A DNA stretch of 64,000 bases, from the NCBI GenBank assembly GCA_030066665.1, contig JASJBD010000005.1, forward strand, positions 1-64,000, given 5' to 3'. The position numbers were made by a program, and so were the translations under genes. Shown here piece after piece: positions 1 to 64,000 of this stretch. The notes beneath the pieces were generated by a model that was given only the letters and a program-made list of their open reading frames with translations, did no database searches and was not told the DNA's origin. This DNA is from Gammaproteobacteria bacterium (GTDB lineage: Bacteria; Pseudomonadota; Gammaproteobacteria; Steroidobacterales; GCA-2729495). Every line of letters begins with the position of its first letter. The first letter of the stretch is position 1.

Positions 1-181
1 CCATCACGGCAAGTCGGCGCGGTGTCGCGAAAGCAGTGAGGCCGGCGTGTTCCAGACCGGCTGCGGCCAACCCGGCACCGATGCCGTCCGTCAACGCGGT
101 GGACAGCGTCAACAGGGCCTGCGGCGGAAGCTCCTCCGTGCCAAGTTCAACCAGAAAATCTGCCGTATCGGCGCTTGCCAT
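1..181 (-). CDS. glyS: Glycine--tRNA ligase beta subunit, 5' part only
   Basis: The first 60 codons of the gene are present and the rest lies beyond the left edge of the window. The product is the large subunit of the tetrameric (alpha2beta2) glycyl-tRNA synthetase, which works with GlyQ in the cytoplasm to charge tRNA-Gly. The N-terminus reads [16 protein letters not shown], the hallmark opening of GlyS, followed by the family-typical FATPRRLAV segment around residues 51-59. The ATG at 181 lies 20 bases after the glyQ stop, so the two genes form the usual glyQS operon. Identification is firm although the gene is incomplete. Confidence 0.93.
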
Positions 182-201
182 GTCTGTCTCGCTATCGCGA
201 C

Positions 202-1116
202 TCAGGCGGCGTCGGCCGCGCTCTTGCACATCGGGAAGTCGAGCGCTTCGCGACTGTCGTAATAGGCTTGAGCAACGCTGCGCGCCATTTCTCGTACCCG
301 GAGAATATAGCCCTGTCGCTCGGTCACCGATATGGCCCGTCGCGCATCGAGCAAATTGAAACTGTGGGATGCCTCCAGCACCTGCTCGTAGGCCGGCAGC
401 GTCAGCTCGGCTGCAATCAGGTCAGCGCACTGACGTTCCGATTCGTCGAAGCGCGCGAACAGCCCGGCAATGTCCGCTGCCTCGAAGTTGTAGCGCGACA
501 TTTCGACTTCGTTCTGGTGAAAGACGTCGCCATAATTGATGCGACCGAACTGTCCGTCGGTCCACACCAGGTCGAAAACGCTGTCCACGCCCTGCAGGTA
601 CATGGCGATGCGCTCGAGACCGTAGGTGATTTCCCCGGTTACCGGCCGGCAGTCCAGCCCGCCCACTTGCTGGAAATACGTGAACTGGGTGACTTCCATG
701 CCGTTGAGCCAGACCTCCCAACCGAGGCCCCAGGCGCCCAAAGTTGGTGATTCCCAATTGTCCTCGACGAACCGGATGTCATGCACCAGCGGATCGACAC
801 CCAGCGAGCGCAGCGAGTCGAGATAGAGATCCTGGATATCTTCCGGCGATGGCTTGATGACAACCTGGAACTGGTAATAGTGCTGGAGCCGAAACGGGTT
901 TTCGCCGTAGCGCCCGTCCGTCGGCCGGCGACTCGGCTGCACATAGGCCGCGCTCCATGGCTCGGGTCCGATCGCGCGCAGGAAAGTTGCAGAGTGAAAT
1001 GTGCCGGCGCCCATCTGCATGTCATAGGGCTGGAGCACGGCACAGCCCTGGCTGGCCCAGTATTGCTGCAGTGCCAGAATGAGATCCTGGAAAGTTGCGG
1101 GCGCTGGCGTGGTCAA
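202..1116 (-). CDS. glyQ: Glycine--tRNA ligase alpha subunit
   Basis: Catalytic alpha subunit of the bacterial tetrameric glycyl-tRNA synthetase. The sequence tracks the family end to end, with [18 protein letters not shown] at the N-terminus, [18 protein letters not shown], the [20 protein letters not shown] block and [16 protein letters not shown] near the C-terminus. An ATG at 1194 would add 26 residues unlike any GlyQ. I prefer the TTG at 1116, preceded by a GGAG eight bases upstream. It gives 304 residues, close to the usual 303, and leaves the NtrC operator at 1187-1203 outside the gene. The gene lies upstream of glyS and is divergent from glnA. Confidence 0.95.
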
Positions 1117-1186
1117 CGCAGGGCTCCGGGCGAAAAGCAGCGCGGGAGTATACCCCTGTTTAACGGGAGTGTTTCGTTGGGGCGTG

Positions 1187-1203
1187 TGCACCAATATGGT
1201 GCA
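1187..1203. promoter_or_regulatory. NtrC-type enhancer operator, distal site
   Basis: TGCACCAATATGGTGCA is a perfect 17-base dyad that matches the NtrC operator consensus (TGCAC, A/T-rich centre, GTGCA). Its centre lies about 129 bases upstream of the start point expected from the sigma-54 promoter at 1297-1313. That is the arrangement of the high-affinity enhancer sites in front of enteric glnA. ntrC itself is encoded 3.4 kb downstream. Binding has not been shown; this rests on sequence and position. Confidence 0.85.
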
Positions 1204-1217
1204 CTCAATGAGCCGAT

Positions 1218-1234
1218 TGCACTATAATAGCGCA
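1218..1234. promoter_or_regulatory. NtrC-type operator, proximal site, overlapping a sigma-70-like -10
   Basis: TGCACTATAATAGCGCA keeps both outer arms of the NtrC dyad (TGCAC and GCGCA). Its centre is 31 bases, about three helical turns, from the centre of the distal site, close to the spacing in enteric glnA control regions. The centre also holds a perfect TATAAT (1223-1228), a possible -10 element of a housekeeping promoter that NtrC would occlude, as at E. coli glnAp1. No convincing -35 hexamer was found, so the second promoter is tentative. Confidence 0.7.
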
Positions 1235-1296
1235 ATTCTGGATCCGGGTGATTAGGGAAGTCACATTCTAATCAATGACTTACAAATTGCCCATCC

Positions 1297-1313
1297 TTGG
1301 CACAGATCCTGCA
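1297..1313 (+). promoter_or_regulatory. Sigma-54 (-24/-12) promoter of glnA
   Basis: TTGGCACAGATCCTGCA aligns over 17 positions with the RpoN consensus YTGGCACGRNNNTTGCW and departs from it at only two positions. The invariant GG and GC dinucleotides are correctly spaced. Transcription would start about 11 bases downstream, giving a glnA leader of roughly 110 bases. With the two NtrC dyads upstream, this predicts induction of glnA under nitrogen limitation. Confidence 0.88.
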
Positions 1314-1432
1314 CTAAGTTGGGGCCAGTTCGATCGAGAGCCAAAACAGCCCGCTGCGAACTGCGATTCATTGCGATCCGGGGATCCGGGTCTTCTGTTA
1401 TCTGACGAAAGCGCTCCTGGAGGGAGAACGAC

Positions 1433-2842
1433 ATGACACCCGCTGATGTACTCGGCCTGCTAAAAGAGAAAGAGGCCCGGTTCGTAGACCTGAGATTCAC
1501 CGACACCCGGGGGAAGGAACAGCACGTAAGTGTCCCGGCCAGCGTCATTGACGAGAGCTTTTTCGAGGACGGCAAAATGTTCGACGGCTCGTCGATCGCC
1601 GGCTGGAAGGGCATTCAAGAGTCGGACATGGTCCTGATGCCGGATCCCTCGTCCGCCGTCGTTGATGTCTTCACCGAAGACACCACCGTCAATATTCGCT
1701 GCGACGTGTTCGAGCCGTCGACCATGCAGGCGTATGGCCGCTGTCCGCGGAGTGCCGCGCAGCGTGCTATCGAGTACCTGAAATCGACCGGCATCGGTGA
1801 TGACGCCTATTTCGGACCCGAAAACGAGTTCTTTGTTTTTGATGACGTGCGCTATCACGCCGATATCCAGGGTGCGTTCTACAAGGTCGATTCCTCGGAG
1901 GGCTCCTGGAACTCCGGCTCCGAGCGGGACGAAGGCAACATCGGTCACCGTCCGGGCGTGAAGGGCGGCTACTTCCCGGTGCCGCCGGTCGACTCGCTGC
2001 ATGACATCCGTTCTGCCATGTGCCTGGCCCTGGAAGACATGGGCCTGAAAGTCGAGGTACACCATCACGAGGTCGCCACGGCCGGCCAGGGCGAAATCGG
2101 CGTGCAGTTTTCATCGCTGGTCAAGAAAGCCGACGATGTGCAGCAGCTCAAGTATGTCGTGCACAACGTCGCGCATGGATATGGCAAGACCGCGACGTTC
2201 ATGCCGAAACCGCTGGTCGGCGATAACGGCAATGGCATGCACGTGCATCAGTCGATTGCCAAGGGCGGCGAAAACATCTTCACCGGCGATGCCTATGGCG
2301 GCGTTTCGGAGACCGCGCTGTACTACATTGGCGGTATCCTGAAGCATGCCAAGGCGCTGAACGCTTTCACGAACCCGTCCACGAACAGCTACAAGCGACT
2401 GGTCAAGGGCTTCGAGGCGCCGACACTCCTGGCCTACTCGGCCCGCAACCGGTCCGCGGCGGTGCGCATCCCGTTCATTTCGAACCCGAAAGCACGTCGT
2501 ATCGAAGTGCGGTTCCCCGACAGCATGGCAAACCCGTACTTTGCGTTTACCGCGATGCTGATGGCGGGACTCGACGGCATACAGAACAAGATTCATCCCG
2601 GCGATGCGATGGACAAGGATCTGTATGACCTGCCGCCGGAGGAGGAGGCACAGCTGAAGACCGTGTGCTTCTCCCTCGAGGAGGCGCTCGAAGCGCTGGA
2701 CAACGATCGCGAGTTCCTGCTTGCAGGAGACGTATTCTCGAATGACCTGATCGATGGCTACCTCGAGTTGAAGGACGAGGAAGCCACACGGGTGCGCATG
2801 ACGACGCATCCGGTCGAGTTCGAGCTTTACTACAGTCTGTAA
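1433..2842 (+). CDS. glnA: Type I glutamine synthetase (GSI-beta)
   Basis: Makes glutamine from glutamate, ammonia and ATP; the cytoplasmic dodecamer is the main ammonium assimilation enzyme. At 469 residues it has the exact length of enteric GlnA. Visible motifs include [11 protein letters not shown] (N-terminal domain), [11 protein letters not shown] and [17 protein letters not shown] (active-site metal ligands), NGMHVHQS, and FVNPST-like [15 protein letters not shown]. Tyr398 in [10 protein letters not shown] corresponds to the adenylylation tyrosine, so control by a GlnE-type adenylyltransferase is likely. GGAGG (1419-1423) precedes the ATG. Upstream are a sigma-54 promoter and NtrC sites; downstream lie DUF4124, ntrB and ntrC. 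Confidence 0.99.
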
Positions 2843-2862
2843 CAAGACATACGGGACACCGT

Positions 2863-2888
2863 GGACCCGGTCACGAAAGGCCGGGTCC
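2863..2888 (+). terminator. Hairpin in the glnA-DUF4124 spacer, possible attenuating terminator
   Basis: GGACCCGG at 2863-2870 and CCGGGTCC at 2881-2888 form a perfect 8-base-pair stem around a 10-base loop, 21 bases after the glnA stop. No T-run follows, so full intrinsic termination is doubtful. Such a hairpin could reduce read-through into ntrBC or stabilise the glnA transcript end. Confidence 0.5.
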
Positions 2889-2928
2889 GTGGTAGCCCAA
2901 GTTAGCGGCTTGCGCTAAGCTCGAAGCC

Positions 2929-3510
2929 ATGCGCAGCCTGGTTTTGACAATTTCGCTGATTGCCGGCGTGGCTGGTGCGGCCGAGGTTTACCGGTGGGTA
3001 GACGACGACGGCCAGGTCCACTTCTCCGACCGTCCCCGGGAAGGGGCGGAACGGGTCGTGATTAACGAGCCACAGACCATTCAGGCGCCGGCCCCGCGCC
3101 GAACGGTTTCGGCAGGGAATGCGGGAGAGGATGCGGCCGAGGACGAGCCCTTCAGCTATGAATCGCTGGAGATCGTGACCCCCGGCCAGGAGGAAGTCCT
3201 GTGGAACATCGAGGGTCAACTCGACGTGTCCATGAGACTGCAGCCGCGTCTGCAGAGAGGACACAACCTCGAGTTGTCACTGGACGGTCAACCGGTGCAG
3301 ATGCCTCGGCGGAACAGCCTGCAGGTCACAGTGCCCGAGGTGTTCCGCGGGGTTCACGTCTTGCGAGCCAAGGTGACGGACCGCGGCGGCCGGGTGCTGA
3401 TCGAGAGCGATCCCCGCACTTTCGCCGTGCAACAGACCTCCATTCAGAATCCGAACAACCCGGCCAACGCGCCGCTCGCGACCCCGCTGCCAGCGGGCGG
3501 CGGCATCTAG
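2929..3510 (+). CDS. DUF4124 domain-containing envelope protein
   Basis: A 193-residue exported protein of unknown function. Residues 1-18 form a short hydrophobic signal peptide ending at VAGAA. Next comes the DUF4124 signature VYRWVDDDGQVHFSDRP, the tryptophan/aspartate motif of this family. The C-terminal half (about residues 80-175) looks like a beta-rich, Ig-like segment, followed by a low-complexity tail rich in Asn, Pro and Gly. It sits between glnA and ntrB, a position where such genes occur in other gammaproteobacteria. Nothing in the sequence ties it to nitrogen metabolism, so the association may only reflect shared transcription. Confidence 0.85.
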   Translation: MRSLVLTISLIAGVAGAAEVYRWVDDDGQVHFSDRPREGAERVVINEPQTIQAPAPRRTVSAGNAGEDAAEDEPFSYESLEIVTPGQEEVLWNIEGQLDVSMRLQPRLQRGHNLELSLDGQPVQMPRRNSLQVTVPEVFRGVHVLRAKVTDRGGRVLIESDPRTFAVQQTSIQNPNNPANAPLATPLPAGGGI

Positions 3511-3533
3511 ATCCCCAAACGCTGCTCGAGCAG

Positions 3534-4550
3534 TTGTCCATAGCCGTCGTGCTCGTGGATGCGGACGGCCGAATCCGCCAGTTGAATCCGGCCGCCGAAT
3601 TGCTGACCGGCCACAGTGCCAATCATGCCACCGACAAGACCTTCGTCGAGCTGGGGCCGGAATTTGGCGAGCTTGAAGACCTGGTCAAACGCTGCCTGGC
3701 CGAGGCGCAGGCGTTTGGTCTGAGTTTCGAATTGGCGCCTCTGCAGGCCGACCGGCCACCACAACTCATCATGTGCCGGGTCACGCCGATAGCGTCTGGG
3801 GCCGGCATGCAGGTCCTGGTGGAGATGCTGGACGCATCGCACTCCCGACAGCTGGATCGGGAAAAAGCGTTGATCAGCCAGCGCGGCGCGAGCCGTCGGA
3901 TCATTCGGCAGCTGGCGCACGAAATTCGCAATCCCCTGGGTGGTCTCCGTGGTGCGGCGCAATTGCTGGATCGCGAGCTGGATAACCCGGAATTGCAGGA
4001 ATACACGCAGGTCATTATGGGCGAGGCGGATCGGCTGGTAGCCCTGACCGACAGCCTGCTCGGTCCAACACGGCAGTCGTGCATGGGGCCCGTGAATATC
4101 CACGAAGTCACGGAACGGGTTCTGTTACTGCTCGCCGGTGAAGTCCAGGCGGGGGTGGAGCTGCTCCGCGACTACGATCCCAGCCTGCCAATGATCAAAG
4201 GGGACCAGGATCAGCTGCTGCAGGCGGTACTGAATGTCGCGCGTAACGCAGTCCAGGCGCTGCAGGGCACAGGCCAGGTCATTATTCGCACACGTGCGCT
4301 GGCAGGCTTCGTGATCGGCAGTGAGCGGCACCGCCTCGTCGTCACCATCGACATCGAGGACAACGGCCCCGGTATCCAGCCCGAACTCGCCGACTCGATC
4401 TTCTACCCACTGGTCTCTGGTCGTCATGGCGGAACGGGTCTCGGCCTGCCCCTGGCGCAGGACCTGATCAGCCGGCACCGGGGTCTGATCGAATTCGAAT
4501 CGGAACCCGGCCGGACGGTATTCATGTTGCGTATACCGCTGGAGACCTGA
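3534..4550 (+). CDS. glnL: Nitrogen regulation sensor histidine kinase NtrB
   Basis: Cytoplasmic histidine kinase/phosphatase that controls NtrC in response to PII. An N-terminal PAS-like region (VVLVDADGRIRQLNPAAELL) is followed by the H-box LAHEIRNPLGGLRGAAQLL with His129 as phosphorylation site. The RDYDPSLP segment, the ATP-binding DIEDNGPGI box and GGTGLGLPLAQDLI complete the protein. The start is unusual. No in-frame ATG occurs before codon 80, and no ATG, GTG or TTG lies in the reading frame between 3204 and 3533. I chose TTG at 3534 because it keeps the PAS region, giving 338 residues against about 349 in E. coli. GTG at 3549 or an even rarer start are alternatives. Confidence 0.9.
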   Translation: MSIAVVLVDADGRIRQLNPAAELLTGHSANHATDKTFVELGPEFGELEDLVKRCLAEAQAFGLSFELAPLQADRPPQLIMCRVTPIASGAGMQVLVEMLDASHSRQLDREKALISQRGASRRIIRQLAHEIRNPLGGLRGAAQLLDRELDNPELQEYTQVIMGEADRLVALTDSLLGPTRQSCMGPVNIHEVTERVLLLLAGEVQAGVELLRDYDPSLPMIKGDQDQLLQAVLNVARNAVQALQGTGQVIIRTRALAGFVIGSERHRLVVTIDIEDNGPGIQPELADSIFYPLVSGRHGGTGLGLPLAQDLISRHRGLIEFESEPGRTVFMLRIPLET

Positions 4551-4554
4551 TGTG

Positions 4555-5967
4555 ATGATGGCGGCCGAGCCGACAGTCTGGGTTGTGGACGATGACGCCT
4601 CAGTGCGCTGGGTGCTGGACAAAGCGTTGCGATCCGATGGCATGGAACCCCGGTGCTTTGACGGCGCCGCCGAGGTTCTGAACTCGCTGGGCGAGGAACA
4701 CCCGGATGTTCTGATTACCGATGTGCGAATGCCGGGCATGAGCGGCATGCAGCTGATGGAGAGCCTGGAACGTTCCGGTTCGGAGTTCCCCATTATTGTC
4801 ATGACCGCGCATGCAGACCTGGACAGTGCGGTGTCGGCTTACAGTGGCGGTGCATTCGAATACCTGCCAAAGCCTTTCGACGTCGACGAGGCGGTGGCCC
4901 TGGTGCGGCGCGCCGCTGCCGCGGGGCAGTCCAGCCGGACGGGCAACGCCGCGGTCGGTCGTGGTGTGTCACCGTTGCGGACCATGATCGGCCAGGCGCC
5001 GGCGATGCAGGAGGTGTTTCGTACGATCGGCCGGCTGGCGCGCACCAGCATGAACGTGTTGATCACCGGCGAATCCGGCACCGGCAAGGAATTGGTCGCG
5101 CGCGCGCTGCACGAACACAGTCCCCGCAGCTCGCAGCCATTTGTGGCCTTGAACACCACGGCCATTGCATCGGAGTTGCTCGAGTCCGAATTGTTCGGCC
5201 ACGAGCGCGGCGCATTTACCGGCGCCGACAGCCGGCGCATCGGCCGGTTCGAGCAGGCCGATGGCGGCACGCTGTTTCTGGATGAAATCGGGGATATGTC
5301 GCCGGACCTGCAGACCCGCTTGTTGCGCGTACTGGCCGAAGGCGAGTTCTATCGGGTCGGTGGCCAGGCACCAATCCGGGTCGACGTGCGGGTGATTGCA
5401 GCGACCAACCAGGATCTCGACGAAGCGGTGCGTGATGGCCGGTTCCGCGAAGACCTGTTCCATCGCCTCAATGTCATCCGCATCAAGACGCCGCCGCTGC
5501 GCAACCGGCGCGAGGATATCCCGCTGCTGCTGGAGCATTTCCTGCAGGCGGCCGCGCGCGAGCTCGGGGCCGAAGCCAAATCGTTGCATGCTGACGCGAT
5601 CGCGCAGCTGCAATCGTTCGATTGGCCAGGGAACGTGCGCCAGCTAATCAATGCCTGTCGGCGCCTGACGGTGACCGCACCGGGAAAGATGATTCATGCG
5701 GCCGACATCCCGGCGGAATTCGGCGGCGTGGCCGACGTGTCGGATCACAGTGACTGGTCCAGCGGCCTGGCACGCTGGGCGGAACAACGACTGGATGCCA
5801 ATGGTGGCCAGCCGCTGCTCGAGGAAGCCTTGCCGGAATTCGAACGCGCATTGATTCGCACCGCGTTGTCGCGCGTCAGCGGGCATCGCCAGGAAGCTGC
5901 CCGCCTGCTGGGTTGGGGTCGCAATACTCTGGCCCGGAAAATTCGCGAACTGGGTATCGACGCCTGA
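4555..5967 (+). CDS. glnG: Nitrogen regulation response regulator NtrC
   Basis: Sigma-54-dependent activator of nitrogen-controlled promoters, probably including the glnA promoter in this window. A receiver domain carries the acidic cluster VVDDD and the phospho-accepting Asp in LITDVRMPGMSG (residue 56). The AAA+ domain has Walker A GESGTGKE and the sigma-54 contact loop ERGAFTGA. A Fis-type helix-turn-helix lies at the end (HRQEAARLLGWGRNTLARKI). At 470 residues it is family length. Start choice: ATG at 4555, ten bases after GGAG (4541-4544); GTG at 4552 and ATG at 4558 are possible. It follows ntrB by four bases and ends five bases before the convergent pyrD stop. Confidence 0.98.
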   Translation: MMAAEPTVWVVDDDASVRWVLDKALRSDGMEPRCFDGAAEVLNSLGEEHPDVLITDVRMPGMSGMQLMESLERSGSEFPIIVMTAHADLDSAVSAYSGGAFEYLPKPFDVDEAVALVRRAAAAGQSSRTGNAAVGRGVSPLRTMIGQAPAMQEVFRTIGRLARTSMNVLITGESGTGKELVARALHEHSPRSSQPFVALNTTAIASELLESELFGHERGAFTGADSRRIGRFEQADGGTLFLDEIGDMSPDLQTRLLRVLAEGEFYRVGGQAPIRVDVRVIAATNQDLDEAVRDGRFREDLFHRLNVIRIKTPPLRNRREDIPLLLEHFLQAAARELGAEAKSLHADAIAQLQSFDWPGNVRQLINACRRLTVTAPGKMIHAADIPAEFGGVADVSDHSDWSSGLARWAEQRLDANGGQPLLEEALPEFERALIRTALSRVSGHRQEAARLLGWGRNTLARKIRELGIDA

Positions 5968-5971
5968 GGCG

Positions 5972-6946
5972 CTACCCGCAGACGGCTGAATCCTCGACAT
6001 CAATTTCCAGGCTGCCGACCAGGTCGGTGATATTGGCGATCCGATGGCGGGACAGGTAATCGCGAATACCGTCATTGATCGCGACACAAATCAACGGGTC
6101 GTAGAACAGCGCAGTGCCCACCCCCACAGCCGAAGCACCGGCGACGATGAATTCCAGCGCATCGGTCGGCGACGTGATCCCGCCCTGGCCAATAATGGGC
6201 ACACCGTGTGGCGCCGCCACTTCGTACGCCTGCTTTACCTTGAGCAGGGCGACCGGTTTGATTGCGGGCCCGGACAAGCCACCCTGCACATTGCCGATCA
6301 CGGGTCGCCGGGTCTCCGCATCGATCGCCATGCCCATAATGGTGTTGATCACGGCGAGGCCGTCGGCACCGGCTTCGATACAGCGGCGTGCGTTCTCTGC
6401 AATATCGGTCTGGTTCGGCGATAGCTTCGCGATGATTGGCTTGGTGGTGGCTGCCCGGCAGGCGGCGACGACCTCTGCCGACGCGTCCGGGTAATTGCCA
6501 AACGAAGTGCCACCCTCTTTCACGTTCGGGCAGGAAATGTTGATTTCGATGGCATCGATGCGGGAGTTGTCGAACCGGCGGCACACTTCCGCATACTCTT
6601 CGATCGTCGAGCCACAGGCGTTCGCGATGAAGCGCGTCTCGTCGAAATCCAGCTCGGGCAGGATTTCAGTCACCACCTTGTCGACGCCGGGATTTTGCAG
6701 GCCAATGGCGTTCAGCATGCCCATCGGCGTCTCGTAGACGCGATGAGCGGGATTACCAAGGCGGGGAGCGAGCGTCGTGCCCTTCAGAATAATGGCCCCG
6801 GCGTCCCGGTTCGAGAATCCGTGAACCCGCGTGTACTCTTCGCCGAAACCCACACAACCCGACAGCAGCACGATCGGCGTGTCGAATTGCAGGCCGCAAA
6901 GATCGGCCGCCAGCGGGTCTTTTTTCCCGGGGCGTAGGTCAGTCAA
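5972..6946 (-). CDS. pyrD: Dihydroorotate dehydrogenase, class 1B-type catalytic subunit
   Basis: FMN enzyme of pyrimidine synthesis, oxidising dihydroorotate to orotate. Family features include ILKGTTLAPRLGNP with the FMN/substrate lysine, MLNAIGLQNPGVD, and INISCPNVKEGG, whose cysteine is the catalytic base of class 1 enzymes. The 324-residue length without a membrane anchor, together with this cysteine, points to a soluble class 1B enzyme, not the quinone-linked class 2 enzyme common in gammaproteobacteria. Class 1B enzymes normally pair with PyrK to use NAD+, and no pyrK is adjacent. The TTG start at 6946 has AGGTGA four bases upstream and shares its first base with the divergent trmL ATG. 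Confidence 0.9.
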   Translation of the reverse strand: MTDLRPGKKDPLAADLCGLQFDTPIVLLSGCVGFGEEYTRVHGFSNRDAGAIILKGTTLAPRLGNPAHRVYETPMGMLNAIGLQNPGVDKVVTEILPELDFDETRFIANACGSTIEEYAEVCRRFDNSRIDAIEINISCPNVKEGGTSFGNYPDASAEVVAACRAATTKPIIAKLSPNQTDIAENARRCIEAGADGLAVINTIMGMAIDAETRRPVIGNVQGGLSGPAIKPVALLKVKQAYEVAAPHGVPIIGQGGITSPTDALEFIVAGASAVGVGTALFYDPLICVAINDGIRDYLSRHRIANITDLVGSLEIDVEDSAVCG

Positions 6947-7410
6947 TGTTTCACCTGATTTTGTATGAGCCGGAGATCCCTCCGAATACCGGCAATATCA
7001 TACGCCTTTGCGCCAATACCGGCGTCGGGTTACACCTGGTCCGACCGCTTGGATTCGAGCTGAGCGATCGCGAATTACGGCGGGCCGGGCTCGACTATCA
7101 CGAATATGCGGACGTGCAGGTGCACGATGATCTGTCCGACTGTCTCGATGTTATCGGCTCGCACCGTTTGTTCGCGTTGACGACCCGCGGCGCAACGCGT
7201 TTCACGGATGTGGAATACGCGGCCGGCGACGTATTCCTGCTCGGGCCGGAGACCCGCGGTCTGCCCGCAGATGTGATTGCGGCCCTGCCAGCCCGGCAGG
7301 TGCTGAGAATTCCACTGCGGCCCGGCAACCGGAGCCTCAATTTATCGAACGCGGCGGCCGTGGTCGTGTACGAGGCCTGGCGCCAGCTTCATTTCGCCGG
7401 CGGCAGCTAG
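6946..7410 (+). CDS. trmL: tRNA (cytidine(34)-2'-O)-methyltransferase
   Basis: SPOUT-family RNA methyltransferase that uses S-adenosylmethionine to methylate the wobble ribose of tRNA-Leu isoacceptors. The 154-residue protein shows the TrmL/YibK signatures EPEIPPNTGNIIRLCANTG at residues 8-26, LFALTTRG, the knot element FLLGPETRGLP and LRIPLRPGNRSLNLSNAAAVV near the C-terminus. In E. coli the homologue yibK also lies next to the cysE-gpsA-secB cluster, which supports the assignment. It is convergent with gpsA (19-base gap) and its start codon abuts that of pyrD. Confidence 0.95.
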   Translation: MFHLILYEPEIPPNTGNIIRLCANTGVGLHLVRPLGFELSDRELRRAGLDYHEYADVQVHDDLSDCLDVIGSHRLFALTTRGATRFTDVEYAAGDVFLLGPETRGLPADVIAALPARQVLRIPLRPGNRSLNLSNAAAVVVYEAWRQLHFAGGS

Positions 7411-7429
7411 GCCAGGCCAGCACGGCCGA

Positions 7430-8452
7430 CTAAAGATCGAACGGCAACTCCGCCTCGGCCTTCAACGACCGGGTCATTAAATTCTGCGCCGCGTTATCGA
7501 CCGACTCATTCTCGTAGAGAATTCGATAAACGTGCTCACAGATGGGCATCTCGACCCCTTCCCGCTGGGCGACGCTGTGTACAGCACGCGCGGCGTACAC
7601 GCCTTCGACGACCTGGCCAATTTCCCTGGCTACCTCTTCCATGCCGAGGCCTTTCGCCAGACCGAGCCCCATGCGCCGGTTGCGGGACTGGTCGTCCGTG
7701 CAGGTCAGCACCAGGTCGCCCATGCCCGACAGACCCATGAATGTCTGGACTTTCGCGCCGAGGGCGACGCCCAGCCGGGTCATTTCGATCAGTCCGCGAC
7801 TGATCAATGCGATCCGCGTGTTGGCGCCGTAGCCGATGCCGTCGGACAGGCCAGTCGCGATGGCGAGGATATTCTTGACGGCGCCGCCGACTTCCACGCC
7901 GATCAGGTCCGTGGACGTGTAGACACGGAACCTCTCGTCGGAGATCCGGGTGGCCAGCGCGTCGGCAAAACCTGGATCGGTTGCGGCCACCGTCATCGCG
8001 GTAGGCAGACCCTTGCCTACTTCGCGCGCAAAGGTCGGGCCGGACAGCACCGCCAGTGGCGGACCATCGCCAAGCACTTCACGGGCGACGCGATGTGGCA
8101 GCAGGCCGGTCTTCTGTTCGAATCCCTTCGTGGCCCAGGACAGTCGATGGTCTTCGCGCAGGCGCGGCTGGATCAACTCCAGCACGGCGCGAAAGGCATG
8201 ACTGGGCACGACCACGAGCAGATCACGGTGATCGTCGATGGCGCGATGCAGGTCTGGTTCGATCCGCAGGGTCTCCGGGAATTCCGCACCCGGCAAATAG
8301 CGCTCGTTACAGCGCTCGGCTTCCATCTTCGCGGGCTCGTCTTCGGCCCGGCCCCACAGCGATGCAACCCGTCCACCGCGCGACAGCTGGATGGCCAGGG
8401 CCGTGCCCCAGGAGCCGGCGCCCAGCACTGCAATGTCCGCTGCCTGCGTCAC
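7430..8452 (-). CDS. gpsA: Glycerol-3-phosphate dehydrogenase [NAD(P)+]
   Basis: Reduces dihydroxyacetone phosphate to sn-glycerol 3-phosphate for phospholipid synthesis in the cytoplasm. The 340-residue sequence has the Rossmann motif VLGAGSWGTALA at residues 9-20, LSWATKGFE, LSGPTFAREV, the catalytic lysine region VGGAVKNILAIATGL and GLSGMGDLVLTCT. The GTG start at 8452 overlaps the secB stop by four bases (GTGA), so the pair is translationally coupled, as in the conserved secB-gpsA arrangement. cysE, which follows gpsA in E. coli, is absent here. Confidence 0.97.
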   Translation of the reverse strand: MTQAADIAVLGAGSWGTALAIQLSRGGRVASLWGRAEDEPAKMEAERCNERYLPGAEFPETLRIEPDLHRAIDDHRDLLVVVPSHAFRAVLELIQPRLREDHRLSWATKGFEQKTGLLPHRVAREVLGDGPPLAVLSGPTFAREVGKGLPTAMTVAATDPGFADALATRISDERFRVYTSTDLIGVEVGGAVKNILAIATGLSDGIGYGANTRIALISRGLIEMTRLGVALGAKVQTFMGLSGMGDLVLTCTDDQSRNRRMGLGLAKGLGMEEVAREIGQVVEGVYAARAVHSVAQREGVEMPICEHVYRILYENESVDNAAQNLMTRSLKAEAELPFDL

Positions 8453-8952
8453 GCCTCCGCGTTGCCCTGCTGACTGGCGGCCTGTGCATACAGTGCTTCG
8501 AAACTGATCGGCTGCAACACCAGCGGTGGAAAGCCGCCCTTCGCGACCATCGAGGACACGACTTCGCGGGCGTATGGAAACAGCGTGCTCGGGCAGTGGA
8601 TGCCAAGCAGACGACGCAATTCGTCTTCCTGGTAGCCGCTGACCAGGAATACTCCGGCCTGATCGAGTTCGACCAGGAACAGCGAACGCTCGCCGAGTCG
8701 TGCATGCACGCTCAAATGCAGGACGACTTCGTGCTGATCGTCACCCAGGGCCGTGTGTGAATTCTTCAGGTTCAGCTGAATATCCGGTTCTCCGTCAGCC
8801 GGGGTCGCGAAAATACCGGGCGCATTCGGCGCCTCGAAAGAAAAGTCCTTGATATAGAGCTGTCGCAGCAGAAACTGGGGCTGCGACGCCGCGTTGCCGG
8901 CGCCGCTGCCGTTTCCGCCGCTGCTGGTGCCATTGCCGTTTTCGTCACTCAC
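8449..8952 (-). CDS. secB: Protein-export chaperone SecB
   Basis: Tetrameric cytosolic chaperone that keeps preproteins unfolded and delivers them to SecA. The conserved core begins FLLRQLYIKDFSFEAPNAPGIF (residues about 28-49) and includes VVLHLSVHARLGERSLFLVEL, LLGIHCPSTLFPYAREVVSS and GGFPPLVLQPISFEALYA. The protein is 167 residues, about a dozen longer than the E. coli protein, because of an N-terminal low-complexity stretch of about 25 residues rich in Gly, Asn and Ser. It starts at GTG 8952, 15 bases after the grxC stop, in a rhodanese-grxC-secB-gpsA operon. Confidence 0.97.
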   Translation of the reverse strand: MSDENGNGTSSGGNGSGAGNAASQPQFLLRQLYIKDFSFEAPNAPGIFATPADGEPDIQLNLKNSHTALGDDQHEVVLHLSVHARLGERSLFLVELDQAGVFLVSGYQEDELRRLLGIHCPSTLFPYAREVVSSMVAKGGFPPLVLQPISFEALYAQAASQQGNAEA

Positions 8953-8967
8953 TTTTGGTCCATGTCC

Positions 8968-9243
8968 CTAGCTGTTGTCCGACCTGCCCAGCAGACCGTC
9001 GAGATCGCCGCTTTGCTCGAGTGCGGCCAGATCGTCGTATCCGCCGATATGGCGGTCGTCGAAGAATATCTGTGGCACGGTTCGTCGGCCGCTGCGATCC
9101 GTCATTTCCTGCCGCTTGGCGGAATTCATGGTCACATCGATCTCCGTAAACTCCGCGCCTTTGCTCTCCAATAGTCGGCGTGCCGCGGAGCAATAGCCAC
9201 AGAGCATTTGCGTGTACATCACAATGTTGGGGCCCGCCGGCAT
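8968..9243 (-). CDS. grxC: Glutaredoxin 3
   Basis: Small thiol-disulfide oxidoreductase that uses glutathione. The 91-residue product has the thioredoxin-fold order of GrxC: IVMYTQMLCGYCSAARRLL, the cis-proline segment RTVPQIFFDDRHIGGYDDL and a final helix. The active site reads CGYC; the CPYC of classical dithiol glutaredoxins has Pro at the second position. The ATG at 9243 overlaps the rhodanese stop (ATGA), which fixes this start over an in-frame ATG further upstream. The gene lies between the rhodanese and secB, as in E. coli. Confidence 0.94.
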   Translation of the reverse strand: MPAGPNIVMYTQMLCGYCSAARRLLESKGAEFTEIDVTMNSAKRQEMTDRSGRRTVPQIFFDDRHIGGYDDLAALEQSGDLDGLLGRSDNS

Positions 9244-9662
9244 CAATCCGTAATTACCGGCAGATTTTCGCGCCGCCATCCGGACAGCCCGCCGGACAGG
9301 CTGTAAGCATTCTCGAAGCCCGCCTTCCGCAACGGCTCGACTTGCCGGCCGCTGGCAATGCCGTTGTCGCAGACGAGGATCAGCGTCTTGTTCTTTTTCA
9401 GCCGCCTGTCGTTCCCGGCGGCGAGATCCTGCGTTGGTACGTTCACGGCATCGACGATATGACCGGCCGCGAAATCCTTCTGCTCCCGCAGATCGATCAC
9501 CTTCGCACCCTTGTTGATCATTTGCACGGCCTGGGCTGTAGTTACCTCGAATACCTGCCGGCCGCGCAGTCGCAACTCGTAGAACAGTACCGCCAGTCCC
9601 ATCAGCAGTGTGCCGGTGACAAGTAACGGATTATTGTTGGTGAATTCGATCAGTTGTCCCAT
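9243..9662 (-). CDS. Membrane-anchored rhodanese-like protein (YibN type)
   Basis: A 139-residue protein with one N-terminal membrane helix (about residues 13-30, PLLVTGTLLMGLAVLFYEL) and a single rhodanese domain facing the cytoplasm or periplasm. The domain shows VIDLREQKDFAAGHI and the active-site loop VCDNGIASGR with its cysteine intact, so sulfurtransferase activity is possible. Its place directly before grxC and secB matches E. coli yibN, and it overlaps grxC by four bases. The physiological substrate is unknown for this family. Confidence 0.9.
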   Translation of the reverse strand: MGQLIEFTNNNPLLVTGTLLMGLAVLFYELRLRGRQVFEVTTAQAVQMINKGAKVIDLREQKDFAAGHIVDAVNVPTQDLAAGNDRRLKKNKTLILVCDNGIASGRQVEPLRKAGFENAYSLSGGLSGWRRENLPVITD

Positions 9663-9742
9663 GACATGAGTCCGGCGAAGGGCCGCAAAGTATACCGTCC
9701 CCCGCGGCCGCCAATGGTCCGGCCGGGTTAAACTCCGCCGCG

Positions 9743-10870
9743 ATGCGAACCCGACTGATGATCAGCGTGGCGCTGCTGGCAGCCACCGTTAACGCGCAGG
9801 ACGACCCGTCGATGGCCCAGCGCGATCTCGAGGCGGTGCGCGAGGAGCTTAGGGACCTGGAGCAGAACCTCGAGGAGGAAACCGCGCGTCGCGATGCCGT
9901 GATGGCTGAACTGCGGTCCGCTGAGAAGGCGGAAGCTCGCGCCCGGTCCAGGCTCAATTTACTGCAGAAGCAATTGGCCGCATCGCAGGAGCGCCTGGCG
10001 GCGCTGGAGCGGGATCTCGAGACCGGCCGGCGCGAACTGGCGAACGAACTCGCCATCCTGGAGCAGCAGTTGCGCGCCACCTACATGACCGGTCAGCAGG
10101 AGTGGTTGCGCCTGGTCTTGAGTGGCGAGGACCCGCTCGAGACCGGCCGGCAGCTCGTTTACTACGGTTATCTGAGCCGGGCCCGCAGCGCTCTCATCGC
10201 CGGCGTACGCGAACGCGTCGCCGCGCTCTCGGCGCAAGCCCGAGCCGTGAGCGACGAACGCGACTCGCTTACCGTGTTGGAGCAGCAACAGTCGGCGGAA
10301 CTGCAGTCTCTCGCGGAGCATCGGCAGGAACGATCGCGGGTGCTGGCGCGCCTGGATCAGTCAATCGTAGGGCGCGAGGCAAATATCGGTCGATTACGCG
10401 CGGAAGCCCGTGAACTCGAATCACTGGTTGCTGAACTGAGCCGGTCGATTGCCGATCTGTCGGTTGGCGATTCGGCACCTTTTGCCCGGCGCAAAGGTGG
10501 CATGGAATGGCCGGCCACCGGCAGGCCGGTGCAGAACTTTGGTCAGGCCCGAGCCGGTGGTCGCCTGCGCTGGGAGGGCACCCTGCTGGCTGCGCCAGCC
10601 GGCAGCGAAGTGCGCGCAGTGCACCACGGACGCATTGTGTTTGCTGACTGGTTGCCGGGGCTCGGGTTACTGGCGGTCGTTGAACATGGGGATGGTTATC
10701 TGACGCTCTACGGTCACAACCAGGACCTCGTGAAAGACGTTGGGGATTGGGTCAGCACCGGTGAGGTGCTCGCCCACGTCGGCGACAGCGGCGGCCGGGC
10801 TGAGCCCGGCCTGTACTTCGAAATCCGCAAGGACGGCCGGCCAATCGACCCTCGGCCGTGGATCCGCTAA
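9743..10870 (+). CDS. envC: Murein hydrolase activator EnvC-like protein
   Basis: Exported cell-division factor that in E. coli activates the amidases AmiA and AmiB at the septum. After a signal peptide (residues 1-18, ending VNAQ) comes a long coiled coil of about 200 residues rich in Glu, Arg and Leu heptads, then a C-terminal LytM/M23 domain (about residues 255-375). The metal-binding residues of active M23 peptidases appear lost: the usual H-x3-D site reads RWEGT and the H-x-H site reads GLYFEIR. This degeneracy is the family hallmark and argues for an activator, not an enzyme. yibQ lies two genes downstream; gpmI, often upstream, is absent. Confidence 0.92.
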   Translation: MRTRLMISVALLAATVNAQDDPSMAQRDLEAVREELRDLEQNLEEETARRDAVMAELRSAEKAEARARSRLNLLQKQLAASQERLAALERDLETGRRELANELAILEQQLRATYMTGQQEWLRLVLSGEDPLETGRQLVYYGYLSRARSALIAGVRERVAALSAQARAVSDERDSLTVLEQQQSAELQSLAEHRQERSRVLARLDQSIVGREANIGRLRAEARELESLVAELSRSIADLSVGDSAPFARRKGGMEWPATGRPVQNFGQARAGGRLRWEGTLLAAPAGSEVRAVHHGRIVFADWLPGLGLLAVVEHGDGYLTLYGHNQDLVKDVGDWVSTGEVLAHVGDSGGRAEPGLYFEIRKDGRPIDPRPWIR

Positions 10871-10994
10871 CACTAAGCCGCTGAAAGATATAAGAACTTG
10901 GGTGCCGGCGGACTTTGTTAAATGTGGTCGTGGTCCGTTCAACGTCGCCCGAGCCTGTGCTATGGTCCTCGGGATCGGGGTTAGTAAGCGACTG

Positions 10995-12242
10995 ATGTCA
11001 CTGAAATTCAGAAGCATTCTGGTATTGCTCGTGGGCACCGCTCTAGGTCTCAGCCTGTCGCTGGGCAGCGGCGTGCTGGCCGAGCGCGAGACCGGGAATT
11101 CTGAATCCCTGCCCTGGGACGAGGCCCGCCTGCTGGCCGAAGTCCTGGAGCGCGTCAAACAGGAATACGTGGAACCTGTCAACGATCGGCAGCTGATCGA
11201 GGCTGCGGTGCGCGGCATGGTCATGGATCTCGATCCGCATTCACAGTTCCTGGACACGGACGAATACGAAGAGATTCGCATCAACACGACCGGGACATAT
11301 TCCGGCGTCGGCCTCGAGGTGAATGTCGTCGATGGCCAGGTCGTGGTCGTATCGCCGATCGAAGGTATGCCGGCCGACGTTGCCGGGATTCGCGCTCGCG
11401 ACATTATCGTCGCCATTGACGATGATTCCGTGATCGATTTCAGCCTGACCGACACGATTACGAAGATGCGCGGCAAGCCGGGCACACGCGTGGCGATCAG
11501 GATTGAACGGGCCGGCGAGCCCGAGCCAATCGACTTCAATGTCATCCGCAGTCATGTGCAGGTTCGCAGCGTGCGCTCCGAGCTGCTGGAGCGTGACTAC
11601 GGTTACATTCGGCTGACGCATTTCAGCGAGACGACGTACAAGGACCTGCGTAAGGCGATCGATGAACTCCAGCGCAATAGCCCGAGCGGTCTGCAGGGCC
11701 TGGTTCTGGACCTGCGCAACAACCCGGGCGGCGTTCTCGACGCGGCGGTGGAAGTGACCGACGCATTCCTCGACGAGGGTCTGATCGTCACCGCCAGCGG
11801 TCGGGGCCGGGAATCGAATTTCGAGAGGCTGGCGCGGCCGGGCGATCTGCTCGATGGCGCCGAGCTGGTGGTAATGGTCAACGAAGGCTCGGCATCGGCG
11901 TCGGAAATCGTGGCCGGCGCGCTGCAGGACCATGGCCGGGCTACCGTTGTCGGTCATCGCACCTTTGGCAAGGGTTCCGTGCAGACCGTGATGCCCCTGT
12001 CGAACGGTCGCGCGATCAAATTGACGACGTCGCGTTACTACACGCCGTCCGGCGACTCGATTCATGGCCAGGGGATTACGCCTGACCTGTTGCTCGACGA
12101 CACCAGTATGGCCGATGCACTGGCTGCCGTCACAGAGCACCGGACCGAGGCCGGCGCCGCGTTGTTGCAGACCGATGGACAGCTGCGGCAGGCTCTCCAG
12201 GTGTTGACCAGCGGCCGCGTCATGCACAGCAAGGCGGACTGA
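10995..12242 (+). CDS. S41 C-terminal processing peptidase
   Basis: Periplasmic serine protease of the CtpA/Prc family, which trims C-terminal tails of envelope proteins. It has an N-terminal signal/anchor (residues 8-29), a short helical region, a PDZ domain (about 100-175, GVGLEV and the RARDIIVAIDD segment) and the S41 domain. The catalytic dyad is visible: Ser301 in NEGSASASEI and Lys326 in FGKGSVQT, 25 residues apart as in Prc. I chose ATG 10995 because it starts right at the signal peptide (415 residues). An in-frame ATG at 10962 would add 11 residues. The gene sits between envC and yibQ, so a role in septal or peptidoglycan enzyme turnover is plausible. Confidence 0.93.
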   Translation: MSLKFRSILVLLVGTALGLSLSLGSGVLAERETGNSESLPWDEARLLAEVLERVKQEYVEPVNDRQLIEAAVRGMVMDLDPHSQFLDTDEYEEIRINTTGTYSGVGLEVNVVDGQVVVVSPIEGMPADVAGIRARDIIVAIDDDSVIDFSLTDTITKMRGKPGTRVAIRIERAGEPEPIDFNVIRSHVQVRSVRSELLERDYGYIRLTHFSETTYKDLRKAIDELQRNSPSGLQGLVLDLRNNPGGVLDAAVEVTDAFLDEGLIVTASGRGRESNFERLARPGDLLDGAELVVMVNEGSASASEIVAGALQDHGRATVVGHRTFGKGSVQTVMPLSNGRAIKLTTSRYYTPSGDSIHGQGITPDLLLDDTSMADALAAVTEHRTEAGAALLQTDGQLRQALQVLTSGRVMHSKAD

Positions 12243-12258
12243 TCCAAAGCGCTAACCG

Positions 12259-13062
12259 ATGCATTGCCGGTCCATGATCTGCCGGTTGAGAGTCTTTTGC
12301 GGAATCCTGCTGGCAGCTTTCCTGCTCCTTCCCGCCGTCGCCGAGGATTCACCCCGAATCTCGATCATCATCGACGATCTCGGCAACCTGAGAGCCGCCG
12401 CGGATCGCACGCTGGCGCTCGACGGCCCAATCGCCTGTGCGGTTCTGCCGCATACGCCGTTGGCGCAGTACATCGGCAAACGCGCGCCGCAGCTGGGCAA
12501 GGAAGTGCTGTTGCATTTGCCGCTGCAACCGATCGGTGAAGCATTGCCCGCCGGTCTCGGCGGCATCGACCTCGACAACACCCGCCGACAGCTCGCCGGA
12601 ATCCTGACGGCGAATCTCAACTCCATTCCGAATGTAGCCGGCGTGAACACGCACATGGGCAGCCTGCTCACGCAACATCCGGGTCATATGCACTGGCTGA
12701 TGACGGAGCTGCAGCGGCGCGGCGATCTGTTTTTTGTCGATAGTCGCACCACGGCATCCAGCGTGGCGCAGCGAATGGCAGCCGAAGTCGGCGTGCCGGC
12801 GACCCGGCGCAATGTCTTTCTCGACAACAGCACTGATCCCCGGGAGATCGATCGGGAATTCAACCGGCTGAAAGCCCTGGCCCGACTGCATGGCTCCGCG
12901 GTCGCCATCGGCCATCCCTATGACGAGACACTGGCTTACCTCGAATGGGTCCTGCCCAGATTGCGTGGCGAAGGCATTGAACTGGTGCCGGTTGCCGAGC
13001 TGATTCGCCACCAAGCGCCGACGCGCATCGCCGACTACCAGGCTGTGGATAGCCTGGAGTGA
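12259..13062 (+). CDS. Divergent polysaccharide deacetylase family protein (YibQ)
   Basis: Periplasmic protein of 267 residues with a signal peptide (about residues 1-29). The family core includes ISIIIDDLGNLRAAADRTLAL, KEVLLHLPLQP, GVNTHMGSLLT and FFVDSRTTASSVA, followed by VAIGHPYDETLAYL. These correspond to the deacetylase fold, with Asp-Asp and His residues in the expected motifs, but the substrate is not established. It follows the S41 peptidase by 16 bases and its TGA overlaps the crcB GTG. The envC-yibQ linkage matches E. coli. Confidence 0.9.
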   Translation: MHCRSMICRLRVFCGILLAAFLLLPAVAEDSPRISIIIDDLGNLRAAADRTLALDGPIACAVLPHTPLAQYIGKRAPQLGKEVLLHLPLQPIGEALPAGLGGIDLDNTRRQLAGILTANLNSIPNVAGVNTHMGSLLTQHPGHMHWLMTELQRRGDLFFVDSRTTASSVAQRMAAEVGVPATRRNVFLDNSTDPREIDREFNRLKALARLHGSAVAIGHPYDETLAYLEWVLPRLRGEGIELVPVAELIRHQAPTRIADYQAVDSLE

Positions 13063-13445
13063 TCTATTTCAAGCAGTTGCTGCTGGTCGGCGCCGGGGGT
13101 TTTGTCGGGTCGATTCTGCGGTTTGTAATCGGCGGCTGGGCACAGCGGCTGTCGCCCAGCGGCGGATTCCCGATTGGCACACTGACCGTAAACCTGTTGG
13201 GCTGCCTGCTGATTGGCGTGCTGGGCGGTCTGGCCGACTACCGCCAGGTACTCGAGCCGGGTCAGCGCCTGCTGCTGATGGTCGGACTGCTGGGTGGCTT
13301 TACGACTTATTCCACCTTTGCATACGAGTCTCTGCAATTGGGCCAGGACGGCGAACTACTGAAAGTACTCGCCAATATTGTGTTGCACGTGGTGTTGGGA
13401 CTCGTCGCGGCCTATGCTGGCTATGTCGCGGCCAGAATGATCTGA
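13059..13445 (+). CDS. crcB: Fluoride ion channel CrcB/Fluc
   Basis: Small inner-membrane protein that dimerises into a fluoride exporter. The 128-residue sequence has four hydrophobic helices. It carries GAGGFVGSILRFVIGGW, the Asn motif TLTVNLLGCLLIG, and GLLGGFTTYSTFAYES with the phenylalanine/serine-threonine track that lines the pore. The GTG start at 13059 overlaps the yibQ stop by four bases. A DUF190 gene follows at once, a common partner. I found no fluoride riboswitch immediately upstream, consistent with crcB being internal to an operon. Confidence 0.95.
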   Translation: MIYFKQLLLVGAGGFVGSILRFVIGGWAQRLSPSGGFPIGTLTVNLLGCLLIGVLGGLADYRQVLEPGQRLLLMVGLLGGFTTYSTFAYESLQLGQDGELLKVLANIVLHVVLGLVAAYAGYVAARMI

Positions 13446-13455
13446 GGACAGAGCC

Positions 13456-13797
13456 ATGGATCTGCAAGACGGGCTGTTACTGCGGGTGTTTATCGGCGAG
13501 GCCGATCGTCAGGAAGGCAAGCCGCTATTTCACTGGATCGTGGACGAGGCGCACCGGCGCAAGCTGGCCGGGGTAACTGTGCTGCGGGGTCTCGAAGGCT
13601 ATGGTGCCGGCTCCCACATTCATACCGCGCGAGTGCTGCGGCTGTCGACAGATCTGCCGCTGGTTGTCGAAGTGGTCGACGAGGCAGGGAAAGTCGAGGC
13701 CTTCATGAAGGTGCTCGACGCAGCCATGCCCGGCGGCCTGATCACGGTTGAAAAAGTACGCATGCGCCCGTCGCCAAAACCGCCTGCCGACAGTTGA
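13456..13797 (+). CDS. DUF190 domain-containing protein
   Basis: A 113-residue soluble protein with a PII-like ferredoxin fold typical of DUF190. Visible family features are LRVFIGEADRQEGKPLFHWIV, VTVLRGLEGYGAGSHIHTARVL and LPLVVEVVDEAGKVEAFM. It starts 10 bases after crcB, and the crcB-DUF190 pairing is widespread, so a role tied to fluoride tolerance is inferred. Its biochemical function has not been settled. It is convergent with the HIT gene with only 11 bases between stops. Confidence 0.92.
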   Translation: MDLQDGLLLRVFIGEADRQEGKPLFHWIVDEAHRRKLAGVTVLRGLEGYGAGSHIHTARVLRLSTDLPLVVEVVDEAGKVEAFMKVLDAAMPGGLITVEKVRMRPSPKPPADS

Positions 13798-13808
13798 CGA
13801 CGCGCCGG

Positions 13809-14234
13809 TCAACCGGCACCCAGAGCCGCCCGAATCAGATCGGCATGTGCTTCCAGCGTGGCCGGGTCGGCCATTTCGCCCACGTGGCGCCGCAGCGGGC
13901 GATCCGCATGGCAGGGAATGATGTGCATGTGAAAGTGGAACACGGTCTGGCCGGCGGCGGGGCCATTCAACTGCATCAGACGGATGCCGTCGGCGTTAAA
14001 AGCGCGGCTCACCGCCTCAGCCACGATTTTCGTGGTGCGCATTACTGCTGTCGATGCCCGGTCGGGTAATTCGAACAGGTCGGCGGCCGGCGTTTTGGGC
14101 AGAATCAGAGTATGTCCGTCCGCCTGCGGCATGACATCCATAATCGCGAGCGTGTCGGCGTCCTCGAACACCCGCGTTGACGGCATTTCGCCGCGCAGAA
14201 TTTTCGCGAAAATATTGTCGTTGTCGTAGACCAT
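13809..14234 (-). CDS. HIT family nucleotide-binding protein
   Basis: Histidine-triad hydrolase of the HinT/FHIT superfamily, 141 residues. It has IFAKILRGEMPSTRVFED at the start and HTLILPKTPAADLFEL. The catalytic triad region is FHFHMHIIP (about residues 101-109). The probable reaction is hydrolysis of purine nucleoside phosphoramidates or dinucleoside polyphosphates. The start is the ATG at 14234, preceded by GGGAGAA; upstream in-frame codons give non-HIT sequence. It is divergent from the thioesterase gene. Confidence 0.93.
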   Translation of the reverse strand: MVYDNDNIFAKILRGEMPSTRVFEDADTLAIMDVMPQADGHTLILPKTPAADLFELPDRASTAVMRTTKIVAEAVSRAFNADGIRLMQLNGPAAGQTVFHFHMHIIPCHADRPLRRHVGEMADPATLEAHADLIRAALGAG

Positions 14235-14352
14235 TGGCGTTCTCCCGGGAGGACGGCGCGCCCAGGCACGCGCCTGCGATTGCGGCTGACATAGAATGCG
14301 GGATGGCCGGTGCGGGCGCAATTCGGCCGGCTCGCCAGGCGGAGGTTCGAGC

Positions 14353-14766
14353 ATGAATGATTCAGAACGCGGCCGGCCGGACGGCAATCGGTGTTTTGTC
14401 TGTGGCCCCGACAATCCGGATGGTTTGCAACTCGAGTTCCGACTGGACGGCGACATCTGTCGCAGTCGTTTCACCCCGGGCCCCAATCACTGCGGCTATG
14501 ACGACCAGACACATGGCGGCATCCTGTTCAGCGTGCTGGACGATGTCATGGCCAACTGGCTGTTCCTGCAGGGCGTGCGCGCTCACACGGCCAAGGGAGA
14601 GATTCGCTACCGGGAACCAGTGGCGCTCGGCACATTGCTCGAGTTGAGCGGCAAGCTCGTGAAACGCAAGGGCCGCCTGGCAATCCTGGAAGCAATAGCA
14701 ACGCGCGCGACCGATGGCGTGGCAGTGGCCGAGGCGCAGGGGACCTTTATGATGATCGAGGATTAG
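14353..14766 (+). CDS. PaaI-like hotdog-fold thioesterase
   Basis: A 137-residue protein with a probable acyl-CoA thioesterase fold. The N-terminus has a CFVCGPDNPDGLQLEFRLD segment, then the hotdog catalytic region DDQTHGGILFSVLDDVMAN and the strand pair GEIRYREPVALGTLLELSG. The short Cys-rich N-terminal motif (CFVCG) is common in this subgroup. The ATG at 14353 has GGAGG seven bases upstream. The acyl substrate cannot be told from the sequence. It is divergent from the HIT gene and convergent with DUF1330. Confidence 0.85.
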   Translation: MNDSERGRPDGNRCFVCGPDNPDGLQLEFRLDGDICRSRFTPGPNHCGYDDQTHGGILFSVLDDVMANWLFLQGVRAHTAKGEIRYREPVALGTLLELSGKLVKRKGRLAILEAIATRATDGVAVAEAQGTFMMIED

Positions 14767-14781
14767 GATCTGCCGCTGCGC

Positions 14782-15093
14782 TCATTGCATGTTTAGCGGG
14801 GCTCCCTCGTAGGCCGCAAAATGGTACACGCCCGAGCCCTCGCGCAACGGTGCCACCTCATTGACGTACTCGGGATCATCCACGAATTCCTCGAGCTGGG
14901 CGAAGTTCGGAAACTGGATGATGATGACGACCTGGTCGTCCAGCAGTTCACCCTTGATCAGCCGTTTCTTCGGACCGCGCACGATGTACGTGCCGCCGTG
15001 TTTGTGGACCAGCTCGGCAGAGCGGGCGGAATACTTCTTGAAATCCTCGTGCGGATTGGTGACCTTGCAGAGCGCCAGAATATAGGCGGACAT
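14782..15093 (-). CDS. DUF1330 domain-containing protein
   Basis: A 103-residue protein with a dimeric alpha-beta barrel (ferredoxin-like) pattern. Family marks are YILALCKVTNPHEDFKKYS, HGGTYIVRG and VIIIQFPNFAQLEEFVDDPEY. No catalytic role is known. It starts 40 bases downstream of the OPT transporter stop and may be part of that transcript. Identity is clear at family level only. Confidence 0.88.
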   Translation of the reverse strand: MSAYILALCKVTNPHEDFKKYSARSAELVHKHGGTYIVRGPKKRLIKGELLDDQVVIIIQFPNFAQLEEFVDDPEYVNEVAPLREGSGVYHFAAYEGAPLNMQ

Positions 15094-15133
15094 TTGTTGT
15101 TCTCCCCTGAGCGACTGTAATTACAGTCCGTGA

Positions 15134-17034
15134 TCAAGCTGCCGAGCGGCCCGCCCGGTACAGCATAAGCATAATGCCGGCGATCGTCAGCAGGCCGGCC
15201 ACGCTGCCTGGTTGCCAGCCTGCTGGTGCGGCGAGCCAATCGGATTCACCCGTGACCACGATCGGAATGGCGAGAAGGATGCCCATCAACGCCTCGCCGG
15301 TGATCAGGCCGGCCGCGAACAGCATGCCGCTGCCGGTCCGAACCTTGTCCGGATTGTCGGCCAGGCGCGCGACCGCATGCGCGATAAGGCCGCCCGCCAG
15401 GATCGGGACCGACAGCTCCAGTGGCAGGTAGATGCCCACGGCGACGGCGAGAACGGGCGCCCGGAAACTGCTTTCCCGGGCGCGCAGAATTTCGTCGATC
15501 ACGATAATGACGATGCCGATAGCGGCGCCGATCGCGACCATGGTCCAGGGCAGACCACCGCCAAAAACGCCGAGCGCCACCGACGCCATCAGGGTTGCCT
15601 GCGGTGCGAGCAACGGCTCCGGATGCTCGGCGGTCGGCACGCCAATGCCGTAAGCCTGCAACAGCAGGTTCAATATGGGCGCGAGGAAAAACACCGCTGA
15701 CAGAACACCGACTGCCTGCATCACCTGCTGTTTCCATGGCGTGGCGCCGACGATGTTGCCGGCCTTCAGATCCTGCATGTTGTCGCCCGCGATCGCAGCG
15801 CCACAGCAAACGACGCCGCCGATCATGATTGCGGCCGCCGGACCCACGCTGGTCGGGCCCATCAGCCAGAGCAGCAACAGGGAGGCAAAGAGGATGGTCG
15901 CGATGGTGATACCGGAAATCGGATTATTGGACGAACCCACCAGTCCGGCCATGTAGGCCGCTACGGACGCGAACAGGAAACCGGCCACGACCATCACCAG
16001 GGTCATGATCAGGCCCAGGCTCACGCTGTCGACAATATTCTGGTACAGGAAGAACATCGGGATCACGAAGACCGCGATGCCGGTCAGCACGAAGGGCATC
16101 GGCGTGTCGTGGTCGCGATGATCCGTTGGCGTCGTCGCACGATCCCGATATTGCGCGAGGCCGCTGCGCACGCCGGAGACGAGCGACTGCCGCATGGAAA
16201 CCAGCGCCCAGATGCCGCCGACCAGCATGGCGCCGACGCCCAGGTAACGGACCTTGCTGGACCAGATGTCGAAAGCCAGGTCCACAGCGGGTGTGCCGGC
16301 CGCGAGTTTGGCGGCCAGCGCCGGGTCGCCATCGATGAAAAAAGTGCTGTAGATCGGAATGGCGACGTACCATGACACCGTGCCACCGAGAAAAATCAGC
16401 ACGGCGATATTCAAACCGACGATATAGCCGACGCTGATCAAGGCCGGCGACAGGTTGGTACCGACGTAGCCGATGGTTTGCTGGCCTAGGAATGTGGCGG
16501 TCTGCACAATCCCGTTCCAGAGTTGCAGCCCGGTTTCCGCCAGTTTTACGCCGGCGCCAATCAAGGCAGCAATGGCCAGATAGCGGATCCCGCGACTGGG
16601 GTCGTCGCCCACGCGCAGCACTTCCGCAGTTGCCGTGCCCTCCGGGAACACGAGCGGTTGCTCGACGATCAATGAGCGTCGCAACGGCACCGTGAACATC
16701 ACGCCGAGCAGGCCGCCGACGCCGGCGATAGCGCAAACCCACCAATAGTCGAACACGTCCCAGTAATCGAGAATGACCAGCGCCGGCATGGTGAAAATCA
16801 CACCGGCGGCCAGTGACTCGCCGGCCGACGCGGCGGTCTGGACGATGTTGTTCTCGAGGATGTTCGATTCGCGAAACAGGCGCAGCAATCCCATGGAAAT
16901 GACCGCGGCGGGGATCGATGCCGATACCGTCATGCCGGCGAACAGCCCGAGGTATGCATTCGCTGCGGCCAGCACGATCGACAGGACGATGCCGAGGAGG
17001 ACAGCTTTCAGCGTGAGTTGAGGCAGATCCTGTG

Positions 17035-17038
<4 letters not shown>
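15134..17038 (-). CDS. OPT family oligopeptide transporter
   Basis: Polytopic inner-membrane transporter of 634 residues, with about 14-16 hydrophobic segments. Conserved OPT features include LTLKAVLLGIVLSIVLAAAN, NNIVQTAASAGESLAAGVIF (residues about 63-82) and the FPEGTATAEVL motif. Bacterial members are thought to import oligopeptides or metal-peptide conjugates with protons. Its start overlaps the stop of the upstream POT transporter by four bases (ATGA), so the two permeases are made together. Substrate remains unproven. Confidence 0.93.
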
Positions 17039-18564
<1,526 letters not shown>

Positions 18565-18569
18565 GCGAA

Positions 18570-19379
18570 TCAGGCGGGCTTGTCGCCGACGGTTTCGTTA
18601 TCGGCTTTCTCGGATTCACTGGGCAGCATGAAGCGGCTCATGAAGATACCGGCCTCGAACAACACGTAGATGGGCACGGCGAGCAGCGTTTGGCTGATCA
18701 CGTCCGGCGGGGTCAGCAGCATGCCAACCACGAACGCGCCGAGGAACACGTACGGTCGCTTGGTGGCAAGCTTGTCGGGCGTCGTCAGCCCGGATGCGAC
18801 CATCATGACGGTGGCAATGGGCACTTCGAACGCAATCCCGAAGGCGAGAAAAATCACCAGGATGAAATCCAGGTAGCTCGCGATGTCGGTCATCATCGTG
18901 ACGCCTTCCGGCGTCACGGCCGTGAAGAACGCAAACATCAGCGGGAATACGACGAAATACGCGAAAGCCACGCCGCAGTAAAACAACACGATGCTGGACA
19001 GGACCAGCGGAATCGCGAAACGTTTTTCGCGTCGGTACAGACCGGGAGCAACGAATGCCCACGCCTGGTAGATCACGACCGGCATCGCAATAAACAGCGC
19101 GACGAACAGCGACGTCTTGAACGGCGTCAGGAAAGGCGAAGCGACCTGGGTCGCGATCATCGTGGAGTTTTCGGGCAGCTTCTCCATCAATGGATTGGCT
19201 ACCAAAGAAAAGACCCGCTCGGCGAACGGGATCAGGCAAATAAAGACCACCAGCACGGCGCCGAAAGCCTTCATCAATCGCGAACGCAGTTCGATCAGGT
19301 GAGATAGCAGCGTCGCTTCCTCGAGCTGCTCTTCCTCTTCCTCAGGCTGTTTGCTGGCGTCGTATTGTGAGTCGGCCAT
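18570..19379 (-). CDS. tatC: Sec-independent protein translocase TatC
   Basis: Polytopic membrane core of the twin-arginine translocase, which recognises RR signal peptides with TatB. The 269-residue protein has an extended acidic N-terminus (EEEEEQLEEATLLSHLIELRSRL) before six membrane helices. It contains FLTPFKTSLFVALFIAMPVVIYQAWAF-type TatC segments (about residues 83-109) and ends in a charged tail. It follows tatB by 17 bases. Likely cargo in this organism includes cofactor-bearing periplasmic proteins; no obvious Tat substrate is encoded next to it. Confidence 0.97.
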   Translation of the reverse strand: MADSQYDASKQPEEEEEQLEEATLLSHLIELRSRLMKAFGAVLVVFICLIPFAERVFSLVANPLMEKLPENSTMIATQVASPFLTPFKTSLFVALFIAMPVVIYQAWAFVAPGLYRREKRFAIPLVLSSIVLFYCGVAFAYFVVFPLMFAFFTAVTPEGVTMMTDIASYLDFILVIFLAFGIAFEVPIATVMMVASGLTTPDKLATKRPYVFLGAFVVGMLLTPPDVISQTLLAVPIYVLFEAGIFMSRFMLPSESEKADNETVGDKPA

Positions 19380-19396
19380 AACAGGGCGACGGCGCT

Positions 19397-19741
19397 TCAG
19401 CCGCTCTTTTCTGTTTCCGGGTCGCCCGCCGAACCGCGGCTGGATTCACTTTCGGCCTCGGAATTCTCCTGAGAGCTGGCGGCCGGTTTCAGGTCGTCGA
19501 CGCCGGGCCGGTTATAGCTGGTCGAAGGCTTCGGCCGGTTCGGTCGATAGCTGCCGCCACCGATCTGCTGGTCGAGATCGAGTTCGGCGCGCATCTGCGC
19601 GGTCAGGCTGCGCGCCATGCGGCGCGCCTGCCCCGCCCAGTTCCCGACCTGGACAGCCACGCGCGGCAGACGCTCGGGCCCCAGCACGACGAGTCCGAGG
19701 CCGAACAGGATCAGCAGTTCCCAAAAGCCGATATCGAACAT
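19397..19741 (-). CDS. tatB: Sec-independent protein translocase TatB
   Basis: Single-span membrane protein of 114 residues that forms the substrate receptor with TatC. It opens with MFDIGFWELLILFGLGLVVL and the GPERLP hinge, the defining TatB features. An amphipathic helix follows, then a long polar, disordered C-terminal tail rich in Ser, Glu and Pro. It sits between tatA and tatC with six and 17-base gaps. Confidence 0.95.
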   Translation of the reverse strand: MFDIGFWELLILFGLGLVVLGPERLPRVAVQVGNWAGQARRMARSLTAQMRAELDLDQQIGGGSYRPNRPKPSTSYNRPGVDDLKPAASSQENSEAESESSRGSAGDPETEKSG

Positions 19742-19747
19742 GCTGAA

Positions 19748-19987
19748 TCAGGATGTCTTGCTGCCGTCGGCCTCCCGCTCATGGGTGGCCTCGCTGAACT
19801 CGGCATCCGGCTCGTCGAGCTGCTTCGGATCTTCGTCCTTGTCCGCGTCGCCCATCGCGCTGCGGAAGCCCTTTACCGCCTTGCCCAGATCGCCACCGAT
19901 CGTGCCGAGCTTCTTGGTGCCGAACAGCAGCACCACGATCAGCAGGATGATTAACAATTGCCAGAGGCTGATACCGCCTAAACCCAT
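19748..19987 (-). CDS. tatA: Sec-independent protein translocase TatA
   Basis: Pore-forming component of the Tat system, 79 residues. The N-terminal helix reads [20 protein letters not shown], followed by the FGTKKLG hinge and an amphipathic helix with [15 protein letters not shown]. An acidic disordered tail completes it. The ATG at 19987 is preceded by GGAGC; an upstream in-frame ATG adds 31 residues that do not fit the family. It is the first gene of tatABC, with 103 bases to the upstream dtd stop where a promoter may lie. Confidence 0.95.
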
Positions 19988-20090
19988 TTGTTTTGCTCCA
20001 TGCTTGTTGGCAGTCCGCGACTGCCGGTCATTTGCCAATGATACGCCAAATGCCGCGGGCTCCCGGGTGTTGTGGCGCACATTCCCGGCG

Positions 20091-20546
20091 CTACCGGGCC
20101 TCGTCCGGTGGGACTTCCAGCCAGAACGTGACCGGCCCGTCGTTGGTCAGGGTCACCGCCATGTCCGCGCCAAACTGCCCGGTGGCGACCCGGGACCACG
20201 TTGTGCGGATGTTGCGCACCAGCAGGTCGAATAATGCTTCCCCGTCGGCGGGGTCCGCTGCGCGGGTGAAGCTGGCACGGTTACCGCGCCCGGTGTCGGC
20301 CGCGAGCGTGAACTGGGGCACGAGCAACAGACCGCCATCGATGGCTCGCACGTCGAGGTTCATGCGCCCGTCTTCGTCCGGGAATACCCGGTAAGCCAGC
20401 AGGCGTTCGGCCAGCCGCCGGGCCTGTTTCTCACCGTCGCCGCGTTGCACACCCACCAAAACCAGCAGGCCCCGGTCGATTTCACCGATGGTCCGGCCGG
20501 CCACGTCCACACGGGCGCGGGTCACGCGTTGAATGAGCCCAATCAA
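20091..20546 (-). CDS. dtd: D-aminoacyl-tRNA deacylase
   Basis: Proofreading enzyme that releases D-amino acids (and glycine) mischarged on tRNA. The 151-residue product shows [15 protein letters not shown], the substrate-pocket motif [17 protein letters not shown] and the cross-subunit Gly-cisPro motif in [12 protein letters not shown]. These are the two catalytic signatures of Dtd. The start is a TTG at 20546 with only a weak ribosome site. The gene is upstream of tatABC and divergent from the TakP operon. Confidence 0.95.
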
Positions 20547-20852
20547 GGATTTCTGTATTTTCGGAACGGGATGGGGATCCTAACAGTCGAAAACGTGGGG
20601 CAGGCCAGGTGGGCGAATGAGGCAAGACAGAGCAATAACTGAGGGCTTTGTCCCACTAATCTACAAAAATAAAAGTATGTGGAGATTTGTTCAGAAAAAT
20701 CGGCCTATTGGTGCCAAAAGGTGGGAAAACTTGTCTCATTTCGCGGGCTATTCTCCCGCAATTGGGACAGGCCTTTCGACGGGAATCGTCATGTGGACTG
20801 CCTGTGGGCAGATGACTAATATGGCGCCCTGCTGTTTCTGCGGAGTTACCAA
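20547..20852. other. 306-base AT-enriched spacer between dtd and the TakP operon
   Basis: No convincing gene is present. The stretch 20640-20740 is visibly richer in A and T than its surroundings, so it probably holds the promoter and control sites for the large downstream operon. Details seen: an inverted repeat TTGG-TG-CCAA at 20708-20717, a GCGGG/CCCGC hairpin at 20743-20759, and widely separated arms TGTCCCA (near 20650) and TGGGACA (near 20763). No promoter hexamers could be assigned with confidence. Confidence 0.45.
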
Positions 20853-21938
20853 ATGAAGCGTAGAGAATTGCTGGCGGCCGGCGCCGTCGCCCTGGCAGGG
20901 TGTGCCGGTGAACAGGCCGACTGTGGGCCCGGGTCCGGGCCGGCGGAGCGCTTCGACTGGAAACTCGTCACGACCTGGCCACCGAATTTCCCCGGGCTTG
21001 GCACCGGCGTATTGAAACTGGTGGAGATGATCGAAGCCGCGTCCGGCGGACGCCTGCGTATCAAGGTGTACGCCGCCGGGGAACTCGTTCCAGCGTTCGA
21101 GGTCTTCGACACGGTGTCCAGCGGCACTGCGGAAATGGGCCACGGGTCGGCCTATTACTGGAAGGGAAAGACCGAGGCGGCGCAGCTCTTTACCGCGATT
21201 CCATTCGGCATGACGGCCATGGAAATGAACGGCTGGATGTATCACGGCGGTGGGCTGGAGCTCTACCAGGAGCTCTACGAGCAGTTCAACCTGGTGCCGT
21301 TTCCAGCCGGCAATACCGGCGTGCAGATGGGTGGCTGGTTCAACCGCGAAATCAACAGTCTCGATGATTTGCAGGGATTGAAAATGCGGATTCCGGGCCT
21401 GGGTGGGGAAGTGTTGAAGCGCGCCGGTGGCACGCCGGTCAACCTGCCGGGCGCTGATATTTTTACGGCGCTGCAGACGGGCAGTATCGATGCGACAGAA
21501 TGGATCGGCCCCTACAACGATGTCGCGTTTGGTTTGCACCAGGCCGCGCGGTACTACTACTACCCGGGCTGGCAGGAGCCCGGGCCGGTGCTGGAATGCA
21601 CGGTGAATCGTGACGCGTGGCTATCGCTGCCGGAGGATCTCAAGGCCATTGTTGGGATTGCGTGCAGTGCCATTAACGATCAGATGACCGCTGAATTCGT
21701 TGCGCGTAACGCGCAGTCGCTGGACAAGCTTCGCGCCGAAGGCCAGGTCGAAATCCGGTCTTTTCCGCCGGAGGTGCTCGACGAACTGCGCCGCATCGCA
21801 GATGAAGTCTTGCAGGACCTGGTCCAGCGCGACCCGGCTGCCGCTCGCATCCATGATTCTTTCGCTGCCTATCGCGAATCGGCAGCGGGCTGGAGCGCCA
21901 TTTCTGAACAAGCCATGCTGAACGCGCGCGGCGGTTGA
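20853..21938 (+). CDS. TakP-like TRAP transporter substrate-binding lipoprotein
   Basis: Substrate-binding protein of a TRAP transporter, most like TakP, the alpha-keto acid binder of Rhodobacter. Shared stretches include KVYAAGELVPAFEVFDTVSSG, MYHGGGLELYQELYEQFNLV, AGNTGVQMGGWFNREI, SIDATEWIGPYND and ARYYYYPGW. The N-terminus MKRRELLAAGAVALAGC has a lipobox with Cys17, so the protein is probably lipid-anchored. TakP itself is soluble. It is 361 residues long. The stop overlaps the start of an oligopeptide ABC binding protein, while the matching membrane subunits lie at 32685-34623. It could serve either or both systems. Confidence 0.92.
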   Translation: MKRRELLAAGAVALAGCAGEQADCGPGSGPAERFDWKLVTTWPPNFPGLGTGVLKLVEMIEAASGGRLRIKVYAAGELVPAFEVFDTVSSGTAEMGHGSAYYWKGKTEAAQLFTAIPFGMTAMEMNGWMYHGGGLELYQELYEQFNLVPFPAGNTGVQMGGWFNREINSLDDLQGLKMRIPGLGGEVLKRAGGTPVNLPGADIFTALQTGSIDATEWIGPYNDVAFGLHQAARYYYYPGWQEPGPVLECTVNRDAWLSLPEDLKAIVGIACSAINDQMTAEFVARNAQSLDKLRAEGQVEIRSFPPEVLDELRRIADEVLQDLVQRDPAAARIHDSFAAYRESAAGWSAISEQAMLNARGG

Positions 21939-23785
21939 TGAATCGACTCGTCTCACTGCGCGCGGTGTGCGCCCTGCTGCTATTTGGCGCGGCACTGTTG
22001 GTCGGCTGTGGAAGCGACGGTCGACAGGACGCAGCGGATCCGGGTCTGCGCGTGTACCGCCATTCAACCAATGGTGTGCCGACGAGTCTCGATCCGGTGC
22101 AGTCCGCGACGGCGTATACCAACATGATCGTGATCAATGTGTACGACACGTTGTATGCCTACAAGTATCTGGCTCGTCCCTTCGAGCTGAAAACCAACCT
22201 GGCGGCGGCAATGCCGGAGATCTCGGCGGACGGTCTGACCTACACGGTTCGGCTGAAGCCCGGCGTGTACTTCATCGATGACCCTGTCTTCCCGGATGGC
22301 AAGGGCCGGGAGGTCGTTGCCGAGGATGTGGTCTATTCGATCAAACGACACTTCGATCCCGCGATGCGACCACAGGGGGCCTGGTTATGGCAGGGGAAGG
22401 TTGCCGGCCTGGATGAATGGAAAGATGCCGGGTCCGATTACGAGCAGGACATCGAAGGCCTGCGCGCGCTGGATCGCTACACGCTGCAGATCAAGCTAGT
22501 GCGGCCCTATCCGCAGTTGCCTTTCACTCTCGCGCAGGGTTATTCCGCTGTCGTACCGCGCGAGGCGGTAGAGAAATACGGTCGGGACCTGGCGCTGCGG
22601 CCCATCGGCTCCGGACCTTTTCGACTTGTTTCCTTCGACAAGACGCGCGTGGTCATGGAACCGAATCAGAATTGGCGCTGGCAACCGGTGGACATCTACG
22701 CAGAGGGCTACGACGAGGAAACCCAGGGGTTCTCGGGCGTCGCGGCCATTCACGGGCAGACGCCGCCGTTCGTGGATCGTTTCGAAATCGATTTCATCCA
22801 GGATAGTGCGGCGATGTGGAACTCGTTTACCAAGGGAAACGAGGTGCAGATCACCGGTCTGCCGGTCGAACTGGCGGATTCCGTGCTGGCGTCGAAGCGG
22901 CCGGTCACGTTGCGGGAGGACTTGGCCGAAAAATATCACATTACTTCGGAGATCGAGACAGGCTTTGTGTACCAGGGGATCAACATGGACTTTCCGGAGT
23001 TCGGTTATCACCCGGACCCGGCCCAGGAAAAACGCAATCACGCACTGCGCTGCGCGATGATCAAGGCATTCGACTGGAATGCGCGAAACGAGAGCTTCTA
23101 TTTTGGCCTCGGGGTCATTTTCCCAGGAGCTATTCCGCCCGTGGTGCCGGAATTTGATCCGGAGCTGTCGCGCGATAGTGTGACCCGGGATGTTTCCGGC
23201 GCCCGGCGCTTGCTCGCCGAAAACGGCTGGACCCCGGAGAATCTGCCCGAGCTGCTCTACGGCACCGGTTCGGGTGTCGTGTACCGGCAGTTCTTCGAAC
23301 AGGCGCGGGCCTGGCTGGTCGAAATTGGCTGGCCGCGCGAGAAAATAATTCTCAAACAGTTCGCTACATTTGGCGATCTGAACCGGCAATGGCGCGAGAG
23401 CCGCCTGCCGTATATCGGGCTGGGATGGGGTCTCGACTACCCGGATGCCCAGAATACGTTGCAACTGTTCTATGGACCGTACCGGGCGCCCGGATCGAAC
23501 CTGACCAATTACAACAATCCCGAATACAACGCGCTTTACGAGCAGGCCGCCGTGATGCAACCGTCGCCGGAACGTACCGAGATCTATCGGCGCATGAACC
23601 GGATCCTGATCGGCGATTGCGTCACCATTATCGGCCTGTCACGCACCCGCATCCCCATCTGGCATCGTGAGGTCGTGATGCATCCGGCGGGTGGCATGGT
23701 CGGTGGATTCCAGTATCCGTTCATCGCGCTGTCGGACGGTGCGGGTGGCATTCGTCAGGCCGCCCGGTCAGCCGGGATTCCCTGA
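21938..23785 (+). CDS. ABC transporter substrate-binding lipoprotein, family 5 (oligopeptide type)
   Basis: A 615-residue periplasmic-side binding protein of the OppA/DppA class. It has a signal peptide with lipobox LVGC (about residues 22-25), then typical SBP_bac_5 features: NGVPTSLDPVQS, LVYDTL-like NVYDTLYAYKYL, GLTYTVRLKPGVYF, VAEDVVYSIKRHFDP and RPIGSGPFRLV. The start is ATG 21938, overlapping the TakP gene stop (TGATG). Its stop in turn overlaps the permease start. Substrates are most likely peptides, but nickel or other ligands occur in the family. Confidence 0.93.
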   Translation: MNRLVSLRAVCALLLFGAALLVGCGSDGRQDAADPGLRVYRHSTNGVPTSLDPVQSATAYTNMIVINVYDTLYAYKYLARPFELKTNLAAAMPEISADGLTYTVRLKPGVYFIDDPVFPDGKGREVVAEDVVYSIKRHFDPAMRPQGAWLWQGKVAGLDEWKDAGSDYEQDIEGLRALDRYTLQIKLVRPYPQLPFTLAQGYSAVVPREAVEKYGRDLALRPIGSGPFRLVSFDKTRVVMEPNQNWRWQPVDIYAEGYDEETQGFSGVAAIHGQTPPFVDRFEIDFIQDSAAMWNSFTKGNEVQITGLPVELADSVLASKRPVTLREDLAEKYHITSEIETGFVYQGINMDFPEFGYHPDPAQEKRNHALRCAMIKAFDWNARNESFYFGLGVIFPGAIPPVVPEFDPELSRDSVTRDVSGARRLLAENGWTPENLPELLYGTGSGVVYRQFFEQARAWLVEIGWPREKIILKQFATFGDLNRQWRESRLPYIGLGWGLDYPDAQNTLQLFYGPYRAPGSNLTNYNNPEYNALYEQAAVMQPSPERTEIYRRMNRILIGDCVTIIGLSRTRIPIWHREVVMHPAGGMVGGFQYPFIALSDGAGGIRQAARSAGIP

Positions 23786-24738
23786 TGGAACTGCTGCAGT
23801 ACTCGATTCGCAAAATCATTGCCGGCATTCCGCTGATCATCGGTGTGACGCTGATCAGTTTCCTGTTGATGGTCTACTTCGGTCCGGACAAGACCTTCGA
23901 CCTGCTCGGCAAGAATCCGACGGCCGAGGAAATCGCCGAAGTCCGCGAGCAACTTGGCTACAACAAGCCGTTCGTGGTCCGCTATGCAGAATATTTGCGC
24001 GAGCTGGTGACTTTCGATTTTGGCCGTTCCGAGTCCACCGGCGAGCCGGTGACCGGGCTGCTGGCCCGGACCATTCCGGTGTCGGCTGCGCTGTCGTTGC
24101 CAGGGTTCATCCTGGGAAATTTACTGGGTGTGCTGCTGGGATTGCTGGCCGCCTTCTATCGTGGCGGTGCGCCGGACAAGTTCATCATGGCTTCGGCAGC
24201 GGTGGGCATGAGCATCAGTTTCCTGATCGTGATCATTGCCTTCCAGATCATCTTCTCGTCGAGTTTCGGTCTGAACCTGTTCCCGGTGCGCGGTTGGAGC
24301 ATGGACACCTTCGGGGACTACGTGAGGTACGTGACGGTGCCGACGCTTGCCATGGTCTTTGTCGCGCTCGGTTACAACACGCGTTTCTACCGCTCGGTGA
24401 TCGTCGAGGAGATGAATCGGGATCACGTGCGCACGGCGCGTGCCTTCGGTGTGCCGCCGGCGCAGCTTTACTACAAGCTGATCCTGAAGAACGCGCTGAT
24501 TCCGATCATCACGCGCATCATGTTCTCCATTCCGTTCGTGATCATCAGCGGCAGCCTGTTGATCGAGCAGTATTTCGGTATTCCCGGCGTGGGCAAAGCG
24601 ACCTATGATGCAATCACGACCGGCGATCAGCCCGTACTGAAGGCCGTGGTCGCACTGACGGCGATCCTGCTGGTCGCCGCGCAGCTATTGACGGATATCC
24701 TGTATCGGGCGGTCGACCCGCGGGTGTCGCTGCGATGA
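23785..24738 (+). CDS. Peptide ABC transporter permease, DppB/OppB type
   Basis: First inner-membrane permease of the operon, 317 residues with six membrane helices. N-terminal YSIRKIIAGIPLIIGVTLISF, a periplasmic loop, and the cytoplasmic EAA-like coupling loop VRTARAFGVPPAQLYYKLILKNALIP (about residues 213-238) identify it as a BPD_transp_1 protein of the OppB group. Starts at ATG 23785, sharing a base with the preceding stop, and overlaps the next gene by four bases. It forms the channel together with the OppC-type permease. Confidence 0.95.
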   Translation: MELLQYSIRKIIAGIPLIIGVTLISFLLMVYFGPDKTFDLLGKNPTAEEIAEVREQLGYNKPFVVRYAEYLRELVTFDFGRSESTGEPVTGLLARTIPVSAALSLPGFILGNLLGVLLGLLAAFYRGGAPDKFIMASAAVGMSISFLIVIIAFQIIFSSSFGLNLFPVRGWSMDTFGDYVRYVTVPTLAMVFVALGYNTRFYRSVIVEEMNRDHVRTARAFGVPPAQLYYKLILKNALIPIITRIMFSIPFVIISGSLLIEQYFGIPGVGKATYDAITTGDQPVLKAVVALTAILLVAAQLLTDILYRAVDPRVSLR

Positions 24739-25637
24739 GCACGCGTGCCGATCAGCTGCACGCGCTGGACGATGTTTCCGGGCACCGCGAATCGCTGTGG
24801 TCCAAAGCGGTCTACAAGTTTCGCCGGGATCGTGCCGGCATGTGGTCGCTGGCTGTCGTGCTGGTTTATATGGTGGTGGCGATCGGTGTGATCTTCGGCT
24901 GGTGGGCGACGAGCTGGGCCGAGCTGGAAGGCGGCAAGTGGGAGGCTCCGTCGGCCGATCACTGGTTCGGCACAAACATCATCGGTCAGGATATTTTCGA
25001 CCGCGCTATCTACAGCACCCGTACATCGTTCGAAGTGGGCCTGGTGGTGGCCGTGCTGGCGACTGCGCTCGGTGGTGTGCTGGGCGCGCTGGCGGGCTTT
25101 TTCAGCGGGTCGTGGATCGACGAACTGATCATCTGGATCATGGGCGTACTGGATTCGATCCCGTTCATCCTCTTCGTCGCCGCGATTGCGTATTCGCTCG
25201 GCGATACACCTTACGCGATGCACATTGCGATGATCGCAACGTTCTGGATCACGGCAGGCCGCCTGATTCGCGGTGAAGTCATCAAGCTGCGCGGCCAGGA
25301 GTACGTTGAGGCAGCACACGCGATCGGCGTGCCGGAGGTCGTGATTATCTTTCGCCATATCCTGCCGAATACTTCCCACATCCTGCTGGTCCAGGCGACC
25401 ATTACTTTCGTTGCGGCGATCAAAAGCGAAGTCATCCTGAGTTTCCTCGGTATCGGTGTGAAGGAAGGCATGAGCTGGGGATTGATGATTGCGGAGAGCA
25501 CGCGTGAGGTGCTGGCGGGTTTCTTCAATAACTTCCTGGCCGCTTCCGCGCTGCTGTTCGGGCTGGTGATGGCCTTCAACATGTTCAGCGACGCGCTACA
25601 GGATGCGCTGGATCCGCGTACGGTAGCCGGCGAATGA
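24735..25637 (+). CDS. Peptide ABC transporter permease, DppC/OppC type
   Basis: Second permease, 300 residues. It has the extra N-terminal cytoplasmic segment and first helix typical of OppC, then WFGTNIIGQDIFDRAIYSTRTS (the OppC signature GTDxxGRDxxSR region) and the coupling loop YVEAAHAIGVPEVVIIFRHI. AIKSEVILSFLGIGVKEGMSWGLM follows near residues 232-255. Both flanking junctions are four-base ATGA overlaps, showing tight translational coupling. Confidence 0.95.
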   Translation: MSTRADQLHALDDVSGHRESLWSKAVYKFRRDRAGMWSLAVVLVYMVVAIGVIFGWWATSWAELEGGKWEAPSADHWFGTNIIGQDIFDRAIYSTRTSFEVGLVVAVLATALGGVLGALAGFFSGSWIDELIIWIMGVLDSIPFILFVAAIAYSLGDTPYAMHIAMIATFWITAGRLIRGEVIKLRGQEYVEAAHAIGVPEVVIIFRHILPNTSHILLVQATITFVAAIKSEVILSFLGIGVKEGMSWGLMIAESTREVLAGFFNNFLAASALLFGLVMAFNMFSDALQDALDPRTVAGE

Positions 25638-26626
25638 GCGTCTCTCGCGGTACACCGCTGTTGCGCGTTCGCGATCTGGCCGTGGAATTTGCCACGCCAC
25701 AGGGCACCGTGCGAGCGGTCGACGGCATCAGCTTCGATGTGCACGAGAATGAAACCGTCGGGATTGTTGGCGAATCAGGCTGCGGCAAGACTGTTACGGG
25801 GCTCGCAATCCTCGGCTTGATTCCGAGTCCGCCTGGCCGGATTGCGGCCGGTTCAATCCAGTTTGCCGGTCGCGAACTGGTCGGGCTCGACGAGGAAGCG
25901 CTGCGCGCCGTGCGCGGCAGCGACATTTCGATGATCTTCCAGGAACCCATGACCGCGCTGAACCCGGTTTTCACGGTCGGCAGCCAGATGACGGATGTGC
26001 TGAAGCGGCACAAGGGCCTGACCGCCGAGCAGGCCCGGCGGGAGGCCATCGACATGCTCGGCAAGGTCGGCATCCCGGCCGCGGCGCGCCGCATCGATGA
26101 GTACCCGCACCAGTTATCCGGCGGTATGCGCCAGCGCGTGATGATTGCGATGGCGCTGTCCTGCGGCCCGAAGTTGCTGGTGGCTGACGAGCCGTCGACG
26201 GCACTGGACGTCACGACCCAGGCGCAGGTGCTGGAATTGATCAACGCCCTGCAGGATGAGTTCGGCATGGCCGTGATCCTGATTACGCATGATCTCGGTG
26301 TCGTCGCTGAAACCTGCCGGCGCGCAATCGTCATGTACTGCGGCAAGATTGTGGAAAAAGCGCCGATCGAACCGTTGTTTGACCGCCCGCGTCATCCATA
26401 CACGCACGGTTTGCTCGATTCCATTCCGCGTATCCGCGCGGACAAACTCGATCGGCTGCCGACCATTGAAGGGCGTGTGCCCGACCTGTTGCATTTACCG
26501 TCGGGTTGCCGCTTCGCTGATCGCTGTGCGCGGGCAACCAACGAATGCCGCGCGGCCGAGCCGGATCTTCGACGGGATGGTGACGCGGCGTTTGCGTGTT
26601 TCCACCCGTGGGAAGGTGCGGCATGA
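25634..26626 (+). CDS. Peptide ABC transporter ATP-binding protein, OppD/DppD type
   Basis: First ATPase of the importer, 330 residues. Visible motifs are Walker [13 protein letters not shown]-loop [13 protein letters not shown], signature [15 protein letters not shown], Walker [13 protein letters not shown] and the switch His in [11 protein letters not shown]. The C-terminal oligopeptide-transporter extension has the cysteine cluster [15 protein letters not shown]. Starts at ATG 25634 within the preceding stop and overlaps the OppF-type gene. Confidence 0.96.
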
Positions 26627-27612
26627 ACGCCGCCGGGACATCGCCCATGTTGCAGGTCCGCGACCTGAGAAAGTATTTTCCGGTGCGCGGCGGGCTGCTC
26701 CGGCGTGTCGTGGCGAACGTCCGTGCGGTCGACGGCGTGAGTTTTACGCTGGAGCGTGGCCGCACTTTCGGCCTCGTCGGGGAGAGCGGCTGCGGCAAGA
26801 GCACGCTTGGCCGCGCCATCATTCGTCTGCACGATCCGACCGACGGTGAGGTTGTGCTGGACGGTGAGAACATCGCCAACCTGGATCGCCAGGACCTGAT
26901 GCCCTATCGGCGCCGGATGCAGATGATTTTCCAGGACCCGTACGCGTCGCTCAGCCCGCGCCGTACCGTGGCGCAGACGATTCGCGAGCCGCTGGACGTG
27001 CATCGTATCGGCACGCCGGCAGAGCGCGAGGAAAAAGTGAAAATGTTGCTCGACGTTGTGGGCATGAGCCCGCGCGCGCTGAATCGTTACCCGCACGAGT
27101 TTTCGGGCGGCCAGCGCCAGCGGGTCGGTATCGCCCGCGCGCTGGCCCTGAACCCGGAACTGATCGTTGCAGATGAGCCGGTGTCGGCGCTGGACGTATC
27201 GGTGCAGAGCCAGATTCTGAACCTAATCGAGGAACTGCAGGCCGCACACGACATTGCTTTTTTGTTCATCGCGCATGACCTGGCCGTGATTCAACATGTC
27301 AGCGACGTGATCGGCGTCATGTACCTGGGCAAACTCGTCGAGCAGGCATCCGCCACCGACCTTTATACGGATCCGAAGCATCCCTACACGCAGGCTTTGC
27401 TGTCCGCGGTGCCGGTGCCGGACCCGAAGACCAGGCGCAAGCGCATTATCCTGGAGGGTGAAGTCCCGTCGCCGATGAACCCGCCGTCGGGCTGCCCGTT
27501 CCATACCCGGTGTCCGAAAGTCATGGACAAATGCCGCCAGTTGGCGCCGGACCTGGAACGCACAGGATCTGCCGAGCCAGAACACCTGGTGAGCTGCCAC
27601 CTGTACGATTGA
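26623..27612 (+). CDS. Peptide ABC transporter ATP-binding protein, OppF/DppF type
   Basis: Second ATPase, 329 residues. Walker [14 protein letters not shown], signature [15 protein letters not shown], Walker [13 protein letters not shown] and the C-terminal cysteine extension [15 protein letters not shown] are all present. It has the N-terminal [10 protein letters not shown] segment typical of OppF/DppF. I chose ATG 26623, which overlaps the previous stop and has GGAAGG at 26611-26616, over an upstream GTG at 26596. It completes a full five-gene ABC importer behind the TakP gene. Confidence 0.96.
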
Positions 27613-27646
27613 TCCGGCGCGAGACCCGCGCGAACCATAACGACGC

Positions 27647-29476
27647 ATGCGCCACGGCAATTTTTCCAACGAACCGGAACAGCGTTTCAGCTGGCGCGTG
27701 CTCAATGCGCTGACGCCCTACCTGTGGGAATACCGCGCGCGGGTGTTTCTGGCGCTGTTGTTCCTGATTGCGGCGAAGGGCGCAATCCTGGTTATTCCGT
27801 TCCTGCAGAAATACCTCGTCGACTCGCTGGACATCAGCAAGGGCCCGTCACCGGCGACGACCGTGCTGTTGTTCCTGGTCATCGCCTACGGCCTGGCCCG
27901 GTTTGCCAATACGCTGTTTGGCGAGATTCGGGACACGGTGTTCGGTCGGGTCACCGAGCGGGCCATGCGCCGGATCGGGTTGCAGGTATTCCGGCACCTG
28001 CACGCTCTGGACCTGGATTTTCACCTGAATCGCCAGACGGGCGGCCTGGCCCGGGATATCGAGCGTGGCGTCACCGGCATCAGCTTCCTGATGCGTTTCT
28101 TTGTATTCAACATTGCGCCGACCATTTTCGAAATCGTGATGGTCGTCGGCATCCTGCTGGCGAACTATGGCGTGAGCTACGCGGTGATTACGCTGTTCGC
28201 GGTGACGGCCTATGGCGTGTTCTCGGCGCGCGCGACCGAATGGCGCACGCAGTTTGTGCGCGAGGCCAACGAAGCTGATTCATCCAGCAATACGCGTGCG
28301 ATCGACAGCCTGATGAATTTCGAGACCGTAAAATATTTCACCAACGAGGAATTCGAAGCGCAGCGCTACGATACGGAGCTGGAAAAATGGGAGATTGCGC
28401 GGCGCAAGAACCGGTTGTCGGTATTCACGCTGAACAGCGGCCAGGCAATGATTATCGCGGTCGCGCAGACCAGTATGATCGGGCTGGCGGCCTTCCAGGT
28501 CCGGGCGCAGGAAATTACGCTCGGTGACCTGGTGCTGGTCAACGCCTTCATGATCCAGCTGTTCATGCCGCTCGGGTTTCTCGGGTTCATCTACCGGGAA
28601 ATCAAAGGTTCCATGGCCAACATCGAGCGCATGTTCGAATTGCTCGCGGTCGAGCCGGGTATCCGGGATGCCGACGATGCGCGCGATCTCGAAATCAGTC
28701 GCGGGGAACTGCGTTTCGACAATGTCACATTCGGTTACCGGCCGGACCGCCGGATTCTGAATGACGTGAGTTTCGCGGTGCCGCCCGGCCAGAAAATCGC
28801 GGTGGTTGGCGCCAGCGGTGCCGGCAAGTCCACATTAATGAAACTGGTGTTTCGCTTTTACGATCCGGACGCCGGTCGGGTCACGATCGATGGTCAGGAC
28901 CTGCGTCGGGTAACGCAGCACTCGCTGCGGGCCGCGATCGGCATCGTCCCCCAGGACACCGTGTTGTTCAACGACAGCATTTTCGAGAACGTGCGCTACG
29001 GGCGACCGGAAGCCACCGACGACGAAGTCTGGGACGCGATCAACCTCGCCAACCTGGCGCAGTTCATCGCCAGTTTGCCGAAGGGTGGCGACACGTTGGT
29101 CGGTGAGCGCGGGCTGAAATTGTCGGGGGGCGAAAAACAGCGCGTCGCGATTGCGCGGGCCATGCTCAAGCAGCCGCCAATCCTGATCTTTGACGAAGCT
29201 ACGTCGTCGCTGGACAGCAAGTCCGAGCAGGCGATCCTGGCAGCCATCGAGAACATCTCGGCCGGCCATACCAGTCTCGTGATCGCTCACCGGCTCTCGA
29301 CCGTTGTCGATGCGGACCGGATCGTCGTGCTCGATCATGGCGCAGTGGTCGAGCAGGGCAGTCACCGCGAGCTGCTGACACAGGATGGCAAGTATGCAGA
29401 GCTGTGGCGCATCCAGCAGGCCGAGGCTCGGAACCGGCCAACCGCGCCGGACTTGCTGGTGGGGGATGCGGGCTGA
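27647..29476 (+). CDS. ABCB/Atm1-type ABC exporter (fused permease-ATPase)
   Basis: A 609-residue half-transporter that dimerises in the inner membrane. The membrane domain covers about residues 25-325 and includes the Atm1-family mark SLMNFETVKYFTNE near residue 222-235. The nucleotide-binding domain has GASGAGKSTLMKL, QDTVLFNDSIFENVRYG, LSGGEKQRVAIARAM and LIFDEATSSLD. Relatives export glutathione-linked sulfur or metal compounds and can support iron-sulfur or heavy-metal homeostasis. It begins 34 bases after the peptide operon and may share its transcript. The substrate is inferred from family only. Confidence 0.92.
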   Translation: MRHGNFSNEPEQRFSWRVLNALTPYLWEYRARVFLALLFLIAAKGAILVIPFLQKYLVDSLDISKGPSPATTVLLFLVIAYGLARFANTLFGEIRDTVFGRVTERAMRRIGLQVFRHLHALDLDFHLNRQTGGLARDIERGVTGISFLMRFFVFNIAPTIFEIVMVVGILLANYGVSYAVITLFAVTAYGVFSARATEWRTQFVREANEADSSSNTRAIDSLMNFETVKYFTNEEFEAQRYDTELEKWEIARRKNRLSVFTLNSGQAMIIAVAQTSMIGLAAFQVRAQEITLGDLVLVNAFMIQLFMPLGFLGFIYREIKGSMANIERMFELLAVEPGIRDADDARDLEISRGELRFDNVTFGYRPDRRILNDVSFAVPPGQKIAVVGASGAGKSTLMKLVFRFYDPDAGRVTIDGQDLRRVTQHSLRAAIGIVPQDTVLFNDSIFENVRYGRPEATDDEVWDAINLANLAQFIASLPKGGDTLVGERGLKLSGGEKQRVAIARAMLKQPPILIFDEATSSLDSKSEQAILAAIENISAGHTSLVIAHRLSTVVDADRIVVLDHGAVVEQGSHRELLTQDGKYAELWRIQQAEARNRPTAPDLLVGDAG

Positions 29477-29588
29477 ACAGCGCTAGTCGATGGCGACAAC
29501 TGTGACTGGTGTCATAGCCCTGCCACACGGTCTCGACTACACTGCAATTTCTCTACGGGGCCCACGACAATTAAAGTCTCTTCGAGAG

Positions 29589-29738
29589 CTAGGCGTGGGC
29601 GCCCATTTTCTTTTTCCGCCCCCAGAAGCCAAGAATTCCGAGCGCTGATCCCATCAGCCAGGCGGCCGCGGGTACCGGAATAATGGTCGTGCTGATCGCG
29701 CCGACAGCATCAATATCGGCGCCGACGTCCACGCTCAT
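29589..29738 (-). pseudogene. Remnant of a PEP-CTERM-type sorted protein (tail only)
   Basis: The last 25 codons read IPVPAAAWLMGSALGILGFW followed by GRKKK, the VPxxxWL-membrane helix-basic tail arrangement of PEP-CTERM/exosortase substrates. Upstream, the frame has only about 25 plausible residues (MSVDVGADIDAVGAISTT) and then degenerates, with no signal peptide or ordered domain. The open frame extends upstream to 29861 without family resemblance. A decayed or truncated gene is the likeliest reading; a genuine 49-residue membrane peptide is possible. No exosortase gene is in the window. Confidence 0.55.
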
Positions 29739-29853
29739 GTAATTACGGGCGTATAGTCCGCGACCGCACGGTAGCAAGTAAACATATTCTGGGCTACGCT
29801 GGACAAGCTCAGGGCAATATCCAACCAGCAAACAAGAAACTCGGAGAATCGCC

Positions 29854-30141
29854 GTGGCCAACGAGGGTTATCACGAACGAATTGCGGAGCTGACCGACGA
29901 GACGCGGGATATGCACCGCGCGATCGTGTCGTTGATGGAGGAGCTGGAGGCCGTCGACTGGTACAACCAGCGCGTCGATGCCTGCAGGGACGACGACCTG
30001 AAAGCGATCCTGGCGCACAACCGGGACGAGGAGAAGGAACACGCGGCCATGGTCCTGGAATGGATCCGCCGGCGCGATCCAACCTTCGACAAGGAGCTCA
30101 AGGACTACCTGTTCACCGACAAGCCGATCGCCCACAAATAG
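29854..30141 (+). CDS. Encapsulated-ferritin (EncFtn) homologue without encapsulin
   Basis: A 95-residue, two-helix ferritin-like protein close to Rhodospirillum rubrum EncFtn. Shared blocks are HRAIVSLMEELEAVDWYNQR and ILAHNRDEEKEHAAMVLEW. The ferroxidase ligands correspond to Glu30, Glu60 and His63 (Glu32, Glu62 and His65 in R. rubrum), and the entry-site glutamates and the Trp-Tyr pair are kept. Dimers of such chains form the four-helix iron-oxidising site. The protein stops at DKPIAHK and has no C-terminal encapsulin-targeting extension, and no encapsulin gene is in the window. GTG 29854 follows GGAGAA by six bases. Confidence 0.88.
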   Translation: MANEGYHERIAELTDETRDMHRAIVSLMEELEAVDWYNQRVDACRDDDLKAILAHNRDEEKEHAAMVLEWIRRRDPTFDKELKDYLFTDKPIAHK

Positions 30142-30229
30142 TCCGGGCGGACACCCGGGTTGCGCGGCCCACGTTATTCGTGACGTTTGAACCGGTACCT
30201 GGCTGTCAGCATCGATCGGCCGACCAGCA

Positions 30230-30649
30230 GTGGCACTCAAGACTCAACCAACTCGACAACCAGTCGGTGAATTCATCAAGGCGGTCGACGACCCCGAGCG
30301 GCGACGCGATTGCCGGGAACTGGTGAAGATTTTTCGTGAAGTCACGGGAAAGCGCCCGAGGATGTGGGGCACGAGTATCGTTGGCTACGGTGAGTATCAC
30401 TACAGATATGCGTCGGGTCGCGAAGGCGACTGGCCGGTTACCGGGTTTTCACCGCGCAAGCGGAATCTCACGATCTACATCATGAATGGCTTCGGCAATT
30501 ACGGCGGATTGATGAAGCGACTCGGCAAATACAAAACTGCGAAGTCGTGTCTGTATATTCGGCGCCTGGACGACATCGATCAAAGAATACTCAAAGACCT
30601 GATCAAGCGGTCAATCCGGGACATGGCGAAAATCTACCCGGTCAAGTGA
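30230..30649 (+). CDS. DUF1801 domain-containing protein
   Basis: A 139-residue YdhG-like protein of unknown function. Family features are VGEFIKAVDDPERRRDCRELV, the aromatic motif RPRMWGTSIVGYGEYHYRY and SPRKRNLTIYIMNGF, with KSCLYIRRLDDID near the end. These proteins have a frataxin-like fold, but their role is not known. The start is GTG 30230 with a weak ribosome site. It lies 88 bases behind the EncFtn gene. Confidence 0.87.
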   Translation: MALKTQPTRQPVGEFIKAVDDPERRRDCRELVKIFREVTGKRPRMWGTSIVGYGEYHYRYASGREGDWPVTGFSPRKRNLTIYIMNGFGNYGGLMKRLGKYKTAKSCLYIRRLDDIDQRILKDLIKRSIRDMAKIYPVK

Positions 30650-30675
30650 CGCTGACGCGTTGCCCGGTCTGAGGA

Positions 30676-30936
30676 ATGTTCCAGGATCGCTACCCGGTAC
30701 GATTCCAGTTTGTCGTATTGGCCGCGCTGGCCTGGCACGCGTGGCAGTGCTTCAGCTTTCCGGATATCACGAATTTGCGGACCAGCATTGCCGTGACGAT
30801 GTTCGCCGGTGTCGCCGCGCTGGCCCCGCGCCTGGTCAGGCGCTCAGACCAGATTCTGCCGCTGCGGCTCTTCGCCGCTGCCGGCTTGCTAGTATTGCTG
30901 GGGTTCATCGAATTCGCAGGCCGCGGTGGGTCCTGA
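30676..30936 (+). CDS. Small hypothetical membrane protein
   Basis: An 86-residue protein I do not recognise. It has three hydrophobic segments, about residues 10-27, 36-52 and 64-82, separated by short polar loops with Arg-Arg pairs, so it is probably an inner-membrane protein. It begins 26 bases after the DUF1801 gene and ends 25 bases before the cupin gene, on the same strand. Coding status rests on the clean reading frame and helix spacing. Confidence 0.6.
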   Translation: MFQDRYPVRFQFVVLAALAWHAWQCFSFPDITNLRTSIAVTMFAGVAALAPRLVRRSDQILPLRLFAAAGLLVLLGFIEFAGRGGS

Positions 30937-30961
30937 CGCATCGGGGCGTGAGTGAGTCAGC

Positions 30962-31333
30962 ATGAAGAACGCGGCAATAAAAAAGACCACAGAACAGGCC
31001 GAATACTTGACGGCTGAACGCTGCCATATCCTGGAGTTGTCCAATGACGATGCCGATCCAGCCGTCTCCATTGCACGCGCCCGTGTGGTGCCGGGTGCAG
31101 TAACCCGCAGGCATCGCCTGCGCGATACGGTGGAACGCTACGTGCTGCTGAGCGGGACGGGTCTCGTCGAGATCGACGGTATCCCAGCGCAGCCGGTCTG
31201 TGCCGGCAACGTCGTATGGATTCCAGCGGGCGCCGCGCAGCGTATCCGCAACACGGGCGACGAGGACCTGGTCTTTCTGTGTATCTGCACGCCGCGCTTC
31301 GAATGGTCGAACTACGAAATGCTGGAGGAATAA
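30962..31333 (+). CDS. Cupin domain-containing protein
   Basis: A 123-residue single-domain cupin. The two cupin motifs are recognisable: RARVVPGAVTRRHRLRDTVERYVLLSG (motif 1, with His and Glu ligands) and GNVVWIPAGAAQRIRNTGDEDL (motif 2). A metal site is probable, but the reaction is unknown. It ends two bases before the GFA gene, so the two are likely co-expressed. Confidence 0.87.
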   Translation: MKNAAIKKTTEQAEYLTAERCHILELSNDDADPAVSIARARVVPGAVTRRHRLRDTVERYVLLSGTGLVEIDGIPAQPVCAGNVVWIPAGAAQRIRNTGDEDLVFLCICTPRFEWSNYEMLEE

Positions 31334-31335
31334 AC

Positions 31336-31833
31336 ATGGAACTGAGAGGCTCCTGTCATTGCCGGCGGGTGAAGTTTCGCGTCCAGACGCGCCACCCGTA
31401 TCCATTCAACCTCTGCTATTGCTCAATCTGCCGCAAGACCGCGGGCGGTGGCGGCTACGCGATCAATCTCAGCGGCGATTCCCGGACGCTGGAAGTCGAG
31501 GGCGAGGAGAATATTCGTGTCTACCATGCCCGGCTGCGCGATCAGAAAACGGGCGAGACACGCGATAGTCGGGGTGAGCGCCGCTTCTGCGGGCACTGCG
31601 GCAGCGCATTGTGGGTCTATGACCCGGAATGGCCCGAGTTGCTGCATCCATTCGCATCGGCGATCGACTCGGAATTGCCCGTGCCACCGGAACGCACACA
31701 CCTGCTGCTTGATTCGAAAGCCTCATGGGTGCCGCTGATGGCGGACCCCCAGGACAAGCAGTTCCCGCACTATCCAGACGAGTCGATCGCGGCCTGGCAT
31801 CAACGCCTGGGATTGGAGGTCCCGCTGGATTGA
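31336..31833 (+). CDS. GFA/CENP-V family protein
   Basis: A 165-residue zinc-binding protein of the glutathione-dependent formaldehyde-activating enzyme (GFA) family. It has the cysteine pattern GSCHCRRVKF, NLCYCSICRKTAGGGGYAIN and RRFCGHCGSALWVYDP, supplying two zinc sites. Members may bind glutathione adducts, but the catalytic role is debated. ATG 31336 is two bases after the cupin stop; GGAGGA (31324-31329) serves as its ribosome site. Confidence 0.9.
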   Translation: MELRGSCHCRRVKFRVQTRHPYPFNLCYCSICRKTAGGGGYAINLSGDSRTLEVEGEENIRVYHARLRDQKTGETRDSRGERRFCGHCGSALWVYDPEWPELLHPFASAIDSELPVPPERTHLLLDSKASWVPLMADPQDKQFPHYPDESIAAWHQRLGLEVPLD

Positions 31834-31940
31834 CGGCCCGGGGCCGGGATATACCCATGCGGTGGGCATAGCACTGATAAGATGACGGTGTCTTGGGCAG
31901 AGCGCGTGGCCGCCGACGGCTGCCAAACCCGGGAGAGAAT

Positions 31941-32672
31941 ATGAAGACGTGCAGATTATCCCGCGCATCGGTTGCCATCGCCGCGATAGCGGCGACATTC
32001 GTAGCTGTTGCCGCACAACACGGTGCCGCATCGGCAGATGCCTCGCTGAGCGAACACATGCATCGGCACATGAGCTCCATTCGTGCAGTGAAGCAATTCA
32101 TTATCGCCGGGCAAATCGACGGTATGCGTGAGCCGGCCGTTTGGCTCGCTGAGCACGAACCAGCGTCGGATCTGCCGGCTGGCTGGGAGCCCTATGTCAC
32201 CGAATTGCGTCAGCATGCGCTGGACACGGCGTTTGCGAATCACCTGGTTTTTGCGGCCGCGTCGCTGAGTGAAATGGCACGAACCTGTGGCGACTGCCAT
32301 CGTGCCAACAATGTCAGTGGCGTCGTCGACGACGCCACGCGTCCGGCACCGGAGGGAGACAGCGTGCGCGTCCAGATGCGCCGTCACTTGTGGGCCGCTG
32401 ATCGCATGTGGGAAGGACTGATCGGCCCGTCCGACAATGCCTGGAACGATGGTATCGGCGTGCTGGCGAGTGTGGATGTCGAATCGGCGGATATCGGTGC
32501 GTTGCCCGAGCAGGAGCCCAAGGTCGACTATTTGCTGACACGCGTACGCGAGCTCGGTGAACTTGGCGGCGAGGCTGATTCGAGCGAAACGCGCAGTGCC
32601 GTCTACGGTGAGTTCCTGTCGTTGTGCGCCGACTGTCATTCCTGGACCGGCGGCGGTCCGGCAGTGCCCTAG
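31941..32672 (+). CDS. Periplasmic diheme c-type cytochrome
   Basis: A 243-residue exported protein with a signal peptide (about residues 1-32) and two haem c attachment motifs, CGDCH at 116-120 and CADCH at 229-233. Each lies at the end of a largely helical segment that contains HMHRHM and MRRHLWAADRMW stretches. The repeat-like architecture resembles tandem cytochrome c'/c556-type domains, with the CxxCH at the C-terminal end of each. ATG 31941 follows GGGAGAGA. A redox partner is not obvious, and the gene is convergent with the TRAP permease. Confidence 0.85.
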   Translation: MKTCRLSRASVAIAAIAATFVAVAAQHGAASADASLSEHMHRHMSSIRAVKQFIIAGQIDGMREPAVWLAEHEPASDLPAGWEPYVTELRQHALDTAFANHLVFAAASLSEMARTCGDCHRANNVSGVVDDATRPAPEGDSVRVQMRRHLWAADRMWEGLIGPSDNAWNDGIGVLASVDVESADIGALPEQEPKVDYLLTRVRELGELGGEADSSETRSAVYGEFLSLCADCHSWTGGGPAVP

Positions 32673-32684
32673 GCGGCGCTGGCG

Positions 32685-34061
32685 TTACCGATAAACCTGT
32701 GCGGGCAACCAGGTTGCCAGGGCTGGCCATACGGCAATTAACAGCAGCGCCAACAGCTGGATCAACACAAAGGGAATCACGCCACGGTACATGGCCGTCG
32801 TCTGGACCTCGGCAGGCGCCACGCCGCGCAGGTAGAACAGCGCGAAACCGAATGGCGGGGTCAGGAACGAAGTCTGCAAATTGATCGCAATCATGATGCC
32901 GAGCCAGATTGGATCAAGTCCCAGCGACAACAGCACGGGACCGACGATCGGTACGACGACGAACGTGATCTCGATAAAGTCGAGCACAAATCCAAGCAGG
33001 AACATCACCAGCATTACGACGATAACTGCAGTCACCGTGCCGCCCGGCAGTCCCAACAGGAACTCGCGCACGAGCTCGTCGCCGCCGTAGCCGCGAAACA
33101 CCAGCGAAAAAACCGACGCGCCGATCAGGATCAGAAATACCATGCTGCTGATCCGCGTCGTGCTGCGGACGACTTCGCGCAGGCGCGTCCAGTCCAGTTG
33201 CCCTTTGATAGTGGCCAGCAGCAACGCCCCGGCGGCGCCGACGGCGGCGGCTTCGGTCGGGGTTGCGAGCCCCCCCATGATCGAGCCGAGCACGGCAAGA
33301 ATCAGGAATAGCGGTGGCAGCAGCGCCTGCATGACTCGCAGCGCAAGGGCAGCGCCAACCGGAGCGTCCGCATCATCGCCACGACCTGATGGCATGGCTT
33401 GGGGGCGCACAATTGCCAGCGTGAGAATCCAGGCGATATACAAACCAACCAGCAGCAGGCCCGGGATAATGGCGCCAATAAACAGATCGCCGACAGATAC
33501 CGTGTCGGGACTGAAAATCCCCTGGCTGATTTGTGCCTGCTGATAAGCGGACGACAGCACATCGCCAAGCAAGACCAGGATGATGGACGGCGGAATGATC
33601 TGACCGAGCGTGCCTGAAGCGCTGATGGTTCCGGTGGCTATCGACGGGTCATAGCCACGCTTCAGCATCGTGGGTAATGACAACAGGCCCATAGTGACCA
33701 CCGTCGCACCGACGATGCCGGTGCTGGCCGCCAGCAACATGCCCACCAGCGTAACCGCGACAGCCAGGCCGCCGCGCAGGCGGCCGAACAGCAGGCTCAG
33801 CGTATCCAGAAGGTCTTCCGCTATGCGGGCCCGTTCCAGCGTTACACCCATGAACACGAACAGCGGCACGGCCACCAGCGTTTCGTTGGTCATGATGCCG
33901 AAAACACGATTGGGCATGGCGCCCAGGAACGCCATGTCGAACGCGCCGGTGAGGATACCGCCAGCAGCGAACAACAGTGCCGTGCCGGCCAATGTGAAGG
34001 CCACCGGGTAACCCGCCAGCATGATCAGGATCACTACCAGGAACATGAGCAAGCCGGTCAT
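32685..34061 (-). CDS. TRAP transporter large permease (DctM/TakM type)
   Basis: Large membrane subunit that catalyses sodium-driven uptake of ligand delivered by a TRAP binding protein. The 458-residue protein has about 12-14 hydrophobic helices; features include MLAGYPVAFTLAGTALLFA, TLVGMLLAASTGIVGATVVTMGLLSLP, SGTLGQIIPPSIILVLLGD and the C-terminal NLQTSFLTPPFGFALFYLRG. The ATG at 34061 was chosen because sequence upstream is Cys-rich and not TRAP-like. It follows the small permease by 22 bases. No binding protein gene is adjacent; TakP at 20853 is the best partner in the window. Confidence 0.94.
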   Translation of the reverse strand: MTGLLMFLVVILIMLAGYPVAFTLAGTALLFAAGGILTGAFDMAFLGAMPNRVFGIMTNETLVAVPLFVFMGVTLERARIAEDLLDTLSLLFGRLRGGLAVAVTLVGMLLAASTGIVGATVVTMGLLSLPTMLKRGYDPSIATGTISASGTLGQIIPPSIILVLLGDVLSSAYQQAQISQGIFSPDTVSVGDLFIGAIIPGLLLVGLYIAWILTLAIVRPQAMPSGRGDDADAPVGAALALRVMQALLPPLFLILAVLGSIMGGLATPTEAAAVGAAGALLLATIKGQLDWTRLREVVRSTTRISSMVFLILIGASVFSLVFRGYGGDELVREFLLGLPGGTVTAVIVVMLVMFLLGFVLDFIEITFVVVPIVGPVLLSLGLDPIWLGIMIAINLQTSFLTPPFGFALFYLRGVAPAEVQTTAMYRGVIPFVLIQLLALLLIAVWPALATWLPAQVYR

Positions 34062-34083
34062 GCTCAGCCTTGCACCGCAGCGC

Positions 34084-34623
34084 TCACAGTTTTGCCCGCT
34101 CTGTGCCGGATGCAGACTCGCCGTGACCGGAAATCCGCAGCGCACTGCGCAATAGCACGACAACGGCCTGCAGGAGCAGCAACAGGGCGGCCACCGGGAT
34201 AAACGATTTCAGCAGCGGGATCGCCGGATAAATCAAGCCGCCGGCTTCCGGTGAGGTCTCGCCGCGGGTCCAGGAATTCGCGACGTATTGCCAGCTGCCA
34301 AACAACAGGAACAGGTTGAATGGAATGAGAAACAGCAGCGATCCGGCGGCATCGATCGCGGCGCGGGCGCGAGCGGACAGATCGCGGTAGAACACGTCTA
34401 CCCGCACATGTTCATCACGTGTCAGCGTATAGCCGGCGGCCAGCATGAATACGGCCGCATGCATCCAGGTGACAGACTCCTGTAACCAGATCCAGCCGAG
34501 ATCGAACAGGTAACGCAAAACGACGATGGTGAATGTAACCAGCACCATCGCCAGCGTGAACCAGGCGACAGTCCGGCCCACGATACGATTGACGCGTTCG
34601 AGGACCGTGGCGATGTGATCCAT
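34084..34623 (-). CDS. TRAP transporter small permease (DctQ/TakQ type)
   Basis: Small membrane subunit, 179 residues with four helices. The DctQ signature is present: VLRYLFDLGWIWLQESVTWMHAAVFMLAAGYTLTRDEHVRVDVFY, seen at about residues 36-80 (strings joined here by position). It assists assembly and function of the large permease encoded 22 bases downstream. Its start is only three bases from the stop of trkH. Confidence 0.93.
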   Translation of the reverse strand: MDHIATVLERVNRIVGRTVAWFTLAMVLVTFTIVVLRYLFDLGWIWLQESVTWMHAAVFMLAAGYTLTRDEHVRVDVFYRDLSARARAAIDAAGSLLFLIPFNLFLLFGSWQYVANSWTRGETSPEAGGLIYPAIPLLKSFIPVAALLLLLQAVVVLLRSALRISGHGESASGTERAKL

Positions 34624-34626
34624 GGC

Positions 34627-36078
34627 TCAGGGCCGCCAGAAGGTCGGCGAAACGAGCACCAGCAACGTGAAGATCTCGAGGCGACCCAATAACATCGCCG
34701 CAATGCAGACCCATTTGGCGATGTCATTCACCGAACTGAAGCCGGTCGCAACGTCGCCAAGCCCCGGACCGAGGTTGTTCAGACTCGCGGCGACCGCAGA
34801 AAAGGCCGTGACCTGATCCAGACCGGTGGCCAGCAGGATCGCCATCATGATCACGAACAGCACGACGTAAACCGCGAAGAAACCCCAGACCGCGTCGACA
34901 ACTCTCTGTGGCACGGGCGTATTGCCCAGCTTGACCGGCACCTCCGCGCTGGGATGCACCAGCCGCCGCACTTCACGCAAGCCCTGCTTGTACAGCAGCA
35001 GCACGCGAATGACCTTCATGCCGCCACCGGTCGACCCGGCGCAGCCGCCAACAAAACTGGAGAACAGCAGCAGTACCGGCAGCGCCCCTGGCCAGGCCGA
35101 GAAGTCCGTCGTGGTGAACCCGGTGGTGGTAGCGATCGACACGACCTGGAAAAGCCCGTTGATAAAGTTGTCTGCGAGGAGGTCGTATTGATTCGCCAGG
35201 TACAGGGTCAGCACGACAAAAACGAGCATGCCCGCCAATACCGTGCAGTAGGCATGTATCTCCGGGTCATTGAAGTAATGGCGAATTGAAAAATTCCGCC
35301 ACGCAACGAAATGCAGGGAAAAGTTGATGCCGGCCAGGAACATGAACAGCACCGCCACGAGGTCGATCAGTTCGCTGTCAAAGAAGCCGATGCTGGCGTC
35401 GTGCGTCGAGAAACCGCCGATCGCAACGGTGCTGAAGCTGTGACAGATGGCGTCGAATACGCCCATGCCGGCTGCCCAGTAACCAAAGGCGCAAGCGATG
35501 GTCAGGCCGAGGTAGATGTACCAGAGTGCCTTCGCCGTTTCGGTAATGCGCGGCGTCAGCTTCGTGTCCTTGACCGGACCCGGGGTCTCCGCGCGGTAGA
35601 GCTGCATGCCACCGACGCCGAGCATTGGCAGCACGGCTACGGCCAGAACGATGATGCCCATGCCCCCAAACCATTGCAGCTGTTGCCGATAATACAGAAT
35701 GCTACGCGGCAACGAATCCAGACCGGACAGAATCGTGGCCCCGGTCGTCGTCAGTCCCGAGACCGCTTCGAACATTGCATCCGTGACGGTCAGACTGGGT
35801 TCTGACGCGAACATCAGCGGCGCGGACCCGAAACTTCCCAACACCACCCAGAACGCGGCGACAATCAGGAAGCCGTCGCGCAGGCGCGGTTCGCGCCGAT
35901 CGTTGCGGACCGGGAACCAGACCAGCAGCCCGGCCGCAAACGTCACCGCAAACCCATAGATGAAGGCCAGCGACGCGCCGTCATCGAAAATCAGGGATAC
36001 GATGACAGGCGGCAGCATACTGCTGCTGAACATCATCAGCAGTAGACCAACGATCCTTTGCGTGACGGCAATGCGCAA
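34627..36078 (-). CDS. trkH: Trk potassium uptake protein TrkH
   Basis: Channel-like membrane subunit of the Trk potassium uptake system, 483 residues. It contains four pore-loop repeats; recognisable pieces are FEAVSGLTTTGATILSGLDSLP, FSTVAIGGFSTHDASIGFFDS, VVSIATTTGFTTTDFSAWP and FSSFVGGCAGSTGGGMKVIR, holding the conserved selectivity glycines. The start is a TTG at 36078, just five bases after trkA, so trkA-trkH form an operon. Potassium flow is gated by TrkA with NAD(H) and nucleotides. Confidence 0.95.
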   Translation of the reverse strand: MRIAVTQRIVGLLLMMFSSSMLPPVIVSLIFDDGASLAFIYGFAVTFAAGLLVWFPVRNDRREPRLRDGFLIVAAFWVVLGSFGSAPLMFASEPSLTVTDAMFEAVSGLTTTGATILSGLDSLPRSILYYRQQLQWFGGMGIIVLAVAVLPMLGVGGMQLYRAETPGPVKDTKLTPRITETAKALWYIYLGLTIACAFGYWAAGMGVFDAICHSFSTVAIGGFSTHDASIGFFDSELIDLVAVLFMFLAGINFSLHFVAWRNFSIRHYFNDPEIHAYCTVLAGMLVFVVLTLYLANQYDLLADNFINGLFQVVSIATTTGFTTTDFSAWPGALPVLLLFSSFVGGCAGSTGGGMKVIRVLLLYKQGLREVRRLVHPSAEVPVKLGNTPVPQRVVDAVWGFFAVYVVLFVIMMAILLATGLDQVTAFSAVAASLNNLGPGLGDVATGFSSVNDIAKWVCIAAMLLGRLEIFTLLVLVSPTFWRP

Positions 36079-36083
36079 GCGGC

Positions 36084-37472
36084 TTAGAAATCCACGTCGA
36101 CTTCAAACAACCGTTCGACTTCCGTCGTCTGACGGCGGTCGGTAATGAACATGATGACGTGATCGCCGGTTTCGATCACGGTGTCATGGTGAGCCTGCAG
36201 TACCCGGTCCTTGCGGAAGATCGCGCTGATTGTCACACCGTCCGGAAGCGCAATGTCCTCAATATGCCGTCCGACGACGCGCGACTGGCTGGACGTGCCA
36301 TGCGCGATAGCCTCGATGGCCTCTGCCCGGCCCCGGCGCAGTGAGTGTACTTTCACCACGTCGCCGCGGCGCACGTGTGACAGCAGGGCGCTGATCGTAA
36401 TCTGCTGCGGCGACACCGCCACGTCGATCGTGCCGCTTTCCTCAACCAGGTCGGCATAGGCCGGCCGATTTATCAATGCCATGACCTTGTTGCAGCCAAG
36501 CTTCTTGGCCAGCATGGCCGACAGGATGTTGGCCTCCTCGGCATTGGTCAGCGACACGAACACGTCCGCGCTGTCGATATTCTCTTCGAGCAGGAGTTCC
36601 TCGTCAGCGGCGTCGCCGTGCAAGACAATGGCCTTGCTGAGCCTTTCGGAAATGTACTTGGCGCGGCTCTGGTTGCGCTCGATCACCTTGACCTGATTGG
36701 TTTGCTCGAGTCGACGCGCGAGACGAAAGCCAATCGCGCCGCCACCGGCGATCGTCACCCGGCGGACCGTGTCTTCCGGCCGCCGCATTTCGCCCATGAC
36801 CAGGCGGATGTCATCCCGCGCGGCAATGAAAAAGACTTCGTCATTCTCCCGGATCAACGTGCTGCCGTCGGGCGAGATGGTCTGACCTTGTCGATAGATT
36901 GCGGCGATCCGGGTCTCCACGCCGGGAATGTGTTCTTTCAGCGACTTGATCTGCTGGTCGACCAGCAGGCCGCCGCTCAATGCGCGTGCGCCCACCAGCC
37001 TGACCTTGCCTTCGGCAAAATCGAGAACCTGGAATGCGCCGGGGAAGTGAATGAGCTCCTGGATGTGCTCCGTGACGAGCTGTTCCGGCGCGATGGTGAC
37101 GTCGACCGGGATAGCTTCCTGGGCGAACAGCGCCCGATCCTTGTCGATCGAGCGCAGGTATTCTGCACTGCGGATGCGACCAATCTTCGTTGGCGTGCCG
37201 AAGAAGGTATACGCGACCTGGCAGGCGATCATGTTGACCTCGTCGCTGCTGGTCAGCGCGATTACCATCTCGGCGTTTTTCGCGCCGGCGCGCTGCAAGA
37301 CGTTCGGATGAGCCGCGTGGCCCACGACGGTGCGAATATCCAGCCGGTCTTGCAGGCCGCGCAGCACGGTCGCGTCCTTGTCCACGATGGTGACTTCATT
37401 GGCTTCCTGTCGGGCCAGCTGATAAGCGGCCGTGGAACCGACCTGACCGGCGCCCAGGATAAGGATTCTCAT
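36084..37472 (-). CDS. trkA: Trk system potassium transporter regulatory protein TrkA
   Basis: Peripheral cytoplasmic subunit of 462 residues with duplicated RCK (TrkA-N plus TrkA-C) modules. The first Rossmann motif is ILGAGQVGSTAAYQLA (residues 4-19) and the second is ITIAGGGAIGFRLARRLE-like (near 232-249). DVFVSLTNAEEANILSAMLAK and a C-terminal TrkA-C domain are present. It binds NAD(H) and gates TrkH. It is the promoter-proximal gene of the trkA-trkH pair. Confidence 0.96.
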   Translation of the reverse strand: MRILILGAGQVGSTAAYQLARQEANEVTIVDKDATVLRGLQDRLDIRTVVGHAAHPNVLQRAGAKNAEMVIALTSSDEVNMIACQVAYTFFGTPTKIGRIRSAEYLRSIDKDRALFAQEAIPVDVTIAPEQLVTEHIQELIHFPGAFQVLDFAEGKVRLVGARALSGGLLVDQQIKSLKEHIPGVETRIAAIYRQGQTISPDGSTLIRENDEVFFIAARDDIRLVMGEMRRPEDTVRRVTIAGGGAIGFRLARRLEQTNQVKVIERNQSRAKYISERLSKAIVLHGDAADEELLLEENIDSADVFVSLTNAEEANILSAMLAKKLGCNKVMALINRPAYADLVEESGTIDVAVSPQQITISALLSHVRRGDVVKVHSLRRGRAEAIEAIAHGTSSQSRVVGRHIEDIALPDGVTISAIFRKDRVLQAHHDTVIETGDHVIMFITDRRQTTEVERLFEVDVDF

Positions 37473-37508
37473 GGATTTGCTCGACGCACTCCGCGCGCGG
37501 CCGCCATT

Positions 37509-39677
37509 CTACATGACTTCCAGCCGGGCATAAGACATGACCAGCCATTTGGTGCCGGCGGTCTCAAAATTGACCTGCACCCGGGCGTGCGCGCCGGCGC
37601 CCTCGTAGTTCAGCACGACGCCGTCGCCGAACTTGTCATGCCGGACCCGCTGACCGAGTCGCAGCCCGCCCTCTTCAAGCGGCTCCTGCTGGTGCCGGGC
37701 CGGAACGCTGCGTCGATGCAGCGGACGCGAAATCTGAATGCTGGGCCTGACTTCCTCGATCAGCTCTGCCGGGATCTCGCCAATGAACCGCGATGGTGAA
37801 CCGAAACTGTCGACGCCGTGCAGCCGGCGTTGTTCGGCATAGGTCAGATACAAGGTCTGCATCGCCCGCGTCGCGCCGACGTAGCACAAGCGCCGCTCTT
37901 CCTCCAGCGAGCCCGGGTCATTCAGTGAGCGGCGATGCGGAAACAGTCCGTCCTCCATGCCGGTGATAAAGACCAGTGGGAATTCGAGACCTTTGGCCGT
38001 GTGCAACGTCATTAGCTGCACGCAATCCTCCCAGGCATCCCCCTGGGTATCGCCCGACTCGAGCACCGCATGCGCGAGGAAGGCATCCAGTGCGGACATG
38101 TCTTCACCCTCGTCGCCGGGCTCGAAGCCGCGGCCGGCGCTGACCAGTTCATCGAGGTTTTCCAGCCGGGCTTCTGCGCGTTCGCGCGGTTCCTTGCGAT
38201 AGTGTTCCACGAGGCCACTGCGCCGAATCACGTGGTCGATTTGCTCGTGCAGATCCACGTTCCGGGTGTCGTTGTCCATTTGGTCGATCAGCTTGATGAA
38301 ACCCTGGATCGCGTTCGATGCCCGGCCGCTGAGCTGGTTACCAGCCAGTGAGCAGGCTGATTGCCACAGGGGCACGCCGTAGGCCCGCGCGTATTCACGA
38401 ATTGTATTGACCGTGCGCGCGCCGATACCGCGGGCGGGCACATTCACAATGCGCTCGAACGAGGCATCGTCGTCGCGACTGGCGATCAAGCGCAGATACG
38501 CTAGCGCGTCCTTGATTTCGGCGCGTTCGAAGAACCGTAAGCCACCGTAGACACGGTACGGCAGATTGGCCTGCAACAGCGCCTCTTCGAACACCCGCGA
38601 CTGGGCGTTAGACCGGTAAAGCACCGCGGTCTCCGCGCGCTGATTGCCCTGGCCGACCCAGTCCTGGATGCGGCCAATGACAAACGCGGCTTCGTCGCGT
38701 TCGTTGTAAGCGTTATAGAGCCTGATCGGTTCGCCGTCGCTGCCGTCGGTCCAGAGTTCCTTGCCGAGGCGGCTGCTGTTGTGTTCGATGATCGCGTTGG
38801 CAGCCTTCAGAATCGTGCCGGTGGAGCGATAGTTCTGCTCCAGCTTCACGATCAATGCGCCCGGGAAGTCCTTCTGAAAGCGCATCAGGTGTTCCATGCG
38901 TGCACCGCGCCACCGATAGATCGACTGATCGTCATCGCCGACCACGAACGGCACACCGGTATCGCCGGCGAGCACTCGCAGCCATGCATACTGTATCGAA
39001 TTCGTATCCTGGAACTCGTCGACCAGCAAATGGCGGAAGCGCCGTCGATATCTTTCCAGCAACTCCGGGTTATGCAGCCACAGTTCGTGGGCGCGCAACA
39101 ACAGCTCCGCGAAATCCACAAGGCCTGACTGTTCGCAGGCTTCCTGGTACAGGCGATACAGGCGAATCAGTTGCCGGCGATTGGGATCGTTGTTGTCCGG
39201 CACGTTTGCCGGTCGCAGGCCCTCGTCTTTTTGCGCGTTGATGAACCACTGTATTTCGCGTGGTACCCAGGTGCTGTCATCGAGTTCCAGGTCGCGAACC
39301 AGGCGGCGAATCATGCGCTGCTGATCCTCGGCATCGATGATCTGGAACGAATTCGGCAAGCCGGCCTCCCGCCAATGCCGACGCAGCAGGCGGTGAGCCA
39401 GGCCGTGAAAAGTCCCGACCCACAAGTTGTCAATTGGCACGCCCAGCAGGGCTTCGATGCGGCTGCGCATCTCGGCGGCGGCCTTATTTGTGAAAGTCAC
39501 CGCGAGCACACCCAGCGGTGAGACGTTTTCCACCTGTATTAACCACGCGATGCGGTGTACGAGGACCCGCGTCTTGCCGCTGCCGGCGCCGGCGACTACC
39601 AGCAGCGGTCCATCCGGGGCGGTGACGGCCTCGCGCTGCGCCTCGTTCAGCGGGTCGATGATCGGCGTGACATCCAT
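37509..39677 (-). CDS. uvrD: ATP-dependent DNA helicase UvrD (helicase II)
   Basis: Superfamily 1A 3'-5' helicase for nucleotide excision and mismatch repair, 722 residues. Motif I GAGSGKTRVLVHR lies at residues about 31-43, motif Ia is AVTFTNKAAAEMRSR, motif II LVDEFQDTN, motif III FVVGDDDQSIYRWRGA, and motif V LMTLHTAKGLEFPLVFITGMEDGLFPH (about residues 553-579). The C-terminus carries the Tudor-like segment RHDKFGDGVVLNYEG that binds partners. Length and ending match UvrD more than Rep or PcrA. It is a single gene between trkA and an unknown gene. Confidence 0.97.
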   Translation of the reverse strand: MDVTPIIDPLNEAQREAVTAPDGPLLVVAGAGSGKTRVLVHRIAWLIQVENVSPLGVLAVTFTNKAAAEMRSRIEALLGVPIDNLWVGTFHGLAHRLLRRHWREAGLPNSFQIIDAEDQQRMIRRLVRDLELDDSTWVPREIQWFINAQKDEGLRPANVPDNNDPNRRQLIRLYRLYQEACEQSGLVDFAELLLRAHELWLHNPELLERYRRRFRHLLVDEFQDTNSIQYAWLRVLAGDTGVPFVVGDDDQSIYRWRGARMEHLMRFQKDFPGALIVKLEQNYRSTGTILKAANAIIEHNSSRLGKELWTDGSDGEPIRLYNAYNERDEAAFVIGRIQDWVGQGNQRAETAVLYRSNAQSRVFEEALLQANLPYRVYGGLRFFERAEIKDALAYLRLIASRDDDASFERIVNVPARGIGARTVNTIREYARAYGVPLWQSACSLAGNQLSGRASNAIQGFIKLIDQMDNDTRNVDLHEQIDHVIRRSGLVEHYRKEPRERAEARLENLDELVSAGRGFEPGDEGEDMSALDAFLAHAVLESGDTQGDAWEDCVQLMTLHTAKGLEFPLVFITGMEDGLFPHRRSLNDPGSLEEERRLCYVGATRAMQTLYLTYAEQRRLHGVDSFGSPSRFIGEIPAELIEEVRPSIQISRPLHRRSVPARHQQEPLEEGGLRLGQRVRHDKFGDGVVLNYEGAGAHARVQVNFETAGTKWLVMSYARLEVM

Positions 39678-39696
39678 CCGTGGAGTTTATTGCTAA

Positions 39697-40701
39697 TCAG
39701 TTCGGGCACAAGAACAATTCGCGGGCCAGCCCCTGGCCGTCCTGAACCGTTTCTGATTTGCAGGCGCTGAGATCCAGCATGCTGTAGTAGCCAAACCCCG
39801 TATCCGCGCAAGGCAACAGATCGGGCAGATCGGGCACGGACAGGAACACGGGGGGAGGCTCGGCGTTGAGCGGTGACTGGCCGGCGGCGCGACGGCGCGA
39901 GCCCCCCTCGAGAATGATTTTCTCCGAAGTCGCACAGGCGTCGGCGCGTAACTGTTCGGGAACATTGTCGTACAGCCGATTGACCCACATGACGACGTCG
40001 GGGTCGGCGAGCGGCGGACCGCCGTCGCGGAGCGCGGCCATCGCGTAAGCGAACGATTCCACCCTCGCACTGCGGCGCATCTCGGCCAGGCGCAGGTACA
40101 TTTCGCGGTTTTCACTAAGATTACTCAGCGGTACCGCACTCAGTGTGTCGTGCAGGGAAGCGAGCTGCAAATAGGCGAACACGGAACCCAGAGCGGCAGC
40201 TTCGGTATAGAGATCGATGGCTTCGAACGGATCCGTGAGAGCCCGTCGCGAAGCCAGCACCTGGGTGGCGCCGACATCGCCCGCCTGGCGCAAGCCATCC
40301 AGGGTCGCATCGTCCAGGGATTCGTAATAGACCAGCGGTGCGTCATCAGCGGTGATCCCCAGTAACGAATCGGCACCCAGGAATCCACGTGACTGATACC
40401 ATCGGGCCGTGATTCCGAGCTCCTGCACGCCGTTGACACCTCGACTGAATAGCAGGCTGACGAACTCGTCGTAGTTCGCGATGCGGCTGATACCGGCCGG
40501 CGTCGCTGCGGTTTCAGGTTCCGCCCGGTCGGGCAGCGGCACGGTGATGCTCTCGATAAAACTGTCGGTTGTGGTATCGGCCGATGGCGGTGCGTTTGCC
40601 GGGGGCGGCCTTGCCAGGTCGTCGGCCAGTTGCCAGACCAGCACGAGCAACACGCCTAGCAACGCGGTGGCAATCAGTACCGATATGTTGGTGCGCGACA
40701 C
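39697..40701 (-). CDS. Hypothetical protein with N-terminal membrane anchor
   Basis: I do not recognise this 334-residue protein. An N-terminal hydrophobic segment (about residues 7-25) is followed by a Pro/Ala-rich linker and then a mainly helical body. The stretch EAIDLYTEAAALGSVFAYLQLASLHD (about residues 160-185) resembles a Sel1/TPR-like helical repeat. Four cysteines occur in the C-terminal third, including the final LFLCPN, suggesting a periplasmic location. GTG 40701 starts 13 bases after ctaA, so it may be the tail of the oxidase assembly transcript. Confidence 0.75.
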   Translation of the reverse strand: MSRTNISVLIATALLGVLLVLVWQLADDLARPPPANAPPSADTTTDSFIESITVPLPDRAEPETAATPAGISRIANYDEFVSLLFSRGVNGVQELGITARWYQSRGFLGADSLLGITADDAPLVYYESLDDATLDGLRQAGDVGATQVLASRRALTDPFEAIDLYTEAAALGSVFAYLQLASLHDTLSAVPLSNLSENREMYLRLAEMRRSARVESFAYAMAALRDGGPPLADPDVVMWVNRLYDNVPEQLRADACATSEKIILEGGSRRRAAGQSPLNAEPPPVFLSVPDLPDLLPCADTGFGYYSMLDLSACKSETVQDGQGLARELFLCPN

Positions 40702-40714
40702 CGCGGCGACCTGC

Positions 40715-41713
40715 TCATGCGGGCGATGGCGTGCGCGCGATGGCGTGGTTCAGGTTCAGCATCGCCAACAACAACAGGGCGGCGACGCCGTTATGCAACG
40801 TCGCGAGACTCAGCGGCAGTCCGAACCAGACGATGCCGAGACCCAGCAGCACTTGCCCACCGAGCGCGAGCAACACGAACAAGCCGGCACGGCTCAGCAC
40901 GGCCTGTCGGCTCCGCAGGTACCGAAGACCCAGGAAACCCAGTAGCAGGGTCGCTACCAAGGCGCCCATGCGATGGGTGTAATGAATCGCAACCCGCGCC
41001 GGCGCTTCGAGTACGCCGAACTCATAATCCACGCCAAGACCGCGCCACATCACGAAGCCCTCCGCGAAATCTGCATTCGACGGAAACCATTCGCCGCCGC
41101 AGGTTGGCAGGTCCGGACAGGCCAGCGCCGCATAGTTCGAACTGGTCCAGCCTCCCAGCGCGATCTGACAGACCAGCACGACGAGTCCAGCCAGCGCGAT
41201 GCCGGAATAGGCCGGTACGGTCGGTTTGCCTTCCCGCCGGCGTGACTCGAGGATCAGCCAGAACAGCATTGCTGTTGTGGTCAGTCCACCCAGCAGGTGG
41301 GCCATCACGATCAGCGGTTTCAACAGCAAGGTCACGGTCCACATGCCCAGCAGACCCTGGAAGACCACCACACCGAACAGCACCAGAGGCAATATCACGG
41401 GTTGATCGGGTTCGCGCCGGTTCAGCCAGGCGAATACAGCGATCAGCGTGATCAGGAATCCTAGTGTCGTCGCCAGGTAACGGTGGATCATCTCTCGCCA
41501 GGCTTTACCCGCATCCAGCGGTCGATCCGGAAAGGCTTCCTGCGCCGCGGCCCGTTCGGCGTCACCGCCGGGCAGGATCAATTCGCCGTAGCAACCGGGC
41601 CAGTCCGGGCAGCCAAGGCCCGCATCGGTGAGGCGCACATAGGCGCCAAGTACAACGACAACCAGCGCACAGGCGCAGGCCGCATAACACAATCTTACGT
41701 ACCAGTTGTACAT
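40715..41713 (-). CDS. ctaA: Heme A synthase (COX15/CtaA family)
   Basis: Integral membrane enzyme that oxidises the haem O methyl group to a formyl group, making haem A for the aa3 oxidase encoded nearby. The 332-residue protein has eight hydrophobic segments in two four-helix halves. Haem-ligand regions are WREMIHRYLATTLGFLI and IHYTHRMGALVATLLLG, with GLLGMWTVTL between. The ATG at 41713 overlaps the upstream stop (ATGA). A cyoE/ctaB haem O synthase, often next, is not seen here. Confidence 0.95.
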   Translation of the reverse strand: MYNWYVRLCYAACACALVVVVLGAYVRLTDAGLGCPDWPGCYGELILPGGDAERAAAQEAFPDRPLDAGKAWREMIHRYLATTLGFLITLIAVFAWLNRREPDQPVILPLVLFGVVVFQGLLGMWTVTLLLKPLIVMAHLLGGLTTTAMLFWLILESRRREGKPTVPAYSGIALAGLVVLVCQIALGGWTSSNYAALACPDLPTCGGEWFPSNADFAEGFVMWRGLGVDYEFGVLEAPARVAIHYTHRMGALVATLLLGFLGLRYLRSRQAVLSRAGLFVLLALGGQVLLGLGIVWFGLPLSLATLHNGVAALLLLAMLNLNHAIARTPSPA

Positions 41714-42318
41714 CAGCCGATCCTTGAGACTTTTAATAGTCGCTTCAAATCTGTGTGCATTGCCCGCATGTCCAGCTCGGGCGAAAAGCGCATCATGAGG
41801 TTGCCAATCGGGTCCACGAGGAAGATCTCGCCCCGCTGCCGTGGCCCGATGATTTCCGCCAGCTGGCTATTCGACGCGTGGTCCGCGCCGAGTACCTGCA
41901 GGTCCGGATGTTCCTCGGCCAGAAAAGCACCATCGGCCTGGCCCTCACTGACCAGCCAGATACGCTGAACTCGATCCATGTCGCGGCCCAGCGCGCGCCG
42001 CAATTGCCGGGTCTCGTAGAGTGTGTCGCGGCAGTCCGCGTCGCAATCGCCGGGCTCTGCAATAACTAGCGACCAGCGGCCGGCAAAACGCAGCGCCGCA
42101 TCCGGATCGTCGGCGGCCAACAGGCCTGCCGGCACCGGACGCACTGGTGTGATCAACGTGCCGTTTTCCACGCTGCCGGACGGAATCCAGAACCCGGTGT
42201 AATACATCAGCAGAGCTACCGCGACCGGGCCGAAAAAGACCAGCGCCAGCATCATCAGCTGCAGGCGGCCGGACTTGCGGGGTCGTTCGGTGCCCGGTTG
42301 GGGATTGATATCAGTCAA
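41713..42318 (-). CDS. SCO-like membrane-anchored thioredoxin-fold protein
   Basis: A 201-residue protein with one N-terminal membrane helix (about residues 20-42) and a periplasmic domain. The domain has WSLVIAEPGDCDADCRDTLY, a CxxxC pair in the position of the copper ligands of SCO1/SenC, and RGEIFLVDPIGNLMMRFSP near the C-terminus. It probably helps cytochrome c oxidase assembly, as similar genes sit between surf1 and ctaA in other gammaproteobacteria. TTG 42318 overlaps the surf1 stop by four bases and excludes an upstream ATG at 42384. Confidence 0.8.
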   Translation of the reverse strand: MTDINPQPGTERPRKSGRLQLMMLALVFFGPVAVALLMYYTGFWIPSGSVENGTLITPVRPVPAGLLAADDPDAALRFAGRWSLVIAEPGDCDADCRDTLYETRQLRRALGRDMDRVQRIWLVSEGQADGAFLAEEHPDLQVLGADHASNSQLAEIIGPRQRGEIFLVDPIGNLMMRFSPELDMRAMHTDLKRLLKVSRIG

Positions 42319-43037
42319 TTCACCGATCTCTTCAAATTCACGACGACATAAATCGCGGCCAACACAATGGCGAACGCGAACCACTGCACGGCGTAACCCA
42401 GGTGCGTGTCCGGCGTCATTGTCGTTGGTTGCCAGTCACGGCGAAATCCGTCCGCCGCATCCGGCGCCAGCAAGACCTGGTAGTCCATTACAGGGTAGCC
42501 GATCTGTGCCGTCAGCTGCCCTGCTGTTGGAAACAGCGCCCGCCGGGGCCAGGCGGCGCGCGCATCCGCGGCGGGCGGCTCCAGTCGAATGCCGGGCACG
42601 GGCAGGCGATCGAGCTGGCCGGTGATCTGCCGGGGCGCTTCGCTGACCTTTATGTCCGGCAGCACACTTCGGTCAGGATCGGCCGCCACCCAGCCGCGGT
42701 TGACCAGCACGGAGCCGGTTTCGGTGCGCAAGGGTGTCAACACGTGGTAGCCGGCCTGACCGTCGACGACCACGTTATCCAGCAGTACCTGGCGGGTGCT
42801 GTCGAAGCGACCCTGCAGCCGGATGCGACGGTATCGCAGGGCCGACATCCGGCTGTCTGGCACCGGGCCATCCAGCATGTCGTCGGCAGCCCCGTCCGCG
42901 AAACTTGCCAGCAGGGCCCGTTTCTCGTCGGCGCGACCGAGTTGCCAGATTCCAGCGGCAATGAACAGCGAGCAAGCGGCCACCAGCCCGAGGCTCGCCC
43001 ACAGTGGCGGTCGGAATGTTACGCTTGCGGCCCGCAT
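42315..43037 (-). CDS. SURF1 family cytochrome oxidase assembly protein
   Basis: Inner-membrane assembly factor, 240 residues, involved in haem A insertion into subunit I. It has one helix at each end (about residues 11-30 and 212-230) with a large periplasmic domain between. Family marks are AAGIWQLGRADEKRALL, RYRRIRLQGRFDSTRQVLLDN, VLVNRGWVAADPDRSVLP and the C-terminal HLGYAVQWFAFAIVLAAIYV. It overlaps the SCO-like gene by four bases and is divergent from the DUF2909 gene. Confidence 0.92.
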   Translation of the reverse strand: MRAASVTFRPPLWASLGLVAACSLFIAAGIWQLGRADEKRALLASFADGAADDMLDGPVPDSRMSALRYRRIRLQGRFDSTRQVLLDNVVVDGQAGYHVLTPLRTETGSVLVNRGWVAADPDRSVLPDIKVSEAPRQITGQLDRLPVPGIRLEPPAADARAAWPRRALFPTAGQLTAQIGYPVMDYQVLLAPDAADGFRRDWQPTTMTPDTHLGYAVQWFAFAIVLAAIYVVVNLKRSVN

Positions 43038-43055
43038 CGGTAACTGACTCTGACA

Positions 43056-43265
43056 ATGATAAAGGCGCTGATCATCGTGTTGCTGCTGGGCATCCTGGCC
43101 AGCCTTGGCTACAGCCTGGTGTGCATGGTGAAGGACGAAGGCAAGTCCGACCGGATGGCGCGAGCGTTGACGTGGCGTATTTCGCTATCAGTAGCGCTGT
43201 TCGTATTGTTGATGTTCGCGTGGTCGCAGGGGCTTATTCAGCCCCATGGCGTCGTACCGCAATAG
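43056..43265 (+). CDS. Twin-transmembrane protein (DUF2909)
   Basis: A 69-residue protein with two hydrophobic helices, residues about 3-24 and 44-60, joined by a charged loop (MVKDEGKSDRMARALTWRIS). This matches the small DUF2909 proteins that sit between coxC and surf1 in many gammaproteobacterial oxidase loci. It is the only plus-strand gene in the locus here. It may take part in oxidase assembly, but no function is known. Confidence 0.85.
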   Translation: MIKALIIVLLLGILASLGYSLVCMVKDEGKSDRMARALTWRISLSVALFVLLMFAWSQGLIQPHGVVPQ

Positions 43266-43288
43266 GCCATCTCGCCGCTAACTATCCA

Positions 43289-44152
43289 TCAAAGCCAATA
43301 GACAAAAATAAACAGTCCCAGCCAGACCACGTCCACGAAGTGCCAGTACCAGGCGACACCCTCGAAAGCAAAATGCTGCTTCGGCGTGAAATGCCCGCGC
43401 AGACAACGCAGCCAGATCACCAGCAACATGATTGCCCCGATTGTCACATGCATACCGTGGAAGCCGGTCAGCATGAAGAACGTCGAACCGTAGATGCCAC
43501 TGGTTAACGTGAGATTGAGGTCCTGATAGGCATGGATGTATTCCTCGGCCTGCAGGCCGATGAACAGGAATCCCAGCAGGAAGGTCAACGCCAGGAATAC
43601 CGCGAGCACACCGCGCTTGCTGTCCTTCAGGGCGTGATGTGCAATCGTGATGGTCACGCCGCTGGTCAGCAGAATAATTGTATTCAGCGCCGGCAGGCCC
43701 CAGGCGGGCATGGACTCGAAATCGCCACCGACGTTCGCCGGGCCGTTGCTCGGCCACTCGCTTTCGAACTCGGGCCACAGCAACGACCCCGTGAAGAGGT
43801 TATTGCCTTCACCACCGAGCCAGGGTAGCGCCAGCTGCCGGGCGTAAAAGAGCGCACCGAAGAACACGGCAAAGAACATGACTTCCGAGAAGATGAACCA
43901 GAACATCCCCATGCGGAACGATTTATCCACCTGCACGTTGTATGTGCCGGACTCGCTTTCGTCGATGACCTCGCTGAACCACAGAAACATCATCAGGATG
44001 ACAAGCCCGGCACCAGCCAGCGAAATCAAAGTTGCGTCGCCGCCGTTCAGCCAGACCGATACCCCGGCGAACAAAATGAACAGGCCGGTCGAACCAATGA
44101 TCGGCCACTTGGTCCCGTGCGGGATGTAATACTTGTTCTCAGCGTGAGCCAT
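43289..44152 (-). CDS. coxC: Cytochrome c oxidase subunit III
   Basis: Polytopic subunit of the aa3-type oxidase, 287 residues with seven helices. Recognisable pieces are KWPIIGSTGLFILFAGVSVW, FSEVMFFAVFFGALFYARQL with the lipid/proton-antenna Glu, TIAHHALKDSKRGVLAVFLALT, LQAEEYIHAY and FFMLTGFHGMHVTIGAIML, ending WYWHFVDVVWLGLFIFVYWL. It follows ctaG by 17 bases. Confidence 0.97.
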   Translation of the reverse strand: MAHAENKYYIPHGTKWPIIGSTGLFILFAGVSVWLNGGDATLISLAGAGLVILMMFLWFSEVIDESESGTYNVQVDKSFRMGMFWFIFSEVMFFAVFFGALFYARQLALPWLGGEGNNLFTGSLLWPEFESEWPSNGPANVGGDFESMPAWGLPALNTIILLTSGVTITIAHHALKDSKRGVLAVFLALTFLLGFLFIGLQAEEYIHAYQDLNLTLTSGIYGSTFFMLTGFHGMHVTIGAIMLLVIWLRCLRGHFTPKQHFAFEGVAWYWHFVDVVWLGLFIFVYWL

Positions 44153-44169
44153 CCTGAAGATCCCCTTGG

Positions 44170-44733
44170 CTACCTTGGTGCGCCGGTATTCAGCGCGACA
44201 TTCTGATTGGCGAAAAACGTGTAAGACAGCGTGATGCGATCAATGTAAGCCGGCAGATCCGGGTCGACCATGAATCGCAGCCCCATGTCCCGACCTTCCT
44301 GCGCCGCGAATTCCTGCGACGTGAAGCAGAAACACTCGACTTTCTTGAAAAACTTGTTGGCCTGGCCGGGCGCGACGCTCGGTACCGCCTGGCCGACGAG
44401 CTTCCGGTCGGTCAGGTTCCGCGCGAAATACGTGGTGTCGTAGAACTGGCCCGGATGCACTTCCATCATGGCCGTCGCCGGCTGGAACTCCCAGGGCGCA
44501 TACTGGTTCAGGTTTGCCACGAACTCGACGGTAATCGTGCGGCTGGTATCCGGCCGCACCTCGACGACGACGTCAGCCGTTGGCGTGCCCGTCCGGTTAC
44601 CAATGCCGGTAACTTCGCACAGGATGTCGTACAGCGGTACCAGCAGGTAACCGAAGCCGAACATTGCGACGGCCAGCAGCGCGAGGCGGCCGGCGAGTTG
44701 GCGATGCCCTTGCCGTGGTCCTGTAGTGCTCAC
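44170..44733 (-). CDS. ctaG: Cytochrome c oxidase assembly protein CtaG (Cox11)
   Basis: Copper chaperone that delivers CuB to subunit I. The 187-residue protein has a single N-terminal helix (about residues 17-33) and a periplasmic domain with PLYDILCEVTGIGNRTG, RTITVEFVANLNQYAPWEF and the copper-binding motif VECFCFTSQ (about residues 131-139). It ends with ITLSYTFFANQ. The GTG at 44733 overlaps the stop of the small upstream gene by four bases. Confidence 0.96.
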   Translation of the reverse strand: MSTTGPRQGHRQLAGRLALLAVAMFGFGYLLVPLYDILCEVTGIGNRTGTPTADVVVEVRPDTSRTITVEFVANLNQYAPWEFQPATAMMEVHPGQFYDTTYFARNLTDRKLVGQAVPSVAPGQANKFFKKVECFCFTSQEFAAQEGRDMGLRFMVDPDLPAYIDRITLSYTFFANQNVALNTGAPR

Positions 44734-44864
44734 GAGCGCAGCACTCCGATCGCGATGAAGCCGCCGTAAAACGCCAGGGCAACCAGCGCAAGGAATACGG
44801 CGGTGCGCCGGGCGCGTCGCCGTCGCCGTGCTTCGTCCGGGAGATCTACCATTACTTCGCTCAC
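44730..44864 (-). CDS. 44-residue single-span membrane protein of the cox locus
   Basis: A short gene fills the gap between coxA and ctaG. It starts at GTG 44864, four bases after the coxA stop; an ATG at 44852 is an alternative. Its TGA overlaps the ctaG GTG by four bases. The product has an acidic/basic N-terminus (VDLPDEARRRRRARRT) and one hydrophobic helix (AVFLALVALAFYGGFIAIGV), then LRS. Similar tiny proteins occupy this spot in other gammaproteobacterial cox operons. It is probably an assembly or structural accessory. Confidence 0.78.
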   Translation of the reverse strand: MSEVMVDLPDEARRRRRARRTAVFLALVALAFYGGFIAIGVLRS

Positions 44865-44867
44865 GGC

Positions 44868-46451
44868 TTACTTGACCACTGGTGCGTCATCGAAGGTGTG
44901 GTACGGCGCTGGTGACGGGACCGTCCACTCCAACCCGTCCGCGCCATCCCAAACCTGATCGGTGGCCTTTTTACCGCCCCGCACACACTTGATCACGATG
45001 TAGACCATCAGGAGCTGTGAAAAGCCAAAGCCGAAAGAACCGATGCTCGACATCGCATTGAAATCGGTGAACTGCACCGCATAGTCGGGGATTCGTCGCG
45101 GCATGCCGGCCAAGCCGACAAAATGCTGCGGGAAAAAGGTCAGGTTCACGAAGATCGTCGATAACCAGAAGTGCCACTTGCCGAGTGTCTCGTCGTACAT
45201 GTAGCCAGTCCACTTCGGCAGCCAGTAATAGGCGCCGGCGATGGCACCGTACAACGCGCCCGGCACCAGCACATAGTGAAAATGGGCAACGACGAAATAC
45301 GAATCGTGGTACTGGAAGTCGGCCGGCGCGATCGCGAGCATCAGGCCCGAGAAACCGCCGATCGTGAACAGGAACAGAAAACCGAGCGCGAACAGCATCG
45401 GCGTCTCGAAGCTGAGCGAGCCCTTCCACATCGTCGACGTCCAGTTGAAGACCTTCACACCCGTCGGTACCGCGATGAGCATGGTCGACATCATGAAGAA
45501 CAACTGCCCGGCCAACGGCATGCCGACCGTGAACATGTGATGGGCCCATACGATGAATGACAGGAACGCGATCGAACCGGTCGCAAACACCATCGACTCG
45601 TAGCCGAACAGCTTCTTGCGCGAGAAGGTCGGAATAATCTGCGAGATGATGCCGAATGCGGGCAGGATGATGATGTAGACCTCGGGGTGCCCGAAGAACC
45701 AGAAAATGTGCTGGAACAGAACGGGGTCGCCGCCGCCGGCGGCCTGGAAGAAGCTGGTGCCGAAAAACGCGTCCGTCAGCAGCATGGTGACGCCACCGGC
45801 GAGCACCGGCATCACCGCGATCAGCAGGTAGGCCGTGATTAGCCAGGTCCAGACGAACATCGGCATTTTCAGCAGCGTCATGCCCGGCGCCCGCATGTTC
45901 AGAATGGTCACGATGATATTGATCGAGCCCATGATCGACGACACGCCGAGCAGGTGCACCGCAAATATTGCGAACGGCAGCGCGTCACCGGTCTGCAACA
46001 CCAGCGGCGGATACAGCGTCCAGCCGGAAGCCGGTCCGCCGCCGTCCATGAATAGCGTCGACAGCAGCAGCACGCCGGCAAATGGCAGGATCCAGAAGGA
46101 CCAGTTGTTCAGCCGCGGTAACGCCATGTCCGGCGCGCCGATCATCATCGGGATCATCCAGTTCGCGAAGCCAACAAAGGCCGGCATGATCATGCCGAAC
46201 ACCATGATCAGGGCGTGCATCGTCACCATCTGGTTGTAGAAATCCGGGTTGACGAACTGCAGCCCCGGCTGGAACAACTCGGCGCGAATCACCAGGCTCA
46301 TGGCGCCGCCGACGAACAGCATCACGAACGCAAAGATCAGGTACAGCGTGCCGATGTCTTTGTGGTTGGTGGTCGTGATCCAGCGCATCAGCCCCCTATC
46401 GGGACCGTGATCGTGATGCTCGTGGGTGTCGTGAGTCGTTGCGTCGCTCAT
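44868..46451 (-). CDS. coxA: Cytochrome c oxidase subunit I (aa3 type)
   Basis: Catalytic haem-copper subunit, 527 residues and about 12 helices. It begins with a His-rich tail (THDTHEHHDHG). The low-spin haem region is MVTMHALIMVFGMIMPAF, and the binuclear centre has FWFFGHPEVYIIILP with the cross-linked His-Tyr pair and VWAHHMFTVGMP. The K-channel lysine is in PTGVKVFNW, and HDSYFVVAHFHYVL provides the last haem ligands. Start ATG 46451 overlaps the coxB stop (ATGA); the in-frame ATG at 46481 is rejected. Confidence 0.98.
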   Translation of the reverse strand: MSDATTHDTHEHHDHGPDRGLMRWITTTNHKDIGTLYLIFAFVMLFVGGAMSLVIRAELFQPGLQFVNPDFYNQMVTMHALIMVFGMIMPAFVGFANWMIPMMIGAPDMALPRLNNWSFWILPFAGVLLLSTLFMDGGGPASGWTLYPPLVLQTGDALPFAIFAVHLLGVSSIMGSINIIVTILNMRAPGMTLLKMPMFVWTWLITAYLLIAVMPVLAGGVTMLLTDAFFGTSFFQAAGGGDPVLFQHIFWFFGHPEVYIIILPAFGIISQIIPTFSRKKLFGYESMVFATGSIAFLSFIVWAHHMFTVGMPLAGQLFFMMSTMLIAVPTGVKVFNWTSTMWKGSLSFETPMLFALGFLFLFTIGGFSGLMLAIAPADFQYHDSYFVVAHFHYVLVPGALYGAIAGAYYWLPKWTGYMYDETLGKWHFWLSTIFVNLTFFPQHFVGLAGMPRRIPDYAVQFTDFNAMSSIGSFGFGFSQLLMVYIVIKCVRGGKKATDQVWDGADGLEWTVPSPAPYHTFDDAPVVK

Positions 46452-47260
46452 CAGATGGCTCCTTTCTGGCTCGCCAGCCACGCTCTATAGTCCGCCGGCG
46501 GCAGTGCTTCGACCACGATTGGCATAAAGCCGTGATCCTTGCCGCATAGTTCCGCGCACTGGCCGCGGTACACGCCGGGCTCATTGACTTCGAACCAGCC
46601 CTCGTTGATGAAACCGGGAATCGCGTCCTTCTTTACTGCGAAATCCGGCATCCACCAGGCGTGCAGGACGTCATTGGAAGTAATCAGATAGCGGATACGG
46701 GTATTGGTGGGGACAACCAATGGGTTGTCGACATCCAGCAAGTAATTCTCCACGGTGGCGGGATCGATGCTGGAGCCCAACTGCCGCGCGGCATTACTGT
46801 CGGCGGCCAGGCTGCTGAAAAAGCCTACGTCTTCATCCAGGTATTCGTAGTGCCACTTCCATTGATAGCCGGTAATCTTGACCGTCATCTCCGTATCGCG
46901 CGTGTCCTCGATTTCCACCAGCGTGCGGGCGGCGGGCACTGCCATGCTGACCAGGATCAGTACCGGGATGACGGTCCAGATGATCTCCGCCAGCGTGCTG
47001 TGACTCGGTCCGGATGGCACGGCGCCCTGGCTCTTCCGAAACTTCACCATGCAGTAGATCATCGCGGTGAATACGACCACGGCGATCACGACACAAATCC
47101 ACAGAATCAGCATGTGAAGGTCGAAAACCTTCTGACTGACATCGGTGACGCCGACTGGCATGTTGAGTGACGAGCGTTCCTGAGCCTGTAGCACATTGCC
47201 ACCGAGCAAGCCCACCAGCAGCGCCGCGCCGTACCTGCTTAACCAATTGATCTTCTGCAC
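46451..47260 (-). CDS. coxB: Cytochrome c oxidase subunit II
   Basis: CuA-containing subunit, 269 residues with a signal peptide and two membrane helices (about residues 45-70 and 90-112). The CuA site is visible: HAWWMPDFAVKKDAIPGF and GQCAELCGKDHGFMPIVVEA with the C-x3-C pair, His and Met. There is no C-terminal cytochrome c domain. It is the first gene of the coxBA-ctaG-coxC transcript; the 49-base gap upstream to DUF2244 must hold little, so the promoter may lie within or before DUF2244. Confidence 0.97.
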   Translation of the reverse strand: MQKINWLSRYGAALLVGLLGGNVLQAQERSSLNMPVGVTDVSQKVFDLHMLILWICVVIAVVVFTAMIYCMVKFRKSQGAVPSGPSHSTLAEIIWTVIPVLILVSMAVPAARTLVEIEDTRDTEMTVKITGYQWKWHYEYLDEDVGFFSSLAADSNAARQLGSSIDPATVENYLLDVDNPLVVPTNTRIRYLITSNDVLHAWWMPDFAVKKDAIPGFINEGWFEVNEPGVYRGQCAELCGKDHGFMPIVVEALPPADYRAWLASQKGAI

Positions 47261-47309
47261 TCTACCTATTCCTGTATTTGCAACCGGGACGATTCGCCTC
47301 TTGTATAAC

Positions 47310-47756
47310 TCAACGCCTATCGATGACTTCTGCGAGTCTCTGTTTCAGTCCATCGCGTTCGTCGTCGGTAAGAAATGCACCCACTTCCACGCTGCGACCC
47401 ATCGACCGCAGCAGCAACCGCGTCGGCCAGTGCGGCGTTGGCGGCTGCATCAACTCCACCCTCGTCCAGGGGCGGCTGAATTCATAGTCCCGTTGCCGGT
47501 TCACACCGGTCTTGCGGACTCGTACATGTCGCTCGTCGACGCTGATCACCTCGCGCAGTCGGCCGCGGCGCATGCTCCAGCGCAGCGCGAGACCCAAGGC
47601 CAGCATTTCCAGTCCGGCAAAAGGAAGGATCGGCCAATATCCAGCGGCGGCGAAGCTGCCGGCGATGCCCAGAGAGATGACCAGCATGCTCAAAAAGAAC
47701 AGCGTCGCGGTTCGCGGGGTCAGGGAGCAGTTCGGGCGTAGTTCAAATGAATGCAC
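47310..47756 (-). CDS. DUF2244 domain-containing membrane protein
   Basis: A 148-residue protein with two central helices (about residues 18-35 and 40-58), followed by a soluble domain with VISVDERHVRVRKTG and RDYEFSRPWTRVELMQPP. These fit the DUF2244 family, which commonly precedes coxB in gammaproteobacteria and alphaproteobacteria. I take the GTG at 47756, just after GGGAACAG; the frame stays open to 47873 but upstream sequence does not fit the family. A role in oxidase biogenesis is suggested by context only. Confidence 0.83.
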   Translation of the reverse strand: MHSFELRPNCSLTPRTATLFFLSMLVISLGIAGSFAAAGYWPILPFAGLEMLALGLALRWSMRRGRLREVISVDERHVRVRKTGVNRQRDYEFSRPWTRVELMQPPTPHWPTRLLLRSMGRSVEVGAFLTDDERDGLKQRLAEVIDRR

Positions 47757-47906
47757 TGACTGTTCCCGTTTAGCTAGTACCGTTAAACCCCCACGGCCCT
47801 CCAGACGAAGCGCGCGAATGGTACTTGATGACCTTGGGTCATGCAATTGCGGAATGCCCGATTGGCTAAGCATTTGTTTAATATATTCAGGCGCTTATGG
47901 TCAATG

Positions 47907-48764
47907 CTACGAAGGTCTTCGACGCCTGAGCTCGGCGAGCGGCACGCTGACTTCACCGGTCGGGGCTGTGGGTCGCGACGACCCGATCCAGGCGTGCCCG
48001 AAAACGAGTTCCAGTGTCAGTGGAATCCGGCCCTCGCTATCGCGTGCCCGATCCAGCGATCGCAGCAAAACCTCATGAGCACGCCGACCGGTCAGCCCTG
48101 GATTACGTGCTTCCGAGTGATTGACGGATCCAACGGCGCGGAGGTCGGCATGCAGGCGCTGCAGGTCCGGATAGGTGACCGTCAATGTTTCGGTATCCAG
48201 GACAGGTTCCGCGAATCCCGAATGCACCAGCAGATCGCCAAGATCGTGCATATCCGGGTGCGGTGGGCAGTGCGTGTACCTGTCGGCCGCGGCCCACGCA
48301 GCACGTAGTTGCTGAAAAGAACCCGGGCCCAGAGTGGCGAAGGTGAACAGGCCCGGACTCGCGAGCACCCGGTGAATCTCTGCCAGCACTGGTCGCGGAT
48401 CGCGACAATAGGCCAGCATCAAGTTGCTGAAAACCAGGTCGATCGAGCGGTCGGACAGTGGCAGCTGTTCACCGGCCGCGCAAATCCTTGCTACCGGGCG
48501 CGTCTCCGGATCAACGTCGCGCAGCATCTCGATGGCGTGATCTGCTGCAAGTAACGTGGCTTGCGGAAACCGTTGTCGCAGGCCGGCGACGGCAAGCAAC
48601 GGTCCCGCGCCGAGGTCGAGGCACCGCGCCGGCTGCAAATCGATCAATTCGAGTCGGTCGAGCAGTCGCGTCCGGGCTTCCCGGTGAAAAAACTCGCCAT
48701 CACGAAACGAGCCGGCCGCCTGTCGATGGCGACGACGCAGTCTGATTTGCTGCGGGCCGGCCAT
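47907..48764 (-). CDS. bioC: Malonyl-ACP O-methyltransferase BioC
   Basis: SAM-dependent methyltransferase, 285 residues, that disguises malonyl-ACP so fatty acid synthesis can build the pimelate moiety of biotin. Motif I CLDLGAGPLLAVAGLRQRFP and motif II-like IDLVFSNLMLAYCRDPRPVL are present. GPGSFQQLRAAWAAADRYTH and FPDMHDLGDLL-like HPDMHDLGDLLVHSGFAEPV are typical BioC stretches. The placement 16 bases after bioB supports BioC over other methyltransferases. bioF, bioH and bioD are missing from this locus. Confidence 0.88.
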   Translation of the reverse strand: MAGPQQIRLRRRHRQAAGSFRDGEFFHREARTRLLDRLELIDLQPARCLDLGAGPLLAVAGLRQRFPQATLLAADHAIEMLRDVDPETRPVARICAAGEQLPLSDRSIDLVFSNLMLAYCRDPRPVLAEIHRVLASPGLFTFATLGPGSFQQLRAAWAAADRYTHCPPHPDMHDLGDLLVHSGFAEPVLDTETLTVTYPDLQRLHADLRAVGSVNHSEARNPGLTGRRAHEVLLRSLDRARDSEGRIPLTLELVFGHAWIGSSRPTAPTGEVSVPLAELRRRRPS

Positions 48765-48780
48765 GCCCGGCCAATCGGCG

Positions 48781-49788
48781 CTAACCGGCCGCGGCCCGTG
48801 TCGTGGCCGCGACGGTTGGCGCTTCGGGCTGCATGCCGAGTCGGCGCAGTAGTTCCAGGTCGTCGTTTTTGTCCGGATTGGCCGTGGTCAACAGCTTGTC
48901 GCCATAGAAGATGGAATTGGCACCCGCGAGAAAACAGAGTGCCTGCATTTCGTCCGACATCTCCGCGCGCCCGGCCGACAGGCGCACGTGCGAACCCGGC
49001 ATCAGAATGCGGGCAACCGCGATCACGCGGACAAAATCCAGCGGATCCACCGATCCCGCATCCGCCAGCGGCGTACCCGGCACCCGTACCAGCTGGTTGA
49101 TCGGCACACTGCCGGGGTGTTCGGGTTGTGTGGCCAGGGTATGCAGCATTTCCGCCCAGTCTTCCGGGGATTCGCCCATACCCAGGATGCCGCCGCAACA
49201 GACCTGCAGCCCGGCATCACGCACGACCTGCAGCGTATCCAGCCGCTCACGATAGGTGCGCGTCGTAATGATGCTCGGGTAATACGATTCCGACGTGTCG
49301 ACGTTATGGTTGTAATAGTCGAGTCCGGCCGCGCGCAATGATTCAGCCTGCTCCCGATCGAGCATGCCCAGCGTCGCGCAGGTTTCCATGCCGAGTGCGT
49401 GTACCGCGCTGATCATCTCCCTGATACGCGACAGGTTTTTCGGCTTCGGACTGCGCCACGCCGCGCCCATGCAAAAGCGGGTCGCGCCATTCGCCTGGGC
49501 GTTGCGAGCAGCGGCTACGACCTCTTCCAGGGGAGCCATGTGCTCGCCGTCAACACCGGTGTCGTAATGCGCACTCTGGGGGCAGTAGGCGCAGTCTTCC
49601 GGGCAGCCGCCGGTCTTCACGCTCATCAACGTGCTGATTTGTACTTCGGTCGGATCGAAATACCGTCGGTGGCATTGCTGGGCGGTGAACAGCAGGTCGC
49701 TGAAGGGCAAAGCGAACAGTTCGCGCACTTCATTCAATTGCCAGTCGGTGCGGATCCGGCCCGCCTGAATTGTCTCGAGGTTCGGCAT
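48781..49788 (-). CDS. bioB: Biotin synthase
   Basis: Radical SAM enzyme that inserts sulfur into dethiobiotin, 335 residues. The SAM cluster motif [19 protein letters not shown] is near residues 58-76, and [30 protein letters not shown] and [11 protein letters not shown] follow as in all BioB proteins. [16 protein letters not shown] is near the C-terminus. It leads the bioB-bioC pair and is divergent from comF. Confidence 0.98.
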
Positions 49789-49887
49789 TTGCTTGATTTC
49801 TCAGCAGAAAACAGGGTGGCGGCCGGAACGCCCGGCGGCCTCTAATGAAACGAGTATCGAAACGCATCCGGATGCTGTCAACCTGGC

Positions 49888-50622
49888 ATGCCTTCGAAAG
49901 TTGACTATTGGCTAAAGCGTCTCCTGCCACGCCGCTGTGTGCTTTGCGGTATGGAGGCCGGTTATCGCAACCTGTGCACCCCGTGCCTGGCCGATATGCC
50001 GTGGATCGATCCGCGCTGTGACCGATGCGGCGCCGCGCTGACCGGGGCCGCGGAGCGCGCCGTTTGCGCCTGTGACGATTTACGGCTCGAGTGCATCGAT
50101 CGCGTTTTTGCTGCGCTGGTGTACGAGTATCCTGTCGACAGACTCATTGTTGACGCCAAGTTTCACGCCCGGCCCGACCTGGCCCGCGCCAGCGGTGACG
50201 CCTTGCTCTGGGCATTGGGTTCTGCCAGTTCGTTGTCACAAATGTGGCCGGATCTGTTGGTACCTGTGCCGCTACATCCGAACCGTTTCCATTCTCGTGG
50301 CTTCAATCAGTCAATCGAAATCGCACGGCCAGTGGCCCGACGGTTGGGAATAAAGCTGGCCCGAAATGCTTGCATACGCCAGCGAGATACGCCGGCCCAG
50401 AGCACGCTTTCCGGGCGGTTGCGGCGGACGAACCCCCGGAACGCGTTCGTGGCCCGTGCTGTCGTGTCCGGTCGCCACGTAGCCATAGTCGACGACGTGA
50501 TTACCACCGGTAGCACTGCCAGCGCCGTCGCGGTGGCGCTGCGTGCGGCCGGCGCCGAAGCGGTCAGTGTCTGGTGTGTCGCTCGAGTGATGCGGTCTCA
50601 GGCGGCCGCCGCGAAACTGTAG
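49888..50622 (+). CDS. ComF family phosphoribosyltransferase-like protein
   Basis: A 244-residue protein with an N-terminal zinc-finger region (CVLCGMEAGYRNLCTPC and CDRCGAAL) and a C-terminal phosphoribosyltransferase domain containing PVPLHPNRFHSRGFNQSIEIA and the PRPP loop VAIVDDVITTGSTASA. Homologues include ComF, which helps import single-stranded DNA in competent bacteria, and GntX. No other competence gene is near. Its 3' end overlaps the convergent ubiA by 25 bases. Confidence 0.9.
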   Translation: MPSKVDYWLKRLLPRRCVLCGMEAGYRNLCTPCLADMPWIDPRCDRCGAALTGAAERAVCACDDLRLECIDRVFAALVYEYPVDRLIVDAKFHARPDLARASGDALLWALGSASSLSQMWPDLLVPVPLHPNRFHSRGFNQSIEIARPVARRLGIKLARNACIRQRDTPAQSTLSGRLRRTNPRNAFVARAVVSGRHVAIVDDVITTGSTASAVAVALRAAGAEAVSVWCVARVMRSQAAAAKL

Positions 50623-51509
50623 TCCAGGAAGATGCCGACGCCGACGGCAGCACCAACGAAACGGTTATTCAGGAACGCCTGAAAACAACGTGCGGGTTCA
50701 CGCTCCGAAATGATCAGGCGCTGATAAAGCAGCAACAATGCCGCACAGCCCAGGCCGATCAGGTACCACTGTCCCAGTTGTGCGACCTGACCGACGAGCA
50801 GCAGCGCGAGCAACAGAGTGACCTGTAACAACGAAATAATAAACAGATCCGCTTTGCCGAACAGGATGGCGGTCGAGTGAACGCCAATCTTGAGATCCTC
50901 GTTGCGATCCGCCATTGCGTACAGGGTGTCGTACATCACGGCCCAGACGACCACTGCCAGGAACATCAACCACGCGAGGCGCGGGATTTCGCCCGTCTGC
51001 GCGGCAAAGGCCATGGGCACGCCCCAGCCGAAAGCCACGCCCATCAATAACTGCGGCGCGACAAAGAAGCGCTTGGTGAACGGGTACACAATCATCAGGA
51101 CTGCGCCGGCGACCGCAAGCGCACGGGTCAACGGATTCAGCGTGAGCACCAACGCGATAGCGATCAATCCAAGCGCCGTGAACAACACGAGCGCCTCGAT
51201 CGGTGCCACTTCACCGGTCGCCAGGGGACGGTCACGCGTGCGTTCGACGCCGGGGTCATATTTGCGGTCGGCAAAGTCATTGATCACGCAGCCGGCGCTG
51301 CGCGTGACGATCACACCAAGCACGAACACGATGAAAATCCGGGGATCGGGTTGACCGTCGCTGGCTATCCACAGCGCCCACAGCGTGGGCCACAACAACA
51401 ACCAGATGCCGATGGGGCGATCGAGCCGCATCAGCCGTGCGTAAAGCAGAGACTGACGGCGCAGCTCGCCGCCTAGACTCGGTGGCAAATGAGGTCGGGG
51501 TGTAGCCAT
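50598..51509 (-). CDS. ubiA: 4-hydroxybenzoate polyprenyltransferase
   Basis: Membrane prenyltransferase of ubiquinone synthesis, 303 residues with about eight helices. It joins the polyprenyl chain to 4-hydroxybenzoate. Both Asp-rich motifs are there: CVINDFADRKYDPGVERT (first, NDxxDxxxD) and VMYDTLYAMADRNEDLKIG (second). RDRPLATGEV follows the first, as usual. ubiC is not adjacent. The start is ATG 51509, and the gene lies 42 bases after the recG stop on the same strand. Confidence 0.96.
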   Translation of the reverse strand: MATPRPHLPPSLGGELRRQSLLYARLMRLDRPIGIWLLLWPTLWALWIASDGQPDPRIFIVFVLGVIVTRSAGCVINDFADRKYDPGVERTRDRPLATGEVAPIEALVLFTALGLIAIALVLTLNPLTRALAVAGAVLMIVYPFTKRFFVAPQLLMGVAFGWGVPMAFAAQTGEIPRLAWLMFLAVVVWAVMYDTLYAMADRNEDLKIGVHSTAILFGKADLFIISLLQVTLLLALLLVGQVAQLGQWYLIGLGCAALLLLYQRLIISEREPARCFQAFLNNRFVGAAVGVGIFLDYSFAAAA

Positions 51510-51551
51510 GGTCGGTACGGTATGTCGCCAAGCATAGCAACAACCGCGGAG

Positions 51552-53660
51552 TCAGACCTGTCCGAAGCGGCTCGCACCGCCCACCCAACGCTGCATGATC
51601 GGGGTGATGGCTTCGGGTGAGCCAACCAGCAGTTCACGCGCAATTTGCTGCACGGGTTCAGCCAGGTCGGCGTCGCGGATCAGATCGGCGACGCGGAATT
51701 GCATCAACCCGGTCTGGCGTGTGCCGAGCACTTCGCCGGGTCCCCGCAATTCCAGGTCCTTGCGCGCAATCTCGAATCCGTCATTGGTTCGGCGCATGGT
51801 ATCGAGCCGTTCGCGCGCCAGCCGGGCCAGCGGACTGCGATACAACAACAGGCAGATGCTCTCGGTTGTCCCGCGACCGACCCGACCGCGGAGCTGGTGC
51901 AACTGAGACAGCCCCATGCGTTCGGCGTTCTCGATGATCATCAGGCTGGCTTCGGGCACATCGACGCCGACCTCGATAACGGTCGTTGCGACCAGCACAC
52001 CGATCTTGCCGCGCGCGAAAGCCTGCATCGTGCGTTCCTTCTCCTCCGGCTTCATCCGACCGTGCATCAGGCCCACTTCGATACCGGGCAGGGCTTCGGT
52101 CAGCATTGCATGAGTTGCCTCGGCGGCCTGCGACGGTAATGCATCGGAGGTTTCGATCAGCGGGCAGACCCAGTACGCGCGGCGCCCTGCGTTGCAGGCG
52201 GCACGCACGCGTTCGACGACTTCACCGCGGCGATCCTCGCTGATGGCAACGGTACGAACCGGCTGCCGTCCTGGTGGCAATTCCCGGATTACCGAGGTGT
52301 CCAGGTCTGCGTAGAGCGTCATGGCGAGTGTGCGTGGTATCGGCGTCGCGGTCATCACGAGCTGATGCGGTCGCTGGTGATCCGGACTCTTTTCCATCAG
52401 CCGCAGGCGTTGATGCACGCCAAAGCGATGCTGCTCGTCCACTATCACCAACGCCAGCCGCGCGTAGTCCACGCCGTCCTGGAACAGGGCGTGGGTGCCG
52501 ACAATCACCTGCGCTGTGCCATCAGCGATTTCTGCAAGCGTCCGATCGCGAGCTTTCTTTCGCAAACTGCCGGTCAGCCACGCTACCCGGATGCCGAGTG
52601 GGTCCAGCCAGCGAAAGAAACTGTCGCGATGTTGTTCCGCCAGCAATTCCGTTGGCGCCATGACCGCAACCTGGCAGCCCGCTGCAACGGCATTCAAACC
52701 GGCCGCTGCCGCGACGACGGTCTTGCCACACCCGACATCGCCCTGGACCAGCCGCATCATGGGATGGCGATCAGCCAGGTCGGCATCGATGTCGGCAAGC
52801 GTTGCTTGCTGTCCGTCGGTCAGCGTGAATCCAAGGCTGCCGAGAAAACGTCGCCGCAATTCCGGATCCAATTCCAGTGGGATTGCGTCATCGCTCCGCG
52901 CCCGTTCGCGCACCTGTCGCAAACTGAGGTGATGTGCCAGCATTTCTTCCATCGCGAGACGGCGTTGCGCAGGATGACTACCGGCGGCGAGACTGGCGAG
53001 GTCCGCGCCGGGTGGCGGTCGGTGCAAATAATCAACGGCACTGATCAGATCGGGCAGGTCGCCAAGCTCGGCTGTGGCGGTGGACAACCAGTCGGTCAAC
53101 AGCGGCAGCCAGCGGTCCAGCGCCTGGCCGATCAGGGAACGCAGGCGCGCTTGCTGCACGCCTTCGGTGGTTGGATAGACGGGCGTCAGCCGGTCTTCCA
53201 GCGGCAGTGCCTGCCCGGATCGCAACACCCGGTATTCCGGGTGGATCATTTCTGCACCGGAAGGGCCGGGTCGCACGGTGCCGTAACACCGCACTCGCTC
53301 GCCGCGCTGTAACGCTTCCTGCTGGGCTCGGGAAAAATAGAACAACCGCAGCGTCAACTGCCCGGTGTTGTCGGTGATTCTGCACAACAGGCTGCGCCGT
53401 CGCCGGTAGACGACTTCGGTCAGCGAAATTTCCCCCTCGACGACCGCGGTTTGCCCCGGATGCAACGCGCCAATAGCGGTCAGGCGCGTGCGGTCTTCAT
53501 ACCGTTGTGGCAGCAGAAACAGGAGATCTTCCGGTCGGCAGATATTCAGCCGACCCAGTTTTTCGGCCAGGGCCGGGCCCACTCCGCGCAGCGCGCTCAG
53601 CTCATCGGGTATACCCGGTGTCGCGGCCGGCGCGGCGACTTCAGAGCGCGAGGATTGCAT
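51552..53660 (-). CDS. recG: ATP-dependent DNA helicase RecG
   Basis: Superfamily 2 branch-migration helicase that remodels stalled forks, 702 residues. The N-terminal wedge/OB domain includes [19 protein letters not shown]. Helicase motifs are [16 protein letters not shown] (I), [12 protein letters not shown] (Ia), [14 protein letters not shown] (II, DEQH), [13 protein letters not shown] (III) and [12 protein letters not shown] (VI). The start overlaps the ridA stop by 20 bases. The spoT-ridA-recG order is like Pseudomonas. Confidence 0.97.
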
Positions 53661-54021
53661 CCGCCTCCACGGCAGCGCCTTTCGGCAAAGACGCGACGCC
53701 CAGCGCCGCGCGAGCCGGATAGGGCGGTTCCAGGTACTCGGCCATGATCTCGTTCACGGTCGCGAAATGCGACAAGTCCGTCAGGAATACGGTGATCTTC
53801 ACCGCGTCATTCAATGAGCCGCCCGCCGCGGTTGCGACGGCGGACAGGTTATCGAAGACCTGCCGAATCTGGACTGCCATGTCGCCGTGGACGAGTTCGC
53901 CGCTGGCGGGATCCAGCGGGATCTGGCCGGAGATGTACAACGTGTCTCCGGCTCGCATTGCCTGGGAGTAGGTACCGATCGCAGCGGGCGCCGCGTCGCT
54001 GTGGACTGGTTCTCTGGTCAT
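53641..54021 (-). CDS. ridA: RidA family enamine/imine deaminase
   Basis: Trimeric YjgF/YER057c/UK114 protein of 126 residues that hydrolyses reactive enamines and imines made by PLP enzymes. Signatures include [25 protein letters not shown], the middle motif VVKVTVFLTD-like [18 protein letters not shown], and [22 protein letters not shown] with the key Arg and Glu. It lies 21 bases after spoT and overlaps recG, so the three are probably one transcript. Confidence 0.95.
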
Positions 54022-54042
54022 TGGTCGTTGCCTCGGACGTAA

Positions 54043-56193
54043 TCAGGCGCAGGTTCGCAACACCCGCCGAACGGCCGGCATGCGACGGATACCGCGAATG
54101 ACCCGTGCCAGGTGAACGCGGTCCTTGACGAGAATCGAAAACAGCAGCTCGGCCACTTCGTCTTCACCCTCGACCACGGAAACCTGCTCGATGTTGCAAT
54201 CCGCATCGCCGATTTGCGCCGCGACATCGGCAAGGACGCCGGGTTTGTTGGTGACTTCGACCTTGATCTCGATGCGGAAATCACGGTCGATATGCGGCTG
54301 CCAGTTGACCGCAATCCATTTCTTCGGTTGCTTCCGGAATTCACCGAGGTTGCCGCAAACGTTCCGGTGAATCACGACGCCCCGGCCAGCGCTGAGGTAT
54401 CCCATGATGGGGTCACCGGGAATCGGGTGACAGCATCGCGCGTAGCTGACCACCATGCCCTCGGTACCGGCGATCGTGATCGGTGTGCGCTCGCCGGGCA
54501 GCGCCGAATCATCCTGCGCTTGCAACAGAGCCTTGGCGACCAGCGGCGCGAGCCGTTCGCCCAGCCCCAGCTGTTCGAACAGCTCGTTTGTGTTGTTCAG
54601 GCCGAACTCGTCCAGCGTTGCCTGCATCTTGTCCTTGGGTATCTTGCGCAGCGAGCTGCCGGTATCCCGTAATGCCTGGTTTAACAGGCGGCGGCCGAGG
54701 TCGCGGGCCTCGCCGCGGCGCAGATTCTTCAGGTACTGCCGAATACTGTAGCGCGCCTTTGCCGTGGCCACGTAGTTAACCCAGCGCGGGTTCGGGTGCG
54801 CGCTGCGCGCCGTGATGATCTCGACCGTTTGACCATTCTCGAGTTGAGTCCGAAGCGGCACCAGGCGTCGCTCGATCTTGGCGGCGACACAGCGGTTGCC
54901 GACGTCGGTGTGCACCGCATAGGCGAAGTCCACGCAGGTCGACCCGCGCGGCAGGCGCAAGATGTCGCCTTTCGGTGTGAAGACGTAGACCTTGTCGGGG
55001 AACAGGTCCACTTTGACGTTTTCCATGAACTCTTCCGAGTTCGCCGCGGCCTGCAGTTCCGTGATGCTGCTCAACCATTCCCGCGCGCGCGCCTGCGGCG
55101 GAATGACCTGCTGATCCGTCGCCTTGTACTGCCAGTGGGAGGCGACGCCCCGCTCGGCGACGCGATCCATTTGCTCGGTGCGAATCTGCACCTCCATGGG
55201 AATGCCGTTCGGACCAAACAAGGTGGTATGCAACGACTGGTAGCCGTTGACGCGCGGGATTGCAATGTAATCCTTGAAACGGCCCGGCATCGGTTTGTAC
55301 AGCTGGTGAACCAGGCCAAGCGCTCGATAGCAGTCGTCGGTGTTTTCCATGATCAGGCGAAACCCGAAAACGTCCGCGATGTCGCTCAGCGAACTTTGTT
55401 TCCGTGCCATTTTGCGGTAGATGCTGTAGAGGTTCTTCTTGCGACCTCGCACCGTGCCCGTTATACCCGCTTCCTTCAGCGACTTCTCAATGCGCTGCGA
55501 GATCCGCCCGATAATCTGGCGCTGGTTGCCCTGGGTGCGGCGGACGGCGCGGTCGAGCACTCGGTGGCGAAACGGGTACGCGTAGCGAAAGCCGAGTTCT
55601 TCCAGCCGGGTCTTCAGCGAATACACGCCGAGCCGGTTGGCAATGGGTGCATAGATTTCCAGGGTCTCGCGGGCGATGCGACGTTGCTTCTCGGCCGGCA
55701 GCGGATCGAGCGTTTCCATGTTGTGCAGCCGGTCGGCGAGTTTCAGCAGGATGACGCGGATGTCCTCCACCATCGCCAGCATCATTTTTCGAAAACTCTC
55801 GACCTGGGCTTCGGAGCGACTGCCGAAATTCAACTTGTCGAGTTTGCTGACGCCGTCGACGATGTCGGCGATTTCCTCGCCGAATTGCTGCTGCAGCTGT
55901 TCCTTCCCAGTCGGCGTATCTTCGAGCACGTCGTGCATCAGCGCGGCCGCAATGGTCTGATGGTCCATGAACAGGTCCGACAGGATGTCGGCCACCGCGA
56001 CAGGGTGAGTGATGTAGGCCTCGCCCGAATAGCGACGCTGGCCCTCATGTGCCTGCGCCGCGATTTCGTAGGCGTGGCCGATCACATCGAGCTGTTGTTC
56101 GCTGAGGTAGTCGAGCTTGCCGAGCAGACGCTTGAATCCGGTCCCACGACGCGTGGTGGGCAGGCGGTTCAGGATCGCGGCCGCGTAGTCCAT
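54043..56193 (-). CDS. spoT: Bifunctional (p)ppGpp synthase/hydrolase SpoT
   Basis: Central enzyme of the stringent response, 716 residues. The N-terminal HD hydrolase has AALMHDVLEDTPTGKE (about residues 83-98). The synthetase domain contains MPGRFKDYIAIPRVNGYQSLHTT, whose RFKD loop is the signature of bifunctional enzymes, and EVQIRTEQMDRVAERGVASHW. TGS (DKVYVFTPKGDI-LRLPRGSTCVDFAY), zinc-finger (SYARCCHPIPGDPIMGY) and C-terminal ACT regions complete it. It sits between rpoZ and ridA as in other gammaproteobacteria. Confidence 0.98.
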   Translation of the reverse strand: MDYAAAILNRLPTTRRGTGFKRLLGKLDYLSEQQLDVIGHAYEIAAQAHEGQRRYSGEAYITHPVAVADILSDLFMDHQTIAAALMHDVLEDTPTGKEQLQQQFGEEIADIVDGVSKLDKLNFGSRSEAQVESFRKMMLAMVEDIRVILLKLADRLHNMETLDPLPAEKQRRIARETLEIYAPIANRLGVYSLKTRLEELGFRYAYPFRHRVLDRAVRRTQGNQRQIIGRISQRIEKSLKEAGITGTVRGRKKNLYSIYRKMARKQSSLSDIADVFGFRLIMENTDDCYRALGLVHQLYKPMPGRFKDYIAIPRVNGYQSLHTTLFGPNGIPMEVQIRTEQMDRVAERGVASHWQYKATDQQVIPPQARAREWLSSITELQAAANSEEFMENVKVDLFPDKVYVFTPKGDILRLPRGSTCVDFAYAVHTDVGNRCVAAKIERRLVPLRTQLENGQTVEIITARSAHPNPRWVNYVATAKARYSIRQYLKNLRRGEARDLGRRLLNQALRDTGSSLRKIPKDKMQATLDEFGLNNTNELFEQLGLGERLAPLVAKALLQAQDDSALPGERTPITIAGTEGMVVSYARCCHPIPGDPIMGYLSAGRGVVIHRNVCGNLGEFRKQPKKWIAVNWQPHIDRDFRIEIKVEVTNKPGVLADVAAQIGDADCNIEQVSVVEGEDEVAELLFSILVKDRVHLARVIRGIRRMPAVRRVLRTCA

Positions 56194-56225
56194 GACCCCA
56201 TATTAACGCCAAAAACAGGTGCCAA

Positions 56226-56248
56226 CGCCCCGACGCGGGGCGCTTTTT
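56226..56248 (+). terminator. Terminator-like hairpin in the rpoZ-spoT spacer, oriented to the plus strand
   Basis: CGCCCC (56226-56231) and GGGGCG (56237-56242) form a 6-base-pair GC stem with a five-base loop, followed by CTTTTT (56243-56248) on the plus strand. That is intrinsic-terminator form for plus-strand transcription, yet the flanking genes run on the minus strand. It could stop antisense transcripts coming from inside spoT, or act only as an mRNA structure between rpoZ and spoT. Confidence 0.5.
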
Positions 56249-56287
56249 CAGGGTGTTTCGCTGCTGCGCGGCCGGCCGGCCGGCGGT

Positions 56288-56578
56288 CTATTCGTCCAGC
56301 TCGTTGAGATTCGGCAATGGCGTGCCGGCGAGCATTTCCTCGGCCTGCTCCGTGCTGAGTAGCTCCTCGACCGGCGCATCGACGTCGTCGAGAATCGAGC
56401 GATCGACCAGGCCCTCGGCGACTTCCCGCAATGCCACGACTGTTGGCTTGTCATTCTCCCACTCGACCATCGGTTCGGCGCCGTTCGCGAGTCGGCGCGC
56501 CCGCTTGGCCGCGACCATGACGAGGTCAAACAGGTTGTCGACGTTCTCCAGACAGTCTTCTACGGTAATGCGAGCCAT
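56288..56578 (-). CDS. rpoZ: RNA polymerase omega subunit
   Basis: Small RNA polymerase subunit, 96 residues, that stabilises beta-prime and forms part of a ppGpp site. The conserved N-terminal core [32 protein letters not shown] (about residues 2-33, given here by position) matches omega, followed by [14 protein letters not shown]. The C-terminal tail is acidic. It lies 46 bases after gmk and about 94 bases before spoT, the usual gmk-rpoZ-spoT order. Confidence 0.96.
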
Positions 56579-56624
56579 CGATCAGTCATCCGCTCAGGAA
56601 TCAAGGGCCGCGTAGCCTACCGCC

Positions 56625-57278
56625 TCAGCGGTCACGCCGCAACGGTGCCGCCGATGCGGCGCCGGTCAATACGGCGGCCACCTGGGCACGCACCGACGCT
56701 TCTGCCGTGGACCACGCCCAGCCATTGCCGGCCAGGATGTCTTGCAGTGCAGCGACCGCCTGGTTCAGATCGTCGTTCACGATGACGTAGTCGAATTCAT
56801 CCCAGTGAGAAATGTCGCCGAGCGCCTCGCTGAGACGACGTGCTATGACCTCCTCGCTGTCGGTACTGCGACCACGCAGGCGACGCTCGAGCTCCGGTAC
56901 TGACGGCGGCAGGATGAAGACGCTACGGCATTCCGGCAGGTTTTCTCTGACCTGCTGTGCGCCCTGCCAGTCGATCTCCAGCAGCACATCCTGGCCGGCA
57001 TTGAGCATCTGCCGGACCTGTTCCCGCGACGTGCCATATTCATTGCCAAACACGTTGGCATATTCGAGGAACTCGCCAGCTTCCCGCATGCGCGCGAATT
57101 CTCCGGGCGACACGAAAAAGTAATCGTGTCCGGAAACCTCGCGGTCCCGGGCCGCGCGGGTCGTATACGAAATGGAGAACTTCAGATCCGGCTGTAAGTC
57201 GACGAGGCGCTTGACCAGCGTCGTCTTGCCGGCGCCGGATGGCGCCGAGATGACGAATAATTTGCCGGTCCTGTGCAA
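56625..57278 (-). CDS. gmk: Guanylate kinase
   Basis: Phosphorylates GMP to GDP with ATP, 217 residues. The P-loop VISAPSGAGKTTLVKRLV is at residues 9-26, and the GMP-binding segment is SISYTTRAARDREVSGHDYFFVS, followed by YGTSREQVRQMLNAGQDVLLEIDWQGAQQV. The start is TTG 57278. Downstream genes rpoZ and spoT link nucleotide supply, RNA polymerase and ppGpp control in one transcript; yicC precedes it by 42 bases. Confidence 0.97.
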   Translation of the reverse strand: MHRTGKLFVISAPSGAGKTTLVKRLVDLQPDLKFSISYTTRAARDREVSGHDYFFVSPGEFARMREAGEFLEYANVFGNEYGTSREQVRQMLNAGQDVLLEIDWQGAQQVRENLPECRSVFILPPSVPELERRLRGRSTDSEEVIARRLSEALGDISHWDEFDYVIVNDDLNQAVAALQDILAGNGWAWSTAEASVRAQVAAVLTGAASAAPLRRDR

Positions 57279-57320
57279 GGCTAATTGGTTCCCGAGTCCG
57301 ATCGGGTGGCGTCAGCGAGG

Positions 57321-58187
57321 CTACTCGACATTCTGGACCTGCTCGCGCATCTGTTCGATGACGACTTTCAGGTCGACGGCGTACCGGGTCGTTTCGGCAT
57401 CCGCTGACTTCGAGGCCAGGGTATTGGCTTCGCGATTCAGTTCCTGCATCAGGAAATCCAGCCGCCGCCCCACCGGCTCATCCTGTGACAGTGCCGCGCG
57501 CACCTCCGCGACGTGGGCCTGCAATCGCTCGAGTTCCTCGCTGACGTCCAGTTTCTGGGCCAGGATCACCAGTTCCTGTTCCAGCCGCTCGGGATTGGCT
57601 TGCGATGCCAGTGTCTCGACCTTCTCCGTCAGACGGTCGCGAATGGCGCTCAATACGTCAGGCAGGCGTGCTTGCACCGCGCCGACCAGCCGCAGGATCT
57701 CCGCGCAGCGTCCCTCGAGCAGTTGGTGAATCTTTTCCCCTTCCCGGGCGCGTGCGGCGCGCAGGTCGATAACGCTTTCTCGCAGCGCATCGAGCGCCAC
57801 GGCGCTCAGCGACTCGAGGTCGGGCTCCTGCTCCTCGACGACACCGGGCCAACGCAACAATGCCAGCGGGTCCAGCGGCGCGGTGCTGCCAAGCTCTTTG
57901 CCCAGTGAGTTGGCGTACGCGATAACGCGTTGCGCCATGTCCTGGTTCAGGCGGGTCTCCGCCGGTCCCGCCCGGGTCAGCTCCAGATTTAGTGTCGCGT
58001 CGACTTTGCCGCGTTTGATCTGGCCAGCAACAACCGCCCTGAATTCGGGTTCGAGCGATCGGAACCCCTCGGGCAAGCGGAACTGCATGTCCAGGTAGCG
58101 GTGGTTCACCGAACGCAGCTCCCACCGCAGCTGGCCGCGATCGTGCTGGGTTTCGGCTCTGGCAAAGCCGGTCATGCTATGGATCAT
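57321..58187 (-). CDS. YicC/YloC family endoribonuclease
   Basis: A 288-residue cytoplasmic protein beginning MIHSMTGFARAE, the family hallmark. ELRSVNHRYLDMQFRLPEGFRSLEP and the C-terminal GRRLDFLMQELNREANTLASKS follow, the latter being the most conserved signature. E. coli YicC has been shown to act as an RNA endonuclease. The C-terminal half is predicted to be strongly helical. It is first in the yicC-gmk-rpoZ-spoT-ridA-recG run and divergent from the PP2C gene. Confidence 0.95.
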   Translation of the reverse strand: MIHSMTGFARAETQHDRGQLRWELRSVNHRYLDMQFRLPEGFRSLEPEFRAVVAGQIKRGKVDATLNLELTRAGPAETRLNQDMAQRVIAYANSLGKELGSTAPLDPLALLRWPGVVEEQEPDLESLSAVALDALRESVIDLRAARAREGEKIHQLLEGRCAEILRLVGAVQARLPDVLSAIRDRLTEKVETLASQANPERLEQELVILAQKLDVSEELERLQAHVAEVRAALSQDEPVGRRLDFLMQELNREANTLASKSADAETTRYAVDLKVVIEQMREQVQNVE

Positions 58188-58375
58188 GGTGATTTATCTG
58201 TTAACCAACTGCTGGCGCCGATCGTGACCCAGTTGTGACAAAATCGGATGCGTGTGGTCGACAGGGTCCGTAAACTCTGCTGCCGCGCTATTGTAGTAGC
58301 CGGGCCGGCAGATTTCCTTAGAGATAGAAACCCCAGCTGTACCGGATGCAGGGTTAACGCCGCCGGGGATGCCCC

Positions 58376-59122
58376 TTGCAGTTTGAAACCGCAGAAATAA
58401 GCCTGTTGGGCGACCGGACCGAGAATCAGGACCGGGTGCTGATCAAATCGAGCGAGTCAGCCACGCTGATGATCGTGATCGACGGCATGGGCGGCCACGC
58501 GGACGGCGCCAAGGCCGCCGAGGTTGCAGCCACGACCATTGCGCAGGCGTTCGCGAAAGTAGCTCGCCCAGTGTTCGACCCGCAGGGGTTTTTGCATCAG
58601 GCGATCGGACAGGCGCACACGAACCTGGTGTCGCTCGGTATCGAGCTCTCCATGGAGGCCCGGCCGCGAGCCACCTGTGCGGTAAGTCTGGTACAGGATG
58701 GCGCGGCGTACTGGGCCCATGTTGGCGACAGCAGAATCTATCTGTTGCGGGGCACCAGCGTGGGCGATCGAACCCGCGATCACAGCCACGTGGAGTTGTT
58801 GTTGCAGGAGGGTCTCATCACCGAGGACGAGATCCCCGATCATCCCATGCGAAATTTCGTCGAGTGCTGTCTCGGCGGTGATGTGCGCCTGCCGTTCATG
58901 ACAATCACCGGACAGAAGCGCCTGCAGCCAGGCGACGTGCTGCTCGCCTGCACGGACGGTTTGTGGTCCGGACTTGGGGACGACGAAATCGCCGGTTCGC
59001 TAACGCCGGACCTGTCACTGGACAAGGGGCTGAAGAATCTGGGTGATCTGGCGGTGTCTGCCTGTGAACCCTACGCGGACAATACATCGGCGGTCGCCCT
59101 GCGGGTCGGCACCGAGCAATGA
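58376..59122 (+). CDS. PP2C family protein serine/threonine phosphatase
   Basis: Soluble metal-dependent phosphatase of 248 residues. The PPM motifs are in order: [14 protein letters not shown] (motif 1), [16 protein letters not shown] (motif 2), [17 protein letters not shown] (motif 8 region) and [16 protein letters not shown], with the terminal [11 protein letters not shown] aspartate. It starts at TTG 58376, six bases after GGGGAT. It overlaps rph by four bases. No partner kinase gene lies in the window, so its target is unknown. Confidence 0.93.
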
Positions 59123-59853
59123 GCGTTAGCCGACCGAGCGGCCGGGCTCCGGGCGAAATGCGCGATCTGGCATTCGTGCCGGATTTCACCCGCAATGCGG
59201 AAGGTTCGGTACTGGCCGAATTCGGCGGAACCCGCGTGCTCTGCACCGCCAGCATAGAATCCGGCGTGCCCCCGTTTCTGCGCGGCCGTGAACAGGGCTG
59301 GGTGACGGCCGAATACGGCATGCTGCCGCGGTCCACGCACTCACGTATGCGCCGCGAGGCGAGTGCCGGTAAACAGAGTGGCCGCACGCTCGAAATTCAG
59401 CGATTGATCGGACGGTCGCTGCGTGCGATGACCAACCTCCAGGCGCTGGGTGAGCACACCATCACGCTCGATTGCGATGTGTTACAAGCGGATGGCGGCA
59501 CGCGCACGGCGGCCATTTCCGGTGCGTTCGTCGCACTGACGCAGGCGGTGGTAAACTGGCGCGGTAACTGGGTGGCCGATCCGCTGCATGGGCAAATCGC
59601 CGCCGTTTCGGTCGGTATCTATCAGGGCGTGCCGGTGCTTGACCTCGACTACGCCGAGGACTCAGCGGCCGAAACCGACATGAACGTCGTCATGAATGAC
59701 GCCGGTGCGTTCGTCGAGGTCCAGGGCACCGCGGAAGGGCACGCATTCCGGCGCGACGAACTCGATGCGCTGATGGATCTCGCGGAAAACGGCATTCGTC
59801 AGATCATGCGGGTGCAGAACGAGGCCCTGGATCACTGGCGTCGGCAACAATGA
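59119..59853 (+). CDS. rph: Ribonuclease PH
   Basis: Phosphorolytic 3'-5' exoribonuclease that trims tRNA precursors, 244 residues. Family features are [64 protein letters not shown] (about residues 54-97, by position), [21 protein letters not shown] and [18 protein letters not shown]. The ATG at 59119 overlaps the PP2C stop and the end overlaps rdgB by four bases, so the three genes are coupled. Confidence 0.97.
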
Positions 59854-60446
59854 CCGGTCGCGCAGTCGTCGTGGCGACGGGCAACGCCGGCAAGCTCCGG
59901 GAACTGCAGGCACTGCTGGGAAACGACTGGGAACTGGTCGCGCAGGGTGAGCTCGGCATCGAACCAGTCGCAGAGACCGGCACGACGTTTCGCGAAAACG
60001 CGCTTCTGAAAGCGCGACATGCCGCTGCCATTAGCGGTCTGCCAGCCATCGCCGATGATTCGGGACTCGAAGTGGATGCGCTGCACGGCGAGCCCGGCGT
60101 CTACTCGGCCCGCTACGCCGGCGCGGAGGCCGACGACGCCGCCAACAATGCCAAGCTCCTGGCAGAAATGGCGGGCATTCCGGCGATAAAGCGCACGGCG
60201 CGTTTCCGCTGTTGCATGGTTTTCGTGGAATCGGCCGACGCCGAACCGTTGGTTGCCGCCGCGAGCTGGGACGGTCAGATTGCGACCGAGCCACGGGGTG
60301 CCGGTGGCTTTGGCTACGACCCATTGTTCATCGATCCCGAATCAGGCCGGCACTCCGCCGAACTGAGTGCGGCCGACAAAAATGCCCGCAGCCACCGGGG
60401 TCAGGCGGCGCGAAAACTGCGCGACCTGTTGCTGCGGCAGGCCTGA
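59850..60446 (+). CDS. rdgB: XTP/dITP diphosphatase
   Basis: Housecleaning enzyme that hydrolyses non-canonical purine nucleoside triphosphates to prevent their use in DNA and RNA, 198 residues. It starts [19 protein letters not shown], the NTP-binding motif. [42 protein letters not shown] and [12 protein letters not shown] follow in family order. The ATG overlaps the rph stop. rph-rdgB is a conserved pair; hemW, which often follows, is not present. Confidence 0.97.
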
Positions 60447-60461
60447 CCGGGCTGATCGCGA

Positions 60462-60477
60462 GCGCGGCCCGCCGCGC
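60462..60477 (+). terminator. GC hairpin after rdgB, possible terminator
   Basis: GCGCGGC and GCCGCGC form a perfect inverted repeat with a very short loop, starting 15 bases after the rdgB stop. It ends the PP2C-rph-rdgB group. No strong T-run follows directly (next is GTGTTATG), so termination would be weak or Rho-assisted. Confidence 0.45.
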
Positions 60478-60659
60478 GTGTTATGCACAGACGCGAGTGT
60501 TTCTTCTTATTTCATGCAGATATGTCGCCTCAGGTAAGCCCGGCTTGCTGAAAAGTGAGATAAGCGACTGAAACAAATGTGTTTTATGCAATTGAGCATT
60601 TCTTGCCCATATTGCAGTTTTTTCTTATATGACAGGTCCTTGGCGCGTCTGCCGACGCA
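60478..60659. other. AT-rich stretch in the rdgB-rpmE spacer
   Basis: No gene that I can support. The stretch is clearly richer in A and T than the surrounding genes, with runs such as TTTCTTCTTATTTC and CAGTTTTTTCTTATATGA (near 60615-60632). A small inverted repeat ATGC-AATTGA-GCAT lies near 60586-60599. Together with the DnaA boxes immediately downstream it has the look of an easily unwound element. It could equally be a promoter and leader for rpmE. Confidence 0.4.
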
Positions 60660-60694
60660 GTATTCACAGAGTTATCCACAGGTTCTGTGGATAA
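60660..60694. promoter_or_regulatory. Cluster of DnaA boxes with a palindromic pair
   Basis: Two perfect consensus DnaA boxes, TTATCCACA at 60672-60680 and TGTGGATAA at 60686-60694, face each other. Together they make a perfect inverted repeat with ten-base arms and a three-base centre. A third box-like site, GTATTCACA, lies just before at 60660-60668, and TTATCCACC (8 of 9) occurs at 61073-61081. The cluster sits upstream of rpmE. It may bind DnaA as a regulatory or titration site, or be part of a replication origin. Confidence 0.6.
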
Positions 60695-60785
60695 CGGCAA
60701 GGATTGATCCCCGCGGGGCTTACCGCTATGCTTCGCGCCCCTCAAAACACAGTCCGGTCCAGCCCGGCACCAATCGGCAGGCGCC

Positions 60786-60992
60786 ATGAAACCCGAGATT
60801 CATCCGCAGTACGAAGAGATCAAGGTCATCTGCAGCTGCGGCAACGAGTTCACTACGCGTTCCACGCTCGGTGAGGAACTGCACATCGAAGTCTGTTCGG
60901 CCTGTCATCCGTTCTACACGGGCAAGCAAAAAATCGTCGACACCGCCGGTCGCGTGGACAAATTCCGCCGCAAATACGGGTTGTCCGGCTGA
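60786..60992 (+). CDS. rpmE: 50S ribosomal protein L31, zinc-binding type
   Basis: Component of the large ribosomal subunit at the intersubunit bridge, 68 residues. The sequence opens [20 protein letters not shown] and has [14 protein letters not shown]. The four cysteines Cys16, Cys18, Cys37 and Cys40 make this the zinc-binding (C+) form, which is stored or replaced under zinc shortage in many bacteria. It ends with VDKFRRKYG. It is a single gene between a spacer with DnaA boxes and gltA. Confidence 0.97.
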
Positions 60993-61087
60993 CGCTGAAG
61001 ACGGTTCGCCGTCGACAAAACCAGCTTTTGCATCAGTGTCTTGGCGCGCGCTATTAGGCGCGCCGTGCACGTTTATCCACCGTCACC

Positions 61088-61093
61088 TATAAT
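61088..61093 (+). promoter_or_regulatory. Probable -10 element of the gltA promoter
   Basis: A perfect TATAAT lies about 146 bases upstream of the gltA start in a gene-free stretch. No good -35 hexamer sits at 16-18 bases upstream (GTGCAC is closest), so an activator or a weak promoter is implied. A DnaA-box-like TTATCCACC at 61073-61081 lies directly in front of it. Confidence 0.45.
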
Positions 61094-61238
61094 ACGAGGT
61101 CCTCTCGACGGGGCCAGGCGGCGGAGGGATCGTCGCCGACATCGTCCCGGCAAGCGTTGTCAGCCGACAGGGCCGACGTATACAGCGGTCCCCGGAGAGC
61201 GCGCGGGTTATTTGTGGGTTGAGTCGGATAAGAACTAT

Positions 61239-62534
61239 ATGAGTGGCAAAAAGTTTTCCTTGCAGAATGGCGAGACCGGAGAATCACTGGAGCTGCCGGT
61301 CAGGAGCGGCACCGTCGGCCCGGACGTCGTCGACATCCGGTCGCTGTACGGTGAGCAAGGAGTCTTTACCTACGATCCCGGCTTCGCGTCGACCGCCAGC
61401 TGCGAGAGCAAGATCACGTTCATAGACGGCGGTAAAGGCGTGCTGATGTACCGGGGCTACCCGATCGAGCAGCTCGCGCAGCGCAGCTCTTTCATCGAAG
61501 TCGCTTTCCTGCTCCTCTACGGCGAACTGCCCAATGCGGAGGAACTGGAGGCGTTCGAGCAGTCCATCCGGACTCACACGATGATCAATGAGACCATGTT
61601 GCGGCTGTTCAACGGGTTTCATCACGACGCCCATCCGATGGCCATGGTCGCCGGCGTGGTCGGCTCGATGTCGGCCTTCTACCACGACACGACGGATATT
61701 CAGGACCAGCGCCATCGCGACATTTTCGCGCACCGGATCATTGCCAAGATCCCGACGATTGCGGCTGCCGCCTACAAGCATGCTGTCGGGCAGCCCTTCA
61801 CCTACCCGCGCAATGAGCTGAACTACGCTGCCAATCTGCTGCACATGTTCTTCGCCGTGCCGGCAGAGGACTACGAGGTTGATCCGGTAGCGGCAGAGGC
61901 AATCGACCTGCTGTTCACACTGCATGCGGATCACGAGCAGAACTGCAGCACGTCGACGGTTCGTCTGGCCGGCAGCTCCGGCGCGAACCCCTATTCCGCG
62001 ATCGCGGCCGGTATTGCGGCCCTGTGGGGGCCAGCTCACGGCGGCGCCAACGAGGCGGTCCTGACCATGCTGCAGGAAATCGGCAGCGTGGATCAGATCG
62101 AGAAATACGTTGCGAAGGCCAAGGATCGTGATGACCCGTTCCGGCTAATGGGTTTCGGCCATCGCGTGTACAAGAATTTTGATCCGCGCGCGACGATCAT
62201 TCGTGAGGCCTGCCATCGGGTGCTGGCGAAACTGGGGCGCACCGACACGCCGCTCTTCGATCTGGCGCTGCGGCTGGAGGAGATCGCGCTCAAGGACGAG
62301 TACTTCATTGAGAAGAAGCTCTATCCGAACGTCGATTTCTATTCGGGCATCATTTATCGCGCGCTGGGACTGCCCACCTCGATGTTCACTGTCATGTTCG
62401 CCATTGCACGTACCGTGGGCTGGGTATCGCACTGGCGCGAAATGATCATTGACCCGGAAGGCCGTATCGGTCGCCCGCGGCAACTGTATTCAGGTCCGGT
62501 ACAGCGCGACTACGTGCCGATCAGCCAGCGCTGA
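61239..62534 (+). CDS. gltA: Citrate synthase, type II
   Basis: Entry enzyme of the citric acid cycle; condenses acetyl-CoA and oxaloacetate. The 431-residue length and features fit the hexameric gram-negative form. Visible pieces are [34 protein letters not shown], the catalytic His region [29 protein letters not shown] with the active-site His and [16 protein letters not shown] with the catalytic Asp. ATG 61239 is preceded by GGATAAG. Upstream in-frame sequence is non-homologous. It overlaps the convergent next gene by 14 bases. Confidence 0.97.
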
Positions 62535-63153
62535 GGCCGGGCGCCGCAGAGAGCATCAGTCGAATCTCGCGCAGGTCCGCGCGCCGCATCGGCCGCCCGT
62601 CGACAGGACTCAATGGGGCGTGCGCGCGGCGTCGCTCCGGAAACACCGTCGCGAGGCACTCAATATCATCCGCAAAGAACCGGTAACCCGGCAGGCGCTC
62701 TGTTTCGCCCCGGCGCCAGCGATGGCCGAGCTGCACGGAGCGGTGGCGGAGCCCCAGCATGTCCAGCCGCGCGGCGACGCTCTCTGGCGTGTCCGTGAAG
62801 AGATGCAAATCGATGCCGGAGTGCTCGGTCGCGTGGCCACTCAACACCGGCCCGACCAGTCGCGGACGAAAGGATTCCAGGCGCTGCATGATATTTGCGG
62901 CAGCCTCGCGCAGGTGTCGCAGGTGATCCTCGTGGCTGTTCGCGCGAAAGAGGCGGTTTCGTTCGGCCAGAGCGGCTTCGATTTCCGCGTTGCCGGGTAA
63001 TGGTGCCTGTTTGCCCAGGCCCAGTCGCTCGACCGCTTTGGCTTTGGCTGCTCGATAATCCGCCAGGCCGCGCTCCAGCATGATGCGGGCGGCCTCATCG
63101 GCGATGACGGCGCGCAGGTTGTCCGGACGCTTGCCGTTGCGTGGTGGTGACAT
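62521..63153 (-). CDS. Uncharacterised protein, possible nucleotidyltransferase fold
   Basis: A 210-residue soluble protein without a signal peptide. I do not recognise the family with certainty. The N-terminal part is helical and basic ([22 protein letters not shown], about residues 24-45). The centre reads [23 protein letters not shown], which resembles the GS-x-DIDL motif of nucleotidyltransferases, though the first aspartate position is changed. [16 protein letters not shown] follows. It is convergent with gltA, overlapping by 14 bases, and lies 30 bases after the penicillin-binding protein gene stop... on the same strand. Confidence 0.7.
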
Positions 63154-63183
63154 GCGTTTGATGGGTTCCGTATCGGCTGCGGC

Positions 63184-64000
63184 TTAGAACAAGGTTTCTT
63201 CGTCTGCTTCGGTGCCGGGATCCGTGCCGGAAAAAATCGGCCCCGGTTCTTCCGTTTGCACATCCGGCAAATGACCCGCTTCGAAAATTTCGAATATCGC
63301 GCCCTGATAGCCAGACCGGGCCACGAGTCCTGTTTCCGGATCAATCCGCACGGTCACGATACCTTCTGGTCTGTCAATGGTCGCGTCCGGTGCGTCCGCA
63401 AGCGCATCGGCCATGAAGTATTTCCACATCGGCAACGCGGTGCGACTGCCTTCCTCGCCGGCGCCGAGAGATCTCTCCTGGTCGAAACCCACCCACGCGG
63501 TGGCCACGAGATCACCATTGAAACCGCTGAACCAGGCATCGCGGCGATCGTTCGAGGTGCCGGTCTTGCCCGCGATGTCGCTGCGTCCTAGTTCGCGGGC
63601 GCGACGTCCCGTGCCGCGACGAATGACGTCCCGCATCATGTCGTAAATCAAATAGGCGTTCTCGGCGGACACGACCCGTTCGGCGGGCGTGACAAAGTTA
63701 CGCACGAAACGCGGCGCTTCAGCGACGGTCGGGCGCCAGTCGAGGCCGTGCGCACTCATCTGCGCCACGTTGGCATACTCTGGCACCTCACTGGTCGCGG
63801 CCACGGGTTGTTCAGTCACAATCGTGACCGGCCGTGGCTGGGTCGTGCCGGGATCGGCCGCATCGCGGGCCGCCAGAGCCTGCTGCACGGCGAGTTCGGC
63901 CGCGTCGGGTTCGCACGCATCGCAGGCTACCGCTGGCTCGGCGACGTACAGCTCTTCACCGTCACCGATAATCACGCGTTCCATCAGGTACGACTGCGGT
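63184..64000 (-). CDS. Class A penicillin-binding protein (PBP1A type), C-terminal part
   Basis: Only the 3' 272 codons are in the window; the gene continues past the right edge. The product is a bifunctional peptidoglycan glycosyltransferase/transpeptidase of the inner membrane. The visible portion is the end of the transpeptidase domain: NAYLIYDMMRDVIRRGTG, the KTG motif in IAGKTGTSNDRRDAWFSGFN, TAWVGFDQERSLGAGEEGSRTALPMWKYFM, and an acidic C-terminal tail. A Cys-containing insertion (VACDACEPDAAE) lies before the KTG region. The active-site Ser-x-x-Lys is off the window. Confidence 0.9.
   Translation of the reverse strand, partial: PQSYLMERVIIGDGEELYVAEPAVACDACEPDAAELAVQQALAARDAADPGTTQPRPVTIVTEQPVAATSEVPEYANVAQMSAHGLDWRPTVAEAPRFVRNFVTPAERVVSAENAYLIYDMMRDVIRRGTGRRARELGRSDIAGKTGTSNDRRDAWFSGFNGDLVATAWVGFDQERSLGAGEEGSRTALPMWKYFMADALADAPDATIDRPEGIVTVRIDPETGLVARSGYQGAIFEIFEAGHLPDVQTEEPGPIFSGTDPGTEADEETLF

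Follow-up and report, generated by a model that had tools for sequence, protein, structure and literature searches.

Here we show that shell-free EncFtn-like proteins (s-FLPs) are tied, in a fair share of the related bacteria, to RBR-RFO-DUF3501, a defined stress operon known as the aerobic rubrerythrin module, and that most sampled s-FLP genomes yield no encapsulin shell. The starting point was one gene of the window (the whole stretch of DNA that was analysed, 64,000 nucleotides long), which is an ordinary member of this known group and not odd in itself; its link to the module is by family and not by its own locus. On balance we favour the view that the s-FLP is a soluble, shell-free, cytosolic di-iron oxidase that helps to defend the cell against peroxide and iron, alongside RBR-RFO-DUF3501. 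The tie between family and operon, which is unseen from a single window, is the part worth following.

Proteins of this kind without an encapsulin sequence were named "Non-EncFtn" in 2016 (PMC5012862), and the same group was named s-FLP in 2024 (PMC11202242). The first-pass annotation of the window held that in known systems the genes for EncFtn and encapsulin are adjacent, a statement that is not right for this branch, since the shell-free group, including the solved structure 3k6c, had already been published (PMC5012862, PMC11202242). The survey reported here settles for most sampled genomes whether a shell is present, and the operon context, in which the third member, DUF3501, is itself a protein of unknown function, provides a testable clue to the role of the shell-free form.

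A short EncFtn-like protein with an intact di-iron site

The open reading frame at 29854-30141 on the plus strand starts with GTG, stops at 30139-30141 and translates to 95 amino acids. Its features are listed below; site numbering follows PMC5012862, and invariance refers to the 80 closest loci plus the window.

29854..30141, plus strand: s-FLP, shell-free EncFtn-like protein (translation; PF22277; TIGR04535; 3k6c matched end to end)
29843..29846, plus strand: Shine-Dalgarno-like GGAG, 7 bases 5' of the GTG (sequence inspection)
29941..29943, plus strand: codon of ferroxidase Glu30, equivalent to R. rubrum Glu32 (invariant in 81/81)
One codon before and two codons after the Glu30 codon, plus strand: entry-site Glu29 and Glu32
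29962..29964, plus strand: codon of ferroxidase Tyr37, equivalent to R. rubrum Tyr39, with Trp36 directly before it (invariant in 81/81)
30031..30033, plus strand: codon of ferroxidase Glu60, equivalent to R. rubrum Glu62 (invariant in 81/81)
30040..30042, plus strand: codon of ferroxidase His63, equivalent to R. rubrum His65 (invariant in 81/81)
30115..30138, plus strand: short C-terminal tail TDKPIAHK, where a targeting peptide would be (kept among close s-FLPs)

In profile searches the protein matched the EncFtn-like family PF22277 with E=3.4e-44 and 148.9 bits, against a gathering score of 27, and TIGR04535 with 135.3 bits (cut-off 125). Among solved structures the closest is 3k6c (NE0167 of Nitrosomonas europaea), an s-FLP or Non-EncFtn protein that likewise has 95 amino acids and no targeting peptide; it aligns end to end (E=1.2e-48) with 77/95 residues identical, and differs in having Leu at the position of Trp36. 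R. rubrum EncFtn is the next structure match (E=1.4e-33, residues 4-93 of the window protein). The ferroxidase residues and the Glu/Trp-Tyr entry site claimed in the first-pass annotation are all present (Glu30, Tyr37, Glu60 and His63; Glu29, Glu32 and Trp36), as are His55, Glu59 and Glu62 at the exit, by comparison with the R. rubrum sites (PMC5012862).

The R. rubrum protein Rru_A0973 (5da5), an EncFtn or FLP-TP cargo, thus shares PF22277 and the ferroxidase, entry and exit residues with the window protein; proteins of the FLP-TP type differ in having a tail of 10-40 residues with a targeting peptide (PMC11202242) and an encapsulin, neither of which was found for the window protein. The chain stops 8 residues past Leu86-Phe87 and, as had been claimed, ends at residue 95 without a docking extension: its C-terminus, TDKPIAHK, holds no GSLK-type targeting peptide, which sets it apart from FLP-TP and places it, as a short EncFtn-like protein without such a peptide, among the s-FLP or Non-EncFtn proteins. 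Directly before the s-FLP start, the minus-strand open reading frame 29589-29861 carries VPVPAAAWLMGSALGILGFWGRKKK near its end, which we take to resemble a sorting tail of the PEP-CTERM type.

Linkage of s-FLP genes to the aerobic rubrerythrin operon

At least 583 relatives of the window protein were confirmed in GTDB contigs, of which the best 80 (83-93% identity; mostly Proteobacteria, by their titles) were used. A first clustering of the neighbours of these loci gave no partner, since the loci come from a mostly unlinked part of the family; no neighbour family occurred in more than 8 of the 81 loci, window counted. Once diverged members were added, two families were seen directly adjoining s-FLP genes: DUF3501 (PF12007, E=9.5e-70) and an Fe-S protein that carries a CCG domain. 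Together with the rubrerythrin that precedes them, these make up RBR-RFO-DUF3501, the aerobic rubrerythrin module of Cardenas et al. 2016 (PMC5114695).

The linkage was counted in a sample of 369 genomes of the window's class, 102 of which hold a homologue of the window protein. We defined s-FLP as a match of at least 73% identity and excluded G112 and G350, whose proteins are tailed and encapsulin-adjacent, which left 80 genomes including the window's own; 84 loci were read, namely 79 s-FLP, 2 tailed and 3 other short forms. DUF3501 adjoins s-FLP in 22 of the 79 other s-FLP loci (22/80 genomes), on the same strand in every case. The usual order is RBR-RFO-[s-FLP]-DUF3501, with s-FLP lying between RFO and DUF3501 in 17 of the 22; it follows RBR-RFO-DUF3501 in G116 and G173, follows DUF3501 at contig edges in G393 and G237, and lies between RBR and DUF3501 in G129. 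At many loci the flank is limited to 1.5 kb or cut short by the edge of the contig, so 22 is a lower bound. By chance, about 0.06 pairs within 1.6 kb would be expected across 57 genomes (two genes, 3 Mb genome), against 20 found from coordinates and 22 after the loci were read. The neatest internal control is provided by three genomes with both EncFtn types (G064, G246 and G297), in which the s-FLP belongs to the RBR operon while the other EncFtn, tailed or fused, is found at the shell gene; in the fourth genome with both types, G286, the s-FLP is unlinked.

Among the 81 loci nearest the window protein, window counted, L065 is the sole linked one, in addition to the 22. The window's own s-FLP lies outside the operon, and contig C34 of the same genome carries RBR, RFO and DUF3501 consecutively without an s-FLP; judged from the flanks available, 58 of the 80 s-FLP loci, window included, are unlinked. 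Mapped on a tree of the family, the linked state is scattered and takes 17 changes, of which only 3 are forced by starred branches; this is too close to the shuffled mean of 19.4 to establish an ancestral linkage.

We did not find the tie between s-FLP and the RBR operon in the open-access literature searched, and to that extent it is new. The module itself is present in the window's genome and stands beside s-FLP in the 22 relatives; it differs in that no EncFtn-type member is described in the available text of PMC5114695, and in that the window's gene lies apart from it. Another ferritin-like gene, labelled DPS, occurs in an RBR-RFO-DUF3501 operon in Blastocatellia, and its label would make it a member of a different ferritin family from s-FLP; the same source records OxyR with the RBR-RFO-DUF3501 cluster in Sideroxydans (PMC7852563).

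The genome of L155 (G231) has no DUF3501 match; there the s-FLP is directly preceded by a rubrerythrin that is more remote in sequence (54% to the probe). A topoisomerase gene, presumably parE-like, follows s-FLP or the s-FLP/DUF3501 genes at L065, L144, L151, L152 and L155.

Co-occurrence of s-FLP and DUF3501 across genomes

Beyond adjacency, the two genes tend to occur in the same genomes. After four fragments were dropped (G052, G077, G130 and G315), and with G063, G330 and G252 (short forms, 60-66% identical, without PF04454, two of them with DUF3501) counted among the others, DUF3501 was present in 57/80 s-FLP genomes and in 101/285 others (odds ratio 4.5, p=2e-8). The association held at about one genome per family, a subset (G000 and G051-G208 minus fragments) judged from family codes that are incomplete across genomes: 30/38 s-FLP genomes against 39/118 others had DUF3501 (odds ratio 7.6, p=1.2e-6). 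Bacterioferritin, taken as a control and compared on any-match counts, was no more frequent with s-FLP than without (44/80 vs 144/285, p=0.53), and an association with it is rejected.

Among encapsulin genomes DUF3501 was found in 12/19, against 146/346 of the rest (odds ratio 2.3, p=0.095), and in 3/8 of the encapsulin genomes in the one-per-family set; 4 of the 12 also hold an s-FLP. Loci L114-L136, which contain the tailed or fused EncFtn genes and were read about 1.5 kb each way, gave no match to RBR, RFO or DUF3501, and in the 12 genomes no located DUF3501 match lies beside the tailed gene (in G361 one of two matches was located).

DUF3501 is missing from 23/80 s-FLP genomes and, in a search of 26 genomes drawn from the 80 closest loci, from 12/26, including Nitrotoga, Psychromonas, Arsukibacterium and Marichromatium, whereas Nitrosospira multiformis and Thiocystis minor were positive in that search; the module is therefore not required, and the tie not obligatory.

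A proposed role in peroxide and iron defence

The first-pass annotation had suggested, among other options, that the window protein works as a free iron oxidase. Its shell-free state, the want of a targeting peptide and the intact site make this the most likely option. The protein very probably forms an open decameric ring, as in 3k6c, and would work in the cytosol and not in an encapsulin. Two chains would pair, with Glu30, Tyr37, Glu60 and His63 of each forming the ferroxidase centre. In keeping with general ferroxidase chemistry, and with the ferroxidase activity predicted from its family, the s-FLP would take up Fe2+ freed under oxidative stress and oxidise it with O2 or H2O2. The presumed partnership with RBR-RFO-DUF3501 would have it acting alongside the module, in trans in the window's genome.

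Flp cargos depend on the shell to keep their mineral (PMC8346489). A shell-free ring presumably could not keep one, and would either pass Fe3+ on or have to be reset by an electron donor. RFO is the obvious candidate donor, since it has been suggested as the electron carrier for aerobic RBR (PMC5114695); our guess is that this Fe-S protein may re-reduce the diferric centre, so that the open ring turns over. Carried to its end, this line of thought, which is speculative and more likely wrong than right, would give the aerobic rubrerythrin system a fourth component that has been overlooked, namely shell-free EncFtn: an open di-iron ring that stores no iron in a shell but, re-reduced by RFO, oxidises iron catalytically and consumes peroxide or oxygen. 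If true, EncFtn proteins would serve two separate ends, storage inside an encapsulin and turnover outside any shell, at times within the same cell.

The rival that survives best, and one that may well be correct even if we hold it to be the less probable, is a plain shell-free ferroxidase that gives Fe3+ to Dps, ferritin or other stores, for which the rubrerythrin operon would be one of many sites, the gene being parked there because both are stress genes. The 58 unlinked loci of 80, the want of any neighbour family in more than 8 of the 81 closest loci and the 23 s-FLP genomes without DUF3501 all fit this rival, as does a presumably Dps-like fragment at a contig edge in the window's own genome. 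It accounts less well for 22 loci in which DUF3501 is adjacent and always on one strand and of which 17 share one slot for the s-FLP, where about 0.06 pairs within 1.6 kb would be expected, or for the lack of co-occurrence with bacterioferritin.

Encapsulins in s-FLP genomes

The window's genome comprises 3.64 Mb in 171 contigs and is 87% complete; profile searches of it returned no match to PF04454 (encapsulin) and none to PF19307 (family-2 shell), so that the earlier claim of no encapsulin in the window now extends to the whole available genome. The whole-genome ferritin search found one EncFtn-like gene, no bacterioferritin and two matches to PF00210, one being the rubrerythrin on C34 and the other the fragment at the edge of contig C22. 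This contig-end fragment (L083) adjoins a LysR-type regulator that we assume resembles OxyR.

In the relatives, PF04454 was absent from all 50 genomes searched among those of the 80 closest loci (a set that may overlap the class sample). Within the class sample PF04454 was found in 19/369 genomes; 76/80 s-FLP genomes lack it, and each of the four that have it (G064, G246, G286 and G297) carries a second EncFtn beside the shell gene or fused to the shell. All 19 encapsulin genomes have, at the shell gene and on the same contig, an EncFtn homologue other than s-FLP (tailed in 18, fused in 1), with a GSLK-like end in 17/19, a VGKP end in G310 and fusion to a partial shell domain in G246. A phylum sample added 8 further genomes with a homologue of at least 73% identity, and PF04454 was found in 0/8. 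Seven s-FLP genomes consist of a single contig (G069, G159, G172, G182, G186, G375 and G616), and PF04454 is absent from these also. The family-2 shell PF19307 was present in 2/28 genomes, one of them the single-contig G186, and absent from the other 26.

These counts weigh on the suggestion, made at first pass, that the protein is housed by an unlinked encapsulin, docked in this case through an unrecognised peptide in its short tail; PMC11202242 leaves open a shell-binding sequence within the short s-FLP tail. For such a cargo role speak the decamers that 3k6c can form, like those of the cargo forms (PMC11202242), the conservation of the tail in close relatives and the roughly 13% of the window's genome that is missing. 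Against it stand the near absence of PF04454 (0/50, 4/80 and 0/8 s-FLP genomes, and 0/7 of the single-contig ones), the second EncFtn beside or fused to the shell in the four shell-bearing genomes, and the presence of family-2 shells in just 2/28. On the PF04454 and PF19307 survey we reject housing by an unlinked encapsulin, which we regard as very improbable.

In G246, one open frame of 492 codons at L131 (contig C227) holds both an EncFtn domain and an encapsulin match, the latter beginning only at profile position 116. This fusion, with its N-terminally incomplete shell domain, may be genuine, in decay or an artefact of assembly.

Neighbouring genes and upstream regions

The gene 377 bases upstream of the s-FLP, on the same strand, is an Atm1-type exporter, as first annotated (best PDB matches Atm1, ABCB7 and NaAtm1); downstream lie DUF1801, cupin and GFA (PF04828) genes by Pfam. 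The gene at 31893-32672, first read as a diheme cytochrome, has two CxxCH motifs by eye and no Pfam match at E 0.001. A partnership of the s-FLP with the exporter, or with the GFA and cytochrome genes, might be suspected from their adjacency on one strand in the window and from the Atm1 type of the exporter. Such neighbours do not recur: Atm1 at 40% identity or above was found near s-FLP in 0/164 other loci and GFA in 7/118 (window counted), and 377 bases separate exporter and s-FLP. The identities given to the exporter and the GFA gene thus stand, while their position is uninformative as context; the Atm1, DUF1801, cupin and GFA neighbours are probably incidental, and functional pairing with the exporter, GFA or cytochrome gene, for which we see hardly any chance, is rejected on this lack of recurrence across related loci.

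Other stress genes, under presumptive labels, were rare near s-FLP: glutathione reductase lies within 1.5 kb in 6/118 loci by loose clustering and at any distance in 4/164 by a stricter search, OxyR in 1/164, and Dps, with a 51-residue fragment as the query, in 0/164.

The regions upstream of 80 s-FLP genes gave no convincing shared motif; motif-search likelihoods exceeded those of one shuffled set (69.5 vs 48.9, for example) with no clear motif emerging. Sites for Fur, OxyR, IscR, Zur, Fnr, RpoE, RpoH and other regulators, sought with general consensus sequences, likewise gave nothing convincing in these 80 regions: the Fur score was 10.6 of 19 against 10.31 in shuffles (sd of shuffle means 0.095), with 1/80 reaching 75% of the consensus. 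A scan for promoters found none, and terminator-like sites numbered 2 against 1.2 in shuffles.

Conservation and relation to tailed forms

The s-FLP gene is under strong purifying selection. Across the 80 closest loci and the window, the ten site residues (ferroxidase, entry and exit) are invariant in 81/81, 42 of 95 positions never vary, and the median pN/pS is 0.094 over 3160 pairs, with synonymous sites near saturation. All 80 relatives are 94-101 amino acids long and, with the window protein, mostly retain the start M[A/S]NEGYHEP and the tail [D/E]KPIAH. The comparison of C-termini proposed at first pass showed the short tail to be conserved, with I at position 92 in 80/81, A at 93 in 77/81 and H at 94 in 80/81; in diverged s-FLPs the tail is more variable. 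That the gene is a tailed EncFtn in decay, cut short and with an inactive site, as its missing tail might suggest and as the first-pass annotation had allowed, is excluded for practical purposes by the invariant site, the low pN/pS and the uniform length of the relatives.

At six of these loci (L006, L008, L010, L015, L028 and L073), from Nitrotoga and several Gammaproteobacteria, the s-FLP starts and the leader sequence before the gene are alike, a similarity that hints at horizontal transfer.

The relation of short to tailed forms was followed on a tree of 82 hand-picked rows and 94 columns, which includes 25 of the 80 closest loci, some others having been omitted as duplicates. The tree requires five changes between the tailed and short states, and 3 or more of these fall on starred branches; loss or gain of tail and shell therefore happened repeatedly. 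We claim no direction for these changes, given only 94 columns, unsettled bootstrap values, an outgroup on a very long branch and an unsure root. The short protein of G252, in a genome without PF04454, has a tailed row as its neighbour (99/81). Five more short EncFtn-like proteins, at 54-57% identity and from genomes without PF04454 (L184-L188, in G714, G656, G477, G430 and G659), form a second set nested among the tailed forms (99/96).

Intermediate between the tailed and shell-free kinds are the proteins of L137 and L138 (G112 and G350), which combine an s-FLP-like core (79% identical, with the start MAHEGYHEP) with a GSLGIGSLK tail and an adjacent encapsulin. What looks like a separate short family is formed by the 104-residue homologues of L173-L176 (genus code g370; G525, G478, G458 and G674), which are about 40% identical and keep the Glu, Tyr, Glu and His residues; two of these four genomes (G458 and G478) have a PF04454 encapsulin, away from the gene. 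One s-FLP, at L147 (G124), extends to 122 amino acids through a long tail rich in Lys, Pro and Ala, with no targeting peptide in the protein and no PF04454 in its genome.
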